Source: Methyloversatilis sp. (GTDB lineage: Bacteria; Pseudomonadota; Gammaproteobacteria; Burkholderiales; Rhodocyclaceae). Taken from it: 64,000 nucleotides of DNA. Numbering within the stretch: the stretch's first letter is position 1; every line of letters starts with the position of its first letter. Under the pieces are notes generated by a model. That model saw only the letters and a program-made list of their open reading frames with translations. It did no database searches and had not been told where the DNA came from. Location of the stretch: NCBI GenBank assembly GCA_016791045.1, contig JAEUNO010000019.1, positions 201,532 to 265,531 on the forward strand, written 5' to 3'. Made by a program: the position numbers and the translations under genes. Positions 1 through 64,000 of the stretch are shown one piece after another.

Positions 1-1026
1 CGCGTGGCCCGCGCCGTGCACCACCCAGTGCTCGGCGAGCGCCGCACCGTCGTGATCGTCATGCACGATGCGCGTGTAGCGCCGTCCCTTTTCCGATACG
101 CCCTGCTGCGTGTGCGTGCGGCGCTTTTCCGGCTGACCTGCAACGCGGCCGAGCGCGGCGGCAATCACCTGTTCGCCGTTGCGCGGATGCACGGTGTGGT
201 CCCTGTCGCCGTGAAACACGATGGTCGGGACCGCGCGCACGGCCTGCTGCGCCGCGCCGCGCCGCTTCTTCATCGCACCCGCAAGCGATGAGGTGTCCGG
301 CGTACCGCCCGACATCACCGCGAACGCCTCGGCAACGCTGCCCGCCGCGCCGCACGGCAAGCCGGAATGCACGCCCGCCGCCGCGAAGATGTCCGGATAG
401 GCGTTGGCAATGATGTCGGCCATCGCGCCCCCTGCCGACAGCCCGGCGACGAACACGCGCCGCGCATCGATGCCATGCGCCTGTATCACCGACAGCGTCA
501 GCGCGGCCAGGGCAGCTGGCTCGCCGCTGCCTCGCTTCTGGTGGCCGTGCTCGAACCAGTTCCAGCAGCCCTGCGGATTGGCGGCCTGCGATTGCGCCGG
601 GTAGAGCACGACGAAACCGAGTTCGTCGGCCAGTGCGTTCATGCCGGTGCCCGCTGCGAAGTCGTCCGGGTTCTGCGTGCAGCCATGCAGCATCACCACC
701 AGCGGCAGCGTCTCGCCGGTGCGTCCTGCCGGCTGATACAGCTTGTACTGGCGCGTCACACCGCCATGCACGAAGCGTTCGTCGGTGAAACGGCCCGCCT
801 GCGGAGCCGGCGCATCCGCGCGCAGCATCGGCTGATCGGTGCCGATCAGGCCGGACGGCATCGCCTTCACCTCGAAAGCGTCGCCCTCGAAGGTGTGCGC
901 AGGCAGGCCGGCCTCCGCCGCCACCCCCTGGAGCGCACGCTGGATGGCTTCGGTGGCTTCATTCAGCCGCCCGGCCTGCGTCAGCCGGGTGGCGTCGCGC
1001 ATGAAAAGCTGGAACTGGGTGTTCAT
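1..1026 (-). CDS. PHB depolymerase family esterase (3' end outside window)
   Basis: Secreted- or cytoplasmic-type alpha/beta-hydrolase of the PHB depolymerase (LpqC-like) family, expected to hydrolyse polyhydroxyalkanoate or other esters. About 342 residues are visible, starting at the ATG at 1026 (MNTQFQLFMRDATRL). The sequence shows an oxyanion-hole motif (MLHGCTQNPDDF), the nucleophile elbow GLSAGG, and HGDRDHTVHP, which carries the likely catalytic Asp. It stops at GAGHA, just where the catalytic His motif lies, so only the extreme C-terminus is missing. There is no obvious signal peptide, which favours an intracellular role. It lies 36 bp downstream of the CopG-like gene on the same strand and is probably co-transcribed with it. 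The substrate is not proven. Confidence 0.85.
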   Translation of the reverse strand, partial: MNTQFQLFMRDATRLTQAGRLNEATEAIQRALQGVAAEAGLPAHTFEGDAFEVKAMPSGLIGTDQPMLRADAPAPQAGRFTDERFVHGGVTRQYKLYQPAGRTGETLPLVVMLHGCTQNPDDFAAGTGMNALADELGFVVLYPAQSQAANPQGCWNWFEHGHQKRGSGEPAALAALTLSVIQAHGIDARRVFVAGLSAGGAMADIIANAYPDIFAAAGVHSGLPCGAAGSVAEAFAVMSGGTPDTSSLAGAMKKRRGAAQQAVRAVPTIVFHGDRDHTVHPRNGEQVIAAALGRVAGQPEKRRTHTQQGVSEKGRRYTRIVHDDHDGAALAEHWVVHGAGHA

Positions 1027-1062
1027 GGGAACCTCATTCATGGAAGCGGGTGTCGTCGGGGC

Positions 1063-1488
1063 TCAGGGCGCGCGATCGGCCAGTGCGGCTTTCACCGCGG
1101 GGGTCGCGTGCAGCGCACCCAGCACATCGATCGAGGCGATGGCGGCGCGTGCCAGTTCGGGTGTGACGTCGTCGGCCAGCGTGACCAGGCCCAGCACGCG
1201 TATCTGCAGCGTTTCGCCGCCGTCGCACACCGCCTGCAGGTCGGCCGCACTGAAATGCTGCAGGCCCAGCACGAACATGCGGCGCGTCACGACATGCTTC
1301 ACCGCGTCGGCGTGGCTGGCGAGGTGATTGCGGATGGCGGTACGGATGAAGTCGCTGCGGTTGCCGTAGAACCCCTCGGCGACCAGCAGATCGATCTGGC
1401 CCAGATCGACAAAACCGAGATTGATGGTGATCTTCTCGGAGTCGGCTGGCTTCACCTTGACGGCGGAGAGTGAACGGGCTGTGTTCAT
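1063..1488 (-). CDS. CopG-like (ribbon-helix-helix) regulator
   Basis: Small protein of 141 residues. Its N-terminal half looks like a ribbon-helix-helix DNA-binding module: a beta-strand segment (EKITINLGFVDLGQIDLLV) followed by SDFIRTAIRNHLASH. The C-terminal half resembles an effector or oligomerisation domain. An ATG at 1512 would extend the frame by 8 residues. The ATG at 1488 (MNTARSLSAV) is preferred because AGGA lies 8 nt upstream and because the 1512 start would fall inside the 36-bp palindrome. It probably controls itself and the adjacent esterase gene. The ligand is unknown. Confidence 0.75.
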   Translation of the reverse strand: MNTARSLSAVKVKPADSEKITINLGFVDLGQIDLLVAEGFYGNRSDFIRTAIRNHLASHADAVKHVVTRRMFVLGLQHFSAADLQAVCDGGETLQIRVLGLVTLADDVTPELARAAIASIDVLGALHATPAVKAALADRAP

Positions 1489-1494
1489 GCAGAC

Positions 1495-1530
1495 CATCCT
1501 AACACCATCCATATGGATGGTGTTAGGATG
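1495..1530. promoter_or_regulatory. Perfect 36-bp palindrome, probable operator
   Basis: The 18-nt half-site CATCCTAACACCATCCAT is followed directly by its exact reverse complement, with no spacer. It occupies the space between the end of the AsmA-like gene (1534) and the start of the CopG-like gene (1488), and it covers the AGGA ribosome-binding sequence of the latter. Ribbon-helix-helix repressors bind as dimers or tetramers to inverted repeats, so this is the natural candidate for an autoregulatory operator. With no loop and no T-run it is a poor fit for an intrinsic terminator. Confidence 0.65.
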
Positions 1531-1533
1531 TTT

Positions 1534-3507
1534 TCACTTTTCCGGCGCGCGCTTCACTGCCCCTCGCCGGGCCAGCGCCGCACAGCCGGCGGCGAGGCGG
1601 TCCGCTTCGTCACTGTTGCCGGTATCGACCAGCGGCAGCAGGGCTGCCAGCGGATTGAGCAGCGCCAGCAGCGCGGCGCCCGCCACCTTCATGCCGATCG
1701 GTGCCTTCTCCAGCGACACTTGAGGATCGGCCAGACTGCCCTGCACCCGCAGCGGCGAACGCAGGGTCAGCGGACTGAAATCCTTCGGCAAGGCGATCGC
1801 GGTCAGGTCCAGCGTCTCGGCCGCAAGCGACAGCGAACCGCTGACCGACACGGTCGAATCCGCCGTGTCGAGCACCATCACCTGCGGGCGCAGCACGCCT
1901 GCCTCGGCCTGAATGTCGGCCACCGCGCAGTCCAGCGGCAGCGTGCTGTCACCGCTGACCAGCAGGCCAAGCGCTTCGGCCAGATCGAGCCCGGCCGCTT
2001 CCACCACCAGATGAGACATGCGGCCGTCGCGCAGTTGCGCCCGAACCCGGCCTTTCAGGCTGGCGAGGATGTCCGCCGTCGACCGCCCCTGACCGGTCAC
2101 CGTGGCGCGCCCGCCGAGCCGGCCGGTCACATACGGCGGTGCATCGGTGCGCGCCTGGCGCAGCCACTTTTCGAGCCGGACGTCGCCCCAGCGCAGATCC
2201 GCCGACCACAGCGCGAGGTCACCCCGGCCATCGAGTCCGATGTCGCCCTTGAGCCAGCCCTCGGCGGTGCGTGCCTCGAGTTCGCTGATCGACAGCACGC
2301 CGGCAGCCAGCCGGAGCTGCGCGCGCAGTGGCTGCAGGGCGCCCAGCAGGGGGGTGCCCAGATCCACTTCGGCGATGTCGATGGCGATGTCGGCGTCCAT
2401 GGCGCGCAGCGCGGCCAGATCGAAGGCGCCACCGGGCAGCACCTTGCCTTCGCGCGGGGCGGGGCTGGCGCCGCCGAGCGCCGGACCCAGATCAGCCAGC
2501 AGCAGGCGCGCACCGCCCAGCCGGCCGCTCAGCAATGGCCGGTCGGCACCCGCGCGATACAGGAAGTCGCCCTTCAGCCGGCTCGACCCCACCGTGGCGT
2601 CATCGATGCCGACCCGCCACTCGCCGCCGGACCTGGTCAGTGTGCCGGTGGCACGAAACGGCGGCGTACCCGGCAGCGTGACGCCGATCGGGTCGCCGAT
2701 CGCCGCCAGCGACGGCCCGGCAAGCTTGAATCGGCCGGTCAGCCCGGCGAAATCCTGTACACCGCGGGCACTGCCGGTGAAGTCCAGTGTGGCGCGGCCG
2801 ATCGAACCGCTGACCGTCAAGGCGACTGCCGTGGTCTGCGCGTCGGACGCGCTCTCCGGTCGGGTACCGCTGGCGCGCAGCGTGACCTGTACCGGCTGGT
2901 CGCGGTAGGCGCCGGTCAGATCGACCTTCAGGATGCTGTCCGCCTGCTCGCCGCCGACTGAAACGCGCGCTTCCAGCGTGACGTCGTGCCGCAGGTCGCT
3001 GTAGCGCAGCAGACCGTCATTGATCCGGAACGCGCCGAAGCGCGGCCATTCGGTGGTGTCATCCGGTGAGCTGTCGGCGGCGAACTGCCACGATGCGCGC
3101 CCGTCGGCCAGTCGCTCGAGGTGGGCGTCGAGCGCGCCCGCCTGCAGGCCTTCGATGCGCAGCGGCTGCCCGCGCCAGGCACGCCACAGGTCGATGTAAC
3201 GCAGCCGCAGTGCGACGTCACGGCCGTCCAGCAGATGCGGCGCGGTGCTCCAGGGCGCGCTCGCGATGTCGAGCCGGGCGCTGTGCAGGCGCACGCCGCC
3301 GATGAAACGCACGGCGAAGGTGCCCGGCGCATCGTCGATGAAGCGCACGCGCCGATCCAGCTGGCCGGACAGCAGGTTCTGCAGCGGCGACGCAAGAAAG
3401 GGCCAGCCGCGCCACTCGCCGATCGCGATCCCGGTGAGCAGCAGGAGCAGCAGGGAGAGGGCGACGACGCGCGGTCGGCGCAAGGGACTGCTTGATGAAT
3501 CAGACAT
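1534..3507 (-). CDS. AsmA-like inner-membrane-anchored protein
   Basis: 657 residues. A basic N-terminus precedes one hydrophobic segment (residues about 14-31, VVALSLLLLLLTGIAIGE). A long beta-rich periplasmic region follows, with the repeated glycine/aspartate-rich strands typical of AsmA/DUF748-type proteins. The C-terminal part (DFSPLTLRSPLRVQGSL) matches the usual AsmA_2 end. The family is linked to outer-membrane assembly and phospholipid transfer; the specific role here is inferred. Its start overlaps the upstream alpha/beta-hydrolase gene by 8 bp, so the two are very likely translationally coupled. Confidence 0.75.
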   Translation of the reverse strand: MSDSSSSPLRRPRVVALSLLLLLLTGIAIGEWRGWPFLASPLQNLLSGQLDRRVRFIDDAPGTFAVRFIGGVRLHSARLDIASAPWSTAPHLLDGRDVALRLRYIDLWRAWRGQPLRIEGLQAGALDAHLERLADGRASWQFAADSSPDDTTEWPRFGAFRINDGLLRYSDLRHDVTLEARVSVGGEQADSILKVDLTGAYRDQPVQVTLRASGTRPESASDAQTTAVALTVSGSIGRATLDFTGSARGVQDFAGLTGRFKLAGPSLAAIGDPIGVTLPGTPPFRATGTLTRSGGEWRVGIDDATVGSSRLKGDFLYRAGADRPLLSGRLGGARLLLADLGPALGGASPAPREGKVLPGGAFDLAALRAMDADIAIDIAEVDLGTPLLGALQPLRAQLRLAAGVLSISELEARTAEGWLKGDIGLDGRGDLALWSADLRWGDVRLEKWLRQARTDAPPYVTGRLGGRATVTGQGRSTADILASLKGRVRAQLRDGRMSHLVVEAAGLDLAEALGLLVSGDSTLPLDCAVADIQAEAGVLRPQVMVLDTADSTVSVSGSLSLAAETLDLTAIALPKDFSPLTLRSPLRVQGSLADPQVSLEKAPIGMKVAGAALLALLNPLAALLPLVDTGNSDEADRLAAGCAALARRGAVKRAPEK

Positions 3508-4456
3508 GAAGGGTACAGGTGAGGAAGCCCACGATGCGGCCGGCGCCGGAGCCTACCGCATCGCTGAGATCATGACCGGCGTCCACCGGCAGCAGTTCGG
3601 CCCGGCCACCGCTGGCAGCCTGCAGTCTCAGCGCATCGGCATAGGGTACGACCTCGTCGTCCACACCATGCACCAGCAGCACCGGACAGGTCAGGGCCGG
3701 CAAGGTCGTGACCGGTGCGATGTCGTCGAGACGGGCGCCGACGACGTGCTGCACATAGCGCGTGAGCGCCCAGCCGAGCGGCATCCACGGTACGCGCCGG
3801 CCGGTCAGCATGCGGCGCATCAGCGCCGTCGGGTGGGCGAATGCGGACAGGCTGGCGACAGCCGCCACATCGCGCCGCCGCGCGGCGCACAGCAACGCGG
3901 CGGCGGCACCGACCGAATGGCCGAGCACCGCCAGCCGCGTCGCATCGACCTCGGGCCGCTGATGCAGCCAGTCGAGGCCGCTGGCGATGTCTTCCGCAAA
4001 GCGCGGCATGGACATGAAATCCTCTTCGTCGCTGGCGCCGTGGCAGCGTGCGTCGATCATCAGCACGGCCATGCCGGCCGCGTGCAGCGGCAGCATGGCG
4101 GGCAGCATCATGGCGGCATTGACGCCCCAGCCGTGGATCACCAGTACGGCAGGCGATGGCAGGGTGGCGCGTGTGGCCGTCGGCACCCACCAGGCGAACA
4201 GCGTTTTTCCGCCGGTGGCCGGGATGCGCAACGGACAGGCCGTCACGCCGAAGTCGCCCGGCGTCTGGTGATGCGGGCGTCGCGGTGCGGCAAACCCGTG
4301 CAGCAGCCGCGACCGCGCGGCACTGCTCAACGCCCACCGTGCGGCGACGAGGGCGGCGGCACCGCGCTTCACGACCGAGTGGGTCGATGACTGCCTGACC
4401 GTTGAATGATGGGCCGCGCTGGCGGCGTGCCTGATCTGCGTATCGCCCGGCCGCAT
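3500..4456 (-). CDS. Alpha/beta hydrolase family protein
   Basis: About 318 residues starting MRPGDTQIRH. The fold is recognisable from VLVIHGWGVNAAMM (oxyanion loop), the nucleophile elbow GHSVG, the acid in HGVDDEVVPY, and the His in DAGHDLSD, so a complete Ser-Asp-His triad is present. The open frame extends upstream, but the ATG at 4456 forms an ATGA overlap with the stop of the BON-domain gene, which fixes the start. The substrate is unknown. It is the middle gene of an apparent BON / hydrolase / AsmA operon, all on the minus strand with overlapping ends. Confidence 0.8.
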   Translation of the reverse strand: MRPGDTQIRHAASAAHHSTVRQSSTHSVVKRGAAALVAARWALSSAARSRLLHGFAAPRRPHHQTPGDFGVTACPLRIPATGGKTLFAWWVPTATRATLPSPAVLVIHGWGVNAAMMLPAMLPLHAAGMAVLMIDARCHGASDEEDFMSMPRFAEDIASGLDWLHQRPEVDATRLAVLGHSVGAAAALLCAARRRDVAAVASLSAFAHPTALMRRMLTGRRVPWMPLGWALTRYVQHVVGARLDDIAPVTTLPALTCPVLLVHGVDDEVVPYADALRLQAASGGRAELLPVDAGHDLSDAVGSGAGRIVGFLTCTLHV

Positions 4457-4863
4457 CAATCCGGCTTGACGCTGAGCTCGTCGCGCACCGCCCGCACGCC
4501 GTCGACGGCGCTGGCGAGCTTGATCGCGCGATCGACCTGATGCCGGTGATCGACGACGCCGACCAGGCTGGTGCGGCCGGTCAGCGTGATGACGTCGATG
4601 TCGAAGCGGCTGACACCGGCATCCTGCAGCAGCGCAATCCTGACCTGCCTCGTCACTTCCGCATCCTTGCGCAGGGTGGACCGGACGCTGGTCACCAACG
4701 GGTCCTCGATGACCTCTGAAGACACCCGCGGCGGCGCGGCCGGCAGCGCCGCGTCGCCTCGCCCGCCGCAACCGGTGGCCGATACGACACCCAGACCTGC
4801 AAGCGCGGCAGCAAGCACCACGACTCCGGACCGCCGGCGGGAAGATGCTTGCATTTCAGCCAT
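4456..4863 (-). CDS. BON-domain lipoprotein
   Basis: About 135 residues. The start is placed at MAEMQASS (4863); ATG 4854 is equally possible. A signal peptide ends in a lipobox-like stretch (VVSATGCGG), which predicts a lipidated periplasmic protein. The rest is one BON domain (RIALLQDAGVSRFDIDVI, then TSLVGVVDHRHQVDRAI and VRAVRDELSV). BON proteins such as OsmY and DolP bind phospholipid and protect the envelope. A longer in-frame start at 5025 is rejected because it would bury the signal peptide and overlap the upstream region of the divergent Clp-like gene. Confidence 0.75.
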   Translation of the reverse strand: MAEMQASSRRRSGVVVLAAALAGLGVVSATGCGGRGDAALPAAPPRVSSEVIEDPLVTSVRSTLRKDAEVTRQVRIALLQDAGVSRFDIDVITLTGRTSLVGVVDHRHQVDRAIKLASAVDGVRAVRDELSVKPD

Positions 4864-5036
4864 ACCGCGCAGGTCAGCCAATCGTGACGCTCGGACTGTA
4901 TGCCGATCGGGCCGGATGCTCTGTGCGCTGGCGAACCGATTCCGGAACGCCTGTCCGGAATGTCCGCATTGCGGGGCATCGGCGGAACAGCCGGCGATGG
5001 GCACATAATCCGCAAGAAACCGCAAAGGAGCCCGCG

Positions 5037-5681
5037 ATGCCGAACAGAACCACCCCGGACGGGACGGAACCGGACAGCCCCGAAGAGGCGACCGTGCCCT
5101 TCAACGGCCTGATCCGCTACGAGCGGCAGATGCCGATCCACCAGATCTCCTACTACCTGTGCGGCGACATCGGAGAGCCGCAGCACTACACCGAACTGTT
5201 CTACACACTGCGCACGGCAAGCGAGACCGACCTGATCTATCTGCATCTGAACTCGCCCGGTGGGGAATTCGATACCGGGCTGCAGATCATCAACAACATC
5301 CTGGCCTCGGAAGCGCACGTGATCACCGTGCTCGAAGCGCGCGCCTACTCGATGGCGGCGCTGATCTTCCTGAGTGGCGACGAACTGGTCATCCATGACA
5401 ACTGCCAGCTCATGTTCCACATCTATTCCGGCAGCTTTGCCGGACGTGGCAACGAGCAGCAGGCCGAAGTGATCGCCGTCGGAAAGTGGTTCGAAAAGGC
5501 CATGGGCCGCATCTGCACACCCTTCCTGTCCGACGCAGAGATCGGGAAGATCCTGAAGGGCAGCGATCTGTGGATGGATTCGGACGAAATCCGGCGCCGC
5601 CTGATGCGTCTGCAGCGGGCGCGGACAAAGTCCGGGGCTACGCGGAAGAAGCCCGGAACCGCAACGGGCGGCGCGGTCTGA
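5037..5681 (+). CDS. Clp-like serine protease (ClpP/phage-prohead type)
   Basis: 214 residues. AAAGGAG lies 6 nt before the ATG, which decides this start over longer in-frame options. The ClpP/crotonase fold is visible: LHLNSPGGEFDTGLQIINNI, ARAYSMAALIFLSGDE with the likely nucleophile Ser, and MFHIYSGSFAGRG with the likely His. DLWMDSDEIRRRL resembles the end of phage-type ClpP proteins. It is an orphan, with no ClpX or ClpA next to it, and lacks the usual N-terminal loop motif of housekeeping ClpP. A housekeeping role is therefore unlikely. Partner ATPase and substrates are unknown. Confidence 0.75.
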   Translation: MPNRTTPDGTEPDSPEEATVPFNGLIRYERQMPIHQISYYLCGDIGEPQHYTELFYTLRTASETDLIYLHLNSPGGEFDTGLQIINNILASEAHVITVLEARAYSMAALIFLSGDELVIHDNCQLMFHIYSGSFAGRGNEQQAEVIAVGKWFEKAMGRICTPFLSDAEIGKILKGSDLWMDSDEIRRRLMRLQRARTKSGATRKKPGTATGGAV

Positions 5682-5778
5682 GACGCCCGGGCTTCCGGGC
5701 GACGACAGGCGCCCGACTGTCCGGCATCGACCCGACCATCGCAAATATGACCGGTGCCCTTTTGCCGCGGCAGAAAGG

Positions 5779-6333
5779 TCAGCGCCCTGCCGGGTCCGGT
5801 CCGAACACGTGTTCCGGGACCGGCTGCAGCATCGCGCCGTCGTCGCCCAGCCAGATCTGGCCCTCGTTCACGATGCACTGCAGGTTCAGCGCGCGCTGCG
5901 CCAGCCCGGCCAGCGCCAGCGTATCGGCCGTCGCCAGGCGGAGCACGGTGAGATTGTTCAGCCGCGCCAGCGTGGACTTCGACTGTTCCCACCATTGCAC
6001 AGCGGTGCGGCCGTAGGTCACGACGACCACCTTGCCGGCGCGCGAGGCGGCACGACGCACCAGCTTTTCGTCCGGCAGGCCGACGTCGAGCCACAGCCTG
6101 ATGGCACCGGTCAGGTCGGCTTCGTACAGATCCGCCTCGTCTTCGGCGCTCAGGCCGCGCCCGAAGCGAAGATCTTCGGACGCGTACAGCGCAAAGGCCA
6201 GCACACGCACCATCAGGCGCTCGTCGTTCTCCGACGGATGGCGGGCGACGGTCAGCGCATGTTCGGCGTAGTAGCCGCGGTCCATGTCCGACACGTTCAG
6301 ATTGATCTTGTAGATGGTGGATTTCAGAGCCAT
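5779..6333 (-). CDS. yaeQ: YaeQ family protein
   Basis: 184 residues starting MALKSTIYKINLNVSDMDRG, the typical YaeQ beginning. The conserved segments RHPSENDERLMVRVLAFAL, DLTGAIRLWLDVGLPDE and KVVVVTYGRTAVQWW are all present. YaeQ has a PD-(D/E)XK nuclease-like fold but no established biochemical activity. It is divergent from the small gene at 6416, with about 80 bp between them. The open frame extends further upstream, but only this ATG gives the family N-terminus. Confidence 0.9.
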   Translation of the reverse strand: MALKSTIYKINLNVSDMDRGYYAEHALTVARHPSENDERLMVRVLAFALYASEDLRFGRGLSAEDEADLYEADLTGAIRLWLDVGLPDEKLVRRAASRAGKVVVVTYGRTAVQWWEQSKSTLARLNNLTVLRLATADTLALAGLAQRALNLQCIVNEGQIWLGDDGAMLQPVPEHVFGPDPAGR

Positions 6334-6415
6334 GGCCGACAATGCTGTCCCGTGAGTGTTCCGGCGCGTCGAAGGTGCGCCGGAACCGTGAAACAAGACC
6401 CGACAGGATACCGAC

Positions 6416-6679
6416 TTGAAGAAGACCGATCTGTACAAGAATGACCGCCTGAAAGTGGTGGCGCAGATGAAGCATGCCGCCGGACAGCGCACCACACTGG
6501 GCGAGGCGCCCGCACCGGACCGCAAGGAGCAGCGCAAGCTCGATCAGGCACGCGGCCTGGTGCCCTTTGCGGTGAAGATCGATTCGACCCTGGCGGCGCG
6601 GTTGCGCGATCTGGCAACCGAGCGGCAGATTTCGCTGAACGACCTGACCGACGAACTGCTGCGCAAGGCGCTGGATTAG
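6416..6679 (+). CDS. Conserved hypothetical protein, 87 aa
   Basis: Small basic protein using a TTG start (AGGA 7 nt upstream). The C-terminal half (FAVKIDSTLAARLRDLATER then SLNDLTDELLRKALD) looks like a ribbon-helix-helix or short helical DNA-binding segment. The N-terminal half is charged and probably flexible. It lies 6 bp upstream of yaiI on the same strand, so the two may be co-transcribed. No family function is known to me. Confidence 0.65.
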   Translation: MKKTDLYKNDRLKVVAQMKHAAGQRTTLGEAPAPDRKEQRKLDQARGLVPFAVKIDSTLAARLRDLATERQISLNDLTDELLRKALD

Positions 6680-6685
6680 GTTCCG

Positions 6686-7144
6686 GTGAGCGGCGGGATA
6701 TCGATCTGGGTCGACGCCGACGCCTGCCCGGCGCCGGTGAAGGACATCCTGTTCCGCGCCGCCACACGCACCGGCCTGCGGCTGACGCTGGTCGCCAACC
6801 GGCTGCTGCGCGTGCCGGCGTCGCCGCTGATCCGCGCCGTGCAGGTGGCGCATGGCTTCGACGCCGCTGATCGCCATATCGAAGCGGCGGTGGTCGCCGG
6901 TGACCTGGTGATCACGTCCGACATTCCGCTGGCGGCGGCCGTGCTGGCGCGCGGCGCGCATGCACTGGAGCCGCGTGGCGAGTGGTTTTCGCCCGGCACC
7001 ATCCACGAACGGCTGCAGATGCGCGCACTGATGAACGACCTGCGCGACAGCGGCGTCATGAGCGGCGGGCCGTCGGCATTCTCGGTCGGCGACGGCCGCG
7101 CCTTCGCTGCCGCGCTGGACCGCTTTCTGGCGCAGGCGCGCTGA
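6686..7144 (+). CDS. yaiI: YaiI/YqxD (UPF0178) family protein
   Basis: 152 residues with a GTG start. The hallmark N-terminus IWVDADACPAPVKDILFRAA and the motifs VVAGDLVITSDIPLAA and SGGPSAFSVGDGRAFA place it in UPF0178, a PIN-like-fold family with acidic residues suited to metal binding. The biochemical role is not established. It is convergent with metW, whose stop lies 12 bp beyond. Confidence 0.88.
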   Translation: MSGGISIWVDADACPAPVKDILFRAATRTGLRLTLVANRLLRVPASPLIRAVQVAHGFDAADRHIEAAVVAGDLVITSDIPLAAAVLARGAHALEPRGEWFSPGTIHERLQMRALMNDLRDSGVMSGGPSAFSVGDGRAFAAALDRFLAQAR

Positions 7145-7156
7145 GCGCGCCTCGGG

Positions 7157-7747
7157 TCAGCCGAGCCGGTACAGCGCGAAGCTGCCGAGGAAGTTGTGTT
7201 CTTCGGTCACCGGCTTGCCGGCGTCGTCGAGCACCAGCCGTTCACGCACCGCAATGCCCAGCTTGTCGCACAGCGCCTCGAAGTCGGCGACGGTGAAGAA
7301 ACGGACGTTCGGCGTGTCGTACCACTGGAAAGGCAGCCGGTCGGACACCGGCATGTGGCCGTCCATGATGGCCACGCGGTGCTTCCAGTAGGCGAAGTTC
7401 GGAAAGCTCACCACCGCTTCGCGGCCGACGCGCAGCATTTCACGCAGCAGCTTTTCGGTGCGGTGCAGCGTCTGCAGCGCATTCGAAATGATGACCAGAT
7501 CGAAACTCTGGTCCTCGAAGTCGTACAGCCCTTCTTCCAGATCGATCTGCAGCACGTTGATGCCGTTCTTCATGCCGGCGATCACGCGATCGACGTCGAT
7601 CTCGACGCCATAGCCGCTCGCGCCGCGCTTGTCCTTCAGATAGCGCAGCAATTCGCCGTCGCCGCAGCCCAGGTCGAGCACGCGCGCGCCTTCGGCGACC
7701 CAGGAGGCGATGACGTCGTGGTCGATGCGGATGTCCAGTGTGCTCAT
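7157..7747 (-). CDS. metW: MetW methyltransferase-like methionine biosynthesis protein
   Basis: 196 residues. A class I SAM-binding motif (VLDLGCGDGELLRYLKDK) is followed by the MetW signature segments SFDLVIISNALQTLHRTEKLL and SFPNFAYWKHR. MetW pairs with MetX in many proteobacteria and is thought to support homoserine acylation. It follows metX by 7 bp in the same transcription unit, so it falls under the same riboswitch and terminator control. The first ATG after metX that keeps the family N-terminus (MSTLDIRIDHDVI) was chosen. Confidence 0.93.
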   Translation of the reverse strand: MSTLDIRIDHDVIASWVAEGARVLDLGCGDGELLRYLKDKRGASGYGVEIDVDRVIAGMKNGINVLQIDLEEGLYDFEDQSFDLVIISNALQTLHRTEKLLREMLRVGREAVVSFPNFAYWKHRVAIMDGHMPVSDRLPFQWYDTPNVRFFTVADFEALCDKLGIAVRERLVLDDAGKPVTEEHNFLGSFALYRLG

Positions 7748-7754
7748 GTCGTCC

Positions 7755-8897
7755 TCACACCGTGATGTTGTCGAAGTAGGCGCGCAGCACCGCGTGATAG
7801 TGCGGGTCGTCGAGCAGGAAGGAATCATGGCCGGCGCTCGATTCGATTTCGGCATAGCTCACGTTGCGCCGGTTGCGCATCAGCGCATCGACGATTTCAC
7901 GCGAACGCGCCGGCGCGAACCGCCAGTCGGTCGAAAACGACACCAGCAGGAAATCCGCCATGGCCGGCGCGAAGGCCGCGGCCAGATCGCCCCCGGCATC
8001 GCCCGCCGGATCGAAGTAATCGAGTGCGCGCGTGGCCAGCAGATAGGTGTTGGCATCGAAGCTGGCGGCAAACTTGTCGCCCTGGTAGCGCAGGTAGGAC
8101 TCGACCTCGAATTCGACCTCGAAGCTGAACTTGCGTCCGCCTTCGCGCAGCCGGCGGCCGAATTTCTCGGCCATCAGGTCGTCCGACTGATAGGTGATGT
8201 GACCCAGCATCCGCGCCAGCCTCAGGCCGCGGCGCGGCAGCGTGTCGTGCTCGTAGAAGTGGCCACCGTGGAAATCAGGGTCGGTGATGATGGCCTGACG
8301 CGCCACTTCGTTGAACGCGATGTTCTGCGCCGTCAACTTGGGCGCCGACGCGATCACGATGGCGTGGCGCACCCGCGCCGGCAGGTGGATGGACCAGGCC
8401 ATGGCCTGCATCCCACCCAGGCTGCCGCCGATGATGGCGGCCCAGCTGTCCACGCCCAGCCGGTCGGCCAGCAGCGCCTGCGCGGCCATCCAGTCTTCCA
8501 CCGTCACAACCGGAAAATCGGCCCCCCAGGGCCGGCCGGTGTCGGGATTGGCACTCACCGGACCGGTGGAGCCGTGACAGCCGCCCAGGTTGTTGATGCT
8601 GACGACGAAGAATTTCGACGTGTCGAGCGGTTTTCCGGGGCCGATCAGGTTGTCCCACCAGCCCGTGTTGTTCGGCGCGTCGGCATAGACACCGGCTGCG
8701 TGGTGGTGGCCGGACAGCGCCGGACATACCAGCACGGCGTTCGAGCGCGCGCCGTTGAGCGTGCCGTAGGTTTCGTACATCAGTTCGAAACCGGGCAGTA
8801 CGGCACCGCTCTTGAGCGTCAGCGGCGTGTCGAAACGGGCCGACAGCGGTGCAACGACGCCGACGCTGCCGGAAGAAAGGGGGAAATCGTTGGCCAT
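7755..8897 (-). CDS. metX: Homoserine O-acyltransferase MetX
   Basis: 380 residues. It acylates homoserine in the first committed step of methionine synthesis. Betaproteobacterial MetX enzymes have been shown to include succinyl-CoA users, so the acyl donor may be succinyl-CoA (inference). The alpha/beta-hydrolase fold shows the oxyanion region [12 protein letters not shown], nucleophile Ser in GGSLGGMQA, Asp in FSTDWRFAP, and His in [10 protein letters not shown]. The ATG lies 1 nt after the T-run of a strong terminator hairpin, and no good Shine-Dalgarno lies between them. A SAM-II-like aptamer lies further upstream, indicating feedback control by S-adenosylmethionine. Confidence 0.95.
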
Positions 8898-8898
8898 G

Positions 8899-8931
8899 AA
8901 AAAACCCGGTAGGCCAAAGCCAGGACCGGGT
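8899..8931 (-). terminator. Intrinsic terminator in the metX leader
   Basis: Read on the minus strand, ACCCGGT (8931-8925) pairs with ACCGGGT (8910-8904). An inner GGC/GCC helix lies in the loop, and six T residues (8904-8899) follow directly. The T-run ends one nucleotide before the metX ATG. Its position immediately after the SAM-II-like aptamer suggests that metabolite binding decides between read-through and termination. The hairpin may also block ribosome access. Confidence 0.8.
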
Positions 8932-8933
8932 CG

Positions 8934-8989
8934 CCCTCGCTTTAGCCGTATTTATTATGCGCCCGCAAGCTGAGACAAATCGGCGCACC
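8934..8989 (-). ncRNA. SAM-II-like riboswitch upstream of metX
   Basis: On the minus strand, helix P1 is formed by TGCGCC (8987-8982) and GGCGCA (8963-8958), enclosing a loop that begins GATTT. It is followed by AATAAATACGGCTAAA and a terminal GGG (about 8936-8934). These match the SAM-II consensus blocks I recall: CGCGC-UGAUUU, UGCAAGCGCG, AUAAAU, GCUAAA and GGG, in the same order and with near-identical spacing. Placement directly ahead of metX fits methionine feedback. A covariance-model search would confirm it. Confidence 0.85.
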
Positions 8990-9046
8990 ACACTGAACCC
9001 GCATTCTGGCGAAACGGGCGGGTTTGTCAATCTCGTGCCGGCTCGG

Positions 9047-9364
9047 TCAGAGGCTGACCGCGGTACCGCTGACGCACACCATCAGCATGCCGTTGTCGGC
9101 ACCGAGTACTTCGTAGTCGATGTCAATGCCGACGATGGCGTTGGCGCCGAGCTTTGCGGCGACCTCGCCCATCTCCGCCATCGCGGCTTCGCGCGCGTCC
9201 GCCAGGGTGCTTTCGTAGGCGCCGGCGCGGCCACCGACCACATTGCGGATGCTGGCGAACATGTCCTTGAAGATGTTGGCGCCGATGATGGCTTCACCGG
9301 TGACGACGCCGTAGTACTGACGGATCGGCCGGCCTTCGAGCGTCTGCGTGGTGGTCATCAGCAT
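9047..9364 (-). CDS. ybjQ: YbjQ (UPF0145) family protein
   Basis: 105 residues. The family core is clear: [38 protein letters not shown], and [17 protein letters not shown]. YbjQ proteins form pentamers and were once called heavy-metal-binding, but their function is not settled. The start at 9364 has AGGG upstream; ATG 9358 is an alternative. It lies 19 bp downstream of yebC on the same strand and may be transcribed with it. Confidence 0.88.
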
Positions 9365-9383
9365 GTGTCGTTTCCCTGGTTGG

Positions 9384-10112
9384 TCAGTCTTCGTCCATCA
9401 CGGCAGTGGTGTAGACGTCCTGCACATCGTCCAGACTGTCCAGGGCATCCAGAAGTTTCTGCATCCGGGCCGTATCGTCGCCGGTCAGGATGTTCTCGTT
9501 CAGCGGCTTCATCGTCACTTCGGCGAATTCAGGCTTGAAGCCGGCCTTTTCGAGCGCGTCCTTCACGGCGACGAAATCGTTCGGCGGGCTGAGCACTTCG
9601 ATCGAGCCGTCCTCGTTGCTGACCACGTCTTCGGCGCCCGCTTCCAGCGCAGCCTCCATCAGCGCGTCTTCCGGCGTGCCGGGCGCGAAGATGAACTGGC
9701 CGCAGTGCTTGAACATGAAGGCAACCGAGCCGTCGGTGCCCAGATTGCCGCCGTACTTCGAGAACGCGTGGCGAACGTCCGCCACGGTGCGTATGCGATT
9801 GTCGGTCAGGCAGTCGACCATGACCGCCGTACCGCCGATGCCGTAGCCCTCGTAGCGGATTTCCTCGTAACTCACGCCTTCGAGCTCTCCGGTGCCGCGC
9901 TTGATCGCGCGCTCGATGTTTTCGCCCGGCATGTTCTCCGCCTTGGCCTTGTCGACCGCCATGCGCAGGCGCGGGTTGAAGTTGGGGTCGCCGCCACCCA
10001 TGCGGGCGGCCACGGTGACTTCCTTGATCAGCTTGGTGAATACCTTGCCCCGCTTGGCGTCCTGCCGCCCCTTGCGGTGCTGGATATTGGCCCATTTCGA
10101 ATGACCTGCCAT
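9384..10112 (-). CDS. yebC: YebC/TACO1 family regulator
   Basis: 242 residues starting with the invariant [56 protein letters not shown] and [13 protein letters not shown] are also present, covering all three family domains. Members act as DNA-binding regulators or as translation factors that relieve ribosome stalling at polyproline. It is divergent from the porin operon, with about 145 bp between starts. Confidence 0.95.
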
Positions 10113-10256
10113 GAATGACTTCCGTCCGTGTTGTGCGAGGCGTGATTTTAGTCGACAGCGTTGCTCGCGCACGCTCAAGTGGATCGCAGGGTACCCGTTA
10201 ACGCTGTTCGGGTAAGGCTTGCCACGCGCGGACCTTACGGACTTTTGCCTCGACGC

Positions 10257-11492
10257 ATGAAAACTCGACACTCGACAACCCTTCGCCTGCTTGCCCTTCT
10301 GCTGTCGCTGTCGGCCGGTACCGCCGCCGGCGCCGACGCCGACGCCGAAGAACCGGTCTGGCGCTTCGGCGGCTTCGGCACGGTGGGAGCCGGCTATCAC
10401 GGCAGCGACGGCCTCACCTATCGGCGCGACCTCGAACAGGCTGGCGGCCACGAGGGCGGCCGCCTCGGCTTTCGCGGCGACAGCCGGATCGGCGTGCAGG
10501 CCAGCGCAAGCTTCGATGCCCGCTGGTCAGCGCAGATCCAGAGCGTCAGCCGGCTCGACAGCGAAGGAAAATGGACGCCGCAGCTGTCCTGGACATTTCT
10601 GCGCTACACGCCCTCCGACACGCTGGACATGCGCATCGGCAGGCTGGGCGTGGACCTCTATCTCGATGGCGACTCGCGCCATGTCGGCTACGCCTTCACC
10701 ACCGTGCGACCCGCGCCTGAAGTGCTTGGCGTGGTCACGCAGGACCTGTTCGACGGCATCGACCTGACGCTGCGCCGGCCGGCCGGCGACGGCCTGCTCA
10801 GCCTGCGCCTGTATGGCGGCCACTCGCGCGGCGACCTGTCGCTGTATGGCAACCGCTTCCGGCCGTCGGATGCCCGCCGGCTCGGCGCCACGCTGGACTG
10901 GGTGAGCGACGGACTGACGCTGCGCGCCGCCTGGGGCGATACCTACACTTCGCACGATCGCGCATTGGCGCCGTTGGCCGCTGCGCTGGCTGCAGTGCCT
11001 GACGTGGTCGCGCAGCAGCGGGCCGCCCAGATCGACGCCTCGCATCACCTGACCTTCGCCGGTCTGGGCGCGCTGTACGAACGCGGCCCGTTCTCGGCCC
11101 AGGCGCTGTTCAGCTGGTCGCGTTTCTCGCAGTTTCCGACCTATCGCGGCAACGGCGCCAGCGTGCTGCTGGCCTATCGGGTCGGAGCATGGAAGCCCTA
11201 CATATCGTATTCAAGACTGTCCCTCGATCCACAGGAACAGCGCGACCTGTCCCTGCCCGTGCCGCTGGCCGGTCTGCAGGCGAGCTACGACCGGGCGGTC
11301 GACCGTCTGACGATGAACCAGCGCTCGATCGGTGTCGGCGTGCGGTACGATTTCGCGCGCAATTACGCCCTCAAGTTCCAGGTCGATCACATCGACGCGG
11401 CCCGATCAATGCTCATCGTCGACGCGCGCGGCATGGCGGCACGCGATGTCGGCATGACGCTCTATTCGGCCACACTGGATTTCGTGTTTTGA
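10257..11492 (+). CDS. Porin-like outer-membrane beta-barrel protein
   Basis: 411 residues. A signal peptide ([18 protein letters not shown]) is followed by alternating strands rich in Gly, Tyr and Arg, ending in [10 protein letters not shown], a classic outer-membrane C-terminal aromatic signature. Opening text such as [18 protein letters not shown] resembles porin-like proteins that accompany periplasmic phosphate-binding-like proteins in betaproteobacteria. The ATG at 10257 gives the signal peptide; an upstream in-frame start adds only a basic leader. Its stop overlaps the next gene by 4 bp. Confidence 0.75.
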
Positions 11493-11923
11493 AGCCGGCT
11501 ACACTCAGGCCCACCCGTCTGCTGCTGGCGCTCTGGCTTGCGCTGTACGGCGCAGCGGCCGCTGCCCATGGCATCGCGGTGATCGTCAATCCCGACAGCG
11601 GTATCGACAGCATCAGCCGTGAAGAGGTGAGCCATCTTTTTCTTGGTCGCATCAAGCACCTGCTGCCCGGCACGCCGGCCCTGGTCATCGACACCGTGCC
11701 GTTGCGCCAGGCCTTCTATCAGTCGCTGGTGCGGCGGGGCATTCCGGAAATCGATGCCTACTGGGCACGCCTGCGTTTCTCCGGCCGCACCCAGCCGCCA
11801 CTGCAGATCGAGGATGCGGCCGTGGTGATCGAACGGGTCGCGCGAGACCGCAACGCCATCGGCTACATCAGTGGCGCCGTGGTCGATTCGCGCGTCAAAA
11901 CGGTGCTGCGCCTTGAGGACTGA
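11489..11923 (+). CDS. PstS-like periplasmic substrate-binding protein
   Basis: 144 residues, probably from the TTG at 11489 that overlaps the porin stop (TTGA). A signal peptide (LLLALWLALYGAAAAAHG) precedes a short PBP-like module: IAVIVNPDSGIDSISREEVS, HLFLGRIKHLLPG, and VARDRNAIGYISGAVVD. Such mini-PstS proteins lack the second lobe and may sense rather than transport phosphate or another anion. Its 3' end overlaps the diguanylate cyclase gene by 11 bp, which suggests it feeds a periplasmic signal to that enzyme (inference). Confidence 0.75.
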   Translation: MKPATLRPTRLLLALWLALYGAAAAAHGIAVIVNPDSGIDSISREEVSHLFLGRIKHLLPGTPALVIDTVPLRQAFYQSLVRRGIPEIDAYWARLRFSGRTQPPLQIEDAAVVIERVARDRNAIGYISGAVVDSRVKTVLRLED

Positions 11924-13541
11924 TCCGCTGACGCGCGCCCCGGACACCGGTGCCGGTACAGCGACGTCGCACCAGTTCGGTGCCAGCGTCGTCTGGCGCA
12001 CCACGCTGCTGATCCTGTTCTTTGCCGGACTGGTCGGCATCCTGGTCGCGCTGGCCAGCACGGTGATGGTGGCCCGCGAAGAGCGTCAGCGCATGCAGCA
12101 AAGTCTGGTCGAACTGATGGAAACGGTCGAGCGCACCGCCAGCGTGGCGGCCTTCGCCCGCGACGAGCAGCTGGCCAACGAGGTCGCGCGCGGACTGCTG
12201 CGCAACGGCACGGTGTCGCGGGTGGTCATCCGCGAAGGCAATAACGAACTGGCGGCGGTCGGCGAGGCCTCGGTCGATACGCGGACGGTGACACTGCCGG
12301 TGCTCACGCTGACGCTCGCGTCCCCCTTCGACCCGACGGAGCGGGTCGGCGATCTGCAGCTGTGGCCTGCCGGCGAGCGGATCGAGCACGACGCCGGGGC
12401 CTATTCGGGCTACATCGCCATCATTCTGCTGGTGCAGCTGGTCGTCGTCGTGCTGGCGGTCGCCTGGGTGGTGCTCAACGTGGTGACGCGTCCGGTCAAG
12501 AAGCTGTCCGACGACCTGCACCAGCTCAAGGTGGGCAGCGGCGAGCAGATCGTGCTGCCGCCCGGCCACCGGAACGACGAGATCGGCCGGCTGACCGAAG
12601 ACATCAACAACCTGATCGGCCGCACCGGTGATCTGCTGGCGGCTGAACGCGACATGCGGGCGCAGCGCGAGGAATCGGAACGCAAGTTCAGGCTGCTGTT
12701 CGAAAGCGCGCAGACCGGCATCTTCACCCTCGACGGCGAAGGCGTGCTGCATGACTGGAACCCGTGGTTTTCCCGCATGCTCGGCCTGCCGGCGCACGGT
12801 GACGCCGAGCGCCGCTATGCACTCGGAACGCTGCTGGGCGACGACACGTCGCGACTGGATGCGCTCATGGTGCGCGCGCTGAGCGACCAGCGTCCGGCCG
12901 CAGCCGATTTCGAAATGCCGCACGGTACGACGGGGTCGCTCTGGCTGCATCTGGTGCTCAATCCGATGCCCGGCAACCTGATGCAGGGCATCGTCAACGA
13001 CGTGACCGAACAGAAGCGGGCCGAAGCCAGTGCCATCGCCATGGCCGAGCGCGACCCGCTGACGGGTCTGCTGAACCGCCGCGGCATCGAACACCGGCTC
13101 GGCGATGCACTGGCCTCGCTGCGACCCGACTCGGGCCTGGCGCTGATGGTGGTCGATCTCGATGGCTTCAAGCAGGTCAATGACACCATGGGTCATGATG
13201 CCGGTGACCGCGTGCTGGTCGCTGCCGCGCGCCATCTCGAGGCGGTGGTTCGGCGCACCGATCTGGTGGCACGCATCGGCGGCGACGAATTCGTCGTCGT
13301 GCTGTGCGCGCTCGAGAGCGCCGACACCGCCCGCTTCATCGCATCCAAGATCGTCAGCACGCTGGCACGTCCGGTCGATTGCGGCGACGGCCAATCGGCC
13401 ACCATCGGCGCCAGCGTCGGTGTGGCCTACACGGCGACGCCGGCCGATGCGGCCGACAAGCTGATGCGCCGGGCCGACGACTCGATGTACGAAGCCAAGC
13501 GCGCCGGCAAGTCGCAGTTCCGCTTCGCGGCCGGGAGTTGA
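11913..13541 (+). CDS. Membrane diguanylate cyclase (HAMP-PAS-GGDEF)
   Basis: About 542 residues from the TTG at 11913; GTG and ATG alternatives exist nearby. Order: TM1 (LLILFFAGLVGILVALASTV), a periplasmic segment of about 100 residues, TM2 (IAIILLVQLVVVVLAVAWVV), HAMP, PAS (KFRLLFESAQTGIFTLDGEG) and GGDEF. The active-site loop RIGGDEFVVV is intact. RRTD five residues before it is a product-inhibition I-site (RxxD). It should make cyclic di-GMP from two GTP. Overlap with the PstS-like gene suggests the periplasmic domain receives its signal from that protein. Confidence 0.88.
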   Translation: MRTDPLTRAPDTGAGTATSHQFGASVVWRTTLLILFFAGLVGILVALASTVMVAREERQRMQQSLVELMETVERTASVAAFARDEQLANEVARGLLRNGTVSRVVIREGNNELAAVGEASVDTRTVTLPVLTLTLASPFDPTERVGDLQLWPAGERIEHDAGAYSGYIAIILLVQLVVVVLAVAWVVLNVVTRPVKKLSDDLHQLKVGSGEQIVLPPGHRNDEIGRLTEDINNLIGRTGDLLAAERDMRAQREESERKFRLLFESAQTGIFTLDGEGVLHDWNPWFSRMLGLPAHGDAERRYALGTLLGDDTSRLDALMVRALSDQRPAAADFEMPHGTTGSLWLHLVLNPMPGNLMQGIVNDVTEQKRAEASAIAMAERDPLTGLLNRRGIEHRLGDALASLRPDSGLALMVVDLDGFKQVNDTMGHDAGDRVLVAAARHLEAVVRRTDLVARIGGDEFVVVLCALESADTARFIASKIVSTLARPVDCGDGQSATIGASVGVAYTATPADAADKLMRRADDSMYEAKRAGKSQFRFAAGS

Positions 13542-13869
13542 CGGCCCCCTGGGTCGGGCGATTGCCCGACCCGCCCCCCGAGGGGGGCACGTCGCCTTGG
13601 GACGGCCCGGCGGCGACTTTGACGGCCCCCTGGGTCGGGCAATTGCCCGACCCGCCCCCCGAGGGGGGCACGTCGCCTTGGGGCGGCCCGGCGGCGACTT
13701 TGACGGCCCCCTGGGCCGGGCGATTGCCCGCCCCGCCCCCCGAGGGGGCACCTCGCCTTGGGGCGGCCCGGCGGCGACTTTGACGGCCCCCTGGGCCGGG
13801 CGATGCCCGCCCCGCCCCCCGAGGGGGGCACCTCGCCTTGGGGCGGCCCGGCGGCGACTTTGACGGCCC
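13538..13869. repeat. 80-81-bp tandem repeat array, 4 full copies plus a partial
   Basis: Units start at about 13538, 13619, 13700, 13780 and 13860 (the last partial), with spacings of 81, 81, 80 and 80 bp. Each unit holds two GC-rich inverted repeats: GGTCGGGC/GCCCGACC (degenerate in the later units) and GCCCCCCGAGGGGGGC. Each then carries the shared tail CGCCTTGGGGCGGCCCGG. The array begins at the stop codon of the cyclase gene and ends 100 bp before the HerA-like gene. Similar GC hairpin repeats occur between genes in other betaproteobacteria. The stacked hairpins may stop transcription or stabilise mRNA ends. Confidence 0.9.
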
Positions 13870-13966
13870 CTTCACCGACCTTCGCCCTGTCCCGCCGCAT
13901 CGGTCCTGCCAGCGGGGCAGCGTCCGCTGGTAGCATCGCGACATCCCTTCCGACGGACTTGAAGCC

Positions 13967-15493
13967 ATGGCCGATCCGCTCTACGTCGCCCGCTCGGGCG
14001 ATCTCTCGCTCGCCCTGCTGCCCAATATGGCGAATCGTCATGGACTGATCACCGGCGCCACCGGCACCGGCAAGACGGTGACGCTGCAATCCCTGGCCGA
14101 GCGCTTCTCCTATATAGGTACACCGGTTTTCATGGCCGACGTGAAGGGCGACCTGTCCGGCATGGCGGCGGCCGGTACCGTAAGCCCGAAACTGCAGCAG
14201 CGGCTCGACCTGCTCGGCATCACCGATTTCACGCCCTACCCGAGCCCGGTCTGCTTCTGGGACGTGTTCGGCCAGTCCGGTCATCCGATCCGCGCCACCG
14301 TCAGCGACATGGGCCCGCTGCTGCTCGCCCGCCTGCTCGGCCTCAACGACACCCAGACCGGGGTGCTGACCATCGTGTTCAAGGTGGCCGACGATCACGG
14401 CCTGCTGCTGCTCGACATGAAGGATCTGCGGGCGCTGGTGCAGCACGTCGGCGACAACGCGGCGCAGTTCAAGACGCAGTACGGCAATGTATCGACCGCG
14501 TCGATCGGTGCCATCCAGCGCGGCCTGCTGACGCTGGAGGAACAGGGCGCCGACCGCTTCTTCGGCGAGCCCATGCTCGACATCGCCGACCTGATGACGC
14601 ACGACGAACACGGTCGCGGCACCATCAATGTGCTGGCGGCCGACCAGCTGTACAACTCGCCCAAGCTGTACTCCACCTTCCTGCTCTGGCTGCTGGCGGA
14701 ACTGTTCGAACAGCTGCCGGAAGTCGGCGACATGGACAAGCCGAAGCTCGTGTTCTTCTTCGACGAGGCGCACCTGCTGTTCAACGATGCGCCGCCGGCG
14801 CTGCTGGAAAAGATCGAACAGGTGGTGCGGCTGATCCGCTCCAAGGGTGTCGGGGTGTATTTCGTGACGCAGAACCCGCTCGACGTCCCGGACACCGTGC
14901 TCGGCCAGCTCGGCAACCGCGTGCAGCACGCGCTGCGCGCTTTCACGCCGCGCGACCAGAAGGCGGTCAAGACGGCCGCGCAGACCATGCGCGCCAATCC
15001 GAAGTTCGACGCCGAACAGGCCATCATGGAACTGGGCACCGGCGAGGCGCTGGTGTCCTTCCTCGACGAAAAGGGCCGGCCTTCGGTGGTCGAGCGCGCG
15101 TTCGTGCTGCCGCCGGCATCACGTCTCGGCCCGCTGACCGAGGCCGAGCGTGCAGCCATCATCCAGCACTCGCCGATGCGCGGTCGCTACGAACAGACGC
15201 TGGACCGCGAATCCGCCTACGAAAAGCTGACCGCGTCGGTGGCCGCCGGCACATCGGCGACGCCGTCATCCACCGCGTCGGCACCCACTGCCGGCACGCC
15301 CGCCGCAGGCGAAGGCGGCCTGCTCGGCGGTCTGAACGATCTGGTGTTCGGCTCGACCGGGCCGCGCGGCGGCCAGCGCGACGGCATTGCGCAGATGGCG
15401 GCCAAGACGGTCGCGCGCACCATCGCGAGTTCGGTCGGCCGCGAAATCATGCGCGGCGTGCTCGGCTCCATCCTCGGCGGGCGACGCAAATAG
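13967..15493 (+). CDS. HerA/YjgR-like ATPase (DUF853)
   Basis: 508 residues. Walker A is [10 protein letters not shown] near residue 30, and Walker B is [14 protein letters not shown] near residue 265. The YjgR hallmark [14 protein letters not shown] is present, as is [17 protein letters not shown] low-complexity Ala/Thr/Gly stretch precedes a basic C-terminus. The family consists of HerA-type helicase/ATPases of unclear role. The ATG at 13967 gives the usual N-terminus [12 protein letters not shown]. Its TAG stop overlaps the proposed ATA start of the next gene by two bases. Confidence 0.88.
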
Positions 15494-16389
15494 CCGCACC
15501 ACCTGCCGCCGCGGACGCCCGGCTGGGCATCTGGCTGGCCGTCATCGCGTCGGCCGGATTTTCGCTGAAGGCCATCCTGGCCAAGCTGGCCTATCCATAT
15601 GGCGTCGACCCGGTGACGCTGGTGGCGCTGCGCATGCTGCTGTCGGCGCCGGTGTTCATCGTCGTCGCGTGGCGCGAAGCGGCGCGCGGCGCACCGCTCA
15701 CCGCACGTGACTGGGGCACGGTCATCGTGCTCGGCCTGTTCGGCTACTACGGCGCCAGCATGCTCGACTTCTACGGCCTGCTCTACATCTCCGCCGGGCT
15801 GGAACGTCTGGTGCTGTTCACCTACCCGACGCTGACGCTGCTGATCGGCTGGCTGGCGCAGGACCGGCGCATCACGCCGCGCGAAATCGTCGCCAGCCTG
15901 CTGTGCTATGGCGGCATCGCACTGGCCGTGGTGCACGACATCGAAGTCAGCGGCGAAGCGGCCACCATTGCGCTCGGCTGCCTGCTGGTGTTCGGTTCGG
16001 CACTCAGTTTCGCGATCTACCTGACCGGGGCGGCCGCACCGATCCGCAAGCTCGGCGCGACGCGCTTTTCCGCGCTGGCGACGCTGGTGTCCACAGTGGC
16101 GGTCGGCATTCACTTCACCGCTGTGCGGCCGTTCGACGCGCTGGCGCAACCGGCGCCGGTGTGGTGGCTGGCCGCTGCGATGGCCCTGTTCGCCACCGTG
16201 CTGCCGGTATTCCTGCAGTCTGCCGCGATCCGCCGCATGGGGGCGCAGACCGCCGCGCTGGTCGGCAGCACCGGTCCGGTCATCACGGTGTTCCTTGCCT
16301 GGTGGCTGCTCGCCGAGCCGGTGGCGGGCCTGCAGCTTGCCGGCACGGTGCTGGTCGTGGCGGGCGTGCTGTGGGTCGGGCGCCGCTGA
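15490..16389 (+). CDS. EamA/DMT family transporter, non-canonical start
   Basis: About 299 residues with ten predicted TM segments in two EamA repeats (for example [20 protein letters not shown] at the start and [20 protein letters not shown] near the end). The first ATG, GTG or TTG in frame is the GTG at 15613, which would delete the first helix. Upstream, the frame is open and encodes a normal EamA N-terminus but offers only ATA (15490), CTG (15523) or ATC (15529). ATA is chosen because it overlaps the preceding stop as ATAG and gives the expected length. Probable exporter of a small metabolite; substrate unknown. Confidence 0.72.
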
Positions 16390-16440
16390 AAAATGCGCCG
16401 GATGGCATGCTGTAGCCTTTCTCCTTCACCGGTGCGCACC

Positions 16441-16995
16441 ATGACTGTCCGTCTTCCGCTTTACGCCGTGCGCTGCCTCGCGGCACTGTGCTGCCTGCTG
16501 CCGGGCCTCGCCGCAGCCGAGCTTTTCGACTGCCGTTCGGTCGATCCGCGCAATATGAACAACACGCTGAATGACGGACGCCTTGTCGAGGGGACGAACA
16601 TCGTTGATGCACTGTGCGTGCTGGCGGAACAGGAAGGCGTCATCGCACGCGACCCGTGCCTGAAGAACCCGAACGCACGCATGAAGGCGGCGGCGCGCTT
16701 CCGCTGTTTCGCACCCGGCAATGACGGCGACCGGCGCAGCGCGCCCGCACCTGGCTCGAACAAGGTGTTCGGTGGCACGCCAGCCGCGTCGGGGCAGCCC
16801 GGCGACAATCCGATGAATCCGACCCGCGCGGAGCTGGCCGCCTGCAAGGCGGAAACCGAAAGCTGTCGTGCGGCCTGTCAGGCGCAGCACAACAACCCGG
16901 ACGCATTCAATTACATCCGCTGCATGCAGCCGTGCGAGGTGGCGCGCGCAACGTGCCAGAACAACCGGATGCGCGAGCGCCTGAAGCTCGACTGA
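16441..16995 (+). CDS. Secreted Cys-rich hypothetical protein
   Basis: 184 residues with a clear signal peptide (LAALCCLLPGLAAAELFD). The mature part holds ten cysteines. The last six form two mirrored groups, CKAETESCRAAC (Cx6Cx3C) and CMQPCEVARATC (Cx3Cx6C), in helical sequence about 15 residues apart. This suggests a disulphide-stapled helical hairpin in the periplasm. A Gly/Pro/Ser-rich linker separates it from the N-terminal part. No family is recognised. An upstream ATG at 16393 would bury the signal sequence and is not preferred. Confidence 0.7.
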   Translation: MTVRLPLYAVRCLAALCCLLPGLAAAELFDCRSVDPRNMNNTLNDGRLVEGTNIVDALCVLAEQEGVIARDPCLKNPNARMKAAARFRCFAPGNDGDRRSAPAPGSNKVFGGTPAASGQPGDNPMNPTRAELAACKAETESCRAACQAQHNNPDAFNYIRCMQPCEVARATCQNNRMRERLKLD

Positions 16996-17005
16996 ACCCG
17001 GCAGC

Positions 17006-18589
17006 TCAGGCAGCGATGGACGGCAGACTCGTTTCGGTGTCGCCCAGCGTGAAGCAGAGGGTGGCGCCGGCGCCCGGCTCGGAACGCGCCCAGACACGGC
17101 CATTGTGGCGACGGATGATGCGCTGGACGAGCGCCAGACCGATGCCGGTGCCGTCGAACTCGCCGTCGCGGTGCAGCCGGTTGAACGGATGGAACAGCTT
17201 GTCGGCATGTGCCATGTCGAAGCCGACGCCGTTGTCCCGCACGTAGATCACGGCCTGCTGGCCCTTGCCTTCACTGCCGACTTCGATCTGCGCGTGCGCC
17301 GTCGGGGCGGAGAATTTCCATGCATTGCGCAGCAGATTGTCGAGCACGATGCGCAGCAAGCCGACGTCACCGGCGACCAGCAGCCCGGGCTGTATGCGGA
17401 TGTCGCACTGGCGCGACGGCTCGGCATTGCGCAGCACGTCGGCGATGTCCTGTGCCAGCGCGCTCAGGTCGACTGGCTGGCGCTGCAGCGGCAGGCGTGT
17501 GACACGTGCCAGTTCCAGCAGGTCGTCGACCAGATGTTCCATGCGCAGCGCGGCGCGCAGGATGCGCTGCAGCGAATCGCGCGCGCTGTCCGGCAGGCCG
17601 GTCACGCCGGGGCTGTTCAGTTCGGTGTCGAGCACGCTGGCGAAGCCGTGGATCGCACGCAGCGGCCCGCGCAGGTCGTGCGACACCGAATAGCTGAAGC
17701 TTTCCAGTTCTTCGAATGCGGCCTTCAGGCTTGCGGTGCGGCTGCGCACCCGCTCGTCGAGCTCCTGATTGAGCGCGCGCAGTTCCTCTTCGGCGCGCAC
17801 CTGCCGGCTGACATCGCGCGCACTGCCGCGGTAACCCGCGATGTGGCCTGTGGCATCGCGCCAGGGGCGGGCGGACAGCGCCATGATGCGCACGCTGCCG
17901 TCCTGCTGGCGCCAGTCGATCACGACATCGCGGAAGCTGCGCACCTCGCGCGCCAGCTGGGCCGGATCGTCCGGCCGCGGCAGGCCGGGCCGGCGCATCG
18001 CGAACAGGCCGTTCAGCGTGAGCCCGCGCAGCGGCCAGGCGCCGTCCGAGGTATGCACGATGACGCCGTCCATGTCGGTTTCCCAGAACCAGTCGGCCGC
18101 CGCTTCGGCGAAATCGCGCAGCCGCGTACGTTCCGCCTCCAGCTCGGTGATCTTCTTGTCCAGCTTGTCGCGCAGGCGCTCGGCGTACAGCGCGTCGGCG
18201 TCGGACGGGACCGGCCGGATCGCATTGCGGCTCGCGGCCGATTCCAGCTCGAGGATGAGCTTGTCGATTTCGCACGGCTTGACCAGGAACAGGTCGGCGC
18301 CGAGCTGGTAGGCCAGTTCCTCGTCGCGCCGGTCGGTGAAGGTGGCGGTGTAGAACACGAACGGGACGCCCGACAGCTGAGGGTGGGCCCGCACTGCGCG
18401 GCACAGGCCGTAGCCATCGAGTTCCGGCATCAGGATGTCCGACACGATGAGGTCGGGCGTGCCGGCCAGTGCCAGTTCGAGGGCCTGCCGGCCGTCCGGC
18501 GCGGCCTGCACCCGGTGGCCCCGCGCTTCCAGCGCCGTGCTGAGCATCAGGCGGGAGTTCTCGTCGTCTTCGGCGATCAGTATGTGCAT
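17006..18589 (-). CDS. Receiver-PAS-histidine kinase
   Basis: 527 residues. An N-terminal receiver domain (LIAEDDENSRLML, phospho-acceptor in LIVSDILMPELDG, Lys in FLVKP) is followed by a coiled coil, a PAS domain (about 160-280) and a HisKA domain with SYSVSHDLRGPLRAIHGF. The C-terminus is an HATPase (DNLLRNAWKFS, DNGVGFD, GTGIGLALV). The H-box is of the bacteriophytochrome-like type. The start is fixed by an ATGA overlap with the receiver-only gene upstream. With its two upstream partners it probably forms one signalling module. Confidence 0.88.
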   Translation of the reverse strand: MHILIAEDDENSRLMLSTALEARGHRVQAAPDGRQALELALAGTPDLIVSDILMPELDGYGLCRAVRAHPQLSGVPFVFYTATFTDRRDEELAYQLGADLFLVKPCEIDKLILELESAASRNAIRPVPSDADALYAERLRDKLDKKITELEAERTRLRDFAEAAADWFWETDMDGVIVHTSDGAWPLRGLTLNGLFAMRRPGLPRPDDPAQLAREVRSFRDVVIDWRQQDGSVRIMALSARPWRDATGHIAGYRGSARDVSRQVRAEEELRALNQELDERVRSRTASLKAAFEELESFSYSVSHDLRGPLRAIHGFASVLDTELNSPGVTGLPDSARDSLQRILRAALRMEHLVDDLLELARVTRLPLQRQPVDLSALAQDIADVLRNAEPSRQCDIRIQPGLLVAGDVGLLRIVLDNLLRNAWKFSAPTAHAQIEVGSEGKGQQAVIYVRDNGVGFDMAHADKLFHPFNRLHRDGEFDGTGIGLALVQRIIRRHNGRVWARSEPGAGATLCFTLGDTETSLPSIAA

Positions 18590-18960
18590 CAGATGGCCTG
18601 CATCAGGACGTTTTCGATCTGCGCCATCACGCGCATCGGATCGACCGGCTTTTCGATGTAGCCGTTGCAGCCGGCCGCCAGCACGCGTTCGCGGTCGCCC
18701 GCCATGGCGAAGGAGGTGATGGCGATCATCGGGATCGGTGCGCCGGTTTCGCCGGCCCGGATGCGACGCGCCACTTCGAGGCCGTCGATGTCGGGCAGCT
18801 GGATGTCGAGCAGGATGAAGTCCGGGCGTTCGCGCAGCGCTTCCGCCACACCGTCCAGCCCGGTGATGGCGCAGCGCGTGGCATAGCCGCCTGCATGCAG
18901 GATGAAAGTGATCAGTTCGAGGTTGTTCTCGTTGTCCTCGACCACCAGGGCGGTCTTCAT
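18589..18960 (-). CDS. Single-domain response regulator (DivK/CheY-like)
   Basis: 123 residues, receiver only. Acidic pocket in VVEDNENN, phospho-acceptor Asp in FILLDIQLPDIDG, Thr in IAITSFAMAGD, and Lys in YIEKPVDP. It lacks an output domain, so it probably relays phosphate between kinases or by protein contact. It is joined by ATGA overlaps at both ends to the MASE1 kinase upstream and the receiver-kinase downstream, which implies a fixed stoichiometry. Confidence 0.9.
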   Translation of the reverse strand: MKTALVVEDNENNLELITFILHAGGYATRCAITGLDGVAEALRERPDFILLDIQLPDIDGLEVARRIRAGETGAPIPMIAITSFAMAGDRERVLAAGCNGYIEKPVDPMRVMAQIENVLMQAI

Positions 18961-21920
18961 GGCTTGACCCCGTTGCTGGCACGTCCCGAACCTTCGCGCG
19001 GCACGTGCAGCGTGAAGCGACTGCCGAGCCCCGGCGTGCTGCTGACCTCGACCGAGCCGGCCAGCAATTCAGTGGCGATCTTACGCGTCAGATAGAGGCC
19101 AAGGCCGGTGCCGGGCGTTTTCACGCGCAGGTGGGAATCGATCCGTTCGAAGGGCTGGAACAAGCGGCTCAGTCCGGCTTCGTCCACCCCGATGCCCGTG
19201 TCTTCAACGCTGATGTCGAGCCAGTTTCCACGCACACACGCCTCCACGGTGATTTTCCCTTCGACGGTGTACTTTACCGCGTTGCTCATGAAATTCAGCA
19301 GGCATTGCAGCAGCCTGCGCCGGTCTGCCTGCACCATGATTCCGGGCGGCACCGACACCCGGATTTCCAGCTTCTTCTCGCGTGCGGCCGGCTGCACGGT
19401 CTGCACGGCTTCATCGACCAGCGCCGACACTTCGATGCGCTCCTCGAATACGTCGATGAAACCGGCTTCGATCTTCGAAATGTCGATCACGTCGGTGATC
19501 AGGGCGAGCAGGTGCTTCGCAGAACCGTAGACGCGCTGCAGCTGATCCTGCTGGCGCGCATTAAGTTCGCCCGCCATGCCGGCCAGCACGACACCGGTGA
19601 AGCCGATGATGGAATTGAGCGGTGTGCGCAGTTCATGTGACATCGACGCAATGAACATGGACTTGAGCCGGTCGAGATCCTTCAGCTGCTCGTTCGCCTG
19701 TGCCAGCTCGGAGGTACGTTCGGTCACGCGCTGCTCCAGCGTTTCATTGGCCACGCGCAGCGCGATCTCGTTGCGCTTGATGTCGCCGATGTCGCGCAGC
19801 ACGCTGGAAATGTATTGCACCTTTCCGCTGCCATCGAGATGCGCAAGCCGCACCGCCGACATCGGCACCAGCGTGCCGTTGCCTGCGCGCAGGGTTGTTT
19901 CGCCGATCCAGATGCCGTCGCGCAGCACGGTCGGCAGCTGCACATCGATGTAGTGGCGGTAGCTGTCGGCCGGATAGAAATCGCGGACCTGAAGCCGTTC
20001 CGGCAGACCGTCGAGAGGCAGCCCGAGCATGCGGCGCGCCGAAACGTTGAGATAGGACACGTTGAGCTCGGTGTCGACGGTGGATACGTAGTCGGGCGTC
20101 GCGTCGAGGATCGCCGACAGGCGCGCCTGTTCCTCCTGCGCGAGACGCCGCTCGCGTGCCACCAGAAAGCGCCCCAGCTGCGAGGCCAGTTCGGCGGCGA
20201 ATCGGGCTTCGTCATGCGCCCACTCGCGTATCCGGCCACGCTGTTCAAGGCAGACCACGCCCGCCAGCCGTCCGTCGAGAAAGGCCGGGGCGTCGAGCAT
20301 GGCGGCGAGGCCTTCCCGGTCGAGGTAGCTGGCGGCGAGCAGCGCGGTTGCCGGGTGCGCGCGGGCGTCGCCGGCACTGATCGTGCGACCGCTGCGCAGT
20401 GCCGAAAAATAGTCCGGGAATGCGGCAGCATCGAGCACCTGACCATGCGTGTGACCGCGCGTGACGGCGAGCTGGTCGACGTCGAACAGATCGAGGCAGA
20501 TCAGTTGCCGCGAGTCGTGGTCGAGCCGCCACACACTGGCGCGGCTGACCGACAGTGCAGCCGCGGCGGCTTCGGTCAGCGTGGCCAGCGCATCGTCGTC
20601 ACCCGCCGACAGCGCGGCGTCCGTACTCAGGCGCATGATCGCCGCCAGCTGTCTGTCCTGCCGCTCGAGCCGGCCGCGCTGTTCGCGCCGCGCGCGCAGA
20701 TCGTCGGTCACGTCGATGAAGGTCGCCTGGATGGCCGGCTCGCCCCGCCACATGACCTGACGGATGTAGGCGTCCAGCGTACGTCGCTCGCCGTCGGCAC
20801 GCGTCACGCCGGCCTGCATCGGCAGGATGCGGCCGGACGACAGCTGGCGCCGGTTGCTGTCGCTGTCGACCACCGGCAGATCGTCGGCGACGATCATGTC
20901 GGCCAGCGAACCTTGCGCCATCAGGTCGGCCACCGACTGGAAGCCCAGCAGCTCGGCTGCCCGCCGGTTCGCGAACAGCGGCTGGAAGCGTCGGTGGATC
21001 AGGATGCCCTGGATGGAGCCATCGAACAGGTCGAGCAGCTGCGCTTCGCGCATGCGTGCCCGGCGCGATGCATTCGCACGCTCGTTCAGCGTGATCGACA
21101 GGGCATAGGACGCGATCGACAGCGTGATGATGAAGGTCTGCAGCAGCAGCAGCGCGCGCAGCGGCGTGTCGTTGCCGAACGGTCCGGTACCCTGGCTCGT
21201 GCCCCAGAAGGCGAGCCCCTGCATCAGCACCAGCAGCAGACTCATCCAGCGTACCTTGAGGCGGATGGCCGACAGCACGAGCACGGCCGGCAGCAGGAAC
21301 ATGAACGGTTCCGGGCCATCGAGCACGCGCAGGAAGATCGCTGCCGTGGTCAGCAGGGTCAGCGCGAACCAGGGCAACACCTTCGGCAGATCGCCCGCCA
21401 CACGCCGCCAGTCCAGCCGTTCCAGCCAGCCGGCCACCAGCTGCACCGTCAGCACCGCGCCGGCGAAGCTGGCGGCCGCATGCAGTGTCCAGTCCGACAC
21501 ATAGAACGGTGCGCCGGGATGCCAGGCCACGCGCGCGCCGTGGATGACCGACATCGGCAGCGCGACCGCGAGGAACCACATGTAGTGATCGGCGCGCATG
21601 CGCGGAAAGGGCTGCACCGGACAGTGGCGCAGCACCTGGGTACCCGCGCCGGTCAGCAGGCCGAGGACGCAGGCCGAGCCGAGTGCGGACAGCGGCGTCT
21701 GGCCGGCATACAGCGCCAGCGCGAGGTCGGTCAGCATGATCGCGGGCAAGTGACGCGGGCCGAACAGCAGCACGATGGCGAAGGCAACGCCCAGCGTCAG
21801 CTGGATGACCGGCGGCTGGCCGTCCGACAGGCCGAGCAGCGGATCGACCAGCACAGCGGCGGCGTAGGCAGGCACTGCGGCGAGCAGCGGAACGATCTTC
21901 ACGGAGTGGGGCACGATCAC
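18957..21920 (-). CDS. MASE1-PAS-GAF-PAS sensor histidine kinase
   Basis: About 987 residues if started at the GTG at 21920; GTG 21914 and 21902 are alternatives, and the ATG at 22088 gives a 56-residue non-conserved leader. A multi-helix membrane sensor (MASE1-like, about the first 290 residues) is followed by PAS, GAF (about 440-600) and PAS domains. Then come HisKA with FIASMSHELRTPLNSIIGF and an HATPase with DTGIGVDEAG and GTGLGLYLTRK. It lacks a fused receiver; the adjacent receiver gene overlaps its stop by 4 bp and is the likely partner. The signal is unknown. Confidence 0.85.
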   Translation of the reverse strand: MIVPHSVKIVPLLAAVPAYAAAVLVDPLLGLSDGQPPVIQLTLGVAFAIVLLFGPRHLPAIMLTDLALALYAGQTPLSALGSACVLGLLTGAGTQVLRHCPVQPFPRMRADHYMWFLAVALPMSVIHGARVAWHPGAPFYVSDWTLHAAASFAGAVLTVQLVAGWLERLDWRRVAGDLPKVLPWFALTLLTTAAIFLRVLDGPEPFMFLLPAVLVLSAIRLKVRWMSLLLVLMQGLAFWGTSQGTGPFGNDTPLRALLLLQTFIITLSIASYALSITLNERANASRRARMREAQLLDLFDGSIQGILIHRRFQPLFANRRAAELLGFQSVADLMAQGSLADMIVADDLPVVDSDSNRRQLSSGRILPMQAGVTRADGERRTLDAYIRQVMWRGEPAIQATFIDVTDDLRARREQRGRLERQDRQLAAIMRLSTDAALSAGDDDALATLTEAAAAALSVSRASVWRLDHDSRQLICLDLFDVDQLAVTRGHTHGQVLDAAAFPDYFSALRSGRTISAGDARAHPATALLAASYLDREGLAAMLDAPAFLDGRLAGVVCLEQRGRIREWAHDEARFAAELASQLGRFLVARERRLAQEEQARLSAILDATPDYVSTVDTELNVSYLNVSARRMLGLPLDGLPERLQVRDFYPADSYRHYIDVQLPTVLRDGIWIGETTLRAGNGTLVPMSAVRLAHLDGSGKVQYISSVLRDIGDIKRNEIALRVANETLEQRVTERTSELAQANEQLKDLDRLKSMFIASMSHELRTPLNSIIGFTGVVLAGMAGELNARQQDQLQRVYGSAKHLLALITDVIDISKIEAGFIDVFEERIEVSALVDEAVQTVQPAAREKKLEIRVSVPPGIMVQADRRRLLQCLLNFMSNAVKYTVEGKITVEACVRGNWLDISVEDTGIGVDEAGLSRLFQPFERIDSHLRVKTPGTGLGLYLTRKIATELLAGSVEVSSTPGLGSRFTLHVPREGSGRASNGVKP

Positions 21921-21953
21921 GCGTCGGCGATAAACTGATCTGCATGTTAACGT

Positions 21954-21982
21954 CGTTCCGTGCCGGCCATGTGTGCGGAACG
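21954..21982. repeat. Inverted repeat between the MASE1 kinase and ChaN-like genes
   Basis: CGTTCCG (21954-21960) and CGGAACG (21976-21982) are exact inverted repeats with 15 nt between them. They lie in the divergent intergenic region about 35 bp from the kinase start. This could be a regulator-binding site or an RNA hairpin. No T-run follows on either strand, so a terminator is unlikely. Confidence 0.35.
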
Positions 21983-22102
21983 AACGCCCTGACGATGCGT
22001 CCACCTGCGCGACGCCGGTAACCGCCTGCCGCCGGACGCTGCTTCCGGACAGTCTCCCGGACCTTTTCCCACCCCTTGCCCACCCCACCTAATGACCCTG
22101 CG

Positions 22103-22993
22103 ATGCGATCAATGATGCGGACGGCCGCCCTGTGCGGAGGACTTTTGCTGGCGCCCGCGGTCCCGGCGGCCACCTGCGTGACGCCCGGCAGCTGGCTGGA
22201 ACCGGGGCAGGGCGAGACCGAAAGTGCCACGCTGATGCGCCGCATGAGCCGGCAGTCGGTCGTGCTGCTGGGCGAAACGCATGACAGTGCGGCCCACCAC
22301 GACTGGCAGCTCGACACGCTGCGCGCGCTGCATGCGCTGCGTCCGCGTCTGGTGATCGGTCTCGAAATGCTGCCACGCAGCGCCCAGCCGGTACTCGATG
22401 CCTGGGTGCGTGGCGAACTGAGCGAAGCGGCGCTGTTCGAGCGGACAGACTGGAAGCGCGTCTGGGGCATGCCGCCCGAGCTGTACGCCGGCATCTTCCG
22501 CTTCGCGCGCGACAAGGCGGTGCCGCTGCGCGCGCTCAACATCGACCGCAAGGTGGTGCGCGAGGTGTCGCGGCTGGGCCTGGCCGGTGTCCCGGCGGCA
22601 AGCCGCGAGGGGGTCGGGACGCCGGCCGGCGCGCAGCCGCCCTATCGTGACTGGCTCAGACAGATCTGGAGTGACCACATGCCGGCCGGCAAGGCAATGC
22701 CGGACGACGCCTTCGGCCGCTTTCTCGATGGTCAGCTGCTGTGGGACCGCGCCATGGCCGAGGCGCTGGCCGGTGCCGTACGCGAACAGCCGGACGCGGT
22801 GGTGGTCGGCCTGATGGGCAGTGGCCACGTCATCCATGGCTATGGCGTGGAACACCAGCTGCGCGACCTTGGCGTGCCCGATGTCGGCAGCCTGCTGCCG
22901 TGGGATGCCGACGGCGACTGCGCCGATCTGGTCGCCGGGGTGGCCGATGCGGTGTTCGGCATCATGCCGCCGGCGCGGGGCGCACAGCCTTGA
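22103..22993 (+). CDS. ChaN-like heme-binding protein (DUF399)
   Basis: 296 residues from MRSMMRT; ATG 22112 is also possible. A signal peptide (LCGGLLLAPAVPAATC) may end near a Cys. The ChaN core is recognisable: RQSVVLLGETHDSAAHHDWQ, PRLVIGLEMLPRSAQPVLDAW, and VVVGLMGSGHVIHGYGVEHQ. ChaN of Campylobacter binds two hemes as a dimer and is linked to iron uptake; no iron gene is adjacent here. Its stop overlaps the M1-peptidase-like gene as TGATG, so the two are translationally coupled. Confidence 0.82.
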   Translation: MRSMMRTAALCGGLLLAPAVPAATCVTPGSWLEPGQGETESATLMRRMSRQSVVLLGETHDSAAHHDWQLDTLRALHALRPRLVIGLEMLPRSAQPVLDAWVRGELSEAALFERTDWKRVWGMPPELYAGIFRFARDKAVPLRALNIDRKVVREVSRLGLAGVPAASREGVGTPAGAQPPYRDWLRQIWSDHMPAGKAMPDDAFGRFLDGQLLWDRAMAEALAGAVREQPDAVVVGLMGSGHVIHGYGVEHQLRDLGVPDVGSLLPWDADGDCADLVAGVADAVFGIMPPARGAQP

Positions 22994-25005
22994 TGCGGAT
23001 GCCGGGCTGGCGGGCGCTTGCCGGGCGGCTTGCTGTGGCGATGTGCGCGGGACTGCCCGGCCAGGCGGCGCTCGCGGCACCGCAGCTCGACCTCACCGTC
23101 CGGCTGGAGCCGGCGCAGGGCAGCCTGAGCGCGCACGCGCTGATTGCGCTGCCGGCGAATGAGGCGATCGACCTGCGCATCGATGCCCGCCACCGCATCA
23201 CGTCGATGCAGCTCGACGGCGGCGCGCTGCGTGCCTCGACCGACGGCGGTCTGCAGCTTATCCGCATCGCGGCGGCCAGCCAGCCGCGTCGGCTCGAATT
23301 GCGCTGGGCCATCCGGGCCGATGCGCCGGATGCGGCCGCCTCGCACCGCGACACGCTGACCGCGTTTGCGCCGCAGATCGGCGAAGCCGGCAGCTTCCTG
23401 CCCGCCGGTGGCGCCTGGTATCCGCTGCCCTTCGACAGTGCCGGCCCGCTGCTGCACCGTTACCGCCTGACCGTCGACCTGCCGGCTGCGCAGCGCGCAC
23501 TGGCGCCCGGTGACCGCCAGCCCGACACGGTACGCGACGGCCGGCGCACGGTGCGTTTCGACATGGCACAGGACAGCGAAGGGGCCGATCTGATGGCCGG
23601 ACCCTGGGTCGAAGCCGAGCGCAGCGTGCGCTCGATCGATGGCCGCACGCTGACGCTGGCCACATTGTTTCACCCGGACATCGCCGACCAGGCCGAGGGT
23701 TACCTCGATGCCGCGGCAAGCCATCTCGCGCGCATCGAACAGACCCTGGGCGCCTATCCGTACAGCCGCTTCAGCATTGCCTCGTCACCCACGCCGACCG
23801 GTTTCGGCATGGCCGGCCTGACCTATCTGGGCATCGACGTGCTGCGCCTGCCCTTCATCCGCCACACCTCGCTGCCGCACGAAATCCTGCACAACTGGTG
23901 GGGCAACGGCGTCCATCTGGCGCTGGCGGGCGGCAACTGGTCGGAAGGACTGACCACCTTCATGGCCGACTACGCGCTGCGCGAGGCCAGTCAGGGCGAA
24001 GAGGGCGCGCGCGCCATGCGGCTCGACTGGCTGCGCGGGCTGTCGGCACTGTCGCCGGCGGCGCAGGGCAGTCTGGCCGGTTTCGCCGGACGCACGCATG
24101 ACGCATCGCAATCCATCGGATACCACAAGGCCGCGTTGGTGTTCCTGATGCTGCGCGACACGCTGGGCGCACCGGCTTTCGACCGCGGGCTGCGTGACTT
24201 CTGGCAGGCACACCGTCACCGCCGCGCCGGCTGGCCGGACCTGCGCGCGGCGTTCGAACGCGCCTCGGGCCGCGATCTCGAACGCCATTTCGCATTGTGG
24301 GTGGACGGCAGCGGGCTGGCGGCCCCGGCAATCGCCGGAGCCGTGGCCGGGCCCGACGGTCTGACCGTCACGCTGCAGCAGCCGGCACCGCACTATCCGC
24401 TGGACGTGCCGCTGCATGTGCGGATTGCCGGGCAGACCCGGGTCGAACAGGTAGCGCTGCCGGGTGCGCAGGCACGGGTCAGCCTGCCGCTTGCGGCAGG
24501 CTGCGCCGAACTGGCGCTCGACCCGGATTTCCGTCTGGCCCGCCGTCTGGCACCGGGCGAAGCCCCGCCGGTGCTGCGCGAAGCCACGCTGGACGACACG
24601 CTCGGCCTGACCGTGCTGCCCGGCGACGAGCACCTCGCGGCGGCGGCGCGCACGCTGACCACACAGTGGCTGGATCGCGCGCCGACCGCCATCGACGCCG
24701 CACAGCCGCCGGGCCGCGCATCGCGCCTGGTCATCGGCAGTTTCGCGGCCATCGACGGCTGGCTGGCCCGGCACCGCCTGCCGGCACGCGACCGGGACGG
24801 TGAGGTCGTCGCCTGGGCGCTGCGCGCACCGGCCGGCGGCACGCTTGCGCTGGTGACTGCGCGCGATGCCGACGCGCTGGCCAGGGCGACCAGCGCGCTG
24901 CCGCACTACGGCCAGCAGGGCTGGGTCACGCTGGCCGGCGGTCGCGCCACCGCGCGCGGGCAGTGGCCCGCCGCAACGAAGTGGACGAAGGTCTGCCTGC
25001 CATGA
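22993..25005 (+). CDS. M1-peptidase-like metalloprotease with altered GAMEN motif
   Basis: 670 residues. A signal peptide (LAVAMCAGLPGQAALAAPQ) is followed by a beta-rich N-terminal domain and a thermolysin-like domain with zinc motif HEILHNWWGN and third ligand Glu in NWSEGLTTFMADY. The likely catalytic Tyr is in SIGYHKAALVF. Where aminopeptidases of the family carry GAMEN, this protein reads TGFGMAGLTYLG, so the Glu that holds the substrate amino terminus is missing. A periplasmic endopeptidase, or another altered specificity, is therefore likely. Coupled by TGATG to the ChaN-like gene; the pairing may mean that ChaN-like and protease act together. Confidence 0.8.
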   Translation: MRMPGWRALAGRLAVAMCAGLPGQAALAAPQLDLTVRLEPAQGSLSAHALIALPANEAIDLRIDARHRITSMQLDGGALRASTDGGLQLIRIAAASQPRRLELRWAIRADAPDAAASHRDTLTAFAPQIGEAGSFLPAGGAWYPLPFDSAGPLLHRYRLTVDLPAAQRALAPGDRQPDTVRDGRRTVRFDMAQDSEGADLMAGPWVEAERSVRSIDGRTLTLATLFHPDIADQAEGYLDAAASHLARIEQTLGAYPYSRFSIASSPTPTGFGMAGLTYLGIDVLRLPFIRHTSLPHEILHNWWGNGVHLALAGGNWSEGLTTFMADYALREASQGEEGARAMRLDWLRGLSALSPAAQGSLAGFAGRTHDASQSIGYHKAALVFLMLRDTLGAPAFDRGLRDFWQAHRHRRAGWPDLRAAFERASGRDLERHFALWVDGSGLAAPAIAGAVAGPDGLTVTLQQPAPHYPLDVPLHVRIAGQTRVEQVALPGAQARVSLPLAAGCAELALDPDFRLARRLAPGEAPPVLREATLDDTLGLTVLPGDEHLAAAARTLTTQWLDRAPTAIDAAQPPGRASRLVIGSFAAIDGWLARHRLPARDRDGEVVAWALRAPAGGTLALVTARDADALARATSALPHYGQQGWVTLAGGRATARGQWPAATKWTKVCLP

Positions 25006-25319
25006 CCGTATCGAACTGAAACGTCCGGAATCCAAGTCGTCCGGTACTGAGCAGTGCCCGCACACGTCGCGCATGCCCGGTCACGGCACCGCGTTTCATC
25101 CGCGTCACGACCGGGACGTGCGTCGTTGCGTGCGGCATGGCAGCTGCCTCAGAAAGTTTTCATGCTGCAGCGCTTTTCGGTACCCTGCGAGCGGGCAGGC
25201 GGCCAAGCCTGCCGATTGACGAGTGTCCGGGCTCTGTTGCCGGGCCGACGTGATGGAGACAACGCAGGTCAAGCGTCGCACAGCATGTCGGCGTGTCGCC
25301 CTGCATCGCGGGAGAAGAC
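25006..25319. other. 314-bp intergenic region without a supported gene
   Basis: Open frames here lack family sequence and good ribosome-binding sites. The stretch holds one hairpin, GGCAGGC (25194-25200) with GCCTGCC (25207-25213), about 110 nt before the cupin gene, and a weak promoter-like TTTTCA...TACCCT just upstream of it (about 25157-25186). It may be a structured leader for the cupin gene. I recognise no riboswitch family. Confidence 0.4.
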
Positions 25320-25826
25320 ATGAGAAAACCCTTTGTGAATCTCGATGATGTCGAATTCAACCGTGTCGAGGAGAACGGCTTCTACAGTTCCCGACTCGCT
25401 CAATTCAGCGCCACGATCGGTGCCCGGAAGCTGGGCTACAACCTGACCGAATTGCCACCCGGAAGCGCGCAGTGCCCGTATCACTCGCACCGCATCTGGG
25501 AAGAGATGTTTCTCATCCTCGAAGGCGAGGGCGAACTGCGCTATGGCGATCAGACCTACCCGATCAGGAAGCACGATGTGATCGCCTGCCCGACCGGCGG
25601 TCCGGACACGGCTCACCAGATCATCAACACCGGATCCACGACCCTGCGCTACCTGTCGCTTTCGAATCTGGAGGACATCGAGGTTTGCGAGTATCCGGAT
25701 GCCAACAAGGTGGGCGTGTTTGCAGCGGGCGCGAGCACGCCCGGACTGCGGACGTTTTTCCGTGCCGAAGGCGACGTCGACTACTACGACCGTGAATCAA
25801 CCGATCCCCGGCCCGGCAGCGCCTGA
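25320..25826 (+). CDS. Cupin-domain protein
   Basis: 168 residues. GGGAGAAG lies just before the ATG at 25320 and decides the start. Single cupin: PYHSHRIWEEMFLILEGEGE carries the two His and the Glu of the first metal motif, and GGPDTAHQIINTG contains the His of the second. It is probably metal-binding and cytoplasmic. Substrate and reaction are unknown. It stands alone, with long non-coding stretches on both sides. Confidence 0.8.
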   Translation: MRKPFVNLDDVEFNRVEENGFYSSRLAQFSATIGARKLGYNLTELPPGSAQCPYHSHRIWEEMFLILEGEGELRYGDQTYPIRKHDVIACPTGGPDTAHQIINTGSTTLRYLSLSNLEDIEVCEYPDANKVGVFAAGASTPGLRTFFRAEGDVDYYDRESTDPRPGSA

Positions 25827-25929
25827 CCGCATCGGCCCCGGTCGCCGGACGCGGTCACGTCCGTCACCCGGTCGAAGCACGGCGAGCCTGTAGTCGGCCG
25901 TCAATCAGGTGGCCGGGATCCGTGAAGCA

Positions 25930-26020
25930 CCATACGGCGGCATGCCCGCCCGGGATCACGATTGCCGGTGCGCATCGAAGCCGGATCGCGAACGAGGTCG
26001 GTGCGGCGCGCGCCGTATGG
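25930..26020. repeat. Spaced 10-bp inverted repeat
   Basis: CCATACGGCG (25930-25939) and CGCCGTATGG (26011-26020) are exact inverted repeats 71 nt apart, between the cupin gene and the small oxidoreductase-like gene. The 215-bp gap otherwise shows no gene. They may be paired binding sites or a long-range RNA stem ending the convergent transcripts. Confidence 0.35.
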
Positions 26021-26041
26021 CGGGTCCGATGCATCGGCGTT

Positions 26042-26242
26042 CTATATTGACGGTGCGTGCTCCGGGTGGCGGATCAGCCACGCGGCGTAAAGGCGCTCGT
26101 AATCGAGCTTGTCTTCCTGATAGACGGTCCATACGCAGCGTTCGCAGGCGGATTCGCAGCATTCGGAATCCATCGGCATGCTGGGCGGCACGGGCGCCGG
26201 GTCGTTCGAAATGGAAGGGCGGGTGATGGTCAGTTCGGTCAT
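26042..26242 (-). CDS. Oxidoreductase-like small Cys protein
   Basis: 66 residues. The central segment SECCESACERCVWTVYQED matches the short oxidoreductase-like domain found at the N-terminus of some eukaryotic redox proteins and as stand-alone proteins in proteobacteria. Four cysteines in a CCxxxCxxC pattern could bind a metal or Fe-S cluster. It overlaps the upstream Hpt gene by ATGA. Function unknown. Confidence 0.75.
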   Translation of the reverse strand: MTELTITRPSISNDPAPVPPSMPMDSECCESACERCVWTVYQEDKLDYERLYAAWLIRHPEHAPSI

Positions 26243-26607
26243 GGTCGGATCAGTAAGCGGATATGGCAGGCGGCACGGTTGTAGCAGGCATCCAGTCGCG
26301 ACAGTTCGGCATCCAGGTCCAGCGCCGGATCGGCACCCTTCAAGTGCCTTTCCAGGGTGCCTGCCAGCTCAGACAGTTCGATCGCGCCAACGTTTCCGGC
26401 GCTGCCCTTCATGCCGTGAATCGCCTTGATCAGCGTGTCCGGCTCGCCGGTCTGCCGCGCCAGGTGCGCCACGGCCAGAATGGCGGGTGCGTCGATGAGC
26501 CAGATGCGCAGGATGTCGTCCAGCGCGTCACCGAGCAGTGCGCGCAGTTCGTCGAGCCGTGCCGCATCGATGACCCGGCTCGCAGCAGTTTCGGGATCGG
26601 GCGGCAT
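26239..26607 (-). CDS. Hpt-domain phosphotransfer protein
   Basis: 122 residues, almost wholly one histidine phosphotransfer domain. The active segment is AIHGMKGSAGNVGAIELSEL, with the phospho-accepting His in HGMKGS. It has no fused kinase. The window holds several receiver and kinase proteins without an Hpt (17-22 kb and 43 kb), so it may serve a relay with one of them (inference). It overlaps the small Cys-protein gene downstream by 4 bp. Confidence 0.85.
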   Translation of the reverse strand: MPPDPETAASRVIDAARLDELRALLGDALDDILRIWLIDAPAILAVAHLARQTGEPDTLIKAIHGMKGSAGNVGAIELSELAGTLERHLKGADPALDLDAELSRLDACYNRAACHIRLLIRP

Positions 26608-26667
26608 GCGCTTTTCCGACGGATGGATGTTTCGTTATCGGCCGCAGTCGCCCCGGCTGAATGCCGC

Positions 26668-26985
26668 TCAGCTTTCCCAGATCACCGGCTGGTTGGCACG
26701 CAGTGACCGTTCCAGCTGTTCGATCAGCGGTACCGCGCGCTGTGCCAGCGACACCGGCACCGGTGCGCGTGCGGGATCGACGTCGTCGGGTTCGGGCTGG
26801 CCGCGCTGCGCGGCACGGCTGCTTTCGGCCGCCTCCCGCAGCCGCGCGATGGCGTCCGGCAGCTGTTCGAGTGTGATAATTCCGCGCGGCTCGAAAGCCT
26901 TGCCCATCAACGACAGCAGGTCCTTCGCGACATCGCCGAACATGATGGTGTCCGCAGTGGCCCGGGATTTGAAGGTGATGATCAT
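26668..26985 (-). CDS. DUF1840 family protein
   Basis: 105 residues starting MIITFKSRATADTIMFGDVA, the usual DUF1840 N-terminus, with KDLLSLMGKAFEPRGIIT following. The C-terminus ends in ANQPVIWES, also typical. The family occurs mainly in betaproteobacteria and has no known function. It is divergent from the ROK kinase gene, with about 55 bp between the starts. Confidence 0.85.
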   Translation of the reverse strand: MIITFKSRATADTIMFGDVAKDLLSLMGKAFEPRGIITLEQLPDAIARLREAAESSRAAQRGQPEPDDVDPARAPVPVSLAQRAVPLIEQLERSLRANQPVIWES

Positions 26986-27041
26986 GATGGTTCCGCTGTC
27001 GGATGAAGAAGCCCTGATTGTCGCATCGCGCAGGAGGCCGC

Positions 27042-27935
27042 ATGCGCATCGGCATTGATCTGGGTGGAACAAAGACCGAATTGATCGCGCTGGACGGCAG
27101 CGGCACCGCGTGCCTGCGCCGGCGCGAGCCGACGCCGTCCGGCGACTACGCCGCGACAGTCGCCCTGATCGCCCGGCTGGTACGCGACGCCGAAGACCGG
27201 CTGGGCGTGCCCGCCACGGTGGGCATCGGCACCCCGGGTTCGCGGTCACCGCTGACCGGGCGCATGCGCAACGCCAATTCCACCTGCCTGAACGGCCAGC
27301 CCTTGCAGCAGGACGTCGAAGCCGCGCTCGGCCGCGCGGTGCGCATGGCCAATGACGCCAATTGCTTCGCGCTGTCCGAAGCGGTGGACGGCGCGGGGCG
27401 GGCGGCACCGGTGGTGTTCGGCGTCATCCTGGGCACCGGTGTCGGCGGCGGCATCGTCGTCGATGGCCGGGTGCTGGAAGGCGCCAATGGCGTGGCCGGA
27501 GAGTGGGGTCACAATCCGATGCCCGCGGGGCCGGATACCGAAGGCAGTGCGCCGCCGCCGTGCTACTGCGGTCGCGCCGGCTGCATCGAAACCTGGCTGT
27601 CCGGTCCGGCACTGGCGGCCGATCACCGTCGGGTGACCGGCGAGCCGCTGGCACCGGAGCAGATCGTCACGCGCGCCGCCGCCGGTGATGCCGCCTGCGC
27701 AGCCACGCTGGCGCGCTACGAAATCCGGCTGGCGCGCGCACTGGCCGGGGTGATCAACCTGCTCGACCCGCAGGTGATCGTGCTCGGCGGCGGGCTGTCC
27801 GCGTTGCCGGGTCTGTATGAGCGGGTGCCGCAGCACTGGATGCCGCATGTCTTTTCCGACCTGATCACGACCCGGCTGTGCCCGCCGGTGCATGGCGGTT
27901 CATCCGGCGTGCGCGGTGCCGCGTGGCTCTGGTAG
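27042..27935 (+). CDS. ROK family sugar kinase (fructokinase-like)
   Basis: 297 residues with AGGAGG 4 nt before the ATG. It has the ATP-binding signature [16 protein letters not shown], the catalytic region [13 protein letters not shown] with its Asp, and [21 protein letters not shown]. The ROK zinc motif is visible as the substrate-site His/Glu in EWGHNP and the Cys cluster [15 protein letters not shown]. This set fits the Mak-type fructokinases. It phosphorylates a hexose with ATP in the cytoplasm; the exact sugar is inferred. Confidence 0.87.
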
Positions 27936-28042
27936 CCCATGCGGATTTTTTTCGGAGTGCGGTAAGGTTCGGCCCGCCGCAGGGTCTACTGCCGTGCAAA
28001 CCACATGACCGGTTTGATTTTTCCACCCTCAGGAGATCGCAC

Positions 28043-28309
28043 ATGAACAAGTCCGCCGCCCTTTCTGCCGCCCTCGCATCCGTGTTCGCCCTCGGCATCG
28101 TGACCAGCCCCGTTGTCGCGGCTGCGGAAGGCAAGGAGAAGTGCTATGGCGTGGCCAAGAAGGGCGCCAATGACTGCGCATCCGCCAATGGCTCGCACAG
28201 CTGCGCCGGTCAGGCCAAGGCCGACAATGACCCGAACGAATGGGTGTTCGTCGCCACCGGCACCTGCGAAAAGATGGGCGGCAAGACCGCAGCGCCGAAG
28301 AAGGGCTGA
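28043..28309 (+). CDS. bufA1: Bufferin-type RiPP precursor (DUF2282, BufA1)
   Basis: 88 residues; AGGAG precedes the ATG. An N-terminal signal peptide ([20 protein letters not shown]) is followed by a short core with four cysteines: EKCYG, NDCAS, HSCAG and GTCEK. DUF2282 proteins encoded next to DUF692 enzymes are reported to be bufferins, exported copper-chelating peptides whose central cysteines become thiooxazole rings while the outer two stay as thiols or a disulphide. It lies first in the operon, followed by a strong hairpin and then the modifying genes. Copper as ligand is inferred from the family. Confidence 0.88.
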
Positions 28310-28316
28310 TGCCCCG

Positions 28317-28342
28317 GGGATGCAGCCGGACGGCTGCATCCC
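28317..28342 (+). terminator. Intercistronic hairpin between bufA1 and bufB
   Basis: GGGATGCAGCC (28317-28327) and GGCTGCATCCC (28332-28342) form a perfect 11-bp stem with a GGAC loop. There is no T-run, so full termination is unlikely. It probably protects the bufA1 message end or partly attenuates transcription, giving more precursor than enzyme, as is common in RiPP operons. Confidence 0.7.
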
Positions 28343-28357
28343 TGTCCCGAGATTCCC

Positions 28358-29212
28358 ATGAGCCCGCATCCTGTCTCGCCGACCGGCATCGGTCTGCGCC
28401 AGCCGCACTACGCCCGCGTACTGGAAGAACGACCGCGCATCGGCTTCGTCGAAGTGCACAGCGAAAACTTCTTTCATGACGGTGGCGCCGCATTGCGCAC
28501 ACTGGAACGCGCCCGCGAATGCTATCCGGTCAGCCTGCACGGCGTCGGTCTGGCACTCGCGTCGGTCGACGCGCGCCATGACGCCCATGTCGAACGGCTG
28601 GCGAAACTGGTCGAGCGCATCGAACCGGATTTCGTGTCCGAGCACCTGTGCTGGGGTGCGGTCGATGGCATCCACTTCAACGATCTGCTGCCCTTCCCTT
28701 ACAGCAGCGAAGCACTTGCGCTGGTCGCCGCGCGCGTGAATGCGCTGCAGGACCGCCTGCGCCGCCCGGTCCTGATCGAAAACCTGTCGGCCTACGTGCA
28801 GTTCCGCGACGCGCGGATGAGCGAAGCCGATTTTCTCGCCGATCTGGTCTGCCTGACCGGTTGCGGACTGTTGCTGGACCTGAACAATCTGTACGTGAAT
28901 GCCCGCAATTTCGGCACCAACCCGATGGATGCGCTCGAACGGCTGCCGATGCACGCGGTACGGGAGATCCATCTGGCCGGTCACGCGGTGACCGGATACG
29001 GCCTGATCGACACCCATGGCAGCGCGGTATGCGACGACGTATGGGCGCTGCTCGCCGCCGTGCGTCGACGGGGTGTCGGCGCACCGGCGCTGATCGAATG
29101 GGATACCGATCTGCCGGAACTCGACATCCTGCTGGCCGAGGCGGCCCGGGCCGATCGCATCGGCGCCGACGCAGGCACATTGGATGGAGACCGCCGTGTC
29201 TGCGCTGCTTGA
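28358..29212 (+). CDS. bufB: MNIO enzyme BufB (DUF692)
   Basis: 284 residues. Multinuclear non-heme iron oxidase of the MbnB/BufB family, which uses O2 to convert Cys side chains into heterocycles. A TIM-barrel with metal ligands is visible in order: FVEVHSENFF, SLHGVGLALAS, SEHLCWG, PVLIENLSAY, LLLDLNNLYVNA, EIHLAGH, DTHGSAV and LIEWD. The expected substrate is the DUF2282 peptide encoded 48 bp upstream. No strong Shine-Dalgarno is seen, which fits low expression. Its 3' end overlaps the bufC gene. Confidence 0.92.
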   Translation: MSPHPVSPTGIGLRQPHYARVLEERPRIGFVEVHSENFFHDGGAALRTLERARECYPVSLHGVGLALASVDARHDAHVERLAKLVERIEPDFVSEHLCWGAVDGIHFNDLLPFPYSSEALALVAARVNALQDRLRRPVLIENLSAYVQFRDARMSEADFLADLVCLTGCGLLLDLNNLYVNARNFGTNPMDALERLPMHAVREIHLAGHAVTGYGLIDTHGSAVCDDVWALLAAVRRRGVGAPALIEWDTDLPELDILLAEAARADRIGADAGTLDGDRRVCAA

Positions 29213-29996
29213 CGCCCAGCGGCGCTTTGCGCGTGCCTTGCGCAGCGCGCAGGGCGAACCGGCCATGCTGCCGCTGCTCACCGGCGACGCCGAACGCAAC
29301 CGCGGCCTGCTCGGCGTCTATCGCGGCAATGCGGTGGCCAACGCCAACGCCGCGCTGACGCTGGCCTACCCGGTGTGCCGGCAGATCACCGGAGACGACT
29401 ACTTCGATGCGCTGGTCCGCCGCTACTGGGCGCAGACGCCATCGACCGACGGCGACCTCAATCGCTACGGCCACAGCTTCGCCGACTTTCTCGACGGCTT
29501 CGAGCCGGTGCGCGCGCTGCCCTACCTGCCCGACGTGGCCCGACTTGAATGGTCGGTGCATGTCGCGACGACTGCGGCCGATACCGCGCCGCTGGGTGGT
29601 GAGGCCTTTGCCGGCCTCGCCCCCGATGCGCTGGCCGCGGCCCGCCTGCACATGACGCCCGGCTTCGCGCTGCTCGGCAGTGCATGGCCGATCGCCGACA
29701 TCTGGCTGCAGCATCAGCGGGACGCCGCCGGCGCATCGGGCGACGCCTTCGACATCGATCTCGAGCAGGCCCAGTACGCCGTCGTGTGGCGTGACGGGCT
29801 GCGCGTGCGGGTGGCGTCGCTGTCCGTCGGCGCCCACGCATTCTGGGCCGCCATCGCGCTGGTGGGTGCCAGCTTCGGCGACGCCTGGGCCGGCGCCGCC
29901 GGGACCGAACAGGATTTCAACCTCGCAGCCACCATCGAACAGGCCATTGCTTGCGGCTGGCTGCACCACATCGAAACCAGGGGACATGAACAATGA
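29184..29996 (+). CDS. bufC: BufC (DUF2063) partner protein
   Basis: 270 residues. The N-terminal DUF2063 domain is visible (LLDAQRRFARALRSAQGE, NRGLLGVYRGNAVANANAAL, AYPVCRQITGDDYFDALVRR and HSFADFLDGF). The C-terminal part is a second alpha/beta domain. In MbnC/BufC pairs this protein binds the precursor leader and presents the core to the MNIO. The ATG at 29184 overlaps bufB by 29 bp; GTG 29196 would shorten it by four residues. The stop forms ATGA with the DoxX gene. Confidence 0.88.
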   Translation: METAVSALLDAQRRFARALRSAQGEPAMLPLLTGDAERNRGLLGVYRGNAVANANAALTLAYPVCRQITGDDYFDALVRRYWAQTPSTDGDLNRYGHSFADFLDGFEPVRALPYLPDVARLEWSVHVATTAADTAPLGGEAFAGLAPDALAAARLHMTPGFALLGSAWPIADIWLQHQRDAAGASGDAFDIDLEQAQYAVVWRDGLRVRVASLSVGAHAFWAAIALVGASFGDAWAGAAGTEQDFNLAATIEQAIACGWLHHIETRGHEQ

Positions 29997-30451
29997 ACGC
30001 CGTCACTCGCGCATATGACCTCGGCGCGCCCCTCGCGCGCCTCGCCGACCAGGTGCAGCCGCTGCTGCTGCTCGCCCTGCGCCTGTACATCGCCTGGGTG
30101 TTCATGAAGGCCGGTCTGACCAAGATCGAGGACTGGGACACCACGCTTTTCCTGTTCACCGAAGAATACAAGGTGCCGCTGCTGCCGCCGGCCATCGCGG
30201 CCTTCATGGGTACGGCCGGCGAAATCGTGCTGCCACCGCTGCTCGCCATCGGCCTGGCCGGGCGTTTTGCCGCACTCGGCCTGTTCGTCGTGAACATCAT
30301 GGCGGTCGTGTCCTACCCGGCCCTGTGGGAATTCGAGTGCCCGGCGGCCGTGGAGGCGCACCTGTGGTGGGGCGTCGGGCTGCTGGGGCTGGTCGCGTTC
30401 GGGCCCGGCGCGCTGTCGATCGATCGGCTGCTGGGCCGGCGCCGCGACTGA
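29993..30451 (+). CDS. DoxX family membrane protein
   Basis: 152 residues, four predicted TM helices (LLLLALRLYIAWVFMKAGLT, AAFMGTAGEIVLPPLLAIGL and others). The acidic/aromatic DoxX segment KIEDWDTTLFLFTEEYKVP is present. DoxX proteins are small quinone- or thiol-linked membrane proteins and are frequent last genes of bufferin operons. The ATGA overlap with bufC shows tight coupling. Its biochemical task in the pathway is not established. Confidence 0.85.
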   Translation: MNAVTRAYDLGAPLARLADQVQPLLLLALRLYIAWVFMKAGLTKIEDWDTTLFLFTEEYKVPLLPPAIAAFMGTAGEIVLPPLLAIGLAGRFAALGLFVVNIMAVVSYPALWEFECPAAVEAHLWWGVGLLGLVAFGPGALSIDRLLGRRRD

Positions 30452-30495
30452 GTCTGCGCGCGTGCCGGGCCGGCTTTTCATGTCGGCACTGAAAC

Positions 30496-31083
30496 ATGGT
30501 GCAACACAGCATCGGCGCCGCCCGGGAACACCCGGCTGCCCGCGTTGCCCGATCGGTATTCAATATCGGGCACGCTGCTTTGACTGTTTCCTTACGCTGC
30601 ATGCTGCTGTGCGCAGCCGGCCTCGCCAGTGCCTCAGCATCGGCCGACACGACCGCGCCGTCACACCTGCCTTCACACCGCATCGGCCTGCAGATCGGTC
30701 CCTACGTCCATCACTGGGACCACGAATCCGACCACAACGACACGCCGGCCCTGTTCGGTCTCGAGTACGAGTCGCCGACGCGCTGGAACGTCGGCGCGGC
30801 GTGGTTCCGCAATTCCTTTGACCAGGCCAGCGAGTACTACTACGCGGGCCGCAGCTGGCCGATCGAAGCGGTCAGCCCGAATCTGTACGTGAAGGTGACG
30901 GCCGGCGCACTGCTCGGCTATACCGGCGAGTACGAAGACAAGATTCCATTCAACCGCAAGGGCGTGGCGTTTGCGGTCATTCCGGCGCTGGGCTACCAGT
31001 ACGACCGCTACAACGCCCAGGTCGCACTGCTCGGCACGGCCGGTTTCATGGTGACCTTCGGCATCGATCTTGGGCGCTGGTGA
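30496..31083 (+). CDS. Predicted outer-membrane beta-barrel protein
   Basis: 195 residues from ATG 30496. TTG 30580 and ATG 30601 are other possible starts that place the signal peptide (LLCAAGLASASASADT) nearer the N-terminus. The mature part is strand-rich and conserved in betaproteobacteria (RIGLQIGPYVHHW, WNVGAAWFRNSFDQASEYYY, DKIPFNRKGVAFAVIPALGY). It ends in TAGFMVTFGIDLGRW with an aromatic C-terminus. Relatives are sometimes labelled glycerol-3-phosphate transporter without evidence. Size and strand pattern suggest an eight-stranded barrel. Function unknown. Confidence 0.65.
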   Translation: MVQHSIGAAREHPAARVARSVFNIGHAALTVSLRCMLLCAAGLASASASADTTAPSHLPSHRIGLQIGPYVHHWDHESDHNDTPALFGLEYESPTRWNVGAAWFRNSFDQASEYYYAGRSWPIEAVSPNLYVKVTAGALLGYTGEYEDKIPFNRKGVAFAVIPALGYQYDRYNAQVALLGTAGFMVTFGIDLGRW

Positions 31084-31131
31084 GTCCCGGGCGTGAAACG
31101 ACAGACCGACGGTACGACCGGCAGCGGTGCG

Positions 31132-32223
31132 TCACACCGGCAGCGTCGGTTCGCTGCCCCCGCGCTGCAGGATGACGCCGCAGCCGCGGGTTTCGTGCAG
31201 GTCCAGCCGCTCGAGCGACGGGATCAGCGGCGTCGCCAGCGTCATGATGCGGCGTGCCAGGCTGGCGGTATCCGCGTCCCGGCCATCCTCATCCATCAGT
31301 TCATGCAGCGGCGCGTGATCGAGCCGCTCGAACAGCGGTGCGAACTGCGCCTTCACGCCGCCGAAATCGACCGTCCAGCCCATGACCGGATCGAGCGGGG
31401 CCGCCAGATGAAGGCGCAGGGTGAAGGTGTGGCCGTGAATGCGCCGGCGCGGGTCGCCGTCGGGCGCGCGCTTGAGCCGCACCGCGCTGTCGAGCGTGAA
31501 TTCCTTCCACACGCGGTGCTGCCGGCCGTCGAACTGCGCGCCGCAGCTGGCGGTTTCGTAGACGGTGACCCAGCACAGGCCGGGCAGCAAAGGCTTCAGT
31601 TGCTGCCAGATCCAGGCCGCGATGTTTTCGCTGGTCGGGTTGTCGAGCCCGGCGATGTCGTTCAGGCAGGCCAGATGCAGTTGTGCGTGCAGCGGCGCCC
31701 ACAGGACATCGATCCGTTCCGGGTCGACCGCGGCATCGGGCGCCGCCTTCGCGTGCAGCAGCACCTCGAAGCCGTGGCCGTGCATGCGGCCGCACTTGTG
31801 GCCGGGGGCCACGCGCGGCAGCTGGTGCGCCGACTGGAACACATAGCGGCGCCACACGTAAGCGTCGTCATGCCGGTCCAGCTGCACGCCGGCGTGGCGG
31901 GTGCTGCGCACGCCGACCGCGTGCACGTCGGGCAGGTCGAGCTGAGCGCGCAGCCAGCGTGCGAGATCTTCGTCGCCGGGCCGGGTGACGGTGTCGTTGA
32001 GCAGCTGGTAGTCGAGCGGTGCGAGCGCGGTACGCAGCCGAGCCGTCAGCGCATCGACCTCGCCGCCGGCGACACCGCCCCAGCCCTCGGGCAGCGCGGC
32101 GCGCACGCTGCCGGTGAAGCGGTGGCCGTGCAGCGCATGCGCGCGGTGGGTGGTCGGCAGGTGTTCGAGGCGGCGCGCGGCTTCGAAGTCCGCGGCGGCA
32201 ACATGGAGCAGGATGTCTTTCAT
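31132..32223 (-). CDS. Triple 6-carboxytetrahydropterin synthase-like (QueD) fusion
   Basis: 363 residues, made of three QueD/PTPS-like domains, whereas E. coli QueD is 121 residues. Domain 1 (5-118) keeps HGH (32,34) but has Arg for the first zinc His, no Cys, and no Glu. Domain 2 (124-232) keeps the full zinc set H133, H148, H150, catalytic C144 (HKCGRMHGH) and E223, but the Asp-His pair is lost (QLHLACLND). Domain 3 (237-355) has H263, H265, the Asp-His pair D302-H303 (ERLDHAPLHEL) and E344, but no Cys and Val248 for the first His. A composite active site between domains is plausible. Substrate: dihydroneopterin triphosphate by analogy. Confidence 0.82.
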   Translation of the reverse strand: MKDILLHVAAADFEAARRLEHLPTTHRAHALHGHRFTGSVRAALPEGWGGVAGGEVDALTARLRTALAPLDYQLLNDTVTRPGDEDLARWLRAQLDLPDVHAVGVRSTRHAGVQLDRHDDAYVWRRYVFQSAHQLPRVAPGHKCGRMHGHGFEVLLHAKAAPDAAVDPERIDVLWAPLHAQLHLACLNDIAGLDNPTSENIAAWIWQQLKPLLPGLCWVTVYETASCGAQFDGRQHRVWKEFTLDSAVRLKRAPDGDPRRRIHGHTFTLRLHLAAPLDPVMGWTVDFGGVKAQFAPLFERLDHAPLHELMDEDGRDADTASLARRIMTLATPLIPSLERLDLHETRGCGVILQRGGSEPTLPV

Positions 32224-32318
32224 GATCGGGGTCGGGTCGCGCGGTTGCGGCAGCGCCGCAGTGTGCCTGAGTGCGCAGTACTATCAGTATCGATCGAATT
32301 GCAGAAGGAGCACACCTC

Positions 32319-32705
32319 ATGTCCATCAGTCTGCTCGGCGCGGTGAAGGCCGTGCCCTGGGGCGACGTCATCGCGGCAGCCCCGAGCGTGGTGCAGGGCG
32401 CCAATGCGTTGTGGGACCGCGTCGCGAAGAAGCGGCCGAAGGGCGAGCCGGCGGACGCACCGGCGACTGCACCGGCCGGCGCGCCGGCCGAGGTACGGCT
32501 GGCCGCGCTCGAACAGGTGGTGACCGAACTGCAGAAGGAGGCGCTTGCCTCGTCGCAGCTGATCCGCTCGCTGGCCGAACAGAATGTACAGCTGGTGCGC
32601 GAGATCGAGGTGCTGCGCCTGCGCTCGCGCGTCATGCTGGCCGCCGCCGTGGTGTTCAGCGTGGCACTGGCGGCCAGCCTGTATTTCGCGCTGGCGGCAC
32701 GCTGA
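32319..32705 (+). CDS. Coiled-coil, tail-anchored hypothetical protein
   Basis: 128 residues; AGAAGGAG lies 8 nt before the ATG. Order: amphipathic N-terminus (MSISLLGAVKAVPWGDVIAA), a Pro/Ala/Lys-rich linker, a coiled coil (RLAALEQVVTELQKEALASS to LVREIEVLRLR) and one C-terminal TM helix (VMLAAAVVFSVALAASLYFA). This order suggests a membrane-tethered scaffold facing the cytoplasm. No family is recognised. Confidence 0.68.
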   Translation: MSISLLGAVKAVPWGDVIAAAPSVVQGANALWDRVAKKRPKGEPADAPATAPAGAPAEVRLAALEQVVTELQKEALASSQLIRSLAEQNVQLVREIEVLRLRSRVMLAAAVVFSVALAASLYFALAAR

Positions 32706-32748
32706 ATCCGGCGCGTCCGGCCCGGGGTTCCACCGGTTGCCGGCCAGC

Positions 32749-33327
32749 ATGACCATGACGCCCCCCGACATCCTGACGCCACGCCTGAGGCTGCGCGCCA
32801 TGGATGCCGATTTCCTCGGTGCGTCGGCCGACGGGCGCGACATCGACGAGCTGTCCGCGCTGATCGGACTGAAGGTGGCCACCGCATGGCTGCGTGAATC
32901 CGAGCTGGCCGCCCTGCGGCTGCAGGACGTGACGACTGACCCGGCCAGCCTGCCCTGGTCGGTGCGCGCGCTGGCCTTGCGCGACAGCGGCGAAATGGTC
33001 GGCCACGCCGGTTTTCATTCCCGCCCGGCGCCCGATTATCTGGCGCCTTACGCGGCCGACGCGGTCGAAATCGGCTACACGATCTACCCGCGCCACCGCA
33101 GGCAGGGCCTGGCACGCGAAACGCTGGTCGCGCTGATCCGCTGGGCCCACGTCGAGCACGGCGTGCCGCGCTTCGTCGCGTCGGTCAGCCCGGACAATCT
33201 CGCATCGTGCGCGCTGCTCGCCACGGCCGGTTTCCGGCGCATTGCATCGTTCATCGATGACATCGACGGGCTGGAGTACGTGCTGCTGCTCGACGCGCCC
33301 GACGTGGCGCGTCTGCTCGGGACGTAG
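32749..33327 (+). CDS. GNAT family N-acetyltransferase
   Basis: 192 residues. The RimJ-like N-terminus LTPRLRLRAMDADFLGASAD and the acetyl-CoA-binding region (VEIGYTIYPRHRRQGLARET) are clear, followed by VSPDNLASCALLATAGFRR. ATG 32749 and 32755 are both possible starts. The substrate is unknown. The last nine codons and the terminator after them are repeated at 35648, on the far side of the chemoreceptor gene. Confidence 0.82.
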   Translation: MTMTPPDILTPRLRLRAMDADFLGASADGRDIDELSALIGLKVATAWLRESELAALRLQDVTTDPASLPWSVRALALRDSGEMVGHAGFHSRPAPDYLAPYAADAVEIGYTIYPRHRRQGLARETLVALIRWAHVEHGVPRFVASVSPDNLASCALLATAGFRRIASFIDDIDGLEYVLLLDAPDVARLLGT

Positions 33328-33329
33328 AA

Positions 33330-33352
33330 AAGCCGACCCCGAGGGTCGGCTT
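33330..33352. terminator. Bidirectional terminator after the GNAT gene
   Basis: AAGCCGACCC (33330-33339) pairs with GGGTCGGCTT (33343-33352). The stem is 8 G-C-rich pairs plus two A-T pairs, and AAAA precedes it. It lies directly after the GNAT stop codon. The same hairpin, with a longer A-run, occurs at 35673. Confidence 0.8.
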
Positions 33353-33400
33353 CCCGTGCCGGGCGGTCAGATGACCGCCTGCTTCATGCGGCCCGATCCG

Positions 33401-33456
33401 GCGGCCGCGCGGTACGGCTCACGCAGCGCGCGTATCGGGTCATGGTTGCGCTGCGC
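33401..33456 (-). pseudogene. C-terminal fragment of a DUF2383-like gene
   Basis: Read on the minus strand the fragment encodes AQRNHDPIRALREPYRAAA, matching the last residues of the intact protein at 35745-36197 (AQRNHDQIRALRDQYRAAA). The stop TGA is changed to GGA. It has no start or body and is clearly a relic of the duplicated junction. Confidence 0.82.
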
Positions 33457-33492
33457 CGACCACCGGGCGACCGGTGGGCAAGCTGCGCGTGC

Positions 33493-35496
33493 CTACAGCT
33501 TGAAGCGCCCCACCAGTTCGCCGAGATGATCGGATGCGCGCCCGATCTGCGACAGCGTGGCCGAGGTGCGCTGTATTGCCTCGTCGGTGTTCTGCACGAC
33601 TTCGGATGCCTGCTCCGCCGACTGCGCCAGCGCGGTCGTGGCGGCCGACTGTTCCTGCGTCGCCTCGGCGATCTCGCGCACCCGTTCGGCGGCGCGCTGC
33701 ATGCCGGCCTCGATGCCGCCGATCTCCTCGGCCACGCGGGTGGCGCGCTCGACGCCGGATTCGACCGCTTCGCGCGTGCTGTTCATGCTCTGCACCGCGC
33801 GGTCCGTTTCGCCGTGCATGGCGGCGATCATGTCGCGGATTTCGGTGGTGGCCGTGCTGGTGCGCTCGGCCAGCTTGCGCACCTCGTCAGCCACCACCGC
33901 GAAACCACGGCCCTGTTCACCGGCGCGGGCGGCTTCGATGGCGGCATTGAGCGCCAGCAGATTGGTCTGGTCGGCGATTTCGCGGATCACCTGCACGATG
34001 CCGTTGATCTGCACCGAACGCTCGGCCAGCCCGGTCAGCGAACCGGCCAGCGCTTCCATGCTGCCGGCGATGTCGCGCATGTGCGTCTGCATGCCGCGTA
34101 CCGCCTCGCCGCTGCGCTGCGACGCGGTATGCGTGTCCAGCATGACGCCGTTGGCGTCGTTCGCATGGCTGGCAATGTGGCCGATCGACACGGTGATTTC
34201 CTCGATCGTTGCCGCGTTGTCGCCGGTGGTGCCGGCCAGCGCGCGCGAGCTGTCGGCGATGTGACGGGTGGCGTCCGATGCATCGCGGATGCCGCCGACC
34301 AGCGCCTGGCTCTGATCGCGCACCTCGATGAACATGCGCTGCAGGCTGCCGAGGAAGGCGTTGACCGAGGTGGCGACGCGACCCAGTTCATCACGGCTGC
34401 CGGTTTCCGGCAGACGGCGCGTCAGGTCGCCTTCGCCGCCGGCCAGCGCCTGCATCGCGTCGGCCAGGGTTTCCAGCGGCCGGGTCATCGCGCCGAGCAG
34501 CGCGAACAGCACGCCGGCGGTGAGCAGCACGCTGACGATGCCCATGACGATGGCGGTGTTGCGCAGCGCATTGGCCGATGCGGTGATCACGACTTCCGGC
34601 ACCGAAACGACGCTGCCCCACCAGGCATCGCCATCGCTCAGCGACACCCGCTGCAGGAAGTGACGCACACCGGCGGCATCGCGCCACTGCAGGCTGCGAC
34701 CTTCGCGCAACGCAGCCAGTGCCTCGGCCGGCAGGTCGGCGGCCGGCTTGCCGATGCGGGCGGCATCGCCGTGCGCGACCACGAGCCCGGACGGCGCGTA
34801 CAGCGCCACCGTGCCGACGTCGAGCGGCTTGATGCGGCCCAGATCGTCAGCCAGCTGGTCGAGCGCCATGTCGACGCCGGCGATGCCGGCGAAGCGGCCA
34901 TTCACGACAATCGGCTTGACCAGCGAGGTGATGAGCATCTTGCTGCCGCCAACCACGTATTCATAAGGTTCGGCGAGATAGGCGCGGCCGGTCTGCTTCG
35001 GCTGCTGGTAATAGTCGCCGGCACCCGGCTTGTCGTAGTCGATCAGCGCTTCGACCGACAGCGTGTCACCGCTGCGGCTCCAGTAGGGCACGAAGCGGCC
35101 GCTGGCGTCATGACCGGCGGCACCGGCGAAGTCGGCGTCGCGCGCGTCGAAGGCATTGGCTTCCCAGCCGGTGTAGACGCCCAGCAATGCCGGGCGGCCT
35201 TCGAGCGTACGACGCAGCACGCGGCTGATGGCGTCGCGATCCGGCGTGCCCTTTGCGTGCAGGCCTTCAAGCGACAACGCCAGCGTGGACGACACCGCCA
35301 TGGCTTCGTCCAGATGGGCGCCGACGTCATGCGCGACCGAGGTGGCCACGCTTTCGGCACGCGCCAGCCCCTGTTCAAGCACGGCCTGATGGCTGCGCCA
35401 GGCGAGTACGCCCAGCGTGACCGAGAAGCAGAGCAGGACGGTAATGACGGTGGATGCCAGCAGTTTGGTGCGCAGATTCAGGGCGTGCAGATTCAT
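33493..35496 (-). CDS. Methyl-accepting chemotaxis protein (dCache sensor)
   Basis: About 667 residues from ATG 35496. Order: TM1 ([20 protein letters not shown]), a periplasmic double-Cache domain of about 270 residues ([59 protein letters not shown]), TM2 ([20 protein letters not shown]), HAMP, and a signalling helix with the hairpin tip [20 protein letters not shown]. It ends without a CheR/CheB docking pentapeptide. A TTG start at 35538 is possible in frame, but a sigma-28-like promoter overlaps it, which supports 35496. Likely ligands are small organic acids or amino acids. Confidence 0.9.
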
Positions 35497-35524
35497 GATC
35501 AGGCTCGTTTTCGGTGACAAGGCG

Positions 35525-35551
35525 TTGACGACGATCAAGAAAGTTTCTTTA
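35525..35551 (-). promoter_or_regulatory. Sigma-28 (FliA)-like promoter for the chemoreceptor
   Basis: On the minus strand TAAAGAAA (35551-35544), an 11-nt spacer and GTCGTCAA (35532-35525) resemble the flagellar consensus TAAAGTTT-N11-GCCGATAA. Ten of 16 positions match, including TAAAG. Transcription would begin near 35518, just ahead of the ATG at 35496, consistent with control of chemoreceptors by the flagellar sigma factor. Confidence 0.55.
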
Positions 35552-35647
35552 AGAGAATAATTTATGAACTCGGTGAATTATTCAGGCACCGGCTCAAAAG
35601 GCCTCGCCCGGCCGCCTGTCTGGTCAGCCAGCACCGGACCGCCGCCG

Positions 35648-35808
35648 GACGTGGTGCGTCTGCTCGGGACGTAAAAAAGCCGACCCCTGAGGGTCGGCTT
35701 CCCGCAGCGGGCGGTCAGATGACCGCCGTCTTCATGCAGCCCGATCAGGCGGCCGCGCGGTACTGGTCACGCAGCGCGCGGATCTGGTCATGGTTGCGCT
35801 GCGCGCCG
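35648..35808. repeat. Right copy of the duplicated gene-junction segment
   Basis: It begins with the last nine codons of a GNAT gene (DVVRLLGT plus TAA, 35648-35674), continues through the terminator, and runs into the intact 3' end of the DUF2383-type gene. It is the partner of 33301-33460. The GNAT piece is a relic here, while the DUF2383 piece is the working gene end, the reverse of the left copy. Confidence 0.85.
35673..35700. terminator. Bidirectional terminator after the DUF2383-type gene
   Basis: AAGCCGACCC (35677-35686) pairs with GGGTCGGCTT (35691-35700) around a CTGA loop. Read on the minus strand the stem is followed by six T residues, giving a strong terminator for the DUF2383-type gene. 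Confidence 0.8.
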
Positions 35809-36197
35809 ATCAGCTGGCGCTGCACCAGATTGCGCAGCTCCGGCGGCAGCGGTGCCTCAAGTGCCTTGCGGTAGCGCGCCAGCGCGCGGTCCTCGCCACG
35901 CTCCGCTTCCTCCAGCATCGCCACATCGTCCTTGCCCGGCAGCGCACCGCGCACGCTCACCCAGCCGCGATGCAGCGCACCGACCACCGTGCCCGACGTA
36001 TCCGCCTCACCGCCGGCGCGCACCACTTCCGTCTGCAGTTCCTGTGCCGCGGTCAGGCATTCCTGCGCCCGCTGCCTGAACATCGACTGCAACTTCACCG
36101 AGTCCGCCTGATCGGCGCAGGTGTTGAATCCGTACTCGCCATCCTTGCAGGTTTCGATCAGGCCGTTCAGCACTTCAATCGTTTCGCTCTGGTTCAT
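35745..36197 (-). CDS. PA2169/DUF2383-type four-helix-bundle protein
   Basis: 150 residues, all helical. AGGAGA precedes the ATG. Conserved text: NQSETIEVLNGLIETCKDGE, YGFNTCADQADSVKLQSMF and RRGAAL-like helices, ending in QRNHDQIRALRDQYRAAA. Ferritin-like fold proteins of this family are linked to stress responses in gamma- and betaproteobacteria, but no activity is known. The 3' end is duplicated left of the chemoreceptor gene. Confidence 0.8.
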   Translation of the reverse strand: MNQSETIEVLNGLIETCKDGEYGFNTCADQADSVKLQSMFRQRAQECLTAAQELQTEVVRAGGEADTSGTVVGALHRGWVSVRGALPGKDDVAMLEEAERGEDRALARYRKALEAPLPPELRNLVQRQLIGAQRNHDQIRALRDQYRAAA

Positions 36198-36333
36198 GAT
36201 GTCTCCTTGGGATGAATGACAGGCATGTGCGCTGTCGAGACTTCATCCTATGGAAACGCGCCCGGCCAGGCTGCGGGCGATCACGAAGCACGCTGTAGGG
36301 GATGACCGACCCGCCGCTTGCATCCTGTTGCAG

Positions 36334-37026
36334 TCATGCCCGCGCGCGGCGCGCGGCAGCGCCGACCAGCGCGAGGCCCAGGCCCAGCATCGCCCAGGTC
36401 GTCGGCTCGGGGACCGGCGTGACGTCGACGACATCGAAGGCGCTGCCACGGATGATGCTGCTCTTCGGAATGACGGTCACGTCCGGATCGGCGTTGCTGA
36501 AGCGCAGCACCAGACTCAGGAAGTTGAAGTCGTCGATGTCGAGCGCACCGGGCAGGGTTTGTTCATCGGCCAGCAAGGCAGCGCCGCGAAAGTCGAAGCT
36601 GATCGATTCAAGCACGAAGGCGCTGGCGCTGAGCGCCGGATTGATGACGGAAAAAGGCGCGATGCTGCCGCCGTCGAAGCTGCCCCAGCCACCGAACAGG
36701 AAGTCTCCGTCCGACTGTCGCCAGCGGCCGTTCTGCGCCTGGATCGTGAAGCTGCCCAGATTGACGTCGCTGATGTCGATGACCAGATCATCGAGCGCGC
36801 CACTCCAGGTCGGCGTGGCGCCCGCGGGCGCGACGCTCGCGTCGATGCGGAAGCTCATGCTGAACTGTGCCTCCGCACCCGCCGAAAACGGGCCAGGATT
36901 GGTGCCGCTGTTCTGCGTCTGCACCTCGACCAGGATGTCGGCGGCGAGCAGCGGTGTCGATGAGAGGCCCAGACCGGCCGCCAGCAGCAGTGCGCGGGAC
37001 GTCGAGAAAAAGGCGGGCAGTGTCAT
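36334..37026 (-). CDS. PEP-CTERM sorting-domain protein
   Basis: 230 residues. GGAGG precedes the ATG by 7-8 nt, which decides the start. A signal peptide (SRALLLAAGLGLSSTPLLAA) is followed by a beta-rich body and the C-terminal anchor TPVPEPTTWAMLGLGLALVG with a basic tail (ARRARA). The PEP motif, helix and Arg tail are the exosortase-processing signal, so the protein should be cut and passed to the surface or the exopolysaccharide matrix. No exosortase gene is in the window. Function of the body unknown. Confidence 0.88.
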   Translation of the reverse strand: MTLPAFFSTSRALLLAAGLGLSSTPLLAADILVEVQTQNSGTNPGPFSAGAEAQFSMSFRIDASVAPAGATPTWSGALDDLVIDISDVNLGSFTIQAQNGRWRQSDGDFLFGGWGSFDGGSIAPFSVINPALSASAFVLESISFDFRGAALLADEQTLPGALDIDDFNFLSLVLRFSNADPDVTVIPKSSIIRGSAFDVVDVTPVPEPTTWAMLGLGLALVGAAARRARA

Positions 37027-37188
37027 GAAAACATCCTCCGGATCGTGGAGCCGGCGATCTGAGCACCGGCGGAAAAGACCGAATCCGATACCAAGCAAAC
37101 ATCGCGCCCCCTGCCGCAAGCCGCCTTATGCCGTGGCGTTTACGCCGGCGGCCTGCGATCTGTAAGATTCTTCGACGCCCGGATGCGC

Positions 37189-38952
37189 TCAGTCCGGCAG
37201 TCCGAACACGATGACGGCGTCACCCTGTCGGTAGCCCCAGATGGCGCTGCCGCCTGCAGCCACCGCCACATACGGCTTGCCGTCGAGGGTGAAGGCGATC
37301 GGCGGCGCATTCACGCCGGCGCCGGTCTGGAAGCGCCACAGCCGCTTGCCGCTGACGCTGTCGAAAGCGGACAGGTGGCCGTTGCCTTCGCCGGTGAACA
37401 CCACACCGGATTTCAGCGCGAGCACGCCGCCGACCAGCGGTTCGTCGGTTCGCGCGGTCCATCTGAGCTTGCCGCGCTGCCTGAGGTCGATCGCCGCGAG
37501 CACACCCCACTTGGCCTCGTCCGACGGCTCCATGCTGTCGTAGCGCTGCGCCGGCTTGCCGGCCGTGGCGGCACTTTCCTTGATCCAGTAGCGCATCGGC
37601 AGGTGCATCGCGGCGACGAAGGCCAGACCGCGCTGCGCGTCCAGCGCCGCCGGCGACCAGTTCACGCCGCCGGCCACGCCCGGCGTGATGCGCGTGCCTT
37701 CGCGGCTGGCGGCGGCGAACAGATTGTCCTGCGGCACGAAGGCGTCGGACTTGTAGAGCAGGGCGCCGGTGGCGCGATCGTGCACGTAGAACCAGCCCAG
37801 CTTGGACGCCTGGCCGACCGCCGGCACCACGCGGCCATCCGGTTCGCGGTGGTCGAACAGCACCGCCGGGCTGGCCACGTCGTAGCCCCACTTGTCGTGC
37901 GGAATCTGCTGGAAGTGCCAGGCGTAGGCGCCGGTCTTCGCATGGACGGCCACCAGCGACGCGGTATACAGATTGTCGCCCGGGCGCGTGGTGTCGTTGA
38001 TCTGCGGGCTCGGGTTTCCGGTGCCGAAGTACAGCAGGCCGCTTTTCTCGTCATAGGCCGGCGCATTCCACACCGAGCCGCCGCCGTACTCCCACGCATC
38101 CTTGTGCAGCGGCGCGCTGGCACGCTCGCCGGCGATGTCGCGGTTCAGCGGCAGGCCGTCGGCGGTACGTTCGACGAAATCGCCTTCCCAGCCGCCGCCG
38201 TTCGGGCCTTCTCCGGGTTTGCGCACGGTGTCGAACTGCCACACCCGCTGGCCGGTCTTCGCATCGAAGGCCGCCAGAAAACCGATGCCGCCGTACTTGC
38301 CCGCCATGCCGACCACCGACGCGAGCTGGCCGGCGCGGCCGGGCACGTCCAGATGCAGCCCGTAACCCACGCCGTTGATGCCGACGATCACCCTGCCGTC
38401 GACCACCAGCGGTGCAGCCGCCGCGCCAACGCCCGAACCGCCGCCAACCTCGCCCTTGATGCCCTCGCTGCTTTCGGTCGTCGCGTTGTCCGGCCGCGCC
38501 AGTTCGATGTCCCAGTGCGGCTTGCCGGTTGCGGCGTCGAGCGCAACCAGGCGCGCGTCCACGGTGGCGACGAACACACGGCCGTCGTCGAACGCCACGC
38601 CCCGATTCGCCGGGCCGCAGCACACTTTGTCGGTGCGCTTCTTGTGCGTATAGCGCCACAGTTCGACGCCGGACCGCGCGTCGAGCGCCACCACGTGCGA
38701 ACCGGGCAGCGACACATACATCTTTCCGCCCACGACCAGAGGCGTGGCCTGGAAGGTCTGCGCAATGCCACTCTGGTAGATCCACTTCGGCACCAGCTTG
38801 CGCACGGTCTTCGGCGTGACGCCCGGCAGGTCAGCGAGGCGCGTGTTCGCGTGATCCAGTCCGAAGGTGGGCCATTCCCGGTCTTTCGGCGGGGCGGCGA
38901 AGGACAGCCCGGCGTGCAGCGCGAGCGCAAGCGCAAGAGTGGAGCGGATCAT
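37189..38952 (-). CDS. PQQ-dependent (quinoprotein) dehydrogenase
   Basis: 587 residues. A signal peptide (ALALALHAGLSFAAPP) is followed by an eight-bladed propeller with W-motif strands (GVELWRYTH, GKPHWDIEL, GKRLWRFQTGAG). The vicinal disulphide DKVCCGPANRG, next to the PQQ site, is present, as is the active-site stretch RPGDNLYTASLVA with a likely catalytic Asp. There is no C-terminal heme c domain (CxxCH), so it needs a separate periplasmic electron acceptor. It oxidises an alcohol or related compound; the substrate is not decided by sequence. No cytochrome gene lies beside it. Confidence 0.88.
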   Translation of the reverse strand: MIRSTLALALALHAGLSFAAPPKDREWPTFGLDHANTRLADLPGVTPKTVRKLVPKWIYQSGIAQTFQATPLVVGGKMYVSLPGSHVVALDARSGVELWRYTHKKRTDKVCCGPANRGVAFDDGRVFVATVDARLVALDAATGKPHWDIELARPDNATTESSEGIKGEVGGGSGVGAAAAPLVVDGRVIVGINGVGYGLHLDVPGRAGQLASVVGMAGKYGGIGFLAAFDAKTGQRVWQFDTVRKPGEGPNGGGWEGDFVERTADGLPLNRDIAGERASAPLHKDAWEYGGGSVWNAPAYDEKSGLLYFGTGNPSPQINDTTRPGDNLYTASLVAVHAKTGAYAWHFQQIPHDKWGYDVASPAVLFDHREPDGRVVPAVGQASKLGWFYVHDRATGALLYKSDAFVPQDNLFAAASREGTRITPGVAGGVNWSPAALDAQRGLAFVAAMHLPMRYWIKESAATAGKPAQRYDSMEPSDEAKWGVLAAIDLRQRGKLRWTARTDEPLVGGVLALKSGVVFTGEGNGHLSAFDSVSGKRLWRFQTGAGVNAPPIAFTLDGKPYVAVAAGGSAIWGYRQGDAVIVFGLPD

Positions 38953-39098
38953 GATGAGGAACCCATTCGAGATTCGACGAAGGCTCCGATGATAGGGTCT
39001 GTTGACCGTGAATCGCAGGCCGCGTTTTCCGCCATCAGACCCCGGCGCACTGACGATAGCCCGATGCCGCACGCGCGTACCGACGTAAAATCGCGGCC

Positions 39099-42000
39099 AT
39101 GAACGACATCAGCCCTGCAGCAACCGCTTCCACGCCAACCGCCGGCACCGCCTTCGTCCATCTTCGCGTGCACAGCGAATTTTCCATCGTCGACGGCATC
39201 GTCACGCTGGACGCGGCCGTCAAGGCGGCTGCGCAGGACCGCATGCCGGCGCTGGCGATATCCGACCTGACCAATGTGTTCGGCCTGGTGAAGTTCTACA
39301 AGGCCGCACGCAGCAAGGGCGTGAAGCCGATTGCGGCGGTCGATGTGTTCATCACCAATGAAGCGGAACGCGACAAGCCGTACCGACTGCTGCTGCTGGC
39401 GCGCAACCGCGAGGGCTACGGCACGCTGTGCCGCCTGCTGACCCGCGCCTATCTGGAGAACAAGCACCGCGGCCGGGCGGAAATCCGCCGCGAGTGGTTC
39501 GAAGCGGCCGATACCGGTGCAGCCGGCCTGATCGCGCTGTCCGGCGCGATGCAGGGCGATGTCGGGCTGGCGCTGCTGGCCGGCAACATGGAATCGGCGC
39601 GCCGGCTGGCGGCCGACTGGTCGCGCCTGTTCAATGGCGATTACTGCATCGAGCTGCAGCGCGCCGGCCATCCGAATACCGAGGTGTATGTGGCCGATGC
39701 GTGCGCGCTGGCCATCGAAACCGGCATTCCGGTGGTGGCGACGCACCCGGTGCAGTTCATGGCGCCGGACGATTACAAGGCGCACGAGGCGCGCGTATGC
39801 ATCGCCCAGGGCTATGTGCTGACCGACAAGCGCCGGCCGCGCGATTTCACCGAACAGCAGTACTTCAAGACCTCGGCCGAAATGGCCGAACTGTTCGCCG
39901 ACATCCCCGAAGCGCTGGACAACACGGTCGAGATCGCGCGCCGCTGCAATCTCACGCTGACGCTGGGCAAGAACTACCTGCCGCAGTTTCCGACGCCACC
40001 CGGCATGACGATCGACGACTTCATGATCGCCGAGGCGAAAGCCGGTCTCGAGACACGGCTGGCGCTGCTGTTTCCGGACGAGGCGGTGCGCGCGTCGCGA
40101 CGCGACGAGTACGAGGCGCGGCTCAAGTTCGAGTGCGACACCATCATCCAGATGGGCTTCCCCGGCTACTTCCTGATCGTGGCCGACTTCATCAACTGGG
40201 CCAAGAAGAACGGCGTGCCGGTCGGGCCGGGTCGCGGCTCGGGCGCCGGCTCGCTGGTCGCCTACTCGCTGGGCATCACCGATCTCGATCCGCTGGCCTA
40301 TGCACTGCTGTTCGAACGCTTCCTGAATCCGGAACGGGTGTCGATGCCCGACTTCGACGTCGACTTCTGTCAGGACAAGCGCTGGATGGTGATCGAGTAT
40401 GTGCGCCAGAAGTACGGTGCCGACGCGGTCAGCCAGATCGCCACCTACGGCACGATGGCCTCGCGTGCGGTGATCCGCGACGTCGGCCGCGTACTCGACA
40501 TGGGTTACAACTTCTGCGACCAGCTGTCGAAGCTGATTCCGGTGGTGCAGAACAAGCCGCTGTCGCTGGCCGAGGCGCGCGAACAGGCGCCGCAGCTGGC
40601 CGAGCGCGAACAGAACGAGGAGGAAGTACGCGAACTGCTGCGCCTGGCCGAGCCGCTCGAGGGGCTGGCGCGCAATGTCGGCATGCACGCCGGCGGCGTG
40701 CTGATCGCGCCCGGCAAGCTGACCGATTTCTGTCCGCTGTACCAGCAGGACGGCGACGATGCGGCGCCGGTCAGCCAGTTCGACAAGGACGACGTCGAAG
40801 CCATCGGCCTGGTGAAGTTCGACTTTCTGGGCCTGCGCAACCTCACCATCATCGAGCTCGCGGTCGACTACATCGAGCGCATGACCGGCGAGCGTCCCGA
40901 TCTGCTGAGCCTGCCCTTCACCGATCCGGCCGCCTACCAGGTGCTGAAGGAAGCCAACACCACGGCGATCTTCCAGCTGGAATCGGAAGGCATGAAGAAG
41001 CTGCTGTCCAAACTGCAGCCCGACCGCTTCGAGGACATCATCGCCGTGCTTGCGCTGTACCGGCCGGGGCCGCTGGGCTCCGGCATGGTCGATGACTTCA
41101 TCCTGCGCAAGAAGGGTCAGCAGGCGATCGACTACTTCCATCCGGATCTCGAGGGCTGCCTGTCACCGACCTATGGCGTCATCGTGTATCAGGAACAGGT
41201 GATGCAGATTTCGCAGATCATCGGCGGCTATACGCTCGGCGGCGCCGACATGCTGCGCCGCGCCATGGGCAAGAAGAAGCCGGAGGAAATGGCCAAGCAC
41301 CGCGAAACCATCGCCGCCGGTGCCGCCACCAAGGGCTACGACCCGGCGCTGGCCGAACAGCTGTTCGACCTGATGACGAAGTTCGCCGAATACGGCTTCA
41401 ACAAGTCGCACACCGCCGCCTACGCCGTCGTCACCTATCACACCGCCTGGCTGAAGGCCCACCACTGCGCTGCCTTCATGGCCGCCTCGCTGTCGTCCGA
41501 CATGGACAACACCGACACCGTGAACATCTTCTTCCTCGATGCGAAGAAGAACCGGCTCACCGTGCTGCCGCCCGACATCAACCGGTCCGAATACCGCTTC
41601 GTGCCGGTGTCGCGCAGCGAAATCCGCTATGGCCTGGGTGCCGTGAAGGGCACCGGCGAACAGGCGGTGAACGCCATCATCGAGGCGCGCACCCTCGGCG
41701 GGCCTTTCGTCGACCTGTTCGACTTCTGCCTGCGTGTCGACCGCCGCACGGTGAACCGCCGCACCATCGAGGCGCTGATCCGCGCCGGGGCGTTCGACGC
41801 GACGCGCGAGGGCGCCAACCCGGACCGCAACATCCTGATGTCCAGCGTCGCACTCGCCATGGAAGCGGCCGAACAGGCGGCGGCCAACGCGCACCAGGGC
41901 GGCCTGTTCGACGACGCCCCGGCGGGCGTCGGCACCCGGGCGCCCGAGTACGTGAGCTGCAAGCCATGGACCGAGCGCGAAAAGCTGCAGAACGAGAAAC

Positions 42001-42623
42001 AGGCGCTGGGCTTCTACCTGTCCGGTCACCCGTTCAACAGCTATGCGCAGGAATTCTCGCGCTTCGCGCGGCGCAAGCTGGCGCAGCTCGAATCGTCGCG
42101 CGACCCGACCGTGGTGGCCGGGCTGGTGGTCAGCTCACGCGTACAGATGACGCGCCGCGGCAAGATGGCGTTCGTGGTGCTCGACGACGGTACGGCGCAG
42201 GTCGAGGTATCGGTGTTCAATGAACTGTTCGACGCCTCGCGCAACAAGCTGCGCGAGGACGAAGTGCTGGTGATCGAGGGCCGCACGCAGTTCGACGACT
42301 ACTCCAATTCGATGCGCGTCGTGGCCGAAAGCCTGCTGACCGCGGGCGAGGCGCGCGCCCGCTTTGCGCGCCGGCTCGAGCTCAGGGTCAATGGCGAAGT
42401 GGCCGGAGCAGGCGGTGCGCGCGCGGCCTGCGCGCGCCTGCGCAGCCTGCTCGAACCCTTCCGTACCGAGGGCGGCTGCCGGGTGCGGCTGCACTACAGC
42501 AGTGGCCACGCCATCGCACCCCTCGATTTCGGGGACCAGTGGCGGGTGCGGCTGGACGACGCCCTGTTCGACGGGCTGCGCGACTGGCTGCCGCCGGAAT
42601 CGGTCGGCGTCACCTATGCCTGA
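39099..42623 (+). CDS. dnaE: DNA polymerase III alpha subunit DnaE
   Basis: 1174 residues, the normal DnaE1 length. An N-terminal PHP domain (FVHLRVHSEFSIVDGIVTLD) is followed by the polymerase core with VGPGRGSGAGSLVAYSLGI and catalytic aspartates in MPDFDVDFCQDKRW. The finger region AFQLES-type motif appears as TTAIFQLESEGMKKLL. Then come a helix-hairpin-helix region, an OB fold (VVAGLVVSSRVQMTRRGKMA) and a C-terminal tau-binding domain. It replicates the chromosome as the catalytic subunit. It overlaps the WbuC-like gene by 8 bp. Confidence 0.97.
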   Translation: MNDISPAATASTPTAGTAFVHLRVHSEFSIVDGIVTLDAAVKAAAQDRMPALAISDLTNVFGLVKFYKAARSKGVKPIAAVDVFITNEAERDKPYRLLLLARNREGYGTLCRLLTRAYLENKHRGRAEIRREWFEAADTGAAGLIALSGAMQGDVGLALLAGNMESARRLAADWSRLFNGDYCIELQRAGHPNTEVYVADACALAIETGIPVVATHPVQFMAPDDYKAHEARVCIAQGYVLTDKRRPRDFTEQQYFKTSAEMAELFADIPEALDNTVEIARRCNLTLTLGKNYLPQFPTPPGMTIDDFMIAEAKAGLETRLALLFPDEAVRASRRDEYEARLKFECDTIIQMGFPGYFLIVADFINWAKKNGVPVGPGRGSGAGSLVAYSLGITDLDPLAYALLFERFLNPERVSMPDFDVDFCQDKRWMVIEYVRQKYGADAVSQIATYGTMASRAVIRDVGRVLDMGYNFCDQLSKLIPVVQNKPLSLAEAREQAPQLAEREQNEEEVRELLRLAEPLEGLARNVGMHAGGVLIAPGKLTDFCPLYQQDGDDAAPVSQFDKDDVEAIGLVKFDFLGLRNLTIIELAVDYIERMTGERPDLLSLPFTDPAAYQVLKEANTTAIFQLESEGMKKLLSKLQPDRFEDIIAVLALYRPGPLGSGMVDDFILRKKGQQAIDYFHPDLEGCLSPTYGVIVYQEQVMQISQIIGGYTLGGADMLRRAMGKKKPEEMAKHRETIAAGAATKGYDPALAEQLFDLMTKFAEYGFNKSHTAAYAVVTYHTAWLKAHHCAAFMAASLSSDMDNTDTVNIFFLDAKKNRLTVLPPDINRSEYRFVPVSRSEIRYGLGAVKGTGEQAVNAIIEARTLGGPFVDLFDFCLRVDRRTVNRRTIEALIRAGAFDATREGANPDRNILMSSVALAMEAAEQAAANAHQGGLFDDAPAGVGTRAPEYVSCKPWTEREKLQNEKQALGFYLSGHPFNSYAQEFSRFARRKLAQLESSRDPTVVAGLVVSSRVQMTRRGKMAFVVLDDGTAQVEVSVFNELFDASRNKLREDEVLVIEGRTQFDDYSNSMRVVAESLLTAGEARARFARRLELRVNGEVAGAGGARAACARLRSLLEPFRTEGGCRVRLHYSSGHAIAPLDFGDQWRVRLDDALFDGLRDWLPPESVGVTYA

Positions 42624-43119
42624 GCACGCACCCGCACGCACCCGGCTGATCGATCCGGCCGCGCTCGATGCACTCACCGCCCGGGCGCAGGCCAGCCCGC
42701 GCCGGCGCATGAATGACAATCTGCATCCGCATGACGACCATCCGGCGCACCGCCTGCTCAATGCCATCGAGCCGGACAGCTACGTCCAGCCGCATCGCCA
42801 TCTGGACCCGGCGAAAGATGAAACCATCCTGTGCCTGCGCGGCCGCCTCGGCTGCATCCTGTTCGACGACGCAGGCGCCGTGCAGTCGCTGCATCGGCTG
42901 GGTGCGGGCCACGCCTTTGGCATCGACATCGTCCATGGCCAGTTTCACAGTCTGGTCTCCCTGGAATCCGGGTCGGTCATGTTCGAAGCCAAGTCCGGAC
43001 CCTATGTGCCGCTGAACGCCGGGGAACTGGCGCCCTGGGCACCCGGCGCCGGTGATCCCGCAGCCGGCGCCTATCTGCGCTGGATGACGGGTCTGTTCGC
43101 CGCCCTGAAGGCGGGCTGA
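42616..43119 (+). CDS. WbuC family cupin-fold metalloprotein
   Basis: 167 residues. The WbuC hallmark is QPHRHLDPAKDETILCLRGR, which holds the metal-binding histidines and Glu, followed by LGCILFDDAGAVQSLHRLG and IDIVHGQFHSLVSLESGS. WbuC is associated with O-antigen clusters elsewhere, without proven activity. Here it follows dnaE with an 8-bp overlap, so translation is coupled although no functional link to replication is known. Confidence 0.82.
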   Translation: MPEHAPARTRLIDPAALDALTARAQASPRRRMNDNLHPHDDHPAHRLLNAIEPDSYVQPHRHLDPAKDETILCLRGRLGCILFDDAGAVQSLHRLGAGHAFGIDIVHGQFHSLVSLESGSVMFEAKSGPYVPLNAGELAPWAPGAGDPAAGAYLRWMTGLFAALKAG

Positions 43120-43266
43120 CCCCGCTGTGGCATACTCGAACATCCATTGAGCGGTATCCGGTCACGCTTCGGGCGGCATTTATCATGCATTCCGGCCCTT
43201 CAGTCCGCGACATGCCTGCCGTCAACCCTGTCTGACCCGCTCATTTCTACGGATACCCATCCCGCC

Positions 43267-43995
43267 GTGCAGACTGCCCGAATAGCTTTGCTGGAAGACG
43301 ACCCGGTCCAGGTTGAAATACTGGGCACCTGGCTGCGTGCCGCAGGTCACGATGTGCATGTGTTCATGCGTTCCCGTGATCTGATGCGCGAAGCGGTGCG
43401 TGAAAGTTACGACCTGCTGCTGATCGACTGGGAATTGCCCGACCTGCCGGGTGCAGATGTACTGCGCTGGCTGCGCAACGAGCGCCAGCTGCAGACGCCG
43501 GTCATTTTCGTGACGGCTCGGCAGGACGAGAACGACATCGTCACCGCGCTGGCCGCGGGTGCCGACGACTACATCGTCAAGCCGGCGCGACGTCTGGAAC
43601 TGCTGACCCGGATCGAGGCCGTGCTGCGCCGCAGCCGCCCGCCGGCGGACCAGCCGGTGGTTGAAGCCGAGCCCTACCATTTCGACCTGAATTCGCACAC
43701 GGCGCGCCTGCACAACGAGGTGGTCGACCTGACCGAACGCGAGTTCGAGCTGGCTGTATTCCTGTTCCGCAACGTCGGTCGCCTGGTGTCGCGCGGCCAC
43801 TTGCTGGAATCATTGTGGGGCCGCAAGGGCGATGTGCCGACACGCACCGTCGATACCCACATGTCGCGCGTACGCTCGAAGCTCGCCCTGCGGCCGGAGA
43901 ACGGCTATCGGCTGGCATCGACCTACAACTATGGCTACCGGCTTGAGCGGGTGTCCGGCGATGCACGGCCGAACGAAGGCGAATCCGCGGACTGA
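43267..43995 (+). CDS. OmpR/PhoB-type response regulator
   Basis: 242 residues from a GTG start (VQTARIALLEDDP). The receiver domain has the acidic pair in LLEDDPVQVE, the phospho-acceptor Asp in LLLIDWELPDLPG, and Lys in DDYIVKPAR. The C-terminal winged helix is clear (LTEREFELAVFLFRNVGRLV, TVDTHMSRVRSKL, YNYGYRLE). It has no kinase beside it, so the partner is elsewhere. A bidirectional terminator follows it. Confidence 0.88.
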   Translation: MQTARIALLEDDPVQVEILGTWLRAAGHDVHVFMRSRDLMREAVRESYDLLLIDWELPDLPGADVLRWLRNERQLQTPVIFVTARQDENDIVTALAAGADDYIVKPARRLELLTRIEAVLRRSRPPADQPVVEAEPYHFDLNSHTARLHNEVVDLTEREFELAVFLFRNVGRLVSRGHLLESLWGRKGDVPTRTVDTHMSRVRSKLALRPENGYRLASTYNYGYRLERVSGDARPNEGESAD

Positions 43996-44015
43996 TCCGA
44001 TCCGCCGGCGGTCCG

Positions 44016-44052
44016 ACAACAAAAAAGGAGCCCATGGCTCCTTTTTTGTTGT
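44016..44052. terminator. Strong bidirectional terminator
   Basis: ACAACAAAAAAGGAGCC (44016-44032) pairs with GGCTCCTTTTTTGTTGT (44036-44052), a 17-bp perfect stem with a three-base loop. A-rich on one side and T-rich on the other, it ends both the response-regulator transcript and the convergent mscL transcript. Confidence 0.92.
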
Positions 44053-44066
44053 GTGCCCGATCCGGA

Positions 44067-44495
44067 CTACTTCGACAGCGAATCGCGGATCTGGCGCAGC
44101 AGCACGACTTCTTCGGGTGGCTCGGCCGGTGCCGCCGGTTCCGCCGCCTCTTCGCGCTTGAGGCGGTTGATCTGCTTCACCATGATGAAGATGATGAAGG
44201 CAAGAATGACGAAATTGAGCGCAATCGTCAGGAAGCTGCCCCATGCAAACACCGGCACGCCCGCCTTCTTCAGGTCGGCCAGCGTTTCCGGCACGCCCGG
44301 TGGAATGTCCTTGAGCACGATGAAGAACTGGCTGAAATCCAGTCCGCCGAAAATCGCACCCACGATGGGCATGATCAGGTCGGCGACGACCGAGTCGACG
44401 ATCTTGCCGAAGGCTGCGCCGATGATGACGCCCACCGCGAGGTCGACGACATTGCCCTTCATGGCGAATGCCTTGAATTCCGAAACGAAGCTCAT
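44067..44495 (-). CDS. mscL: Large-conductance mechanosensitive channel MscL
   Basis: 142 residues, the standard size. TM1 ([20 protein letters not shown]) forms the pore helix, and a periplasmic loop is followed by TM2 ([20 protein letters not shown]). A cytoplasmic helix ends in [11 protein letters not shown]. The N-terminal helix [15 protein letters not shown] is typical. AGGAG lies 6-7 nt before the ATG. A homopentamer in the inner membrane, it opens on hypo-osmotic shock. Confidence 0.96.
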
Positions 44496-44724
44496 GCTGA
44501 TCTCCTTGTTGATATGGGTGCACTTCGCGCGCGGGCGGCGCACGCGAACCGATGACTTCCGGCGGCGAGGAAGATAGCACACAGCCGGCGTGGCGCCGGT
44601 CCGGGCTGCCCGCCGCCATCTCTGATACGCTCGCCAGCCACCGTGCCGCTTGCGTCAGCCGGATCGAGCACCGTCCGGCAACGCGGCACGTGTCATCAGC
44701 CGGTCTGTTTCGTATGGAGAAGGC

Positions 44725-46962
44725 ATGAAGATACTCAAGCTTGCCGCTTTTGCGCTTGGCGGCATCGCTGCGCTGCTCGCCGCGGCCGTGCTGTATGTGG
44801 CGATCACCTTCGATGCCGTCCGCGTGAAGGAGGAACTCAGGCGGGTCGTGCTTGAACAGAAGCAGCGCACGCTGGACATCGAAGGCGACGTGGACCTGTC
44901 CTTCTATCCGAATCTCGGCCTGAAGCTGGGGCGCACCGCACTGTCCGAACACAATTCGACCGAACGCTTCGCGGCCATCGACGGTGCGCGCGTATCGGTC
45001 GCCGTGCTCCCGCTGCTGTCGGGTTCGCTGGTCATCGACGAAATCCGGGTCGAGGGCGCGAGCGTCACCCTGATCCGCTACAAGGACGGCTCGTTCAACT
45101 TCGAGGACCTGCTCTCCGCCGAAAAGGACGAGGGCTCGCCGGTCCGCTTCGACATCGCCGGGCTGAAGCTGTCGCGTTCGGCGCTCGCTTTCCGCGACGA
45201 AGGCAGCGGTGCGGCGCACACGCTGGGCGACATCGAGCTGTCGGTCGGCAAGCTGTCGAATGCGGCACGCGGCAAACTCGACATCGCCGCGCGCTGGACG
45301 TCGGCTCAGCCGACGGCCGACATGCGCATCGTGCTGACTGCAGGCTATGACTATGACCTGCCGACCCAGCGCTTCGCACTGGATGCGCTGAGCGCGACCC
45401 TGGACGGTACGCTGCTCGACCTGACGGACCTGCGCGCGGCACTGACGTCGACCCGGCTCGAAGCGGGCGCCGAAGGCCGCATCGACGTCCAGAAGCTGGC
45501 GTTTGACCTGTCCGCCCGACGGGCCGGCGAGGCGCTGTCGGCAAAACTGGAAGCGCCTGCGCTGCAACTCGATGCCGGCGGCGCCCGCGGCGGCGAAATC
45601 AGTCTGGCCGCAAAGATCGATTCGAGTGTCCGCATGGCGGACGTCAAGCTGCAGCTCAAGGGTGTCGAAGGCAGCGCGCAGGCGATCCGGGTGAGCGGAC
45701 TGACGCTTGCGCTGGACGCCCGTCAGGACACGGCGACCGTCAAGGCCACCCTGGCCACGCCGCTGACCATTCAACTGGACGGGCCGTCCGGCGAGCTGTC
45801 GGCGCTCGAGGGCTCGATCGACATCGCGCATCCGTCGTTGCCGATGAAGAGCGTCAGGCTTCCGGTCAAGGGCTCGGCGCGCGCAGACCTGAAGGCGCAG
45901 ACCGCGGCGCTCGATCTCGACACACGGCTCGACGACAGCCACATCCTGCTCAAGCTCGCCGCGACCCGCCTGCAGCCGCTGGCGCTGACCTTCGACGTCG
46001 ACATCGACCAGCTCAATCTCGATCGCTATCGCCCGCCCGCAGCGGCCGGCGAGGCAGCCAGGCCTGCCGCCGGCAACCCGGACGACACACCGGTCGACCT
46101 GTCCGCGCTGCGCGACATCAATGCCAGCGGCAGCGTGCGCATCGGTGCGCTGCAGCTGGCCGGCGTGAAGATCACGAAGATGACGCTCAACGTGAAGGCG
46201 TCAAACGGAAAGCTGGAGGTGTCGCCCTATTCGGCCGCGCTGTATCAGGGCGCGGCCAGCGGTGCGCTCAGCCTGAATGCCGATGGCAACCGCATCGCGC
46301 TGAAGCAGACGCTGTCGGACATCGACGTGCATCCGCTGATCCGCGACGCCGCCGGCAAGGATCTGCTGGAGGGGCGCGGCACAGTCATGCTGGATGTCGC
46401 GACCTCGGGTACGACGGTCGGCGCCCTGAAGCGCGCACTCGATGGCAATGCGTCGCTGAAGCTGCGCGACGGCGCGATCCGCGGCATCAATCTGGCGAAA
46501 AGCCTGCGCGAGGCGAAGGCGAAACTGGGCGGTGGCACCACCGTGCAGCAGGCCAGCGCCACCGAAAAGACGGACTTTTCAGCGCTCAGCGCCAGCTTCC
46601 GCATCGACGACGGCATCGCCCGCAATTCGGATCTGACGGCCAGCTCGCCCTTTCTGAGGCTGGCCGGCGCCGGCACCGTCAACCTGCCCGACGCCAGTGT
46701 GGATTACCTGGCGCGCGTCACGCTGGCCGCGACCAGCAAGGGGCAGGACGGTCGCGCCGTCGACGAACTCAAGGGCGTGACCGTGCCGGTACGGCTGTAC
46801 GGACCGTTCGCCAGTCTCGACTACAAGATCGAGTTCGCCGATCTGGTGAAGGGCGCCGCCAGAACAGCGGTCGAACAACAGAGCCAGAAACTGCAGGAAA
46901 AAGCCCGTGACAAGGTGCAGGAACAGGTCGGCGACAAGCTGAAAGGGCTGTTCGGCCGCTGA
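44725..46962 (+). CDS. AsmA family protein
   Basis: 745 residues. GGAGAAGG lies just before the ATG. One N-terminal TM helix (LAAFALGGIAALLAAAVLYV) is followed by a long periplasmic beta-groove: the AsmA N-domain (LDIEGDVDLSFYPNLGLKLG) and the AsmA-C region (ALDGNASLKLRDGAIRGINL, VDYLARVTLAATSKGQDGRA). A C-terminal coiled segment (QQSQKLQEKARDKVQEQ) closes it. It probably shapes lipid flow to the outer membrane. It differs in length and sequence from the AsmA-like protein at 1534, and both are likely active. Confidence 0.88.
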   Translation: MKILKLAAFALGGIAALLAAAVLYVAITFDAVRVKEELRRVVLEQKQRTLDIEGDVDLSFYPNLGLKLGRTALSEHNSTERFAAIDGARVSVAVLPLLSGSLVIDEIRVEGASVTLIRYKDGSFNFEDLLSAEKDEGSPVRFDIAGLKLSRSALAFRDEGSGAAHTLGDIELSVGKLSNAARGKLDIAARWTSAQPTADMRIVLTAGYDYDLPTQRFALDALSATLDGTLLDLTDLRAALTSTRLEAGAEGRIDVQKLAFDLSARRAGEALSAKLEAPALQLDAGGARGGEISLAAKIDSSVRMADVKLQLKGVEGSAQAIRVSGLTLALDARQDTATVKATLATPLTIQLDGPSGELSALEGSIDIAHPSLPMKSVRLPVKGSARADLKAQTAALDLDTRLDDSHILLKLAATRLQPLALTFDVDIDQLNLDRYRPPAAAGEAARPAAGNPDDTPVDLSALRDINASGSVRIGALQLAGVKITKMTLNVKASNGKLEVSPYSAALYQGAASGALSLNADGNRIALKQTLSDIDVHPLIRDAAGKDLLEGRGTVMLDVATSGTTVGALKRALDGNASLKLRDGAIRGINLAKSLREAKAKLGGGTTVQQASATEKTDFSALSASFRIDDGIARNSDLTASSPFLRLAGAGTVNLPDASVDYLARVTLAATSKGQDGRAVDELKGVTVPVRLYGPFASLDYKIEFADLVKGAARTAVEQQSQKLQEKARDKVQEQVGDKLKGLFGR

Positions 46963-47137
46963 GCGGCGGCTGGTGCTGGCGTCGAGCAGTGCTCGCCGGA
47001 ACCCCCGCTCCGCCCTCGCCGCGATGCGCACTGCGCACCGCGATGGTCACCGCACTGATCGCGACGGGGACGTCGCTCCCACGGCCCTGCGTTTTCGGCA
47101 TGACCGTAGATCGGGGGCGCCGCTCCGGCAAGGCCCG

Positions 47138-47557
47138 TCAGGCCGGCAGTTCCCAGCTCGCCCCGATGGCCGCGATGCCGGCGCGGGCGACGATGGCGTC
47201 TTCGCTGGACTTCACGCCCGATACGCCGACTCCGCCGACGCATTCGCCGTCCACGATGATCATTTCGCCGCCTTCCAGCGGCAGCACCGGCATGCGCAAT
47301 GCGGCCAGACGGCCGCTGTTGACCACGTCCTCGATCGCCTTGCTCGGCTTGCGCGCCAGTGCGCAGGTGCGGGCCTTCTCCGGTGCGATCTGGGTGCTCA
47401 TCGGCGGCGCACCGTCAAGGCGCTGCAGCCACATCAGGTTGCCGCCGTCGTCGACGATGGCGATGGTGACGGGCCAGTTGCGTTTCAGGGCTTCGGCTTC
47501 CGCCGCGGCCGCAATCTGCCGCGCGTCGTCGAGCGTCAGGGTGAGGCGGGTTCTCAT
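47138..47557 (-). CDS. HbpS/GlcG (DUF336) family protein
   Basis: 139 residues. Family motifs AIVDDGGNLMWLQRLDGAPP, ARTCALARKPS and GGVGVSGVKSSEDAIVARAG are all present. Relatives bind heme or a cofactor (HbpS) or accompany glycolate oxidation (GlcG). No glycolate gene lies near, so the role is open. No signal peptide is seen; the protein should be cytoplasmic. Confidence 0.85.
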   Translation of the reverse strand: MRTRLTLTLDDARQIAAAAEAEALKRNWPVTIAIVDDGGNLMWLQRLDGAPPMSTQIAPEKARTCALARKPSKAIEDVVNSGRLAALRMPVLPLEGGEMIIVDGECVGGVGVSGVKSSEDAIVARAGIAAIGASWELPA

Positions 47558-47876
47558 GGTCGTACTCCGTCAATGTCAAGAGAGGGCGTTGAACCCCGGC
47601 GACGGTGCTGCTCCGCAGCGCTGCGGAGAAGGCCGGTCAGGGGTTTTCATGCGACGCTTGGCCGTGACGGGTGGTCCGGCGGGTGCGCGGGCCGGCGGGC
47701 GGATTGCTCACCGGCACTGTGCGTCTGGCTGACTTCTGTGGTGCATGTTCCACGCGGCGAGCGAACTGGTGGGCTGCCGCGGGGCCGGCGATCTACCGGC
47801 GTCACGGTGAGCATCCTACACTGTCGGCCTGCCCGCGCGAGACGGGTTCCGCACACAAAACCGACAAGGAGCACGC
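47558..47876. other. 319-bp divergent intergenic region
   Basis: No gene is supported. It lies between two divergent genes and must hold both promoters, but I can name no clear -35/-10 pair. A TACACT about 60 nt before the transporter ATG is a possible -10 element. One small hairpin, CTCCGCAGCGCTGCGGAG (about 47611-47628), lies near the HbpS-like side. Confidence 0.35.
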
Positions 47877-48698
47877 ATGGCCAGCAATCTGGGGATCGAT
47901 CTGTACTCGCCGAAGGAGATTGCCGAGAAGGTCGAAAACATCGGCATCGTCAAAGCCAACCTGCCGGTGCGCACGATGTTCATGCTCGGTGTGCTGGCCG
48001 GCGCCTTCATCGGCTTCGGTGCGCTGTACTTCACGCTGGTGGCCAGCGATGCCTCGCTCGGCTTTGCGCTGACCCGTGTGCTCGGCGGGCTGGCCTTCTC
48101 GCTCGGCCTCATCCTGGTGGCCGTGGCCGGCGCCGAGTTGTTCACCGGCAACAACTTCCTGGTCATGGCCTGGGCCGAAGGACGCATTCCGATCAGTCTG
48201 CTGGCGCGCAACTGGGCCATCGTCTATGTCGCGAATGCGGTCGGCGCGCTGGGCATGGTGGCGCTGGTGTTCCTGTCGCATCACGGCGACATGAATGGCG
48301 GCGCGGTGGCTGAAACCTATGTGAAGGTGGCGGCGGCGAAGACGGCGACGCCATTCCTGATCGTGTTCGTGAAGGGCATCCTGTGCAATGCGCTGGTCTG
48401 TCTCGCGGTCTGGCTGGCGACCGCCGGGCGCAGCGTGACCGACAAGGTGCTGGCCATCGTGTTTCCGGTCTCGGCCTTCGTCGCCGCCGGCTTCGAACAC
48501 TGCATCGCCAACATGTATTTCATTCCGATGGGCATGCTGCTGCACGCCAATGGCGTGCTGCCGGCCGGCGTCGATCTGTCCGGCCTGACGGCGGCCGGGC
48601 TGGCCGGCAATCTGGTCGCGGCGACGCTGGGCAACATCGTCGGCGGCAGCATCCTGGTCGCCGGCGTTTACTACATGACCTTCCGCCAGCGCGCCTGA
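47877..48698 (+). CDS. Formate/nitrite transporter family protein
   Basis: 273 residues with six TM helices. AAGGAG precedes the ATG. FNT signatures: AGAFIGFGALYFTLVAS, VAGAELFTGNNFLVMAW, KGILCNALVCLAVWLA and GFEHCIANMYFIPMGM, which holds the conserved His of the pore. Related proteins form pentamers that pass formate, nitrite or similar anions. With a PQQ dehydrogenase nearby, formate handling in one-carbon metabolism is a reasonable but unproven reading. Confidence 0.9.
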   Translation: MASNLGIDLYSPKEIAEKVENIGIVKANLPVRTMFMLGVLAGAFIGFGALYFTLVASDASLGFALTRVLGGLAFSLGLILVAVAGAELFTGNNFLVMAWAEGRIPISLLARNWAIVYVANAVGALGMVALVFLSHHGDMNGGAVAETYVKVAAAKTATPFLIVFVKGILCNALVCLAVWLATAGRSVTDKVLAIVFPVSAFVAAGFEHCIANMYFIPMGMLLHANGVLPAGVDLSGLTAAGLAGNLVAATLGNIVGGSILVAGVYYMTFRQRA

Positions 48699-48699
48699 C

Positions 48700-48727
48700 G
48701 CGGTCCGGGCGTCGGGCCCGGTGCCGC
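48700..48727. terminator. GC-rich hairpin between the convergent transporter and ntrX genes
   Basis: CCGGGC (48705-48710) pairs with GCCCGG (48716-48721), extended by GCGG/CCGC (48700-48703 and 48724-48727). It lies between the two convergent stop codons. No T-run, so its strength as a terminator is uncertain. Confidence 0.45.
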
Positions 48728-48743
48728 GGTGCAGTCCCGGACT

Positions 48744-49991
48744 TCAGTCCTGATGTTCGGTACGCCGGCCAACCGGCAGCCCGAGCTGCTTGAGCTTGCG
48801 GTACAGGTGGGTGCGCTCGAGCCCGGAGCGTTCGGCCAGTCGGGTCATGTTGCCGCCTTCGCGTTCCATGTGGTGTTCGAAATACAGCCGCTCGAACGCC
48901 TCGCGCGCATCGCGCAGCGGCTGGTTCAGACCGGGCAGCGCCGCGTTGCCGGCCGGACGCAGCAGCGCGCGCAGTGCGCTCGCATCCAGATCGTCATCGA
49001 GGGTGGCCAGCGCAGCAGAGCGCAGCGCCGACACCAGTTCGCCGTAACCGCCTGGCCACGGATGCTGACGCAGCAGCGGACGCGCCGACTCGGCCAGCGC
49101 GCGTGACGGAATTTCGCCCGCGTCCGCCATGTGCTTGAGCACGTCGTCGGCCAGATCGGCGATTTCGTCGCGCAGTTCGGCCAGCGTAGGCAGTGGCAGA
49201 ACGACGTCGAACAGCCGCGACAACACGGCTTCATCCCATCCGGCCGCCTGCAGCTCTGCCGGCGCCTGGGCGCAACTGGCAACCAGTCTTGCGTCGAGCC
49301 GCTCCAGCCGGTCGACGGCAAAGGCGAGGTTCTTCTGCTGCATGCGCGACAGCGTGGCGATGTCGCCGGCGTGGATGACGCCGCCGCGCGCCGCGTCGAG
49401 CTGTTCCTGCGTGATGGCGCCGGGAATGCCGGCCAGTTCGATCCAGCGCCGCCCGGGCACCGCCAGCGTGCGTGCGGCCAGTTCCGCGAAGCTCGACGGG
49501 CCGCAGCGCAGCATGATGATGCGCGAGCGGCTGGCCATCTGTTCCAGCCGGCGGCGCAGGTCGCGCAGCGTCCCGCCCCGCGTGATGCCGGCGAGCGACG
49601 GGGCGGCCGGGCGTTGTTCGGCCGGCGCACTGCGGATCAGCGCGCGCTTCACGCTGGACAGCAGCTTGGCGAGTGCGATCGGCTTCTCGAGGAAATCGAG
49701 TGCGCCGATGCGCGTCGCCTCGACCGCCGAATCGATGGTGCCGTGGCCGGACATCATGATGACCGGCATCGTCAGCTGCCCGCCCGAGGCCCACTCCTTC
49801 AACAGCGTGATGCCATCCGTGTCCGGCATCCAGATGTCCAGCAGCACCAGATCGGGTCGTGCGGCCAGCCGCGCACTGCGCGCTGCCGCCGCGTTCTCCG
49901 CCAGCGTCACGTCGTGCCCTTCGTCCCGCAGGATTTCGGACAGCAACTCCCGGATGCCCATCTCGTCGTCGACCACCAGTATGCGAGCCAT
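48744..49991 (-). CDS. ntrX: NtrX-type regulator with degenerate AAA+ domain
   Basis: 415 residues. The receiver domain is intact (VVDDEMGIRELL, LVLLDIWMPDTDG, SGHGTIDSAVEATRIGALDF, EKPI). The central domain keeps the sigma-54-activator layout (WPGGYGELVSALRSAAL and VVLPLPTLAELRDEIADLAD). However, the Walker A GxxGxGKE is absent (CGPSSFAELAAR there), Walker B is GGVIHAGDIATLS, and no GAFTGA loop is present. The Fis-type HTH (NMTRLAERSGLERTHLYRKL) is intact. It should bind DNA and be phosphorylated but not hydrolyse ATP or open sigma-54 complexes. It is paired with ntrY, 13 bp upstream. Confidence 0.88.
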   Translation of the reverse strand: MARILVVDDEMGIRELLSEILRDEGHDVTLAENAAAARSARLAARPDLVLLDIWMPDTDGITLLKEWASGGQLTMPVIMMSGHGTIDSAVEATRIGALDFLEKPIALAKLLSSVKRALIRSAPAEQRPAAPSLAGITRGGTLRDLRRRLEQMASRSRIIMLRCGPSSFAELAARTLAVPGRRWIELAGIPGAITQEQLDAARGGVIHAGDIATLSRMQQKNLAFAVDRLERLDARLVASCAQAPAELQAAGWDEAVLSRLFDVVLPLPTLAELRDEIADLADDVLKHMADAGEIPSRALAESARPLLRQHPWPGGYGELVSALRSAALATLDDDLDASALRALLRPAGNAALPGLNQPLRDAREAFERLYFEHHMEREGGNMTRLAERSGLERTHLYRKLKQLGLPVGRRTEHQD

Positions 49992-50004
49992 GTCTTCCTG
50001 ACTT

Positions 50005-52107
50005 TCAGGCTGCCAGCGGCAGCGCTATGCGGATTTCAGCGCCTTGCGGCGCGATGTTTTCGATTTCGATACGACCATCGTGCTCATCCACGATCTTCTT
50101 CACGATGGCCAGCCCCAGGCCTGTGCCACGTGCTTTCGACGTGACATAGGGTTCGAATGCGCGCGCCAGCACCTGGGCCGGGAAGCCGTGGCCGTTGTCG
50201 CGCACCGACAGTTCGACGCGATTGCCGCGGCGGCGTGTCTGCACGCTGATCTGCGGCGCGCCGGCATCGGCCGAGGCGTCCTGCGCATTCTGCAGCAGGT
50301 TGTGGATGACCTGTCGCAGCTGGCCGGCGTCGCCGCTGATGTCCGGCAGGTCGGCCGCCAGATGCCGCTCGATGCGCGGCGTCGAGGTTTCGTACAGACC
50401 GAGCACCTCGTCGACCAGCCGGTTCAGGTCGAGCGGCGTCAGCACCGGCTGCGGCAGGCGCGCATAGTCGCGGAAGGAATTGACCATGTTCTTCATCGCC
50501 TCGACCTGGTCGACGATGGTCGAGGTGGCGCGCGCCAGCAGGCGCCGGCCGTCCTCGTCGAGCTTGTCCGACAGCTTGAACTGCAGCCGCTCGGCCGACA
50601 GCTGGATCGGCGTCAGCGGATTCTTGATCTCGTGCGCCAGCCGTCGCGCCACCTCGCCCCATGCGGCGCTGCGCTGCGCGGCGATCAGCTGCGTGATGTT
50701 GTCGAACACCACGACGAAACCGCCGCCGCCGGCCTGCGGCAGCTGCGAGCCGCGCAGCAGCAGCGTCTTGCCCGGGCCGAACGGATCGGCGATGTCGATC
50801 TGCCGGCTCCATGACTCCTGCCCCTCGTCGATGGCCGCCAGGATGGTGTCGCGCAGTTCCGGATGGCGCGGCCATTGCGCCAGCGCAATGTCTTCCCAGC
50901 CTTCGAGCCGGTCATCGAGGATGGCCAGCGCACCCTGGTTGGCGGCGCGCAGCCGGGTGGACGGACTGAACGCCAGCACACCGGTCGACAGGTTGCCGAG
51001 CACGCCTTCGAGGTAGGTGCGTGCCGCCTCGGTTTCGCTGCGGCTGCGCTCGGCCTGCGCGCGCGCATCGTTGAGCTGTTCGGTCATGCGACGGAACGAC
51101 TGGGTCAATGCGCCCAGCTCGTCGCGCGTGGCGAGCGCCGGAATCGGGCTGAAGTCGCCCTGCATCACGGCATCGGTCCCGCGCGCCAGGATGGACAGCG
51201 GCGCCGACATGCGCCGGCTGATCACGAAGGCCACGGCCAGTGCCGACAGCAGCGCGAGCAGCAGCGCCAGCGTCAGCGTCAGCGCGAAGATGCGCTTGAG
51301 TCCGGCGCGCGCCAGCGACAGCTCCTGGTAGTCGCGATAGGCGCTCTGCACCGCCTCCGCGTTCAATGCCAGTGAAGCCGGCAGCGGCTGCAGCAGCTGC
51401 AGCACCGGGGCGTCGGATGCCAGTGTCGCGCCGCCGATGAACACCAGCGCGCGCACGGTCAGGCCGTCGTTGCTGTCGGTGTCCACCGTGGTCAGACCCA
51501 TGCCCTGCCGCGCCTGCCGCAGCTGCGACGGTGATGGCAATGACGGCACCAGCCGGGTGGCCGCCGAACTGGTCGTGACCACCTGTCCCTGCGGAGAGAA
51601 CAGCGTCGCACTGGCCACACCGGCCTGCTCACGCAGCGCGTCGAGCCGCGCGCTGCGCTTGAGCGGCGGTGTATCGGACAGGTCGCGCGCCATCGTGCGG
51701 GCCTTGTCCAGCAGGTCGGCCGACAGGTAGTCCAGCGTGTTGCGTCCGAGGATGAGGCCGCCTTCGAGTGCCTGTTCGATGCGTACGTTGAACCACGAAT
51801 CGACGGAACGCGAAACGAAATTCACCGACAGCACGTAGATCAGCGCGCCCGGCGCCACCGCCAGTGCAGCAAACGCGGCGAACAGGCGCAGCTTCAGGCG
51901 CGAGCCGAACACCGCGGCGCGGTGCTCGCGCAGCAGGTGCGCCACCAGCCAGGCCACCAGACCGAGCAGACCGAGCGCCACAGCCACATTCAGGCCGAGC
52001 AGCAGCGGGTAGCTGCGCGCGAACAGCGCGGTATTCTCGCTGGCCAGCGACAGCAGCAGCAGCAGCACGCCACTGAGCGCCGTGCTGGCGAAGATGAAAT
52101 TCCTCAT
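50005..52107 (-). CDS. ntrY: NtrY-type sensor histidine kinase
   Basis: 700 residues from ATG 52107, which forms ATGA with the DUF4390 stop. Order: several TM helices at the N-terminus (ALSGVLLLLLSLASENTAL, LLGLVAWLVAHLL), a periplasmic part of about 150 residues, another TM, HAMP (RRMSAPLSILARGTDAVMQG), PAS, HisKA with EVARRLAHEIKNPLTPIQLS and an HATPase (LLQNAQDAS, DNGHGFP, GTGLGLAIVKKIV). This is the usual NtrY order. It senses nitrogen or envelope/redox state in other bacteria; the signal here is unknown. Confidence 0.93.
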   Translation of the reverse strand: MRNFIFASTALSGVLLLLLSLASENTALFARSYPLLLGLNVAVALGLLGLVAWLVAHLLREHRAAVFGSRLKLRLFAAFAALAVAPGALIYVLSVNFVSRSVDSWFNVRIEQALEGGLILGRNTLDYLSADLLDKARTMARDLSDTPPLKRSARLDALREQAGVASATLFSPQGQVVTTSSAATRLVPSLPSPSQLRQARQGMGLTTVDTDSNDGLTVRALVFIGGATLASDAPVLQLLQPLPASLALNAEAVQSAYRDYQELSLARAGLKRIFALTLTLALLLALLSALAVAFVISRRMSAPLSILARGTDAVMQGDFSPIPALATRDELGALTQSFRRMTEQLNDARAQAERSRSETEAARTYLEGVLGNLSTGVLAFSPSTRLRAANQGALAILDDRLEGWEDIALAQWPRHPELRDTILAAIDEGQESWSRQIDIADPFGPGKTLLLRGSQLPQAGGGGFVVVFDNITQLIAAQRSAAWGEVARRLAHEIKNPLTPIQLSAERLQFKLSDKLDEDGRRLLARATSTIVDQVEAMKNMVNSFRDYARLPQPVLTPLDLNRLVDEVLGLYETSTPRIERHLAADLPDISGDAGQLRQVIHNLLQNAQDASADAGAPQISVQTRRRGNRVELSVRDNGHGFPAQVLARAFEPYVTSKARGTGLGLAIVKKIVDEHDGRIEIENIAPQGAEIRIALPLAA

Positions 52108-52697
52108 CGCCGGACCGCCTGCTGCGCGGTGAAGCCCCAGCGCTGCCATTCGGATTCCAGCGTCCAGTCGCGGTTGCTCATCGCGCTGAGCTGGAACGGT
52201 TTGGGCAGCTGGGTCACATCGAGCCGCAGACGCAATGCGGCGACATAGCTGCCGCCTGTCTTCAGGCGCCCCGAATCGATCACCGGCCAGCTGCGCAGCC
52301 GGCCGATCAGCTTGAGTGCTTCGTCCAGCGTGTCGAAGCCCTGATGCAGCGCGCCGGTGGATACCCGGTACTGCTGGGTCAGTGCGTGATAGCTCAGGCG
52401 GTAGGTCAGCGCACGTTCGACGACGTCCTCATCAAGCCAGTACCAGCGCGGCCGGCTGATCTCGAACTCGAGCACGAAGTACAGCGCCACGCCGCGCGTC
52501 ACCGCTTCGGCCAGCCGCGGCGACAGCGTGACGCCGATGTCGGTCGACAGCTGATAGCCCTCGTCACCGTGATCGAGCCGGACGTCGCGCATTTCCACAC
52601 CGGCCGTGGCGGGGCCGGACGTCAGCAGGCAGACCGTCAACAGGCAGGCCAGGACGCAGCGCCAGACGCCCGGCCAGAGCGGGGGCCGTTCAGGCAC
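52104..52697 (-). CDS. DUF4390 family protein
   Basis: 197 residues from the GTG at 52697, which overlaps the rsmB stop by 8 bp; an ATG at 52736 would add 13 residues inside rsmB. A signal peptide (CVLACLLTVCLLTSGPATA) is followed by the DUF4390 body (YQLSTDIGVTLSPRLAEAVT, FVLEFEISRPRWYWLDEDVV, LTYRLSYHALTQQYRVSTG). The family always sits between rsmB and ntrY in betaproteobacteria and is presumably periplasmic. It may act with NtrY; function unknown. Confidence 0.82.
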   Translation of the reverse strand: MPERPPLWPGVWRCVLACLLTVCLLTSGPATAGVEMRDVRLDHGDEGYQLSTDIGVTLSPRLAEAVTRGVALYFVLEFEISRPRWYWLDEDVVERALTYRLSYHALTQQYRVSTGALHQGFDTLDEALKLIGRLRSWPVIDSGRLKTGGSYVAALRLRLDVTQLPKPFQLSAMSNRDWTLESEWQRWGFTAQQAVRR

Positions 52698-53997
52698 CGG
52701 GGGTTTTCTGCAGCAGGGCGTAGTAGAACCCGTCATGCTCGGCGTCCGGCAGCAGTTGCAGATCGAATGCGCCGCATGGGCTCAGGCGTTGGCAGTCGGC
52801 GTGTCGGGTCACGAAGGCGGCGACCTGTTTGTGGTTCTCCGCGCGGAACACCGAACAAGTGGCGTAAAGCAATTTACCACCTGGCGCCAGCACGCGCCAA
52901 AGGCTGTCCAGCATGGCGCGCTGCTGCTTCGCGAAACGGGCGATGTCGTCCGGCCGGCGCAGCCACTTCGCATCCGGATGGCGCCGCACGACGCCGGATG
53001 CGCTGCACGGCACGTCAGCCAGGATGCGATCGAACAGCCTGCCGTCCCACCACGAGTCGGCCGCCGCGGCATCGCCGATCTGCACCCGGCCGTCCAGTCC
53101 GAGCCGCGCGAAATTCTCGCTGATGCGCTGCGCACGCGGCGCGCTGTGGTCGAGCGCCAGCAGCTCGATGTCGGCGCATTCCAGCAGATGAGATGCCTTG
53201 CCGCCCGGTGCTGCGCAGGCATCGAGCACGCGCTGCCCGGCACGCACGTCGAGCAGCCCGGCGGCGCGCTGGGCGCCCAGATCCTGCACCGACATCAAGC
53301 CGTCGGCGAAACCCGGCAGGCGGGCGACCGGGCATGGCTTGTCGAGCAGCAGGCCGGCATCGCCGTGACGGGTCGTCGCGATGTCCTCGGCCGCCAGGCG
53401 GGCCTGCACCTCATCCACGGTGGCGCGCCGGAGATTGACGCGCAGTGCCATCGGCGGATGGGCATTGCCCTGCTGCGCGATGTCCTGCCAGTGATTCGGG
53501 TGATCGCGGCGCAACCGCTCAAGCCACCAGCGCGGGTGTTGCAGGCGCGCCGCTTCGTCGCCGGCGACCGCGGCATCCAGTTCCGCGCCGCGCCGCTGCG
53601 CGCTGCGCAGCACTGCATTCATCAGCCCGCCGAAGCGGTCACCGCCCAGCGTGCGTGCCGCGTCGACCGCCTGACTGACCGTGGTGTGCGCGCTGTCCGG
53701 TCGCGCATCGAGGCGGCACAGCGCGACCAGCAGCAAGGCACGCCGATCCGGTTCGCGCAGCGGCTTGGGCACCAGTACGGCGAGACGGGTTTCAATGGCC
53801 GCGTGCGCTCGCAGGCACTGGTAGGCCAGATCGCGCACGGCGGCCGTATTGGTCGACAGTTCGTCGGGCGTGCGGCTGAACGCGTCGTCCAGCGCATCAC
53901 CCTTGAGCACGGCAGCCACGGCGTGGGCGGCGCCAAGCAGGGCCGCCGCCAGTGAATCGGCAGCGACCGGTTGGCCGGCGGAAGAAACGGAATTCAA
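52690..53997 (-). CDS. rsmB: 16S rRNA m5C967 methyltransferase RsmB
   Basis: 435 residues from a TTG start. An N-terminal NusB-like helical domain (LAYQCLRAHAAIETRLAVLV) is followed by the RNA m5C methyltransferase fold. SAM site: VLDACAAPGGKASHLLE. The two catalytic cysteines are in ADVPCSASGVVRRHPDAKW and LLYATCSVFRAEN. It methylates C967 of 16S rRNA. It shows the standard placement with def and fmt upstream, but DUF2237 and htpX genes are inserted between fmt and rsmB here. Confidence 0.94.
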   Translation of the reverse strand: MNSVSSAGQPVAADSLAAALLGAAHAVAAVLKGDALDDAFSRTPDELSTNTAAVRDLAYQCLRAHAAIETRLAVLVPKPLREPDRRALLLVALCRLDARPDSAHTTVSQAVDAARTLGGDRFGGLMNAVLRSAQRRGAELDAAVAGDEAARLQHPRWWLERLRRDHPNHWQDIAQQGNAHPPMALRVNLRRATVDEVQARLAAEDIATTRHGDAGLLLDKPCPVARLPGFADGLMSVQDLGAQRAAGLLDVRAGQRVLDACAAPGGKASHLLECADIELLALDHSAPRAQRISENFARLGLDGRVQIGDAAAADSWWDGRLFDRILADVPCSASGVVRRHPDAKWLRRPDDIARFAKQQRAMLDSLWRVLAPGGKLLYATCSVFRAENHKQVAAFVTRHADCQRLSPCGAFDLQLLPDAEHDGFYYALLQKTPGA

Positions 53998-54070
53998 GGT
54001 GTGTACACCGGCAGTAGGCGAGTCATGACCCGCTCCGGAGCGGCTCCGGAGTCGGGGGTGAAGCGGATGA

Positions 54071-54460
54071 TCAACCCGTCCAGGCGTGCTGGCGCAGCGC
54101 TTCGATCGGAACGTGGCGCAACGCAGCCTCGTGCGTGGCGACCAGGATCACCTGCGGTGCCTGACCGGCGTCGAAGGCTTCGCGCCAGCGTGCGGCGCAC
54201 AGGCACCAGCGGTCGCCCGCCCGCAGGCCGGGGAAGTCGTACTCGGGGCGCGGCGTCGACAGGTCATTGCCACGCGCGCGGGAAAACACGAGGAAGTCGT
54301 CGGTCAGCACGGCACACACGGTGTGCGAGCCGAAATCGTTGTCGTCGGTGTTGCAGCAGCCGTCGCGGAAAAAACCGGTCAGCGGCTTGAACGAACAGGG
54401 CTCGAGCGGCCCGCCGAGCACGTTGCGGGCATTGCCGTCGGGCCGCCAGTCGCGATCCAT
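54071..54460 (-). CDS. DUF2237 family protein
   Basis: 129 residues. The family pattern is clear: RNVLGGPLEPCSFKPLTGFF, RDGCCNTDDNDFGSHTVCAV, RPEYDFPGLRAGDRWCLCAA and ATHEAALRHVPIEALRQHA. Five cysteines and several acidic residues suggest metal binding, without proof. Function unknown. It follows htpX by one base, so the two are co-transcribed. Confidence 0.88.
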   Translation of the reverse strand: MDRDWRPDGNARNVLGGPLEPCSFKPLTGFFRDGCCNTDDNDFGSHTVCAVLTDDFLVFSRARGNDLSTPRPEYDFPGLRAGDRWCLCAARWREAFDAGQAPQVILVATHEAALRHVPIEALRQHAWTG

Positions 54461-54461
54461 G

Positions 54462-55310
54462 TCAGCGGGCCAGCGCGCGCAGGCGCGCCACGCGTTCCGC
54501 CGTTGCCGGGTGGGTGCTGAACAGGCCGCGCAGGCCGCCGCCCGAAAGGGGATTCATGATCATCATCTGGCCGGTCTCCGGGTGCGCTTCGGCGGTTGCC
54601 ATGGGGATCCCCCGCGCGTAAGCGTCTATTTTAGTGAGTGCGTCGGCCAATGCATGCGGATCATTCGATATTTCCGCGCCACCCCGGTCGGCCCCGAACT
54701 CGCGCGTGCGCGAGATCGCCATCTGGATCAGCATGGCAGCAATCGGCGCCAGCAGGGCAACAATGATGCCGACCACCGGATTGGCCGGACGGCCTTCCGC
54801 GTCGCGGCTGCCGCCGAACAGCATGCCGAACTGCGCCAGCGCCGAGATGGCGCCGGACACCGTGGCCGAAATCGTTGAGATCAGGATGTCGCGGTTCTTC
54901 ACGTGCGCCAGTTCGTGCGCCATCACGCCGCGCAGCTCGCGCGCGGACAGCATGCGGACGATGCCGGTGGTGGCCGCCACGGCTGCATTCTCCGGGTTGC
55001 GGCCGGTTGCGAAGGCATTCGGTTGCGCTTCGTCGATCAGGTAGACGCGCGGCATCGGCAGTTCGGCCCGCTGCGCCAGTTCAGCCACCATGTTGTACAG
55101 ATAGGGCGACGAGGCGGCATCGACCTCGCGCGCGTTGTACATGCGCAGCACCATCTTGTCGGAAAACCAGTAGGCCCAGACATTCATCGCACCACCGAAC
55201 AGCAGCGCGAGCAGCATGCCCTGCTGCCCGCCGATGGCCGCGCCGACGACGCCGAACAGCGCGACGATGCCGGCCATCAGGATCGAGGTTTTCAGCCAGT
55301 TGCCGAACAT
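54462..55310 (-). CDS. htpX: Membrane zinc protease HtpX
   Basis: 282 residues. M48 zinc motif [12 protein letters not shown] near residue 130, with the third ligand in [13 protein letters not shown]. Two TM pairs: the N-terminal one ([20 protein letters not shown] and [18 protein letters not shown]) and the central one ([36 protein letters not shown]). It degrades misfolded inner-membrane proteins. Heat-shock control is usual; I see no clear sigma-32 promoter in the 79-bp gap to fmt. Confidence 0.94.
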
Positions 55311-55388
55311 TGTGCGTTCCCGTCAGTGAAAATCGGACGCCATATAGATTGCGCACCCGGCGGAAAATTCAAGCGCAGCGGCCGTCGC

Positions 55389-56348
55389 TCATCCGGGCAG
55401 CTGCGCCTGCTGGCCGGGCGCCAGAGGATGGCCGCGCAGGAATTCGGCCACCGGCAGCCTGCGCCCGCCGGGCTTCTGCAGTTCGGTGACGCACAGCGAG
55501 CCCTCGCCGCAGCCGATCACCACGCCGTGACCATCGACCTGACTGATCAGACCGGGCGTGCCCGGCCGGCCCAGCACCTCGGCCCGCCACAGCTTGATCG
55601 GCATGCCCTCCACCGTCATCACCCCGCCCGGAAAGGGATCGAAGGCGCGCAGCCGGCGGCCGAGTTCGGGCGCCGGACGACGGAAGTCGAGTGCCGCTTC
55701 GTGCTTGCCGATCTTGGCGGCATAGCAGGCGCCCGCGTCCGGCTGCGCGCGCGGCGCGATGCGGCCGGCAAGCAGATCGGGCAAGGTGTCGATCAGCAGC
55801 CGCGCGCCGGCTTCGGCCAGCCGGTCGTGCAGCGAGGCGGCGCTGTCGGTGTCCGTGATGTCGACCAAGCATTCGGCCAGCATCGGGCCGGTGTCCAGAC
55901 CAATGTCCATCTGCATCAGCGTGATGCCGGTCCGGGCGTCGCCGGCTTCGATGGCGCGCTGTATCGGCGCGGCGCCACGCCAGCGCGGCAGCAGCGAAGC
56001 ATGGATGTTGATGCAGCCAAGGCGCGGGAGGTCAAGCACGGCGCGCGGCAGCAGCAGGCCGTAGGCGACGACCACCAGCAGATCGGGCGCGGCCTGCGCG
56101 AGGGACGCACGCTGCTCCGGGGTCTTCAGCGTGTCGGGCTGAGCCACCGTCAGCCCGTGTGCCAAGGCATGTGCCTTCACCGGGCTGGGCGTGAGCTTCA
56201 TGCCACGGCCCGCCGGCCGGTCGGGCTGGGTCAGCACGAGCGGGATGTCGCAGTCGAAGCCGATCAGCGCGTCGAGCGCACGGGCGGCAAATTCCGGGGT
56301 GCCGGCGAAGGCGATGCGCGGCCGGTCCGTGGGGGGGGGTACAGGCAT
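55389..56348 (-). CDS. fmt: Methionyl-tRNA formyltransferase
   Basis: 319 residues. Motifs: [19 protein letters not shown], the active-site region [20 protein letters not shown], and [16 protein letters not shown]. The C-terminal OB-like tRNA-binding domain is normal. It formylates initiator Met-tRNA using 10-formyl-THF. The start ATG overlaps def as ATGA. Codons 4-6 sit in a run of nine C residues (G on the plus strand, 56331-56339), so slippage there would knock out the gene. Confidence 0.96.
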
Positions 56349-56851
56349 CAGGCGCTTTCGCGGGCCTGCTTCGCGATGCGGTTCTTGATGCGGCTCTGCT
56401 TCAGTTGCGAGAGGTGGTCGACGAACACCTTGCCCTGCAGGTGATCCATTTCGTGCTGGATGCACACGGCAAGCAGGCCATGGGCCTCGATCTCGTGTTC
56501 GACGCCGTCGAGCGACAGCGTGATGACCCGGATGTGCTCCGAGCGCGTCACCTTCTCGTAGATGCCGGGCACCGACAGACACCCTTCCTCATACACCTGC
56601 TCGCCATCGCGCTCGACGATGCGCGGGTTGATCAGCGTGATCAGCCCGGTCTTGTCCTCACTGACGTCGATCACGATGACCTGCTTGTGCACATCGACCT
56701 GCGTCGCCGCCAGTCCGATCCCGGGCGCGGCGTACATCGTTTCCGCCATGTCGGCGGCCAGTCTGCGGGTGCTTTCGTCGACCGACTGCACCGGCGACGC
56801 CTTCTTGCGCAGACGGGGATCGGGAAACTTCAGTATCGGAAGTAGTGCCAT
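56348..56851 (-). CDS. def: Peptide deformylase
   Basis: 167 residues. The three family motifs are intact: [17 protein letters not shown] with the metal-binding Cys, and [10 protein letters not shown] with two His ligands and the catalytic Glu. It removes the formyl group from new proteins. First gene of the def-fmt unit, divergent from the LysM gene. The frame starts [18 protein letters not shown], as usual. Confidence 0.97.
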
Positions 56852-57180
56852 AAAAGTCGTGCTGATTTAATGGATTAGCAGTGAATTTTCATGCAGACTG
56901 TCATTAGTTGAAGCAGCTTGCTACACTGATGCATGCCGATGGCCTGAGCCTTGCCTGCCGTCATGCAACGCGTGCCGCAATCCCTGATGCAACCGATGAT
57001 TTCCGGCGGCGGACGCACGACATGCGCAGCTCAAGTCGCCGCGCACGCTGCCGTAGCAAACGCTTGAACCAATATCGAGAGGCAAACCCCCGGCCGGGTT
57101 CCGGCGGTGCAACACGAAACGCGGCGTTCATCCGTCCGTAACCGTTGTGCTACCGGCATCCGCCAGTGCGAGGCCACAAC
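56852..57180. other. 329-bp divergent intergenic region, def / LysM
   Basis: No gene is supported; short frames here have no family sequence. The first 80 bp next to def are AT-rich against the surrounding GC and are the likely promoter zone for both genes. TTGCTACACTGATG at about 56918-56931 includes a TACACT that could be a -10 for the plus-strand gene. I name no firm promoter. Confidence 0.4.
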
Positions 57181-58200
57181 ATGCGCAAGATTATATGCTC
57201 CCTGCTGGTCGCCCTTTCAAGCGTGACCGCCTTTGCCCAGTCAGACCGTGCACCCGCAATCGCCAGCAACGCGCCTGACCGCCATGTCGTCAAGCCGGGC
57301 GACACGCTGTGGGGCATTGCCGGCGTTTTCCTGAAGGAGCCGTGGCGCTGGCCCGAAGTCTGGCGGATGAATCGCGAACAGATCCGCAACCCGCACCTGA
57401 TCTATCCCGGGCAGATCGTCTACCTGGAAGATTTCAACGGCTCGCCGCGCCTGCGCGTCGGCCAGCCGGTCAAGCTGTCGCCCAAGACCTACGAAGAAGC
57501 GGTACCGGAACCGATCGCCTCCATTCCGCACAAGGCCATCGAACCCTTCCTGACCAGACCGATTGCGGTCGAAGCCGGTTTCAACGAAACGGCGCCGCGC
57601 ATCGTCGGCACGCAGGAAGGCCGTGTCTATCTCAGCGCGGGCGATGTTGCCTACGTGACCGGCGTGACCGACAACAAGTCGCTGTGGCATGTCTATCGAC
57701 CGGCCGCGCCGATCCGCGATCCGGAAACCAAGGCGGTGCTGGGCTTCGAGGCCGAATACCTCGGCGACGCGCGGCTGACGCGCGAGGGCGACCCGGCGAC
57801 CTTCGAGGTCGAATCCGCACAATTTGAAATGGGCAAGGGCGACCGGCTGATTCCGGCCCCGCCGTCCGAGCTGGTCGCCTACGTGCCGCGAGCCCCCGAG
57901 AAGGACATCGAAGGCAGCGTGGCGCGCATCGTCGGCGGCGTGGCGTCGGCCGGACGTCACAACGTGGTGCTGCTGAACCGCGGCGCAAATGACGGCGTAG
58001 AGGTCGGTCACGTGTTCGCTGCCTTCGTCGCCGGCAAGCAGGTCACCGAGCGCCGCGACCAGCAGATCAATACCTTCCAGATGCCGGACGAGCGCTCGGG
58101 CGTGGTGTTCGTGTTCCGGGTGTTCGACAACATTTCCTACGCGCTGGTGATGGATGCCAAGCGCCCGATCGCCGTCGGCGACCGCATCCGCAAGCCCTGA
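57181..58200 (+). CDS. LysM-domain periplasmic protein
   Basis: 339 residues. A signal peptide (IICSLLVALSSVTAFAQ) precedes one LysM domain (HVVKPGDTLWGIAGVFLKEP, RNPHLIYPGQIVYL). A long C-terminal part follows with beta-rich segments (GRVYLSAGDVAYVTG, LVAYVPRAPEKDIEGSV, ALVMDAKRPIAVGDRIRKP). It probably binds peptidoglycan. Upstream of dprA in betaproteobacteria this gene is a constant neighbour; the gap is 14 bp. Confidence 0.87.
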   Translation: MRKIICSLLVALSSVTAFAQSDRAPAIASNAPDRHVVKPGDTLWGIAGVFLKEPWRWPEVWRMNREQIRNPHLIYPGQIVYLEDFNGSPRLRVGQPVKLSPKTYEEAVPEPIASIPHKAIEPFLTRPIAVEAGFNETAPRIVGTQEGRVYLSAGDVAYVTGVTDNKSLWHVYRPAAPIRDPETKAVLGFEAEYLGDARLTREGDPATFEVESAQFEMGKGDRLIPAPPSELVAYVPRAPEKDIEGSVARIVGGVASAGRHNVVLLNRGANDGVEVGHVFAAFVAGKQVTERRDQQINTFQMPDERSGVVFVFRVFDNISYALVMDAKRPIAVGDRIRKP

Positions 58201-58214
58201 GCATCGACAGCTCG

Positions 58215-59318
58215 ATGGCGCGGTCGCCGGTGGAGCCCGTATCCGACGCATCGCTCGCCGCCTGGATCAGGCTCACGCTGACACGCGGACTCGGGCTGGA
58301 CGCGCAGCGCCGTCTGCTGTCGTCTTTCGGTCCGCCGGAGCGGGTGTTCGCGGCGTCCGGCCCGGCGATCGCGGCAGCGGTGGGCGACAAGGCGGCGCGC
58401 CTGCTGGCGGCTTTCGATGACGACGCAGCGATCGCCCGTACGCTCGACTGGGCGCGCCAGCCCGGCAACCACCTCGTGACGCTGGCTGACGCCGCGTATC
58501 CGCAAGCCCTGCTCGAAATCCCCGATCCCCCGACGTTGCTGTACGTGAAGGGCCGCGTAGAGCTGCTGAACCAGCGTGCGCTGGCCATCGTCGGCGCACG
58601 CAATGCAACGGCGCAGGGCGCGCAGACGGCGGAACAATTTGCGCGCGAGCTGTCGCGCGGCGGCCTGACCATCGTCAGCGGCCTTGCACTGGGCTGTGAC
58701 GCCGCCGCCCACCACGGCGCCCTCGATGGACCGGGTTCGACGATTGCCGTGATCGGCACCGGTGCCGACCGCATCTACCCGCCGCGCAATCAGGATCTTG
58801 CGCGCCGCGTGGCGACGCATGGCGCCGTGGTCAGCGAATTCCCGCTCGGCACGCCGGCGCTCCGGGAGAACTTTCCGCGCCGCAACCGCATCATTTCGGG
58901 CCTGTCGCGCGGCGTGCTGGTGGTCGAGGCGGCCGCGCGCAGCGGCACGCTGATCACCGCCCGTCTGGCCGGCGACCAGGGGCGCGAGGTGTTCGCGATC
59001 CCCGGGTCGATCCACTCGCCGCTGTCCAAGGGCTGCCATCAGCTGATCCGCCAGGGGGCCAAACTGGTGGATGACGCACACGACATCCTGTCCGAACTGC
59101 AGCCCGAGGCGGCACCGACCGCAGCGGCCTCCCCGGCACCGGTCAACGACGACGCCTCGGCGCTGCTCGATGCAATGGGCTTCGATCCGGTCGGAATCGA
59201 CCTGCTCGCGCAACATACCGGCTTGACGGCAGACACCCTCTCCGCCATGCTGCTTTCGCTGGAACTCGAAAGCCGGGTGGCCTTGCTCCCCGACGGGCGA
59301 TTCCAGCGCATCAGGTGA
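58215..59318 (+). CDS. dprA: DNA-processing protein DprA
   Basis: 367 residues. N-terminal SAM-like helices (LAAWIRLTLTRGLGLDAQRR), then the Rossmann fold: AIVGARNATAQGAQTAEQFA, GLTIVSGLALGCDAAAHHGA, AVIGTGADRIYPPRN, ENFPRRNRIISGLSRGVLVV and ARSGTLITARLA. A C-terminal winged helix (ALLDAMGFDPVGIDLLAQHT) completes it. It binds incoming single-stranded DNA and loads RecA, so transformation competence is possible. Confidence 0.95.
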   Translation: MARSPVEPVSDASLAAWIRLTLTRGLGLDAQRRLLSSFGPPERVFAASGPAIAAAVGDKAARLLAAFDDDAAIARTLDWARQPGNHLVTLADAAYPQALLEIPDPPTLLYVKGRVELLNQRALAIVGARNATAQGAQTAEQFARELSRGGLTIVSGLALGCDAAAHHGALDGPGSTIAVIGTGADRIYPPRNQDLARRVATHGAVVSEFPLGTPALRENFPRRNRIISGLSRGVLVVEAAARSGTLITARLAGDQGREVFAIPGSIHSPLSKGCHQLIRQGAKLVDDAHDILSELQPEAAPTAAASPAPVNDDASALLDAMGFDPVGIDLLAQHTGLTADTLSAMLLSLELESRVALLPDGRFQRIR

Positions 59319-59396
59319 TACGGTTCGGGTCTGCCCGAGCCGGGTGACAAACCGCCGGCGGGCTTTGCCGCCAACCGGCACGCGCGGAGCCGAATC

Positions 59397-59858
59397 ATGA
59401 TCGACGTTCTGGTCTATCTTTTCGAAACTTACGCGCATCTGGACAGTTATCCCGAGCCCAACCAGCTCGCACGCAAGCTCACGGCTGCCGGTTTCGAGCA
59501 GGACGAAATCGAGGAAGCCATGGGTTGGCTGTCCGGTCTTGAAAGCGCCGGTGGCGCAGACAAGCCGCTGATTGCCGAAGAAAGCCGATCCATCCGGCTG
59601 TACTCGGCAGCGGAGCAATCGCGGCTCGACACGGAATGCCGCGGCTTCCTGTCCTTCCTCGAAGATGCCGGTGCGATCAACGCCCTGACCCGCGAAATCG
59701 TGGTCGAGCGTGCGCTGGCACTGGAGGACGACGAAGTGTCGCTGAGCCAGCTCAAGGTGATCGTGCTGATGGTGTTGTGGAACCAGCAGGCGACCACCGA
59801 CACCCTGGTCCTCGAGGAGCTGCTGTCCGACGAAGACGAGCCGCGCGCCCCGCATTGA
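59397..59858 (+). CDS. smg: DUF494 family protein Smg
   Basis: 153 residues. It starts MIDVLVYLFETYAHLDSYPE, which is the family N-terminus. It continues with LARKLTAAGFEQDEIEEAMG and VIVLMVLWNQQ. Found next to dprA and a topoisomerase in many proteobacteria; no activity is known. The 78-bp gap to dprA holds a hairpin CGGTTCGGG/CCCGAGCCG without a T-run. Confidence 0.9.
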   Translation: MIDVLVYLFETYAHLDSYPEPNQLARKLTAAGFEQDEIEEAMGWLSGLESAGGADKPLIAEESRSIRLYSAAEQSRLDTECRGFLSFLEDAGAINALTREIVVERALALEDDEVSLSQLKVIVLMVLWNQQATTDTLVLEELLSDEDEPRAPH

Positions 59859-60006
59859 TCCGGCGCGCGACGCGGCGGGCACGGCAAGGTCCCGCGTATT
59901 CGCTTGCCTGTTCCGAATTTTTGTCCCTATCATGCGCCGCTTTCACGCCGCTTGATCCGGCGCGCACCCGGTGCGCCGCAGTCGGCGATCGGGTCATCGG
60001 GCAGGC

Positions 60007-62670
60007 ATGGGCAAAAAACTGATCATCGCGGAAAAGCCGTCGGTCGCGCAGGACATCGCGCGCTCCGTCGGCGGATTCACGCGCGAAGGTGACTACTTCG
60101 AAAGCGACGACTACGTGTTGTCGTCGGCGGTCGGCCATCTGCTGGAACTGGCCGTGCCCGAGGAATACGAGGTCAAGCGCGGCAAGTGGTCGTTCGCCCA
60201 TCTGCCCGTCATCCCGCCCCGCTTCACGCTCAACCCGATCGACAAGACCGCGGAGCGACTGCGCCTGCTGACCCGGCTGATCAAGCGCAAGGATGTCGAC
60301 AGCCTCGTGAATGCCTGTGACGCGGGCCGCGAAGGCGAGCTGATCTTCAATTACATCGTCGAGCACAGCAAATCGACCAAGCCGATCGAACGCCTGTGGC
60401 TGCAGTCGATGACCACGACGGCAATCCGCGACGGCTTCGTGAAGCTGCGCAGCGCGCAGGAGGTCGAGGGCCTGCGTCAGGCCGCGATGTCGCGCGCCGA
60501 AAGCGACTGGCTCATCGGCATCAACGGCACGCGCGCGATGACCGCGTTCAACTCGAAGACCGGTGGCTTCCACCTGACGACGGTCGGCCGCGTGCAGACG
60601 CCGACATTGGCCATCGTCGTGCGGCGCGAGGAAGAGATCCGTCGCTTCAAGTCGCGCGACTACTGGGAAATCGAGGGCCGTTTCGGCGCCGTGGCCGGTG
60701 AATACACCGGCCGCTGGATCGACGAGAAATTCAAGCGGCCGGAAGGCGACGAGCACGCCCGCGCCGAACGCGTGTGGGACGAGGCGAAAGCGCGTGCCAT
60801 CCAGACGAAGTGCGCCGGCAAGACCGGCACCGTCGAGGAAGAAGCCAAGCCATCGACCCAGCTGTCGCCGCTGCTGTACGACCTCACGTCGCTGCAGCGC
60901 GAGGCCAACGGTCGCTTCGGCTTTTCTGCCCGCGTCACGCTGCAGATCGCGCAGGCGCTGTACGAAAAGCACAAGGTGCTGACCTATCCGCGTACCGATG
61001 CGCGCGCACTGCCGGAAGACTATCTGCCGACGGTCAACGACGTGCTGGCACGCCTGCCGCAGACCTATGCGCCGCATGCCAACGAAATCGTGAAGCACGG
61101 CTGGGTCAAGCCGAACAAGCGCATCTTCAACAACGCCAAGATTTCCGATCACTTCGCCATCATTCCGACCGGCACCGAACCGAAGTCGCTGTCCGAGGCC
61201 GAAGCCAAGATCTACGATCTGGTCACCCGCCGCTTTCTCGCGGTGTTCTTTCCGGCGGCCGAATACCAGATCACCACCCGGATCACCCGCGTCGAAGGCG
61301 AAGCCTTCAAGACCGAGGGCAAGGTGCTGGTGAATGCAGGCTGGCTCGCCGTCTATGGCAAGGAAGCGGCCCTGGTCGATGACGAAGCCAGGGCCAAGGG
61401 CGAAACCGTTGCGGCCAGTCTGGTACCGGTCAAGCCGGGCGAGACGGTCAAGGTCGAAGACATGCTGGTCAAGGCGCAGCAGACGCGCCCGCCGGCGCGC
61501 TACTCGGAAGCGACGCTGCTGTCCGCGATGGAAGGCGCCGGCAAGACCATCGACGACGAAGAGCTGCGCGCCGCGATGGCCGGGCGTGGTCTGGGTACAC
61601 CGGCGACGCGCGCGCAGATCATCGAGAACCTGATTCTCGAGAGCTACATGCTGCGCGAAGGTCGAGAGCTGATTCCGACCGCCAAGGGTTTCCAGCTGAT
61701 GATTGCGCTGCGCGGCCTGAAGATCGATGAACTCAGTTCGCCCGAACTGACCGGCGAGTGGGAATACAAGCTGTCGCAGATCGAACGCGGCGAGCTGTCG
61801 CGCGAAGCCTTCATGGGCGAGATCGCCGACATGACGCAGCGCATCGTGCATCAGGCGAAGAGCTATGAAAGCGACACCATTCCCGGCGATTTCGCGACGC
61901 TGGAAGAAAAGTGCCCGCGCTGCGGCGGTGTCGTGAAGGAAAACTACAAGAAATTCCAGTGCCAGAGCTGCGACTTCGCGCTGTGGAAGATCGTCGCCAG
62001 CCGCCAGTTCGAAACGCATGAAATCGACACCCTGCTGCGCGATCATCAGGTCGGACCGCTGACCGGCTTCCGCAACAAGATGGGCCGGCCTTTCAATGCG
62101 CTGATCAAGCTCAACGACAAGATGGAGCCGGAGTTCGACTTCGGCCAGCCGCGCGATGACGAGAATGCCGAGCCGGTCGATTTCTCGTCGCAGACACCGC
62201 TCGGCGCCTGCCCGAAGTGCGCGGCGAAGGTGTACGAACAGCCGATGTCCTACATCTGCGAAAAGGCGGTCGGTCCGGAAAAATCCTGCGACTTCCGCTC
62301 GGGCAAGATCATCCTGCAGCAGCCGATCGAACCGGAACAGATGCAGAAGCTGCTGGAGGCCGGTCGCACCGATCTGCTGAAGGGTTTCGTGTCGTCGCGC
62401 ACCAAGCGCAAGTTCTCCGCCTTCCTGGTGCGTCAGCCGGATGGCAAGGTGGGCTTCGAATTCGAGCCGCGCGCGGTCAAGCCGAAAGCCGGGGCAAAGG
62501 ACGCCGCGGCCGCTGCACCGGGCGCCGACGCAGCGGAAGGCGAATCGCCTGCCGGCGCGGCGGTGAAGAAGGCAGTCACGAAAAAGGCTGCCCCGGCCAA
62601 GGCCGCAGCGAAAAAGGCCGCACCGAAGAAAGCCGCACCGAAGAAGGCTGCTGCAAAGAAGACGGCCTGA
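60007..62670 (+). CDS. topB: DNA topoisomerase III with histone-H1-like tail
   Basis: 887 residues, a type IA topoisomerase. TOPRIM motifs: KLIIAEKPSVAQDIA and VNACDAGREGELIFNYI. The catalytic Tyr lies in LTYPRTDARALPEDYL. Two Cys clusters near residues 635 and 735 (CPRCGG...CQSC and CPKCAA...C) look like zinc ribbons. The last 35 or so residues are Lys/Ala-rich repeats (KKAAPKKAAPKKAAAKK), like H1 or AlgR-type DNA-binding tails. It decatenates DNA. The position after smg is the common one. Confidence 0.94.
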   Translation: MGKKLIIAEKPSVAQDIARSVGGFTREGDYFESDDYVLSSAVGHLLELAVPEEYEVKRGKWSFAHLPVIPPRFTLNPIDKTAERLRLLTRLIKRKDVDSLVNACDAGREGELIFNYIVEHSKSTKPIERLWLQSMTTTAIRDGFVKLRSAQEVEGLRQAAMSRAESDWLIGINGTRAMTAFNSKTGGFHLTTVGRVQTPTLAIVVRREEEIRRFKSRDYWEIEGRFGAVAGEYTGRWIDEKFKRPEGDEHARAERVWDEAKARAIQTKCAGKTGTVEEEAKPSTQLSPLLYDLTSLQREANGRFGFSARVTLQIAQALYEKHKVLTYPRTDARALPEDYLPTVNDVLARLPQTYAPHANEIVKHGWVKPNKRIFNNAKISDHFAIIPTGTEPKSLSEAEAKIYDLVTRRFLAVFFPAAEYQITTRITRVEGEAFKTEGKVLVNAGWLAVYGKEAALVDDEARAKGETVAASLVPVKPGETVKVEDMLVKAQQTRPPARYSEATLLSAMEGAGKTIDDEELRAAMAGRGLGTPATRAQIIENLILESYMLREGRELIPTAKGFQLMIALRGLKIDELSSPELTGEWEYKLSQIERGELSREAFMGEIADMTQRIVHQAKSYESDTIPGDFATLEEKCPRCGGVVKENYKKFQCQSCDFALWKIVASRQFETHEIDTLLRDHQVGPLTGFRNKMGRPFNALIKLNDKMEPEFDFGQPRDDENAEPVDFSSQTPLGACPKCAAKVYEQPMSYICEKAVGPEKSCDFRSGKIILQQPIEPEQMQKLLEAGRTDLLKGFVSSRTKRKFSAFLVRQPDGKVGFEFEPRAVKPKAGAKDAAAAAPGADAAEGESPAGAAVKKAVTKKAAPAKAAAKKAAPKKAAPKKAAAKKTA

Positions 62671-62781
62671 CGCATCCGGGCTGACAGCGGGCGCAGCGCT
62701 TCGCCGATGTGATGCGTCCGGTGGTGCAGTCGATCGAGCACCGTCGCGTGTTGCAGCGCCGGCCGCGAATCGGTCGACGCC

Positions 62782-62814
62782 AAAAAAATGCCCGACTCGA
62801 GGCCTGAGTCGGGC
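62782..62814 (-). terminator. Intrinsic terminator of the entericidin-like gene
   Basis: On the minus strand GCCCGACTC (62814-62806) pairs with GAGTCGGGC (62798-62790), followed by A and then seven T (62788-62782). It lies 26 bp after the small lipoprotein gene and may also slow convergent topB transcripts. Confidence 0.88.
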
Positions 62815-62840
62815 GAAGCGGGAAGGGGTGAAGCGCGTGA

Positions 62841-62984
62841 CTACATCTTCTTCTGTACGTCGCGAGCGGTGTCCTGCACCGCCTCGCCACCGGACTCGAT
62901 GTCCTTGCCGGCACCGGCAATCGTGTTGCAGCCTGCCAGTGCAAGACCGGCACTCAGGATAAGTATCGTCATCAGCTTGTTCAT
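62841..62984 (-). CDS. Entericidin-like small lipoprotein
   Basis: 47 residues. GGAGA precedes the ATG at 62984. A signal peptide with a lipobox, SAGLALAGCNTIAGAGKD, precedes a short mature part (IESGGEAVQDTARDVQKKM), as in entericidin A/B. In E. coli this pair forms a toxin-antitoxin-like set with EcnB as toxin, but only one protein is present here. It is more likely a general stress lipoprotein. Too short for many gene finders. Confidence 0.88.
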   Translation of the reverse strand: MNKLMTILILSAGLALAGCNTIAGAGKDIESGGEAVQDTARDVQKKM

Positions 62985-63037
62985 GCTCGTCTCCGTTCGG
63001 ATAGTGGGTGCTGCGTTCAAAAACCTGGCTGTGTCCA

Positions 63038-63433
63038 TCAAATCGTGCTGCGCAGCTGCGATACCGCCGGCAGGATTTCACCGTCGTCGTCGCCCGCAGC
63101 CGCGTCATCCTCTGCATCCGGCGTCAGCATCAGACCGTCGTCCACCGCCTGCAGACGGTAGGCTGGCACCGCCAGGCGCAGGCCTGCGTTGCCGGAGCGC
63201 GACACGCGCACCATGGCGTAGCGCGCGCTGCGTTCGCCGTGGCGCCCGGACACGGTCTGCTCGACCACGCCCAGCGTGACGCCTTCGGTATCGAACACCT
63301 CCCGTCCGTCGAGCTTCGACAGTGCGGAGACGCTGTCGGGTGCGGCCGTGCCGCGCCCCATCTGGAAGGCGGTCAGCAGCGCTGCGCTCAGCAGGGCGCC
63401 ACACAGCGCCGACACCAGCAGTCGAATCGTCAT
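63038..63433 (-). CDS. PRC-barrel-like envelope protein
   Basis: 131 residues. The ATG at 63433 has GGAGAAAC 8 nt upstream; the upstream ATG at 63448 is less likely. One N-terminal TM or signal helix (LLVSALCGALLSAALLTAF) precedes a PRC-barrel-like stretch (LDGREVFDTEGVTLGVVEQT, YAMVRVSRSGNAGL, AVPAYRLQAVDDGLML). An acidic tail is next. Probably periplasmic and membrane-tethered. Function unknown; it precedes the entericidin-like gene by 53 bp. Confidence 0.65.
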   Translation of the reverse strand: MTIRLLVSALCGALLSAALLTAFQMGRGTAAPDSVSALSKLDGREVFDTEGVTLGVVEQTVSGRHGERSARYAMVRVSRSGNAGLRLAVPAYRLQAVDDGLMLTPDAEDDAAAGDDDGEILPAVSQLRSTI

Positions 63434-63613
63434 GATGCGTTTCTCCATCTGCATGACACGACTGCAGTATGCGCAGCCGCCACGGCGCCGCCTGTCGTCC
63501 GCACGGCGCGATGGCTGTAGGACGATTCCCGCATCGATGCAGGTGCGCGTGCGCCGTCTCGGGTACGCTCGCGCTCTGATCCTTGCCCTGACCCCTCTCG
63601 TGGAGAAAATGTG

Positions 63614-64000
63614 ATGGCTATGCTGGTACTCGGTCTGGTGTTGCTGCTCGGCGTCCACTCGACGCGGCTGATTGCCCCGGGCCTGCGCGACGCGGGTGTC
63701 GCGCGCCTCGGTCTGCTGCCGTGGAAAATCCTGTATGCGGTGCTGTCGCTGATCGGCCTGGTGCTGATCGTGCAGGGCTATGGCGAAGCGCGCATGGCGC
63801 CGACGCTGCTGTGGGCACCGCCGGTGTGGACGCGCCACCTGGCTGCGCTGCTCACGCTGCCGGCCTTCGTCCTGATGGCCTGTGCCTATGTGCCCGGCAC
63901 GCGCATCCGCGCAAAACTCGGCCATCCGATGGTGGCGGGCGTGAAGATCTGGGCGTTCGCCCACCTTGTTGCCAACGGCACGCTGGCCGACCTGCTGCTG
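63614..64000 (+). CDS. NnrU family membrane protein (3' end outside window)
   Basis: 129 residues are visible. GGAG lies 8 nt before the ATG; GTG 63611 is an alternative. NnrU family N-terminus: LVLGLVLLLGVHSTRLIAPG, then WKILYAVLSLIGLVLIVQGY and LGHPMVAGVKIWAFAHLVAN. Four or more TM helices are visible. NnrU is linked to nitric-oxide or isoprenoid (zeta-carotene isomerase-like) chemistry in relatives; function here is unknown. Confidence 0.88.
   Translation, partial: MAMLVLGLVLLLGVHSTRLIAPGLRDAGVARLGLLPWKILYAVLSLIGLVLIVQGYGEARMAPTLLWAPPVWTRHLAALLTLPAFVLMACAYVPGTRIRAKLGHPMVAGVKIWAFAHLVANGTLADLLL

Follow-up and report, generated by a model that had tools for sequence, protein, structure and literature searches.

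The locus raises the question of what a single chain of three QueD-like domains, among which the active-site residues are divided, might do, and of how it could form a working site. The open reading frame with three fused QueD-like domains that had been pointed out in a preliminary description of the window (the whole stretch of 64,000 nucleotides that was analysed) was found exactly at 31132-32223, and its product matches the PTPS family in three stretches (Pfam PF01242, 151.2 bits against a cut-off of 22.4, with an E-value of 1.5e-44 for the whole protein). The gene, called the triple below, and its parts are the following:

31132..32223, minus strand: three-domain PTPS/QueD gene, stop codon included, 363 aa with an ATG start
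31870..32223, minus strand: domain 1 (aa 1-118), a degenerate domain that retains HGH 32-34 and D71
32122-32130, minus strand: HGH of domain 1 (aa 32-34), kept in 98/98 triples
31525..31869, minus strand: domain 2 (aa 119-233), carries the zinc triad, the Cys and the Glu, with His-Leu where its Asp-His pair would be
31825..31827, minus strand: codon of H133, first zinc His, 98/98 triples
31792..31794, minus strand: codon of C144, catalytic Cys, 98/98 triples, codon read in the DNA
31774..31782, minus strand: codons of H148-G149-H150, second and third zinc His, 98/98 triples
31555..31557, minus strand: codon of E223, 98/98 triples
31135..31524, minus strand: domain 3 (aa 234-363), with an invariant Asp-His pair, without Cys and without the first zinc His
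31315..31320, minus strand: codons of D302-H303, Asp-His pair of the catalytic triad, 98/98 triples, codons read in the DNA

The residues were placed by alignment with the QueD proteins of E. coli and P. aeruginosa and with relatives: residues 16, 27, 31, 33 and 110 of E. coli QueD correspond, by a hand count from the alignment, to H133, C144, H148, H150 and E223 of domain 2, and its Asp-His pair 70-71 aligns with D302-H303. We assume the catalytic and zinc roles assigned to these E. coli residues, and take E223 to be the glutamate that binds the pterin. The division of residues that had been proposed earlier is borne out by this alignment, with the zinc triad and the cysteine in domain 2, the Asp-His pair and a glutamate (E344) in domain 3, and domain 1 reduced to HGH and one aspartate, its first zinc histidine, cysteine and glutamate being replaced by arginine, alanine and serine; to this we can add that domain 2 keeps its glutamate as well. 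On the QueD equivalog model of NCBI (TIGR03367), the whole chain scores 120.8 bits against a cut-off of 89.25, summed over three stretches, and domains 1, 2 and 3 taken singly reach 29.2, 53.8 and 46.6 bits, all below that cut-off; 26 of the 26 triples scanned are matched by this model, with E-values up to 0.001. An antisense open frame of 417 aa (31093-32346, plus strand) spans the entire gene and was taken as a shadow frame of high-GC DNA.

Using two peptide patterns, one holding H133 and the other H148 and H150, we fetched 80 loci, the best 80 of 372 related stretches, which together with the window and three more sequences gave 84 close triples, near-copies included. A family-model search in a survey of the order added 14 further triples, 35-59% identical to the window protein (tblastn), and the counts over the resulting 98 triples are counts of sequences, many of them close kin. 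H133, C144, H148, H150, E223, D302 and H303 are each present in 84/84 close and 14/14 further triples; because the search patterns contain H133 or H148 and H150, the invariance of these three is in part a product of selection, a bias that does not touch C144, E223, D302 and H303, which are absent from the patterns. The Asp-His pair reads DH in domain 3 of all 98 triples, in domain 2 of 29 and in domain 1 of 20. Domain 2 has lost its own pair in 69 triples, that of the window (His-Leu) among them, and has the aspartate in none of the 14 further ones. At this place domain 1 mostly keeps the aspartate, and the histidine is replaced by tyrosine or leucine in 78/98; its equivalents of the first zinc histidine and of the glutamate are found in no triple, and its cysteine survives in three and is lost in 95. 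Domain 3 has the equivalents of the first zinc histidine and of the cysteine in 0/98, has lost the first histidine of its HGH in 11 of the 14 further triples, and has a glutamate at the place of E344 in 71/84 close and 8/14 further triples. The HGH of domain 1 is invariant (98/98), although the rest of the site of this domain is gone.

The signature of QueD is Cys-x3-His-Gly-His, and domain 2 carries it together with the zinc triad in every triple; the Asp-His pair of domain 3 and the glutamate of domain 2 would complete the QueD residue set in all 98. To judge from the alignments, the set of residues common to all triples is the zinc ligands, cysteine and glutamate of domain 2 plus the Asp-His pair of domain 3, and the recurrence of this pattern down to 35% identity is more than chance and indicates a gene that is not limited to the genome of the window.

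No match to queC or queE was found in the 64,000 nucleotides of the window, as the preliminary description had observed of queuosine genes, and it had gone on to suggest a new pterin or a non-pterin substrate. This absence is local, since the genome has both queC (contig C29) and queE outside the window, and the suggestion of a new substrate is not supported by the relatives, which lie in operons with queE and often queC, are mostly the sole PTPS found in their genome and so point to the QueD of the queuosine pathway. Of the best 80 among the 372 related stretches, 72 have queE downstream in the same orientation (its match begins within 150 nt in 71 of these), and 30 have queC upstream (29 of them within 150 nt). 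The eight loci without queE comprise five of Methyloversatilis type (L037-L040, L059), two whose contig ends at the triple gene or just past it (L114 and L063), and L095. In the roughly 3 kb fetched around each of the 14 further triples, queE was found in 13 cases and queC in 11.

A census of PTPS proteins (PF01242) covered 30 carriers of the triple, 25 of them outside Methyloversatilis; 22 of these 25, including G082 with two triples, have no PTPS match beyond a triple, and additional PTPS proteins occur in G069, G073 and G086. In G086, a Solimonas carrier, a frame of 292 aa (L195, contig C12, 40024-40767) shows two weak PTPS stretches, the first without HGH. Across 150 sampled genomes of the order of the window, 21 were picked by hand as carriers on the strength of at least two matches in one long frame or of fetched DNA; G117, with two matches, one of them listed in a frame of 128 aa, was left out. 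By match counts the triple is the only PTPS in 19 of these 21, among the matches listed, and the two carriers with another PTPS are the window's own genome and G051; for G107, G146, G157, G163, G164, G172, G173, G180 and G209 the counts are likewise those among the matches listed, with one or two low matches outside. All carriers but G173 (20/21) have a QueC match, as do 144 of all 150 genomes, so that its presence in carriers says little and shows only that the pathway is common. Twenty-four of the 150 genomes are without any PTPS match, and in 16 of the 20 such genomes that were listed there is a match to QueC; in these, either the QueD step was missed or is replaced, or the preQ0 genes are put to another use. 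The status of sole PTPS is consequently no proof by itself that queuosine depends on the triple and, this argument being weakened, the operon context is the stronger evidence for the triple as QueD.

In the genus of the window the situation is different from that of the operons: of 13 Methyloversatilis genomes, 7 carry the triple, which is sited there away from the que genes. As to a separate queD elsewhere in the genome, which the preliminary description had proposed to look for, a single-domain QueD-like gene does adjoin queE in all 13 genomes, but with serine in place of the catalytic cysteine (SxxxHGH):

L005:5126-5500 (G000 contig C8, about 41.1 kb): Ser-type QueD-like gene, found also at L019-L022, L025, L026, L031, L032, L034-L036 and L121

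In five of the genomes (G001, G004, G005, G006 and G010) no PTPS other than this protein was matched; it may be a functional QueD of Ser type or else reflect an odd loss. With the triple in 7 of the 13 genomes and another QueD-like protein at queE in every one, the triple seems not to be required for the pathway in Methyloversatilis, and this arrangement, together with its distance from the que genes, makes its role there less certain. It is conceivable, if rather doubtful, that the triple of this genus has left queuosine synthesis for another pterin and that the Ser-type protein serves as QueD. The presence of the latter at queE throughout the genus, and alone in five genomes, would fit such a change of function, as would the lack of any queC or queE match near the window triple or the five Methyloversatilis-type loci. 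Against it, the seven site residues are intact in the Methyloversatilis copies, dN/dS is low (0.15-0.23 over ten pairs of five copies), and the same protein sits in the que operons of other genera. A version of this explanation that involves tetrahydromethanopterin fails on the distribution of MCH. The reason for considering such a link was that the closest relatives with a name belong to Methyloversatilis, a genus of methylotrophs; the link was rejected, MCH being found in 13/13 genomes of the genus whether or not they have a triple and giving no match in the carriers G041, G051 and G054. The low dN/dS and the retention of all seven residues suggest that the Methyloversatilis triple is likely an active enzyme, and we infer that it may still act as a QueD.

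How one chain could provide the site is suggested by the oligomers of related enzymes. The PTPS of Plasmodium is described in PMC7546909 as a dimer of trimers whose zinc sites lie between neighbouring monomers, an inter-subunit arrangement like the one considered here, in a homo-oligomer that makes other products, and the reference list of the same article includes Burgisser 1995, whose title names an inter-subunit catalytic triad in PTPS. AlphaFold gave a model of the window protein with a pLDDT of 88.2 and a pTM of 0.87, weak at 278-286, and one of a far relative (37% identical) with 88.9 and 0.87; the top structure matches of the window protein are P. aeruginosa 2oba and E. coli QueD (4ntk).

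The proposal of a pseudo-trimer with a single composite site, made in the preliminary description, agrees with the residue pattern, which is conserved and under purifying selection; the ring itself and the contact of C144 with D302-H303 we infer. As domain 2 is without its own Asp-His pair in the window protein and in others (69/98), the pattern is best read as a single composite site in each chain, probably shared by domains 2 and 3. We hold it to be quite probable that the protein is a QueD of queuosine synthesis in which the homotrimer has been rebuilt as a one-chain pseudo-trimer with specialised domains. The usual QueD homotrimer would have become one chain by fusion of its three subunits, which afterwards specialised; its T-fold domains would close into a ring that resembles the ordinary trimer and in which one of three possible inter-subunit sites is retained. 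The cysteine would come from one domain and its Asp-His partner from the following one, domain 2 supplying the zinc through H133, H148 and H150, Cys144 as base or nucleophile and Glu223 to hold the pterin, and domain 3 supplying Asp302-His303. The loss of the cysteine from domains 1 and 3 would free the Asp-His pairs of domains 2 and 1, which matches the decay observed. Domain 1 would now have a mainly structural part, as would the zinc side of domain 3, and a pseudo-hexamer may arise by head-to-head association of two chains. From dihydroneopterin triphosphate, the product of FolE, such a chain would make 6-carboxy-tetrahydropterin, which QueE and QueC would carry on to preQ0 and then to queuosine in tRNA. 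Counted against a QueD pseudo-trimer were the failure of any lone domain to pass the TIGR03367 cut-off, the DH pair in domain 2 of 29/98 triples, the cysteine in domain 1 of 3/98, and the 3/25 carriers with an extra PTPS.

An unlikely elaboration is an asymmetric pseudo-trimer with one catalytic site in three in which the HGH pocket of domain 1 would be re-used, either for a regulatory ligand or metal or for docking of QueE or QueC. Less probable still is a site that lies entirely within domain 2, or that borrows the aspartate of domain 1, with domain 3 as scaffolding. The 29 triples with a full Asp-His pair in domain 2 would need no pair from domain 3, and the aspartate of domain 1 is there in most; the loss of the domain 2 pair from the other 69, including the window protein, nevertheless leads us to reject a site wholly in domain 2 for most triples, domain 1 has tyrosine or leucine for the histidine in 78, and domain 3 alone has the pair in all.

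In a domain tree of 26 of the 98 triples and 9 of 38 single-domain loci (two of the nine being identical), domains 1, 2 and 3 each form one clade, with supports of 100/99, 100/100 and 100/99, and the tree is most simply explained by one ancient triplication after which the chain was inherited whole, a reading limited by the small number of columns, the long branches and the scarcity of single-domain rows. The whole chain is under purifying selection. A decaying pseudoenzyme or a functionless tandem duplication, to which the loss of most site residues from domain 1 and the dN/dS of this domain (0.25-0.63 in the same ten Methyloversatilis pairs, the highest of the three) might point, is highly improbable in view of one architecture in 98 triples, one clade per domain, seven invariant residues, selection on the whole chain and the que operons.

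Compared with QueD/PTPS-I (E. coli 4ntk, P. aeruginosa 2oba), the triple has the same fold, the zinc triad, the cysteine four residues before HGH, the Asp-His pair and the glutamate, and its relatives share the que operon context. Known QueD proteins have one domain per chain and identical sites, whereas the triple has three unequal domains and probably one site, and for this reason we file it as a variant of QueD and not as an ordinary member. Mammalian 6-pyruvoyl-tetrahydropterin synthase is likewise built as a dimer of trimers, its zinc sites lying between monomers. More than one T-fold domain per chain is also found in uricase and other tandem T-fold enzymes, QueF being one with two domains, but these differ from the triple in having two domains, another chemistry and no close kinship. 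In a Foldseek comparison with whole-chain T-fold enzymes, uricases aligned over about 300-340 columns in the majority of rows, with an rmsd of roughly 14-16 A, which is no real superposition. No description of a three-domain QueD was found in the literature searched, in which subscription papers were slightly covered.

The triple is thus most likely a new architectural variant of QueD, with an ordinary job and an unusual build. If so, it would be a natural single-chain trimer that has discarded two of three identical sites and shares the third between two domains. Each of its domains could be altered separately, which is impossible in a homotrimer, and one could thereby ask directly why active sites form between subunits and what advantage fusion brings. 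Automatic annotation as QueD can mask a distinct architecture, here in 21/150 genomes of the order, with the triple as sole PTPS in 19/21 among the matches listed.

Two further observations were made. A third PTPS protein, with HGA for HGH, lies at L006:6370-6774 (G000 contig C2), in a row of genes whose products, judged by eye, resemble an alcohol dehydrogenase, a glycosyltransferase, a methyltransferase, a RibD-like reductase, a RibA-like GTP cyclohydrolase II and a creatininase-like protein. Adjoining the triple in the window, at 27878-30451, are a DUF2282 protein, a RiPP enzyme of MbnB/TglH/ChrH type, a DUF2063 protein and a DoxX protein in a row, which appear to have the make-up of a metal-binding RiPP cluster that we take to be bufferin-like.
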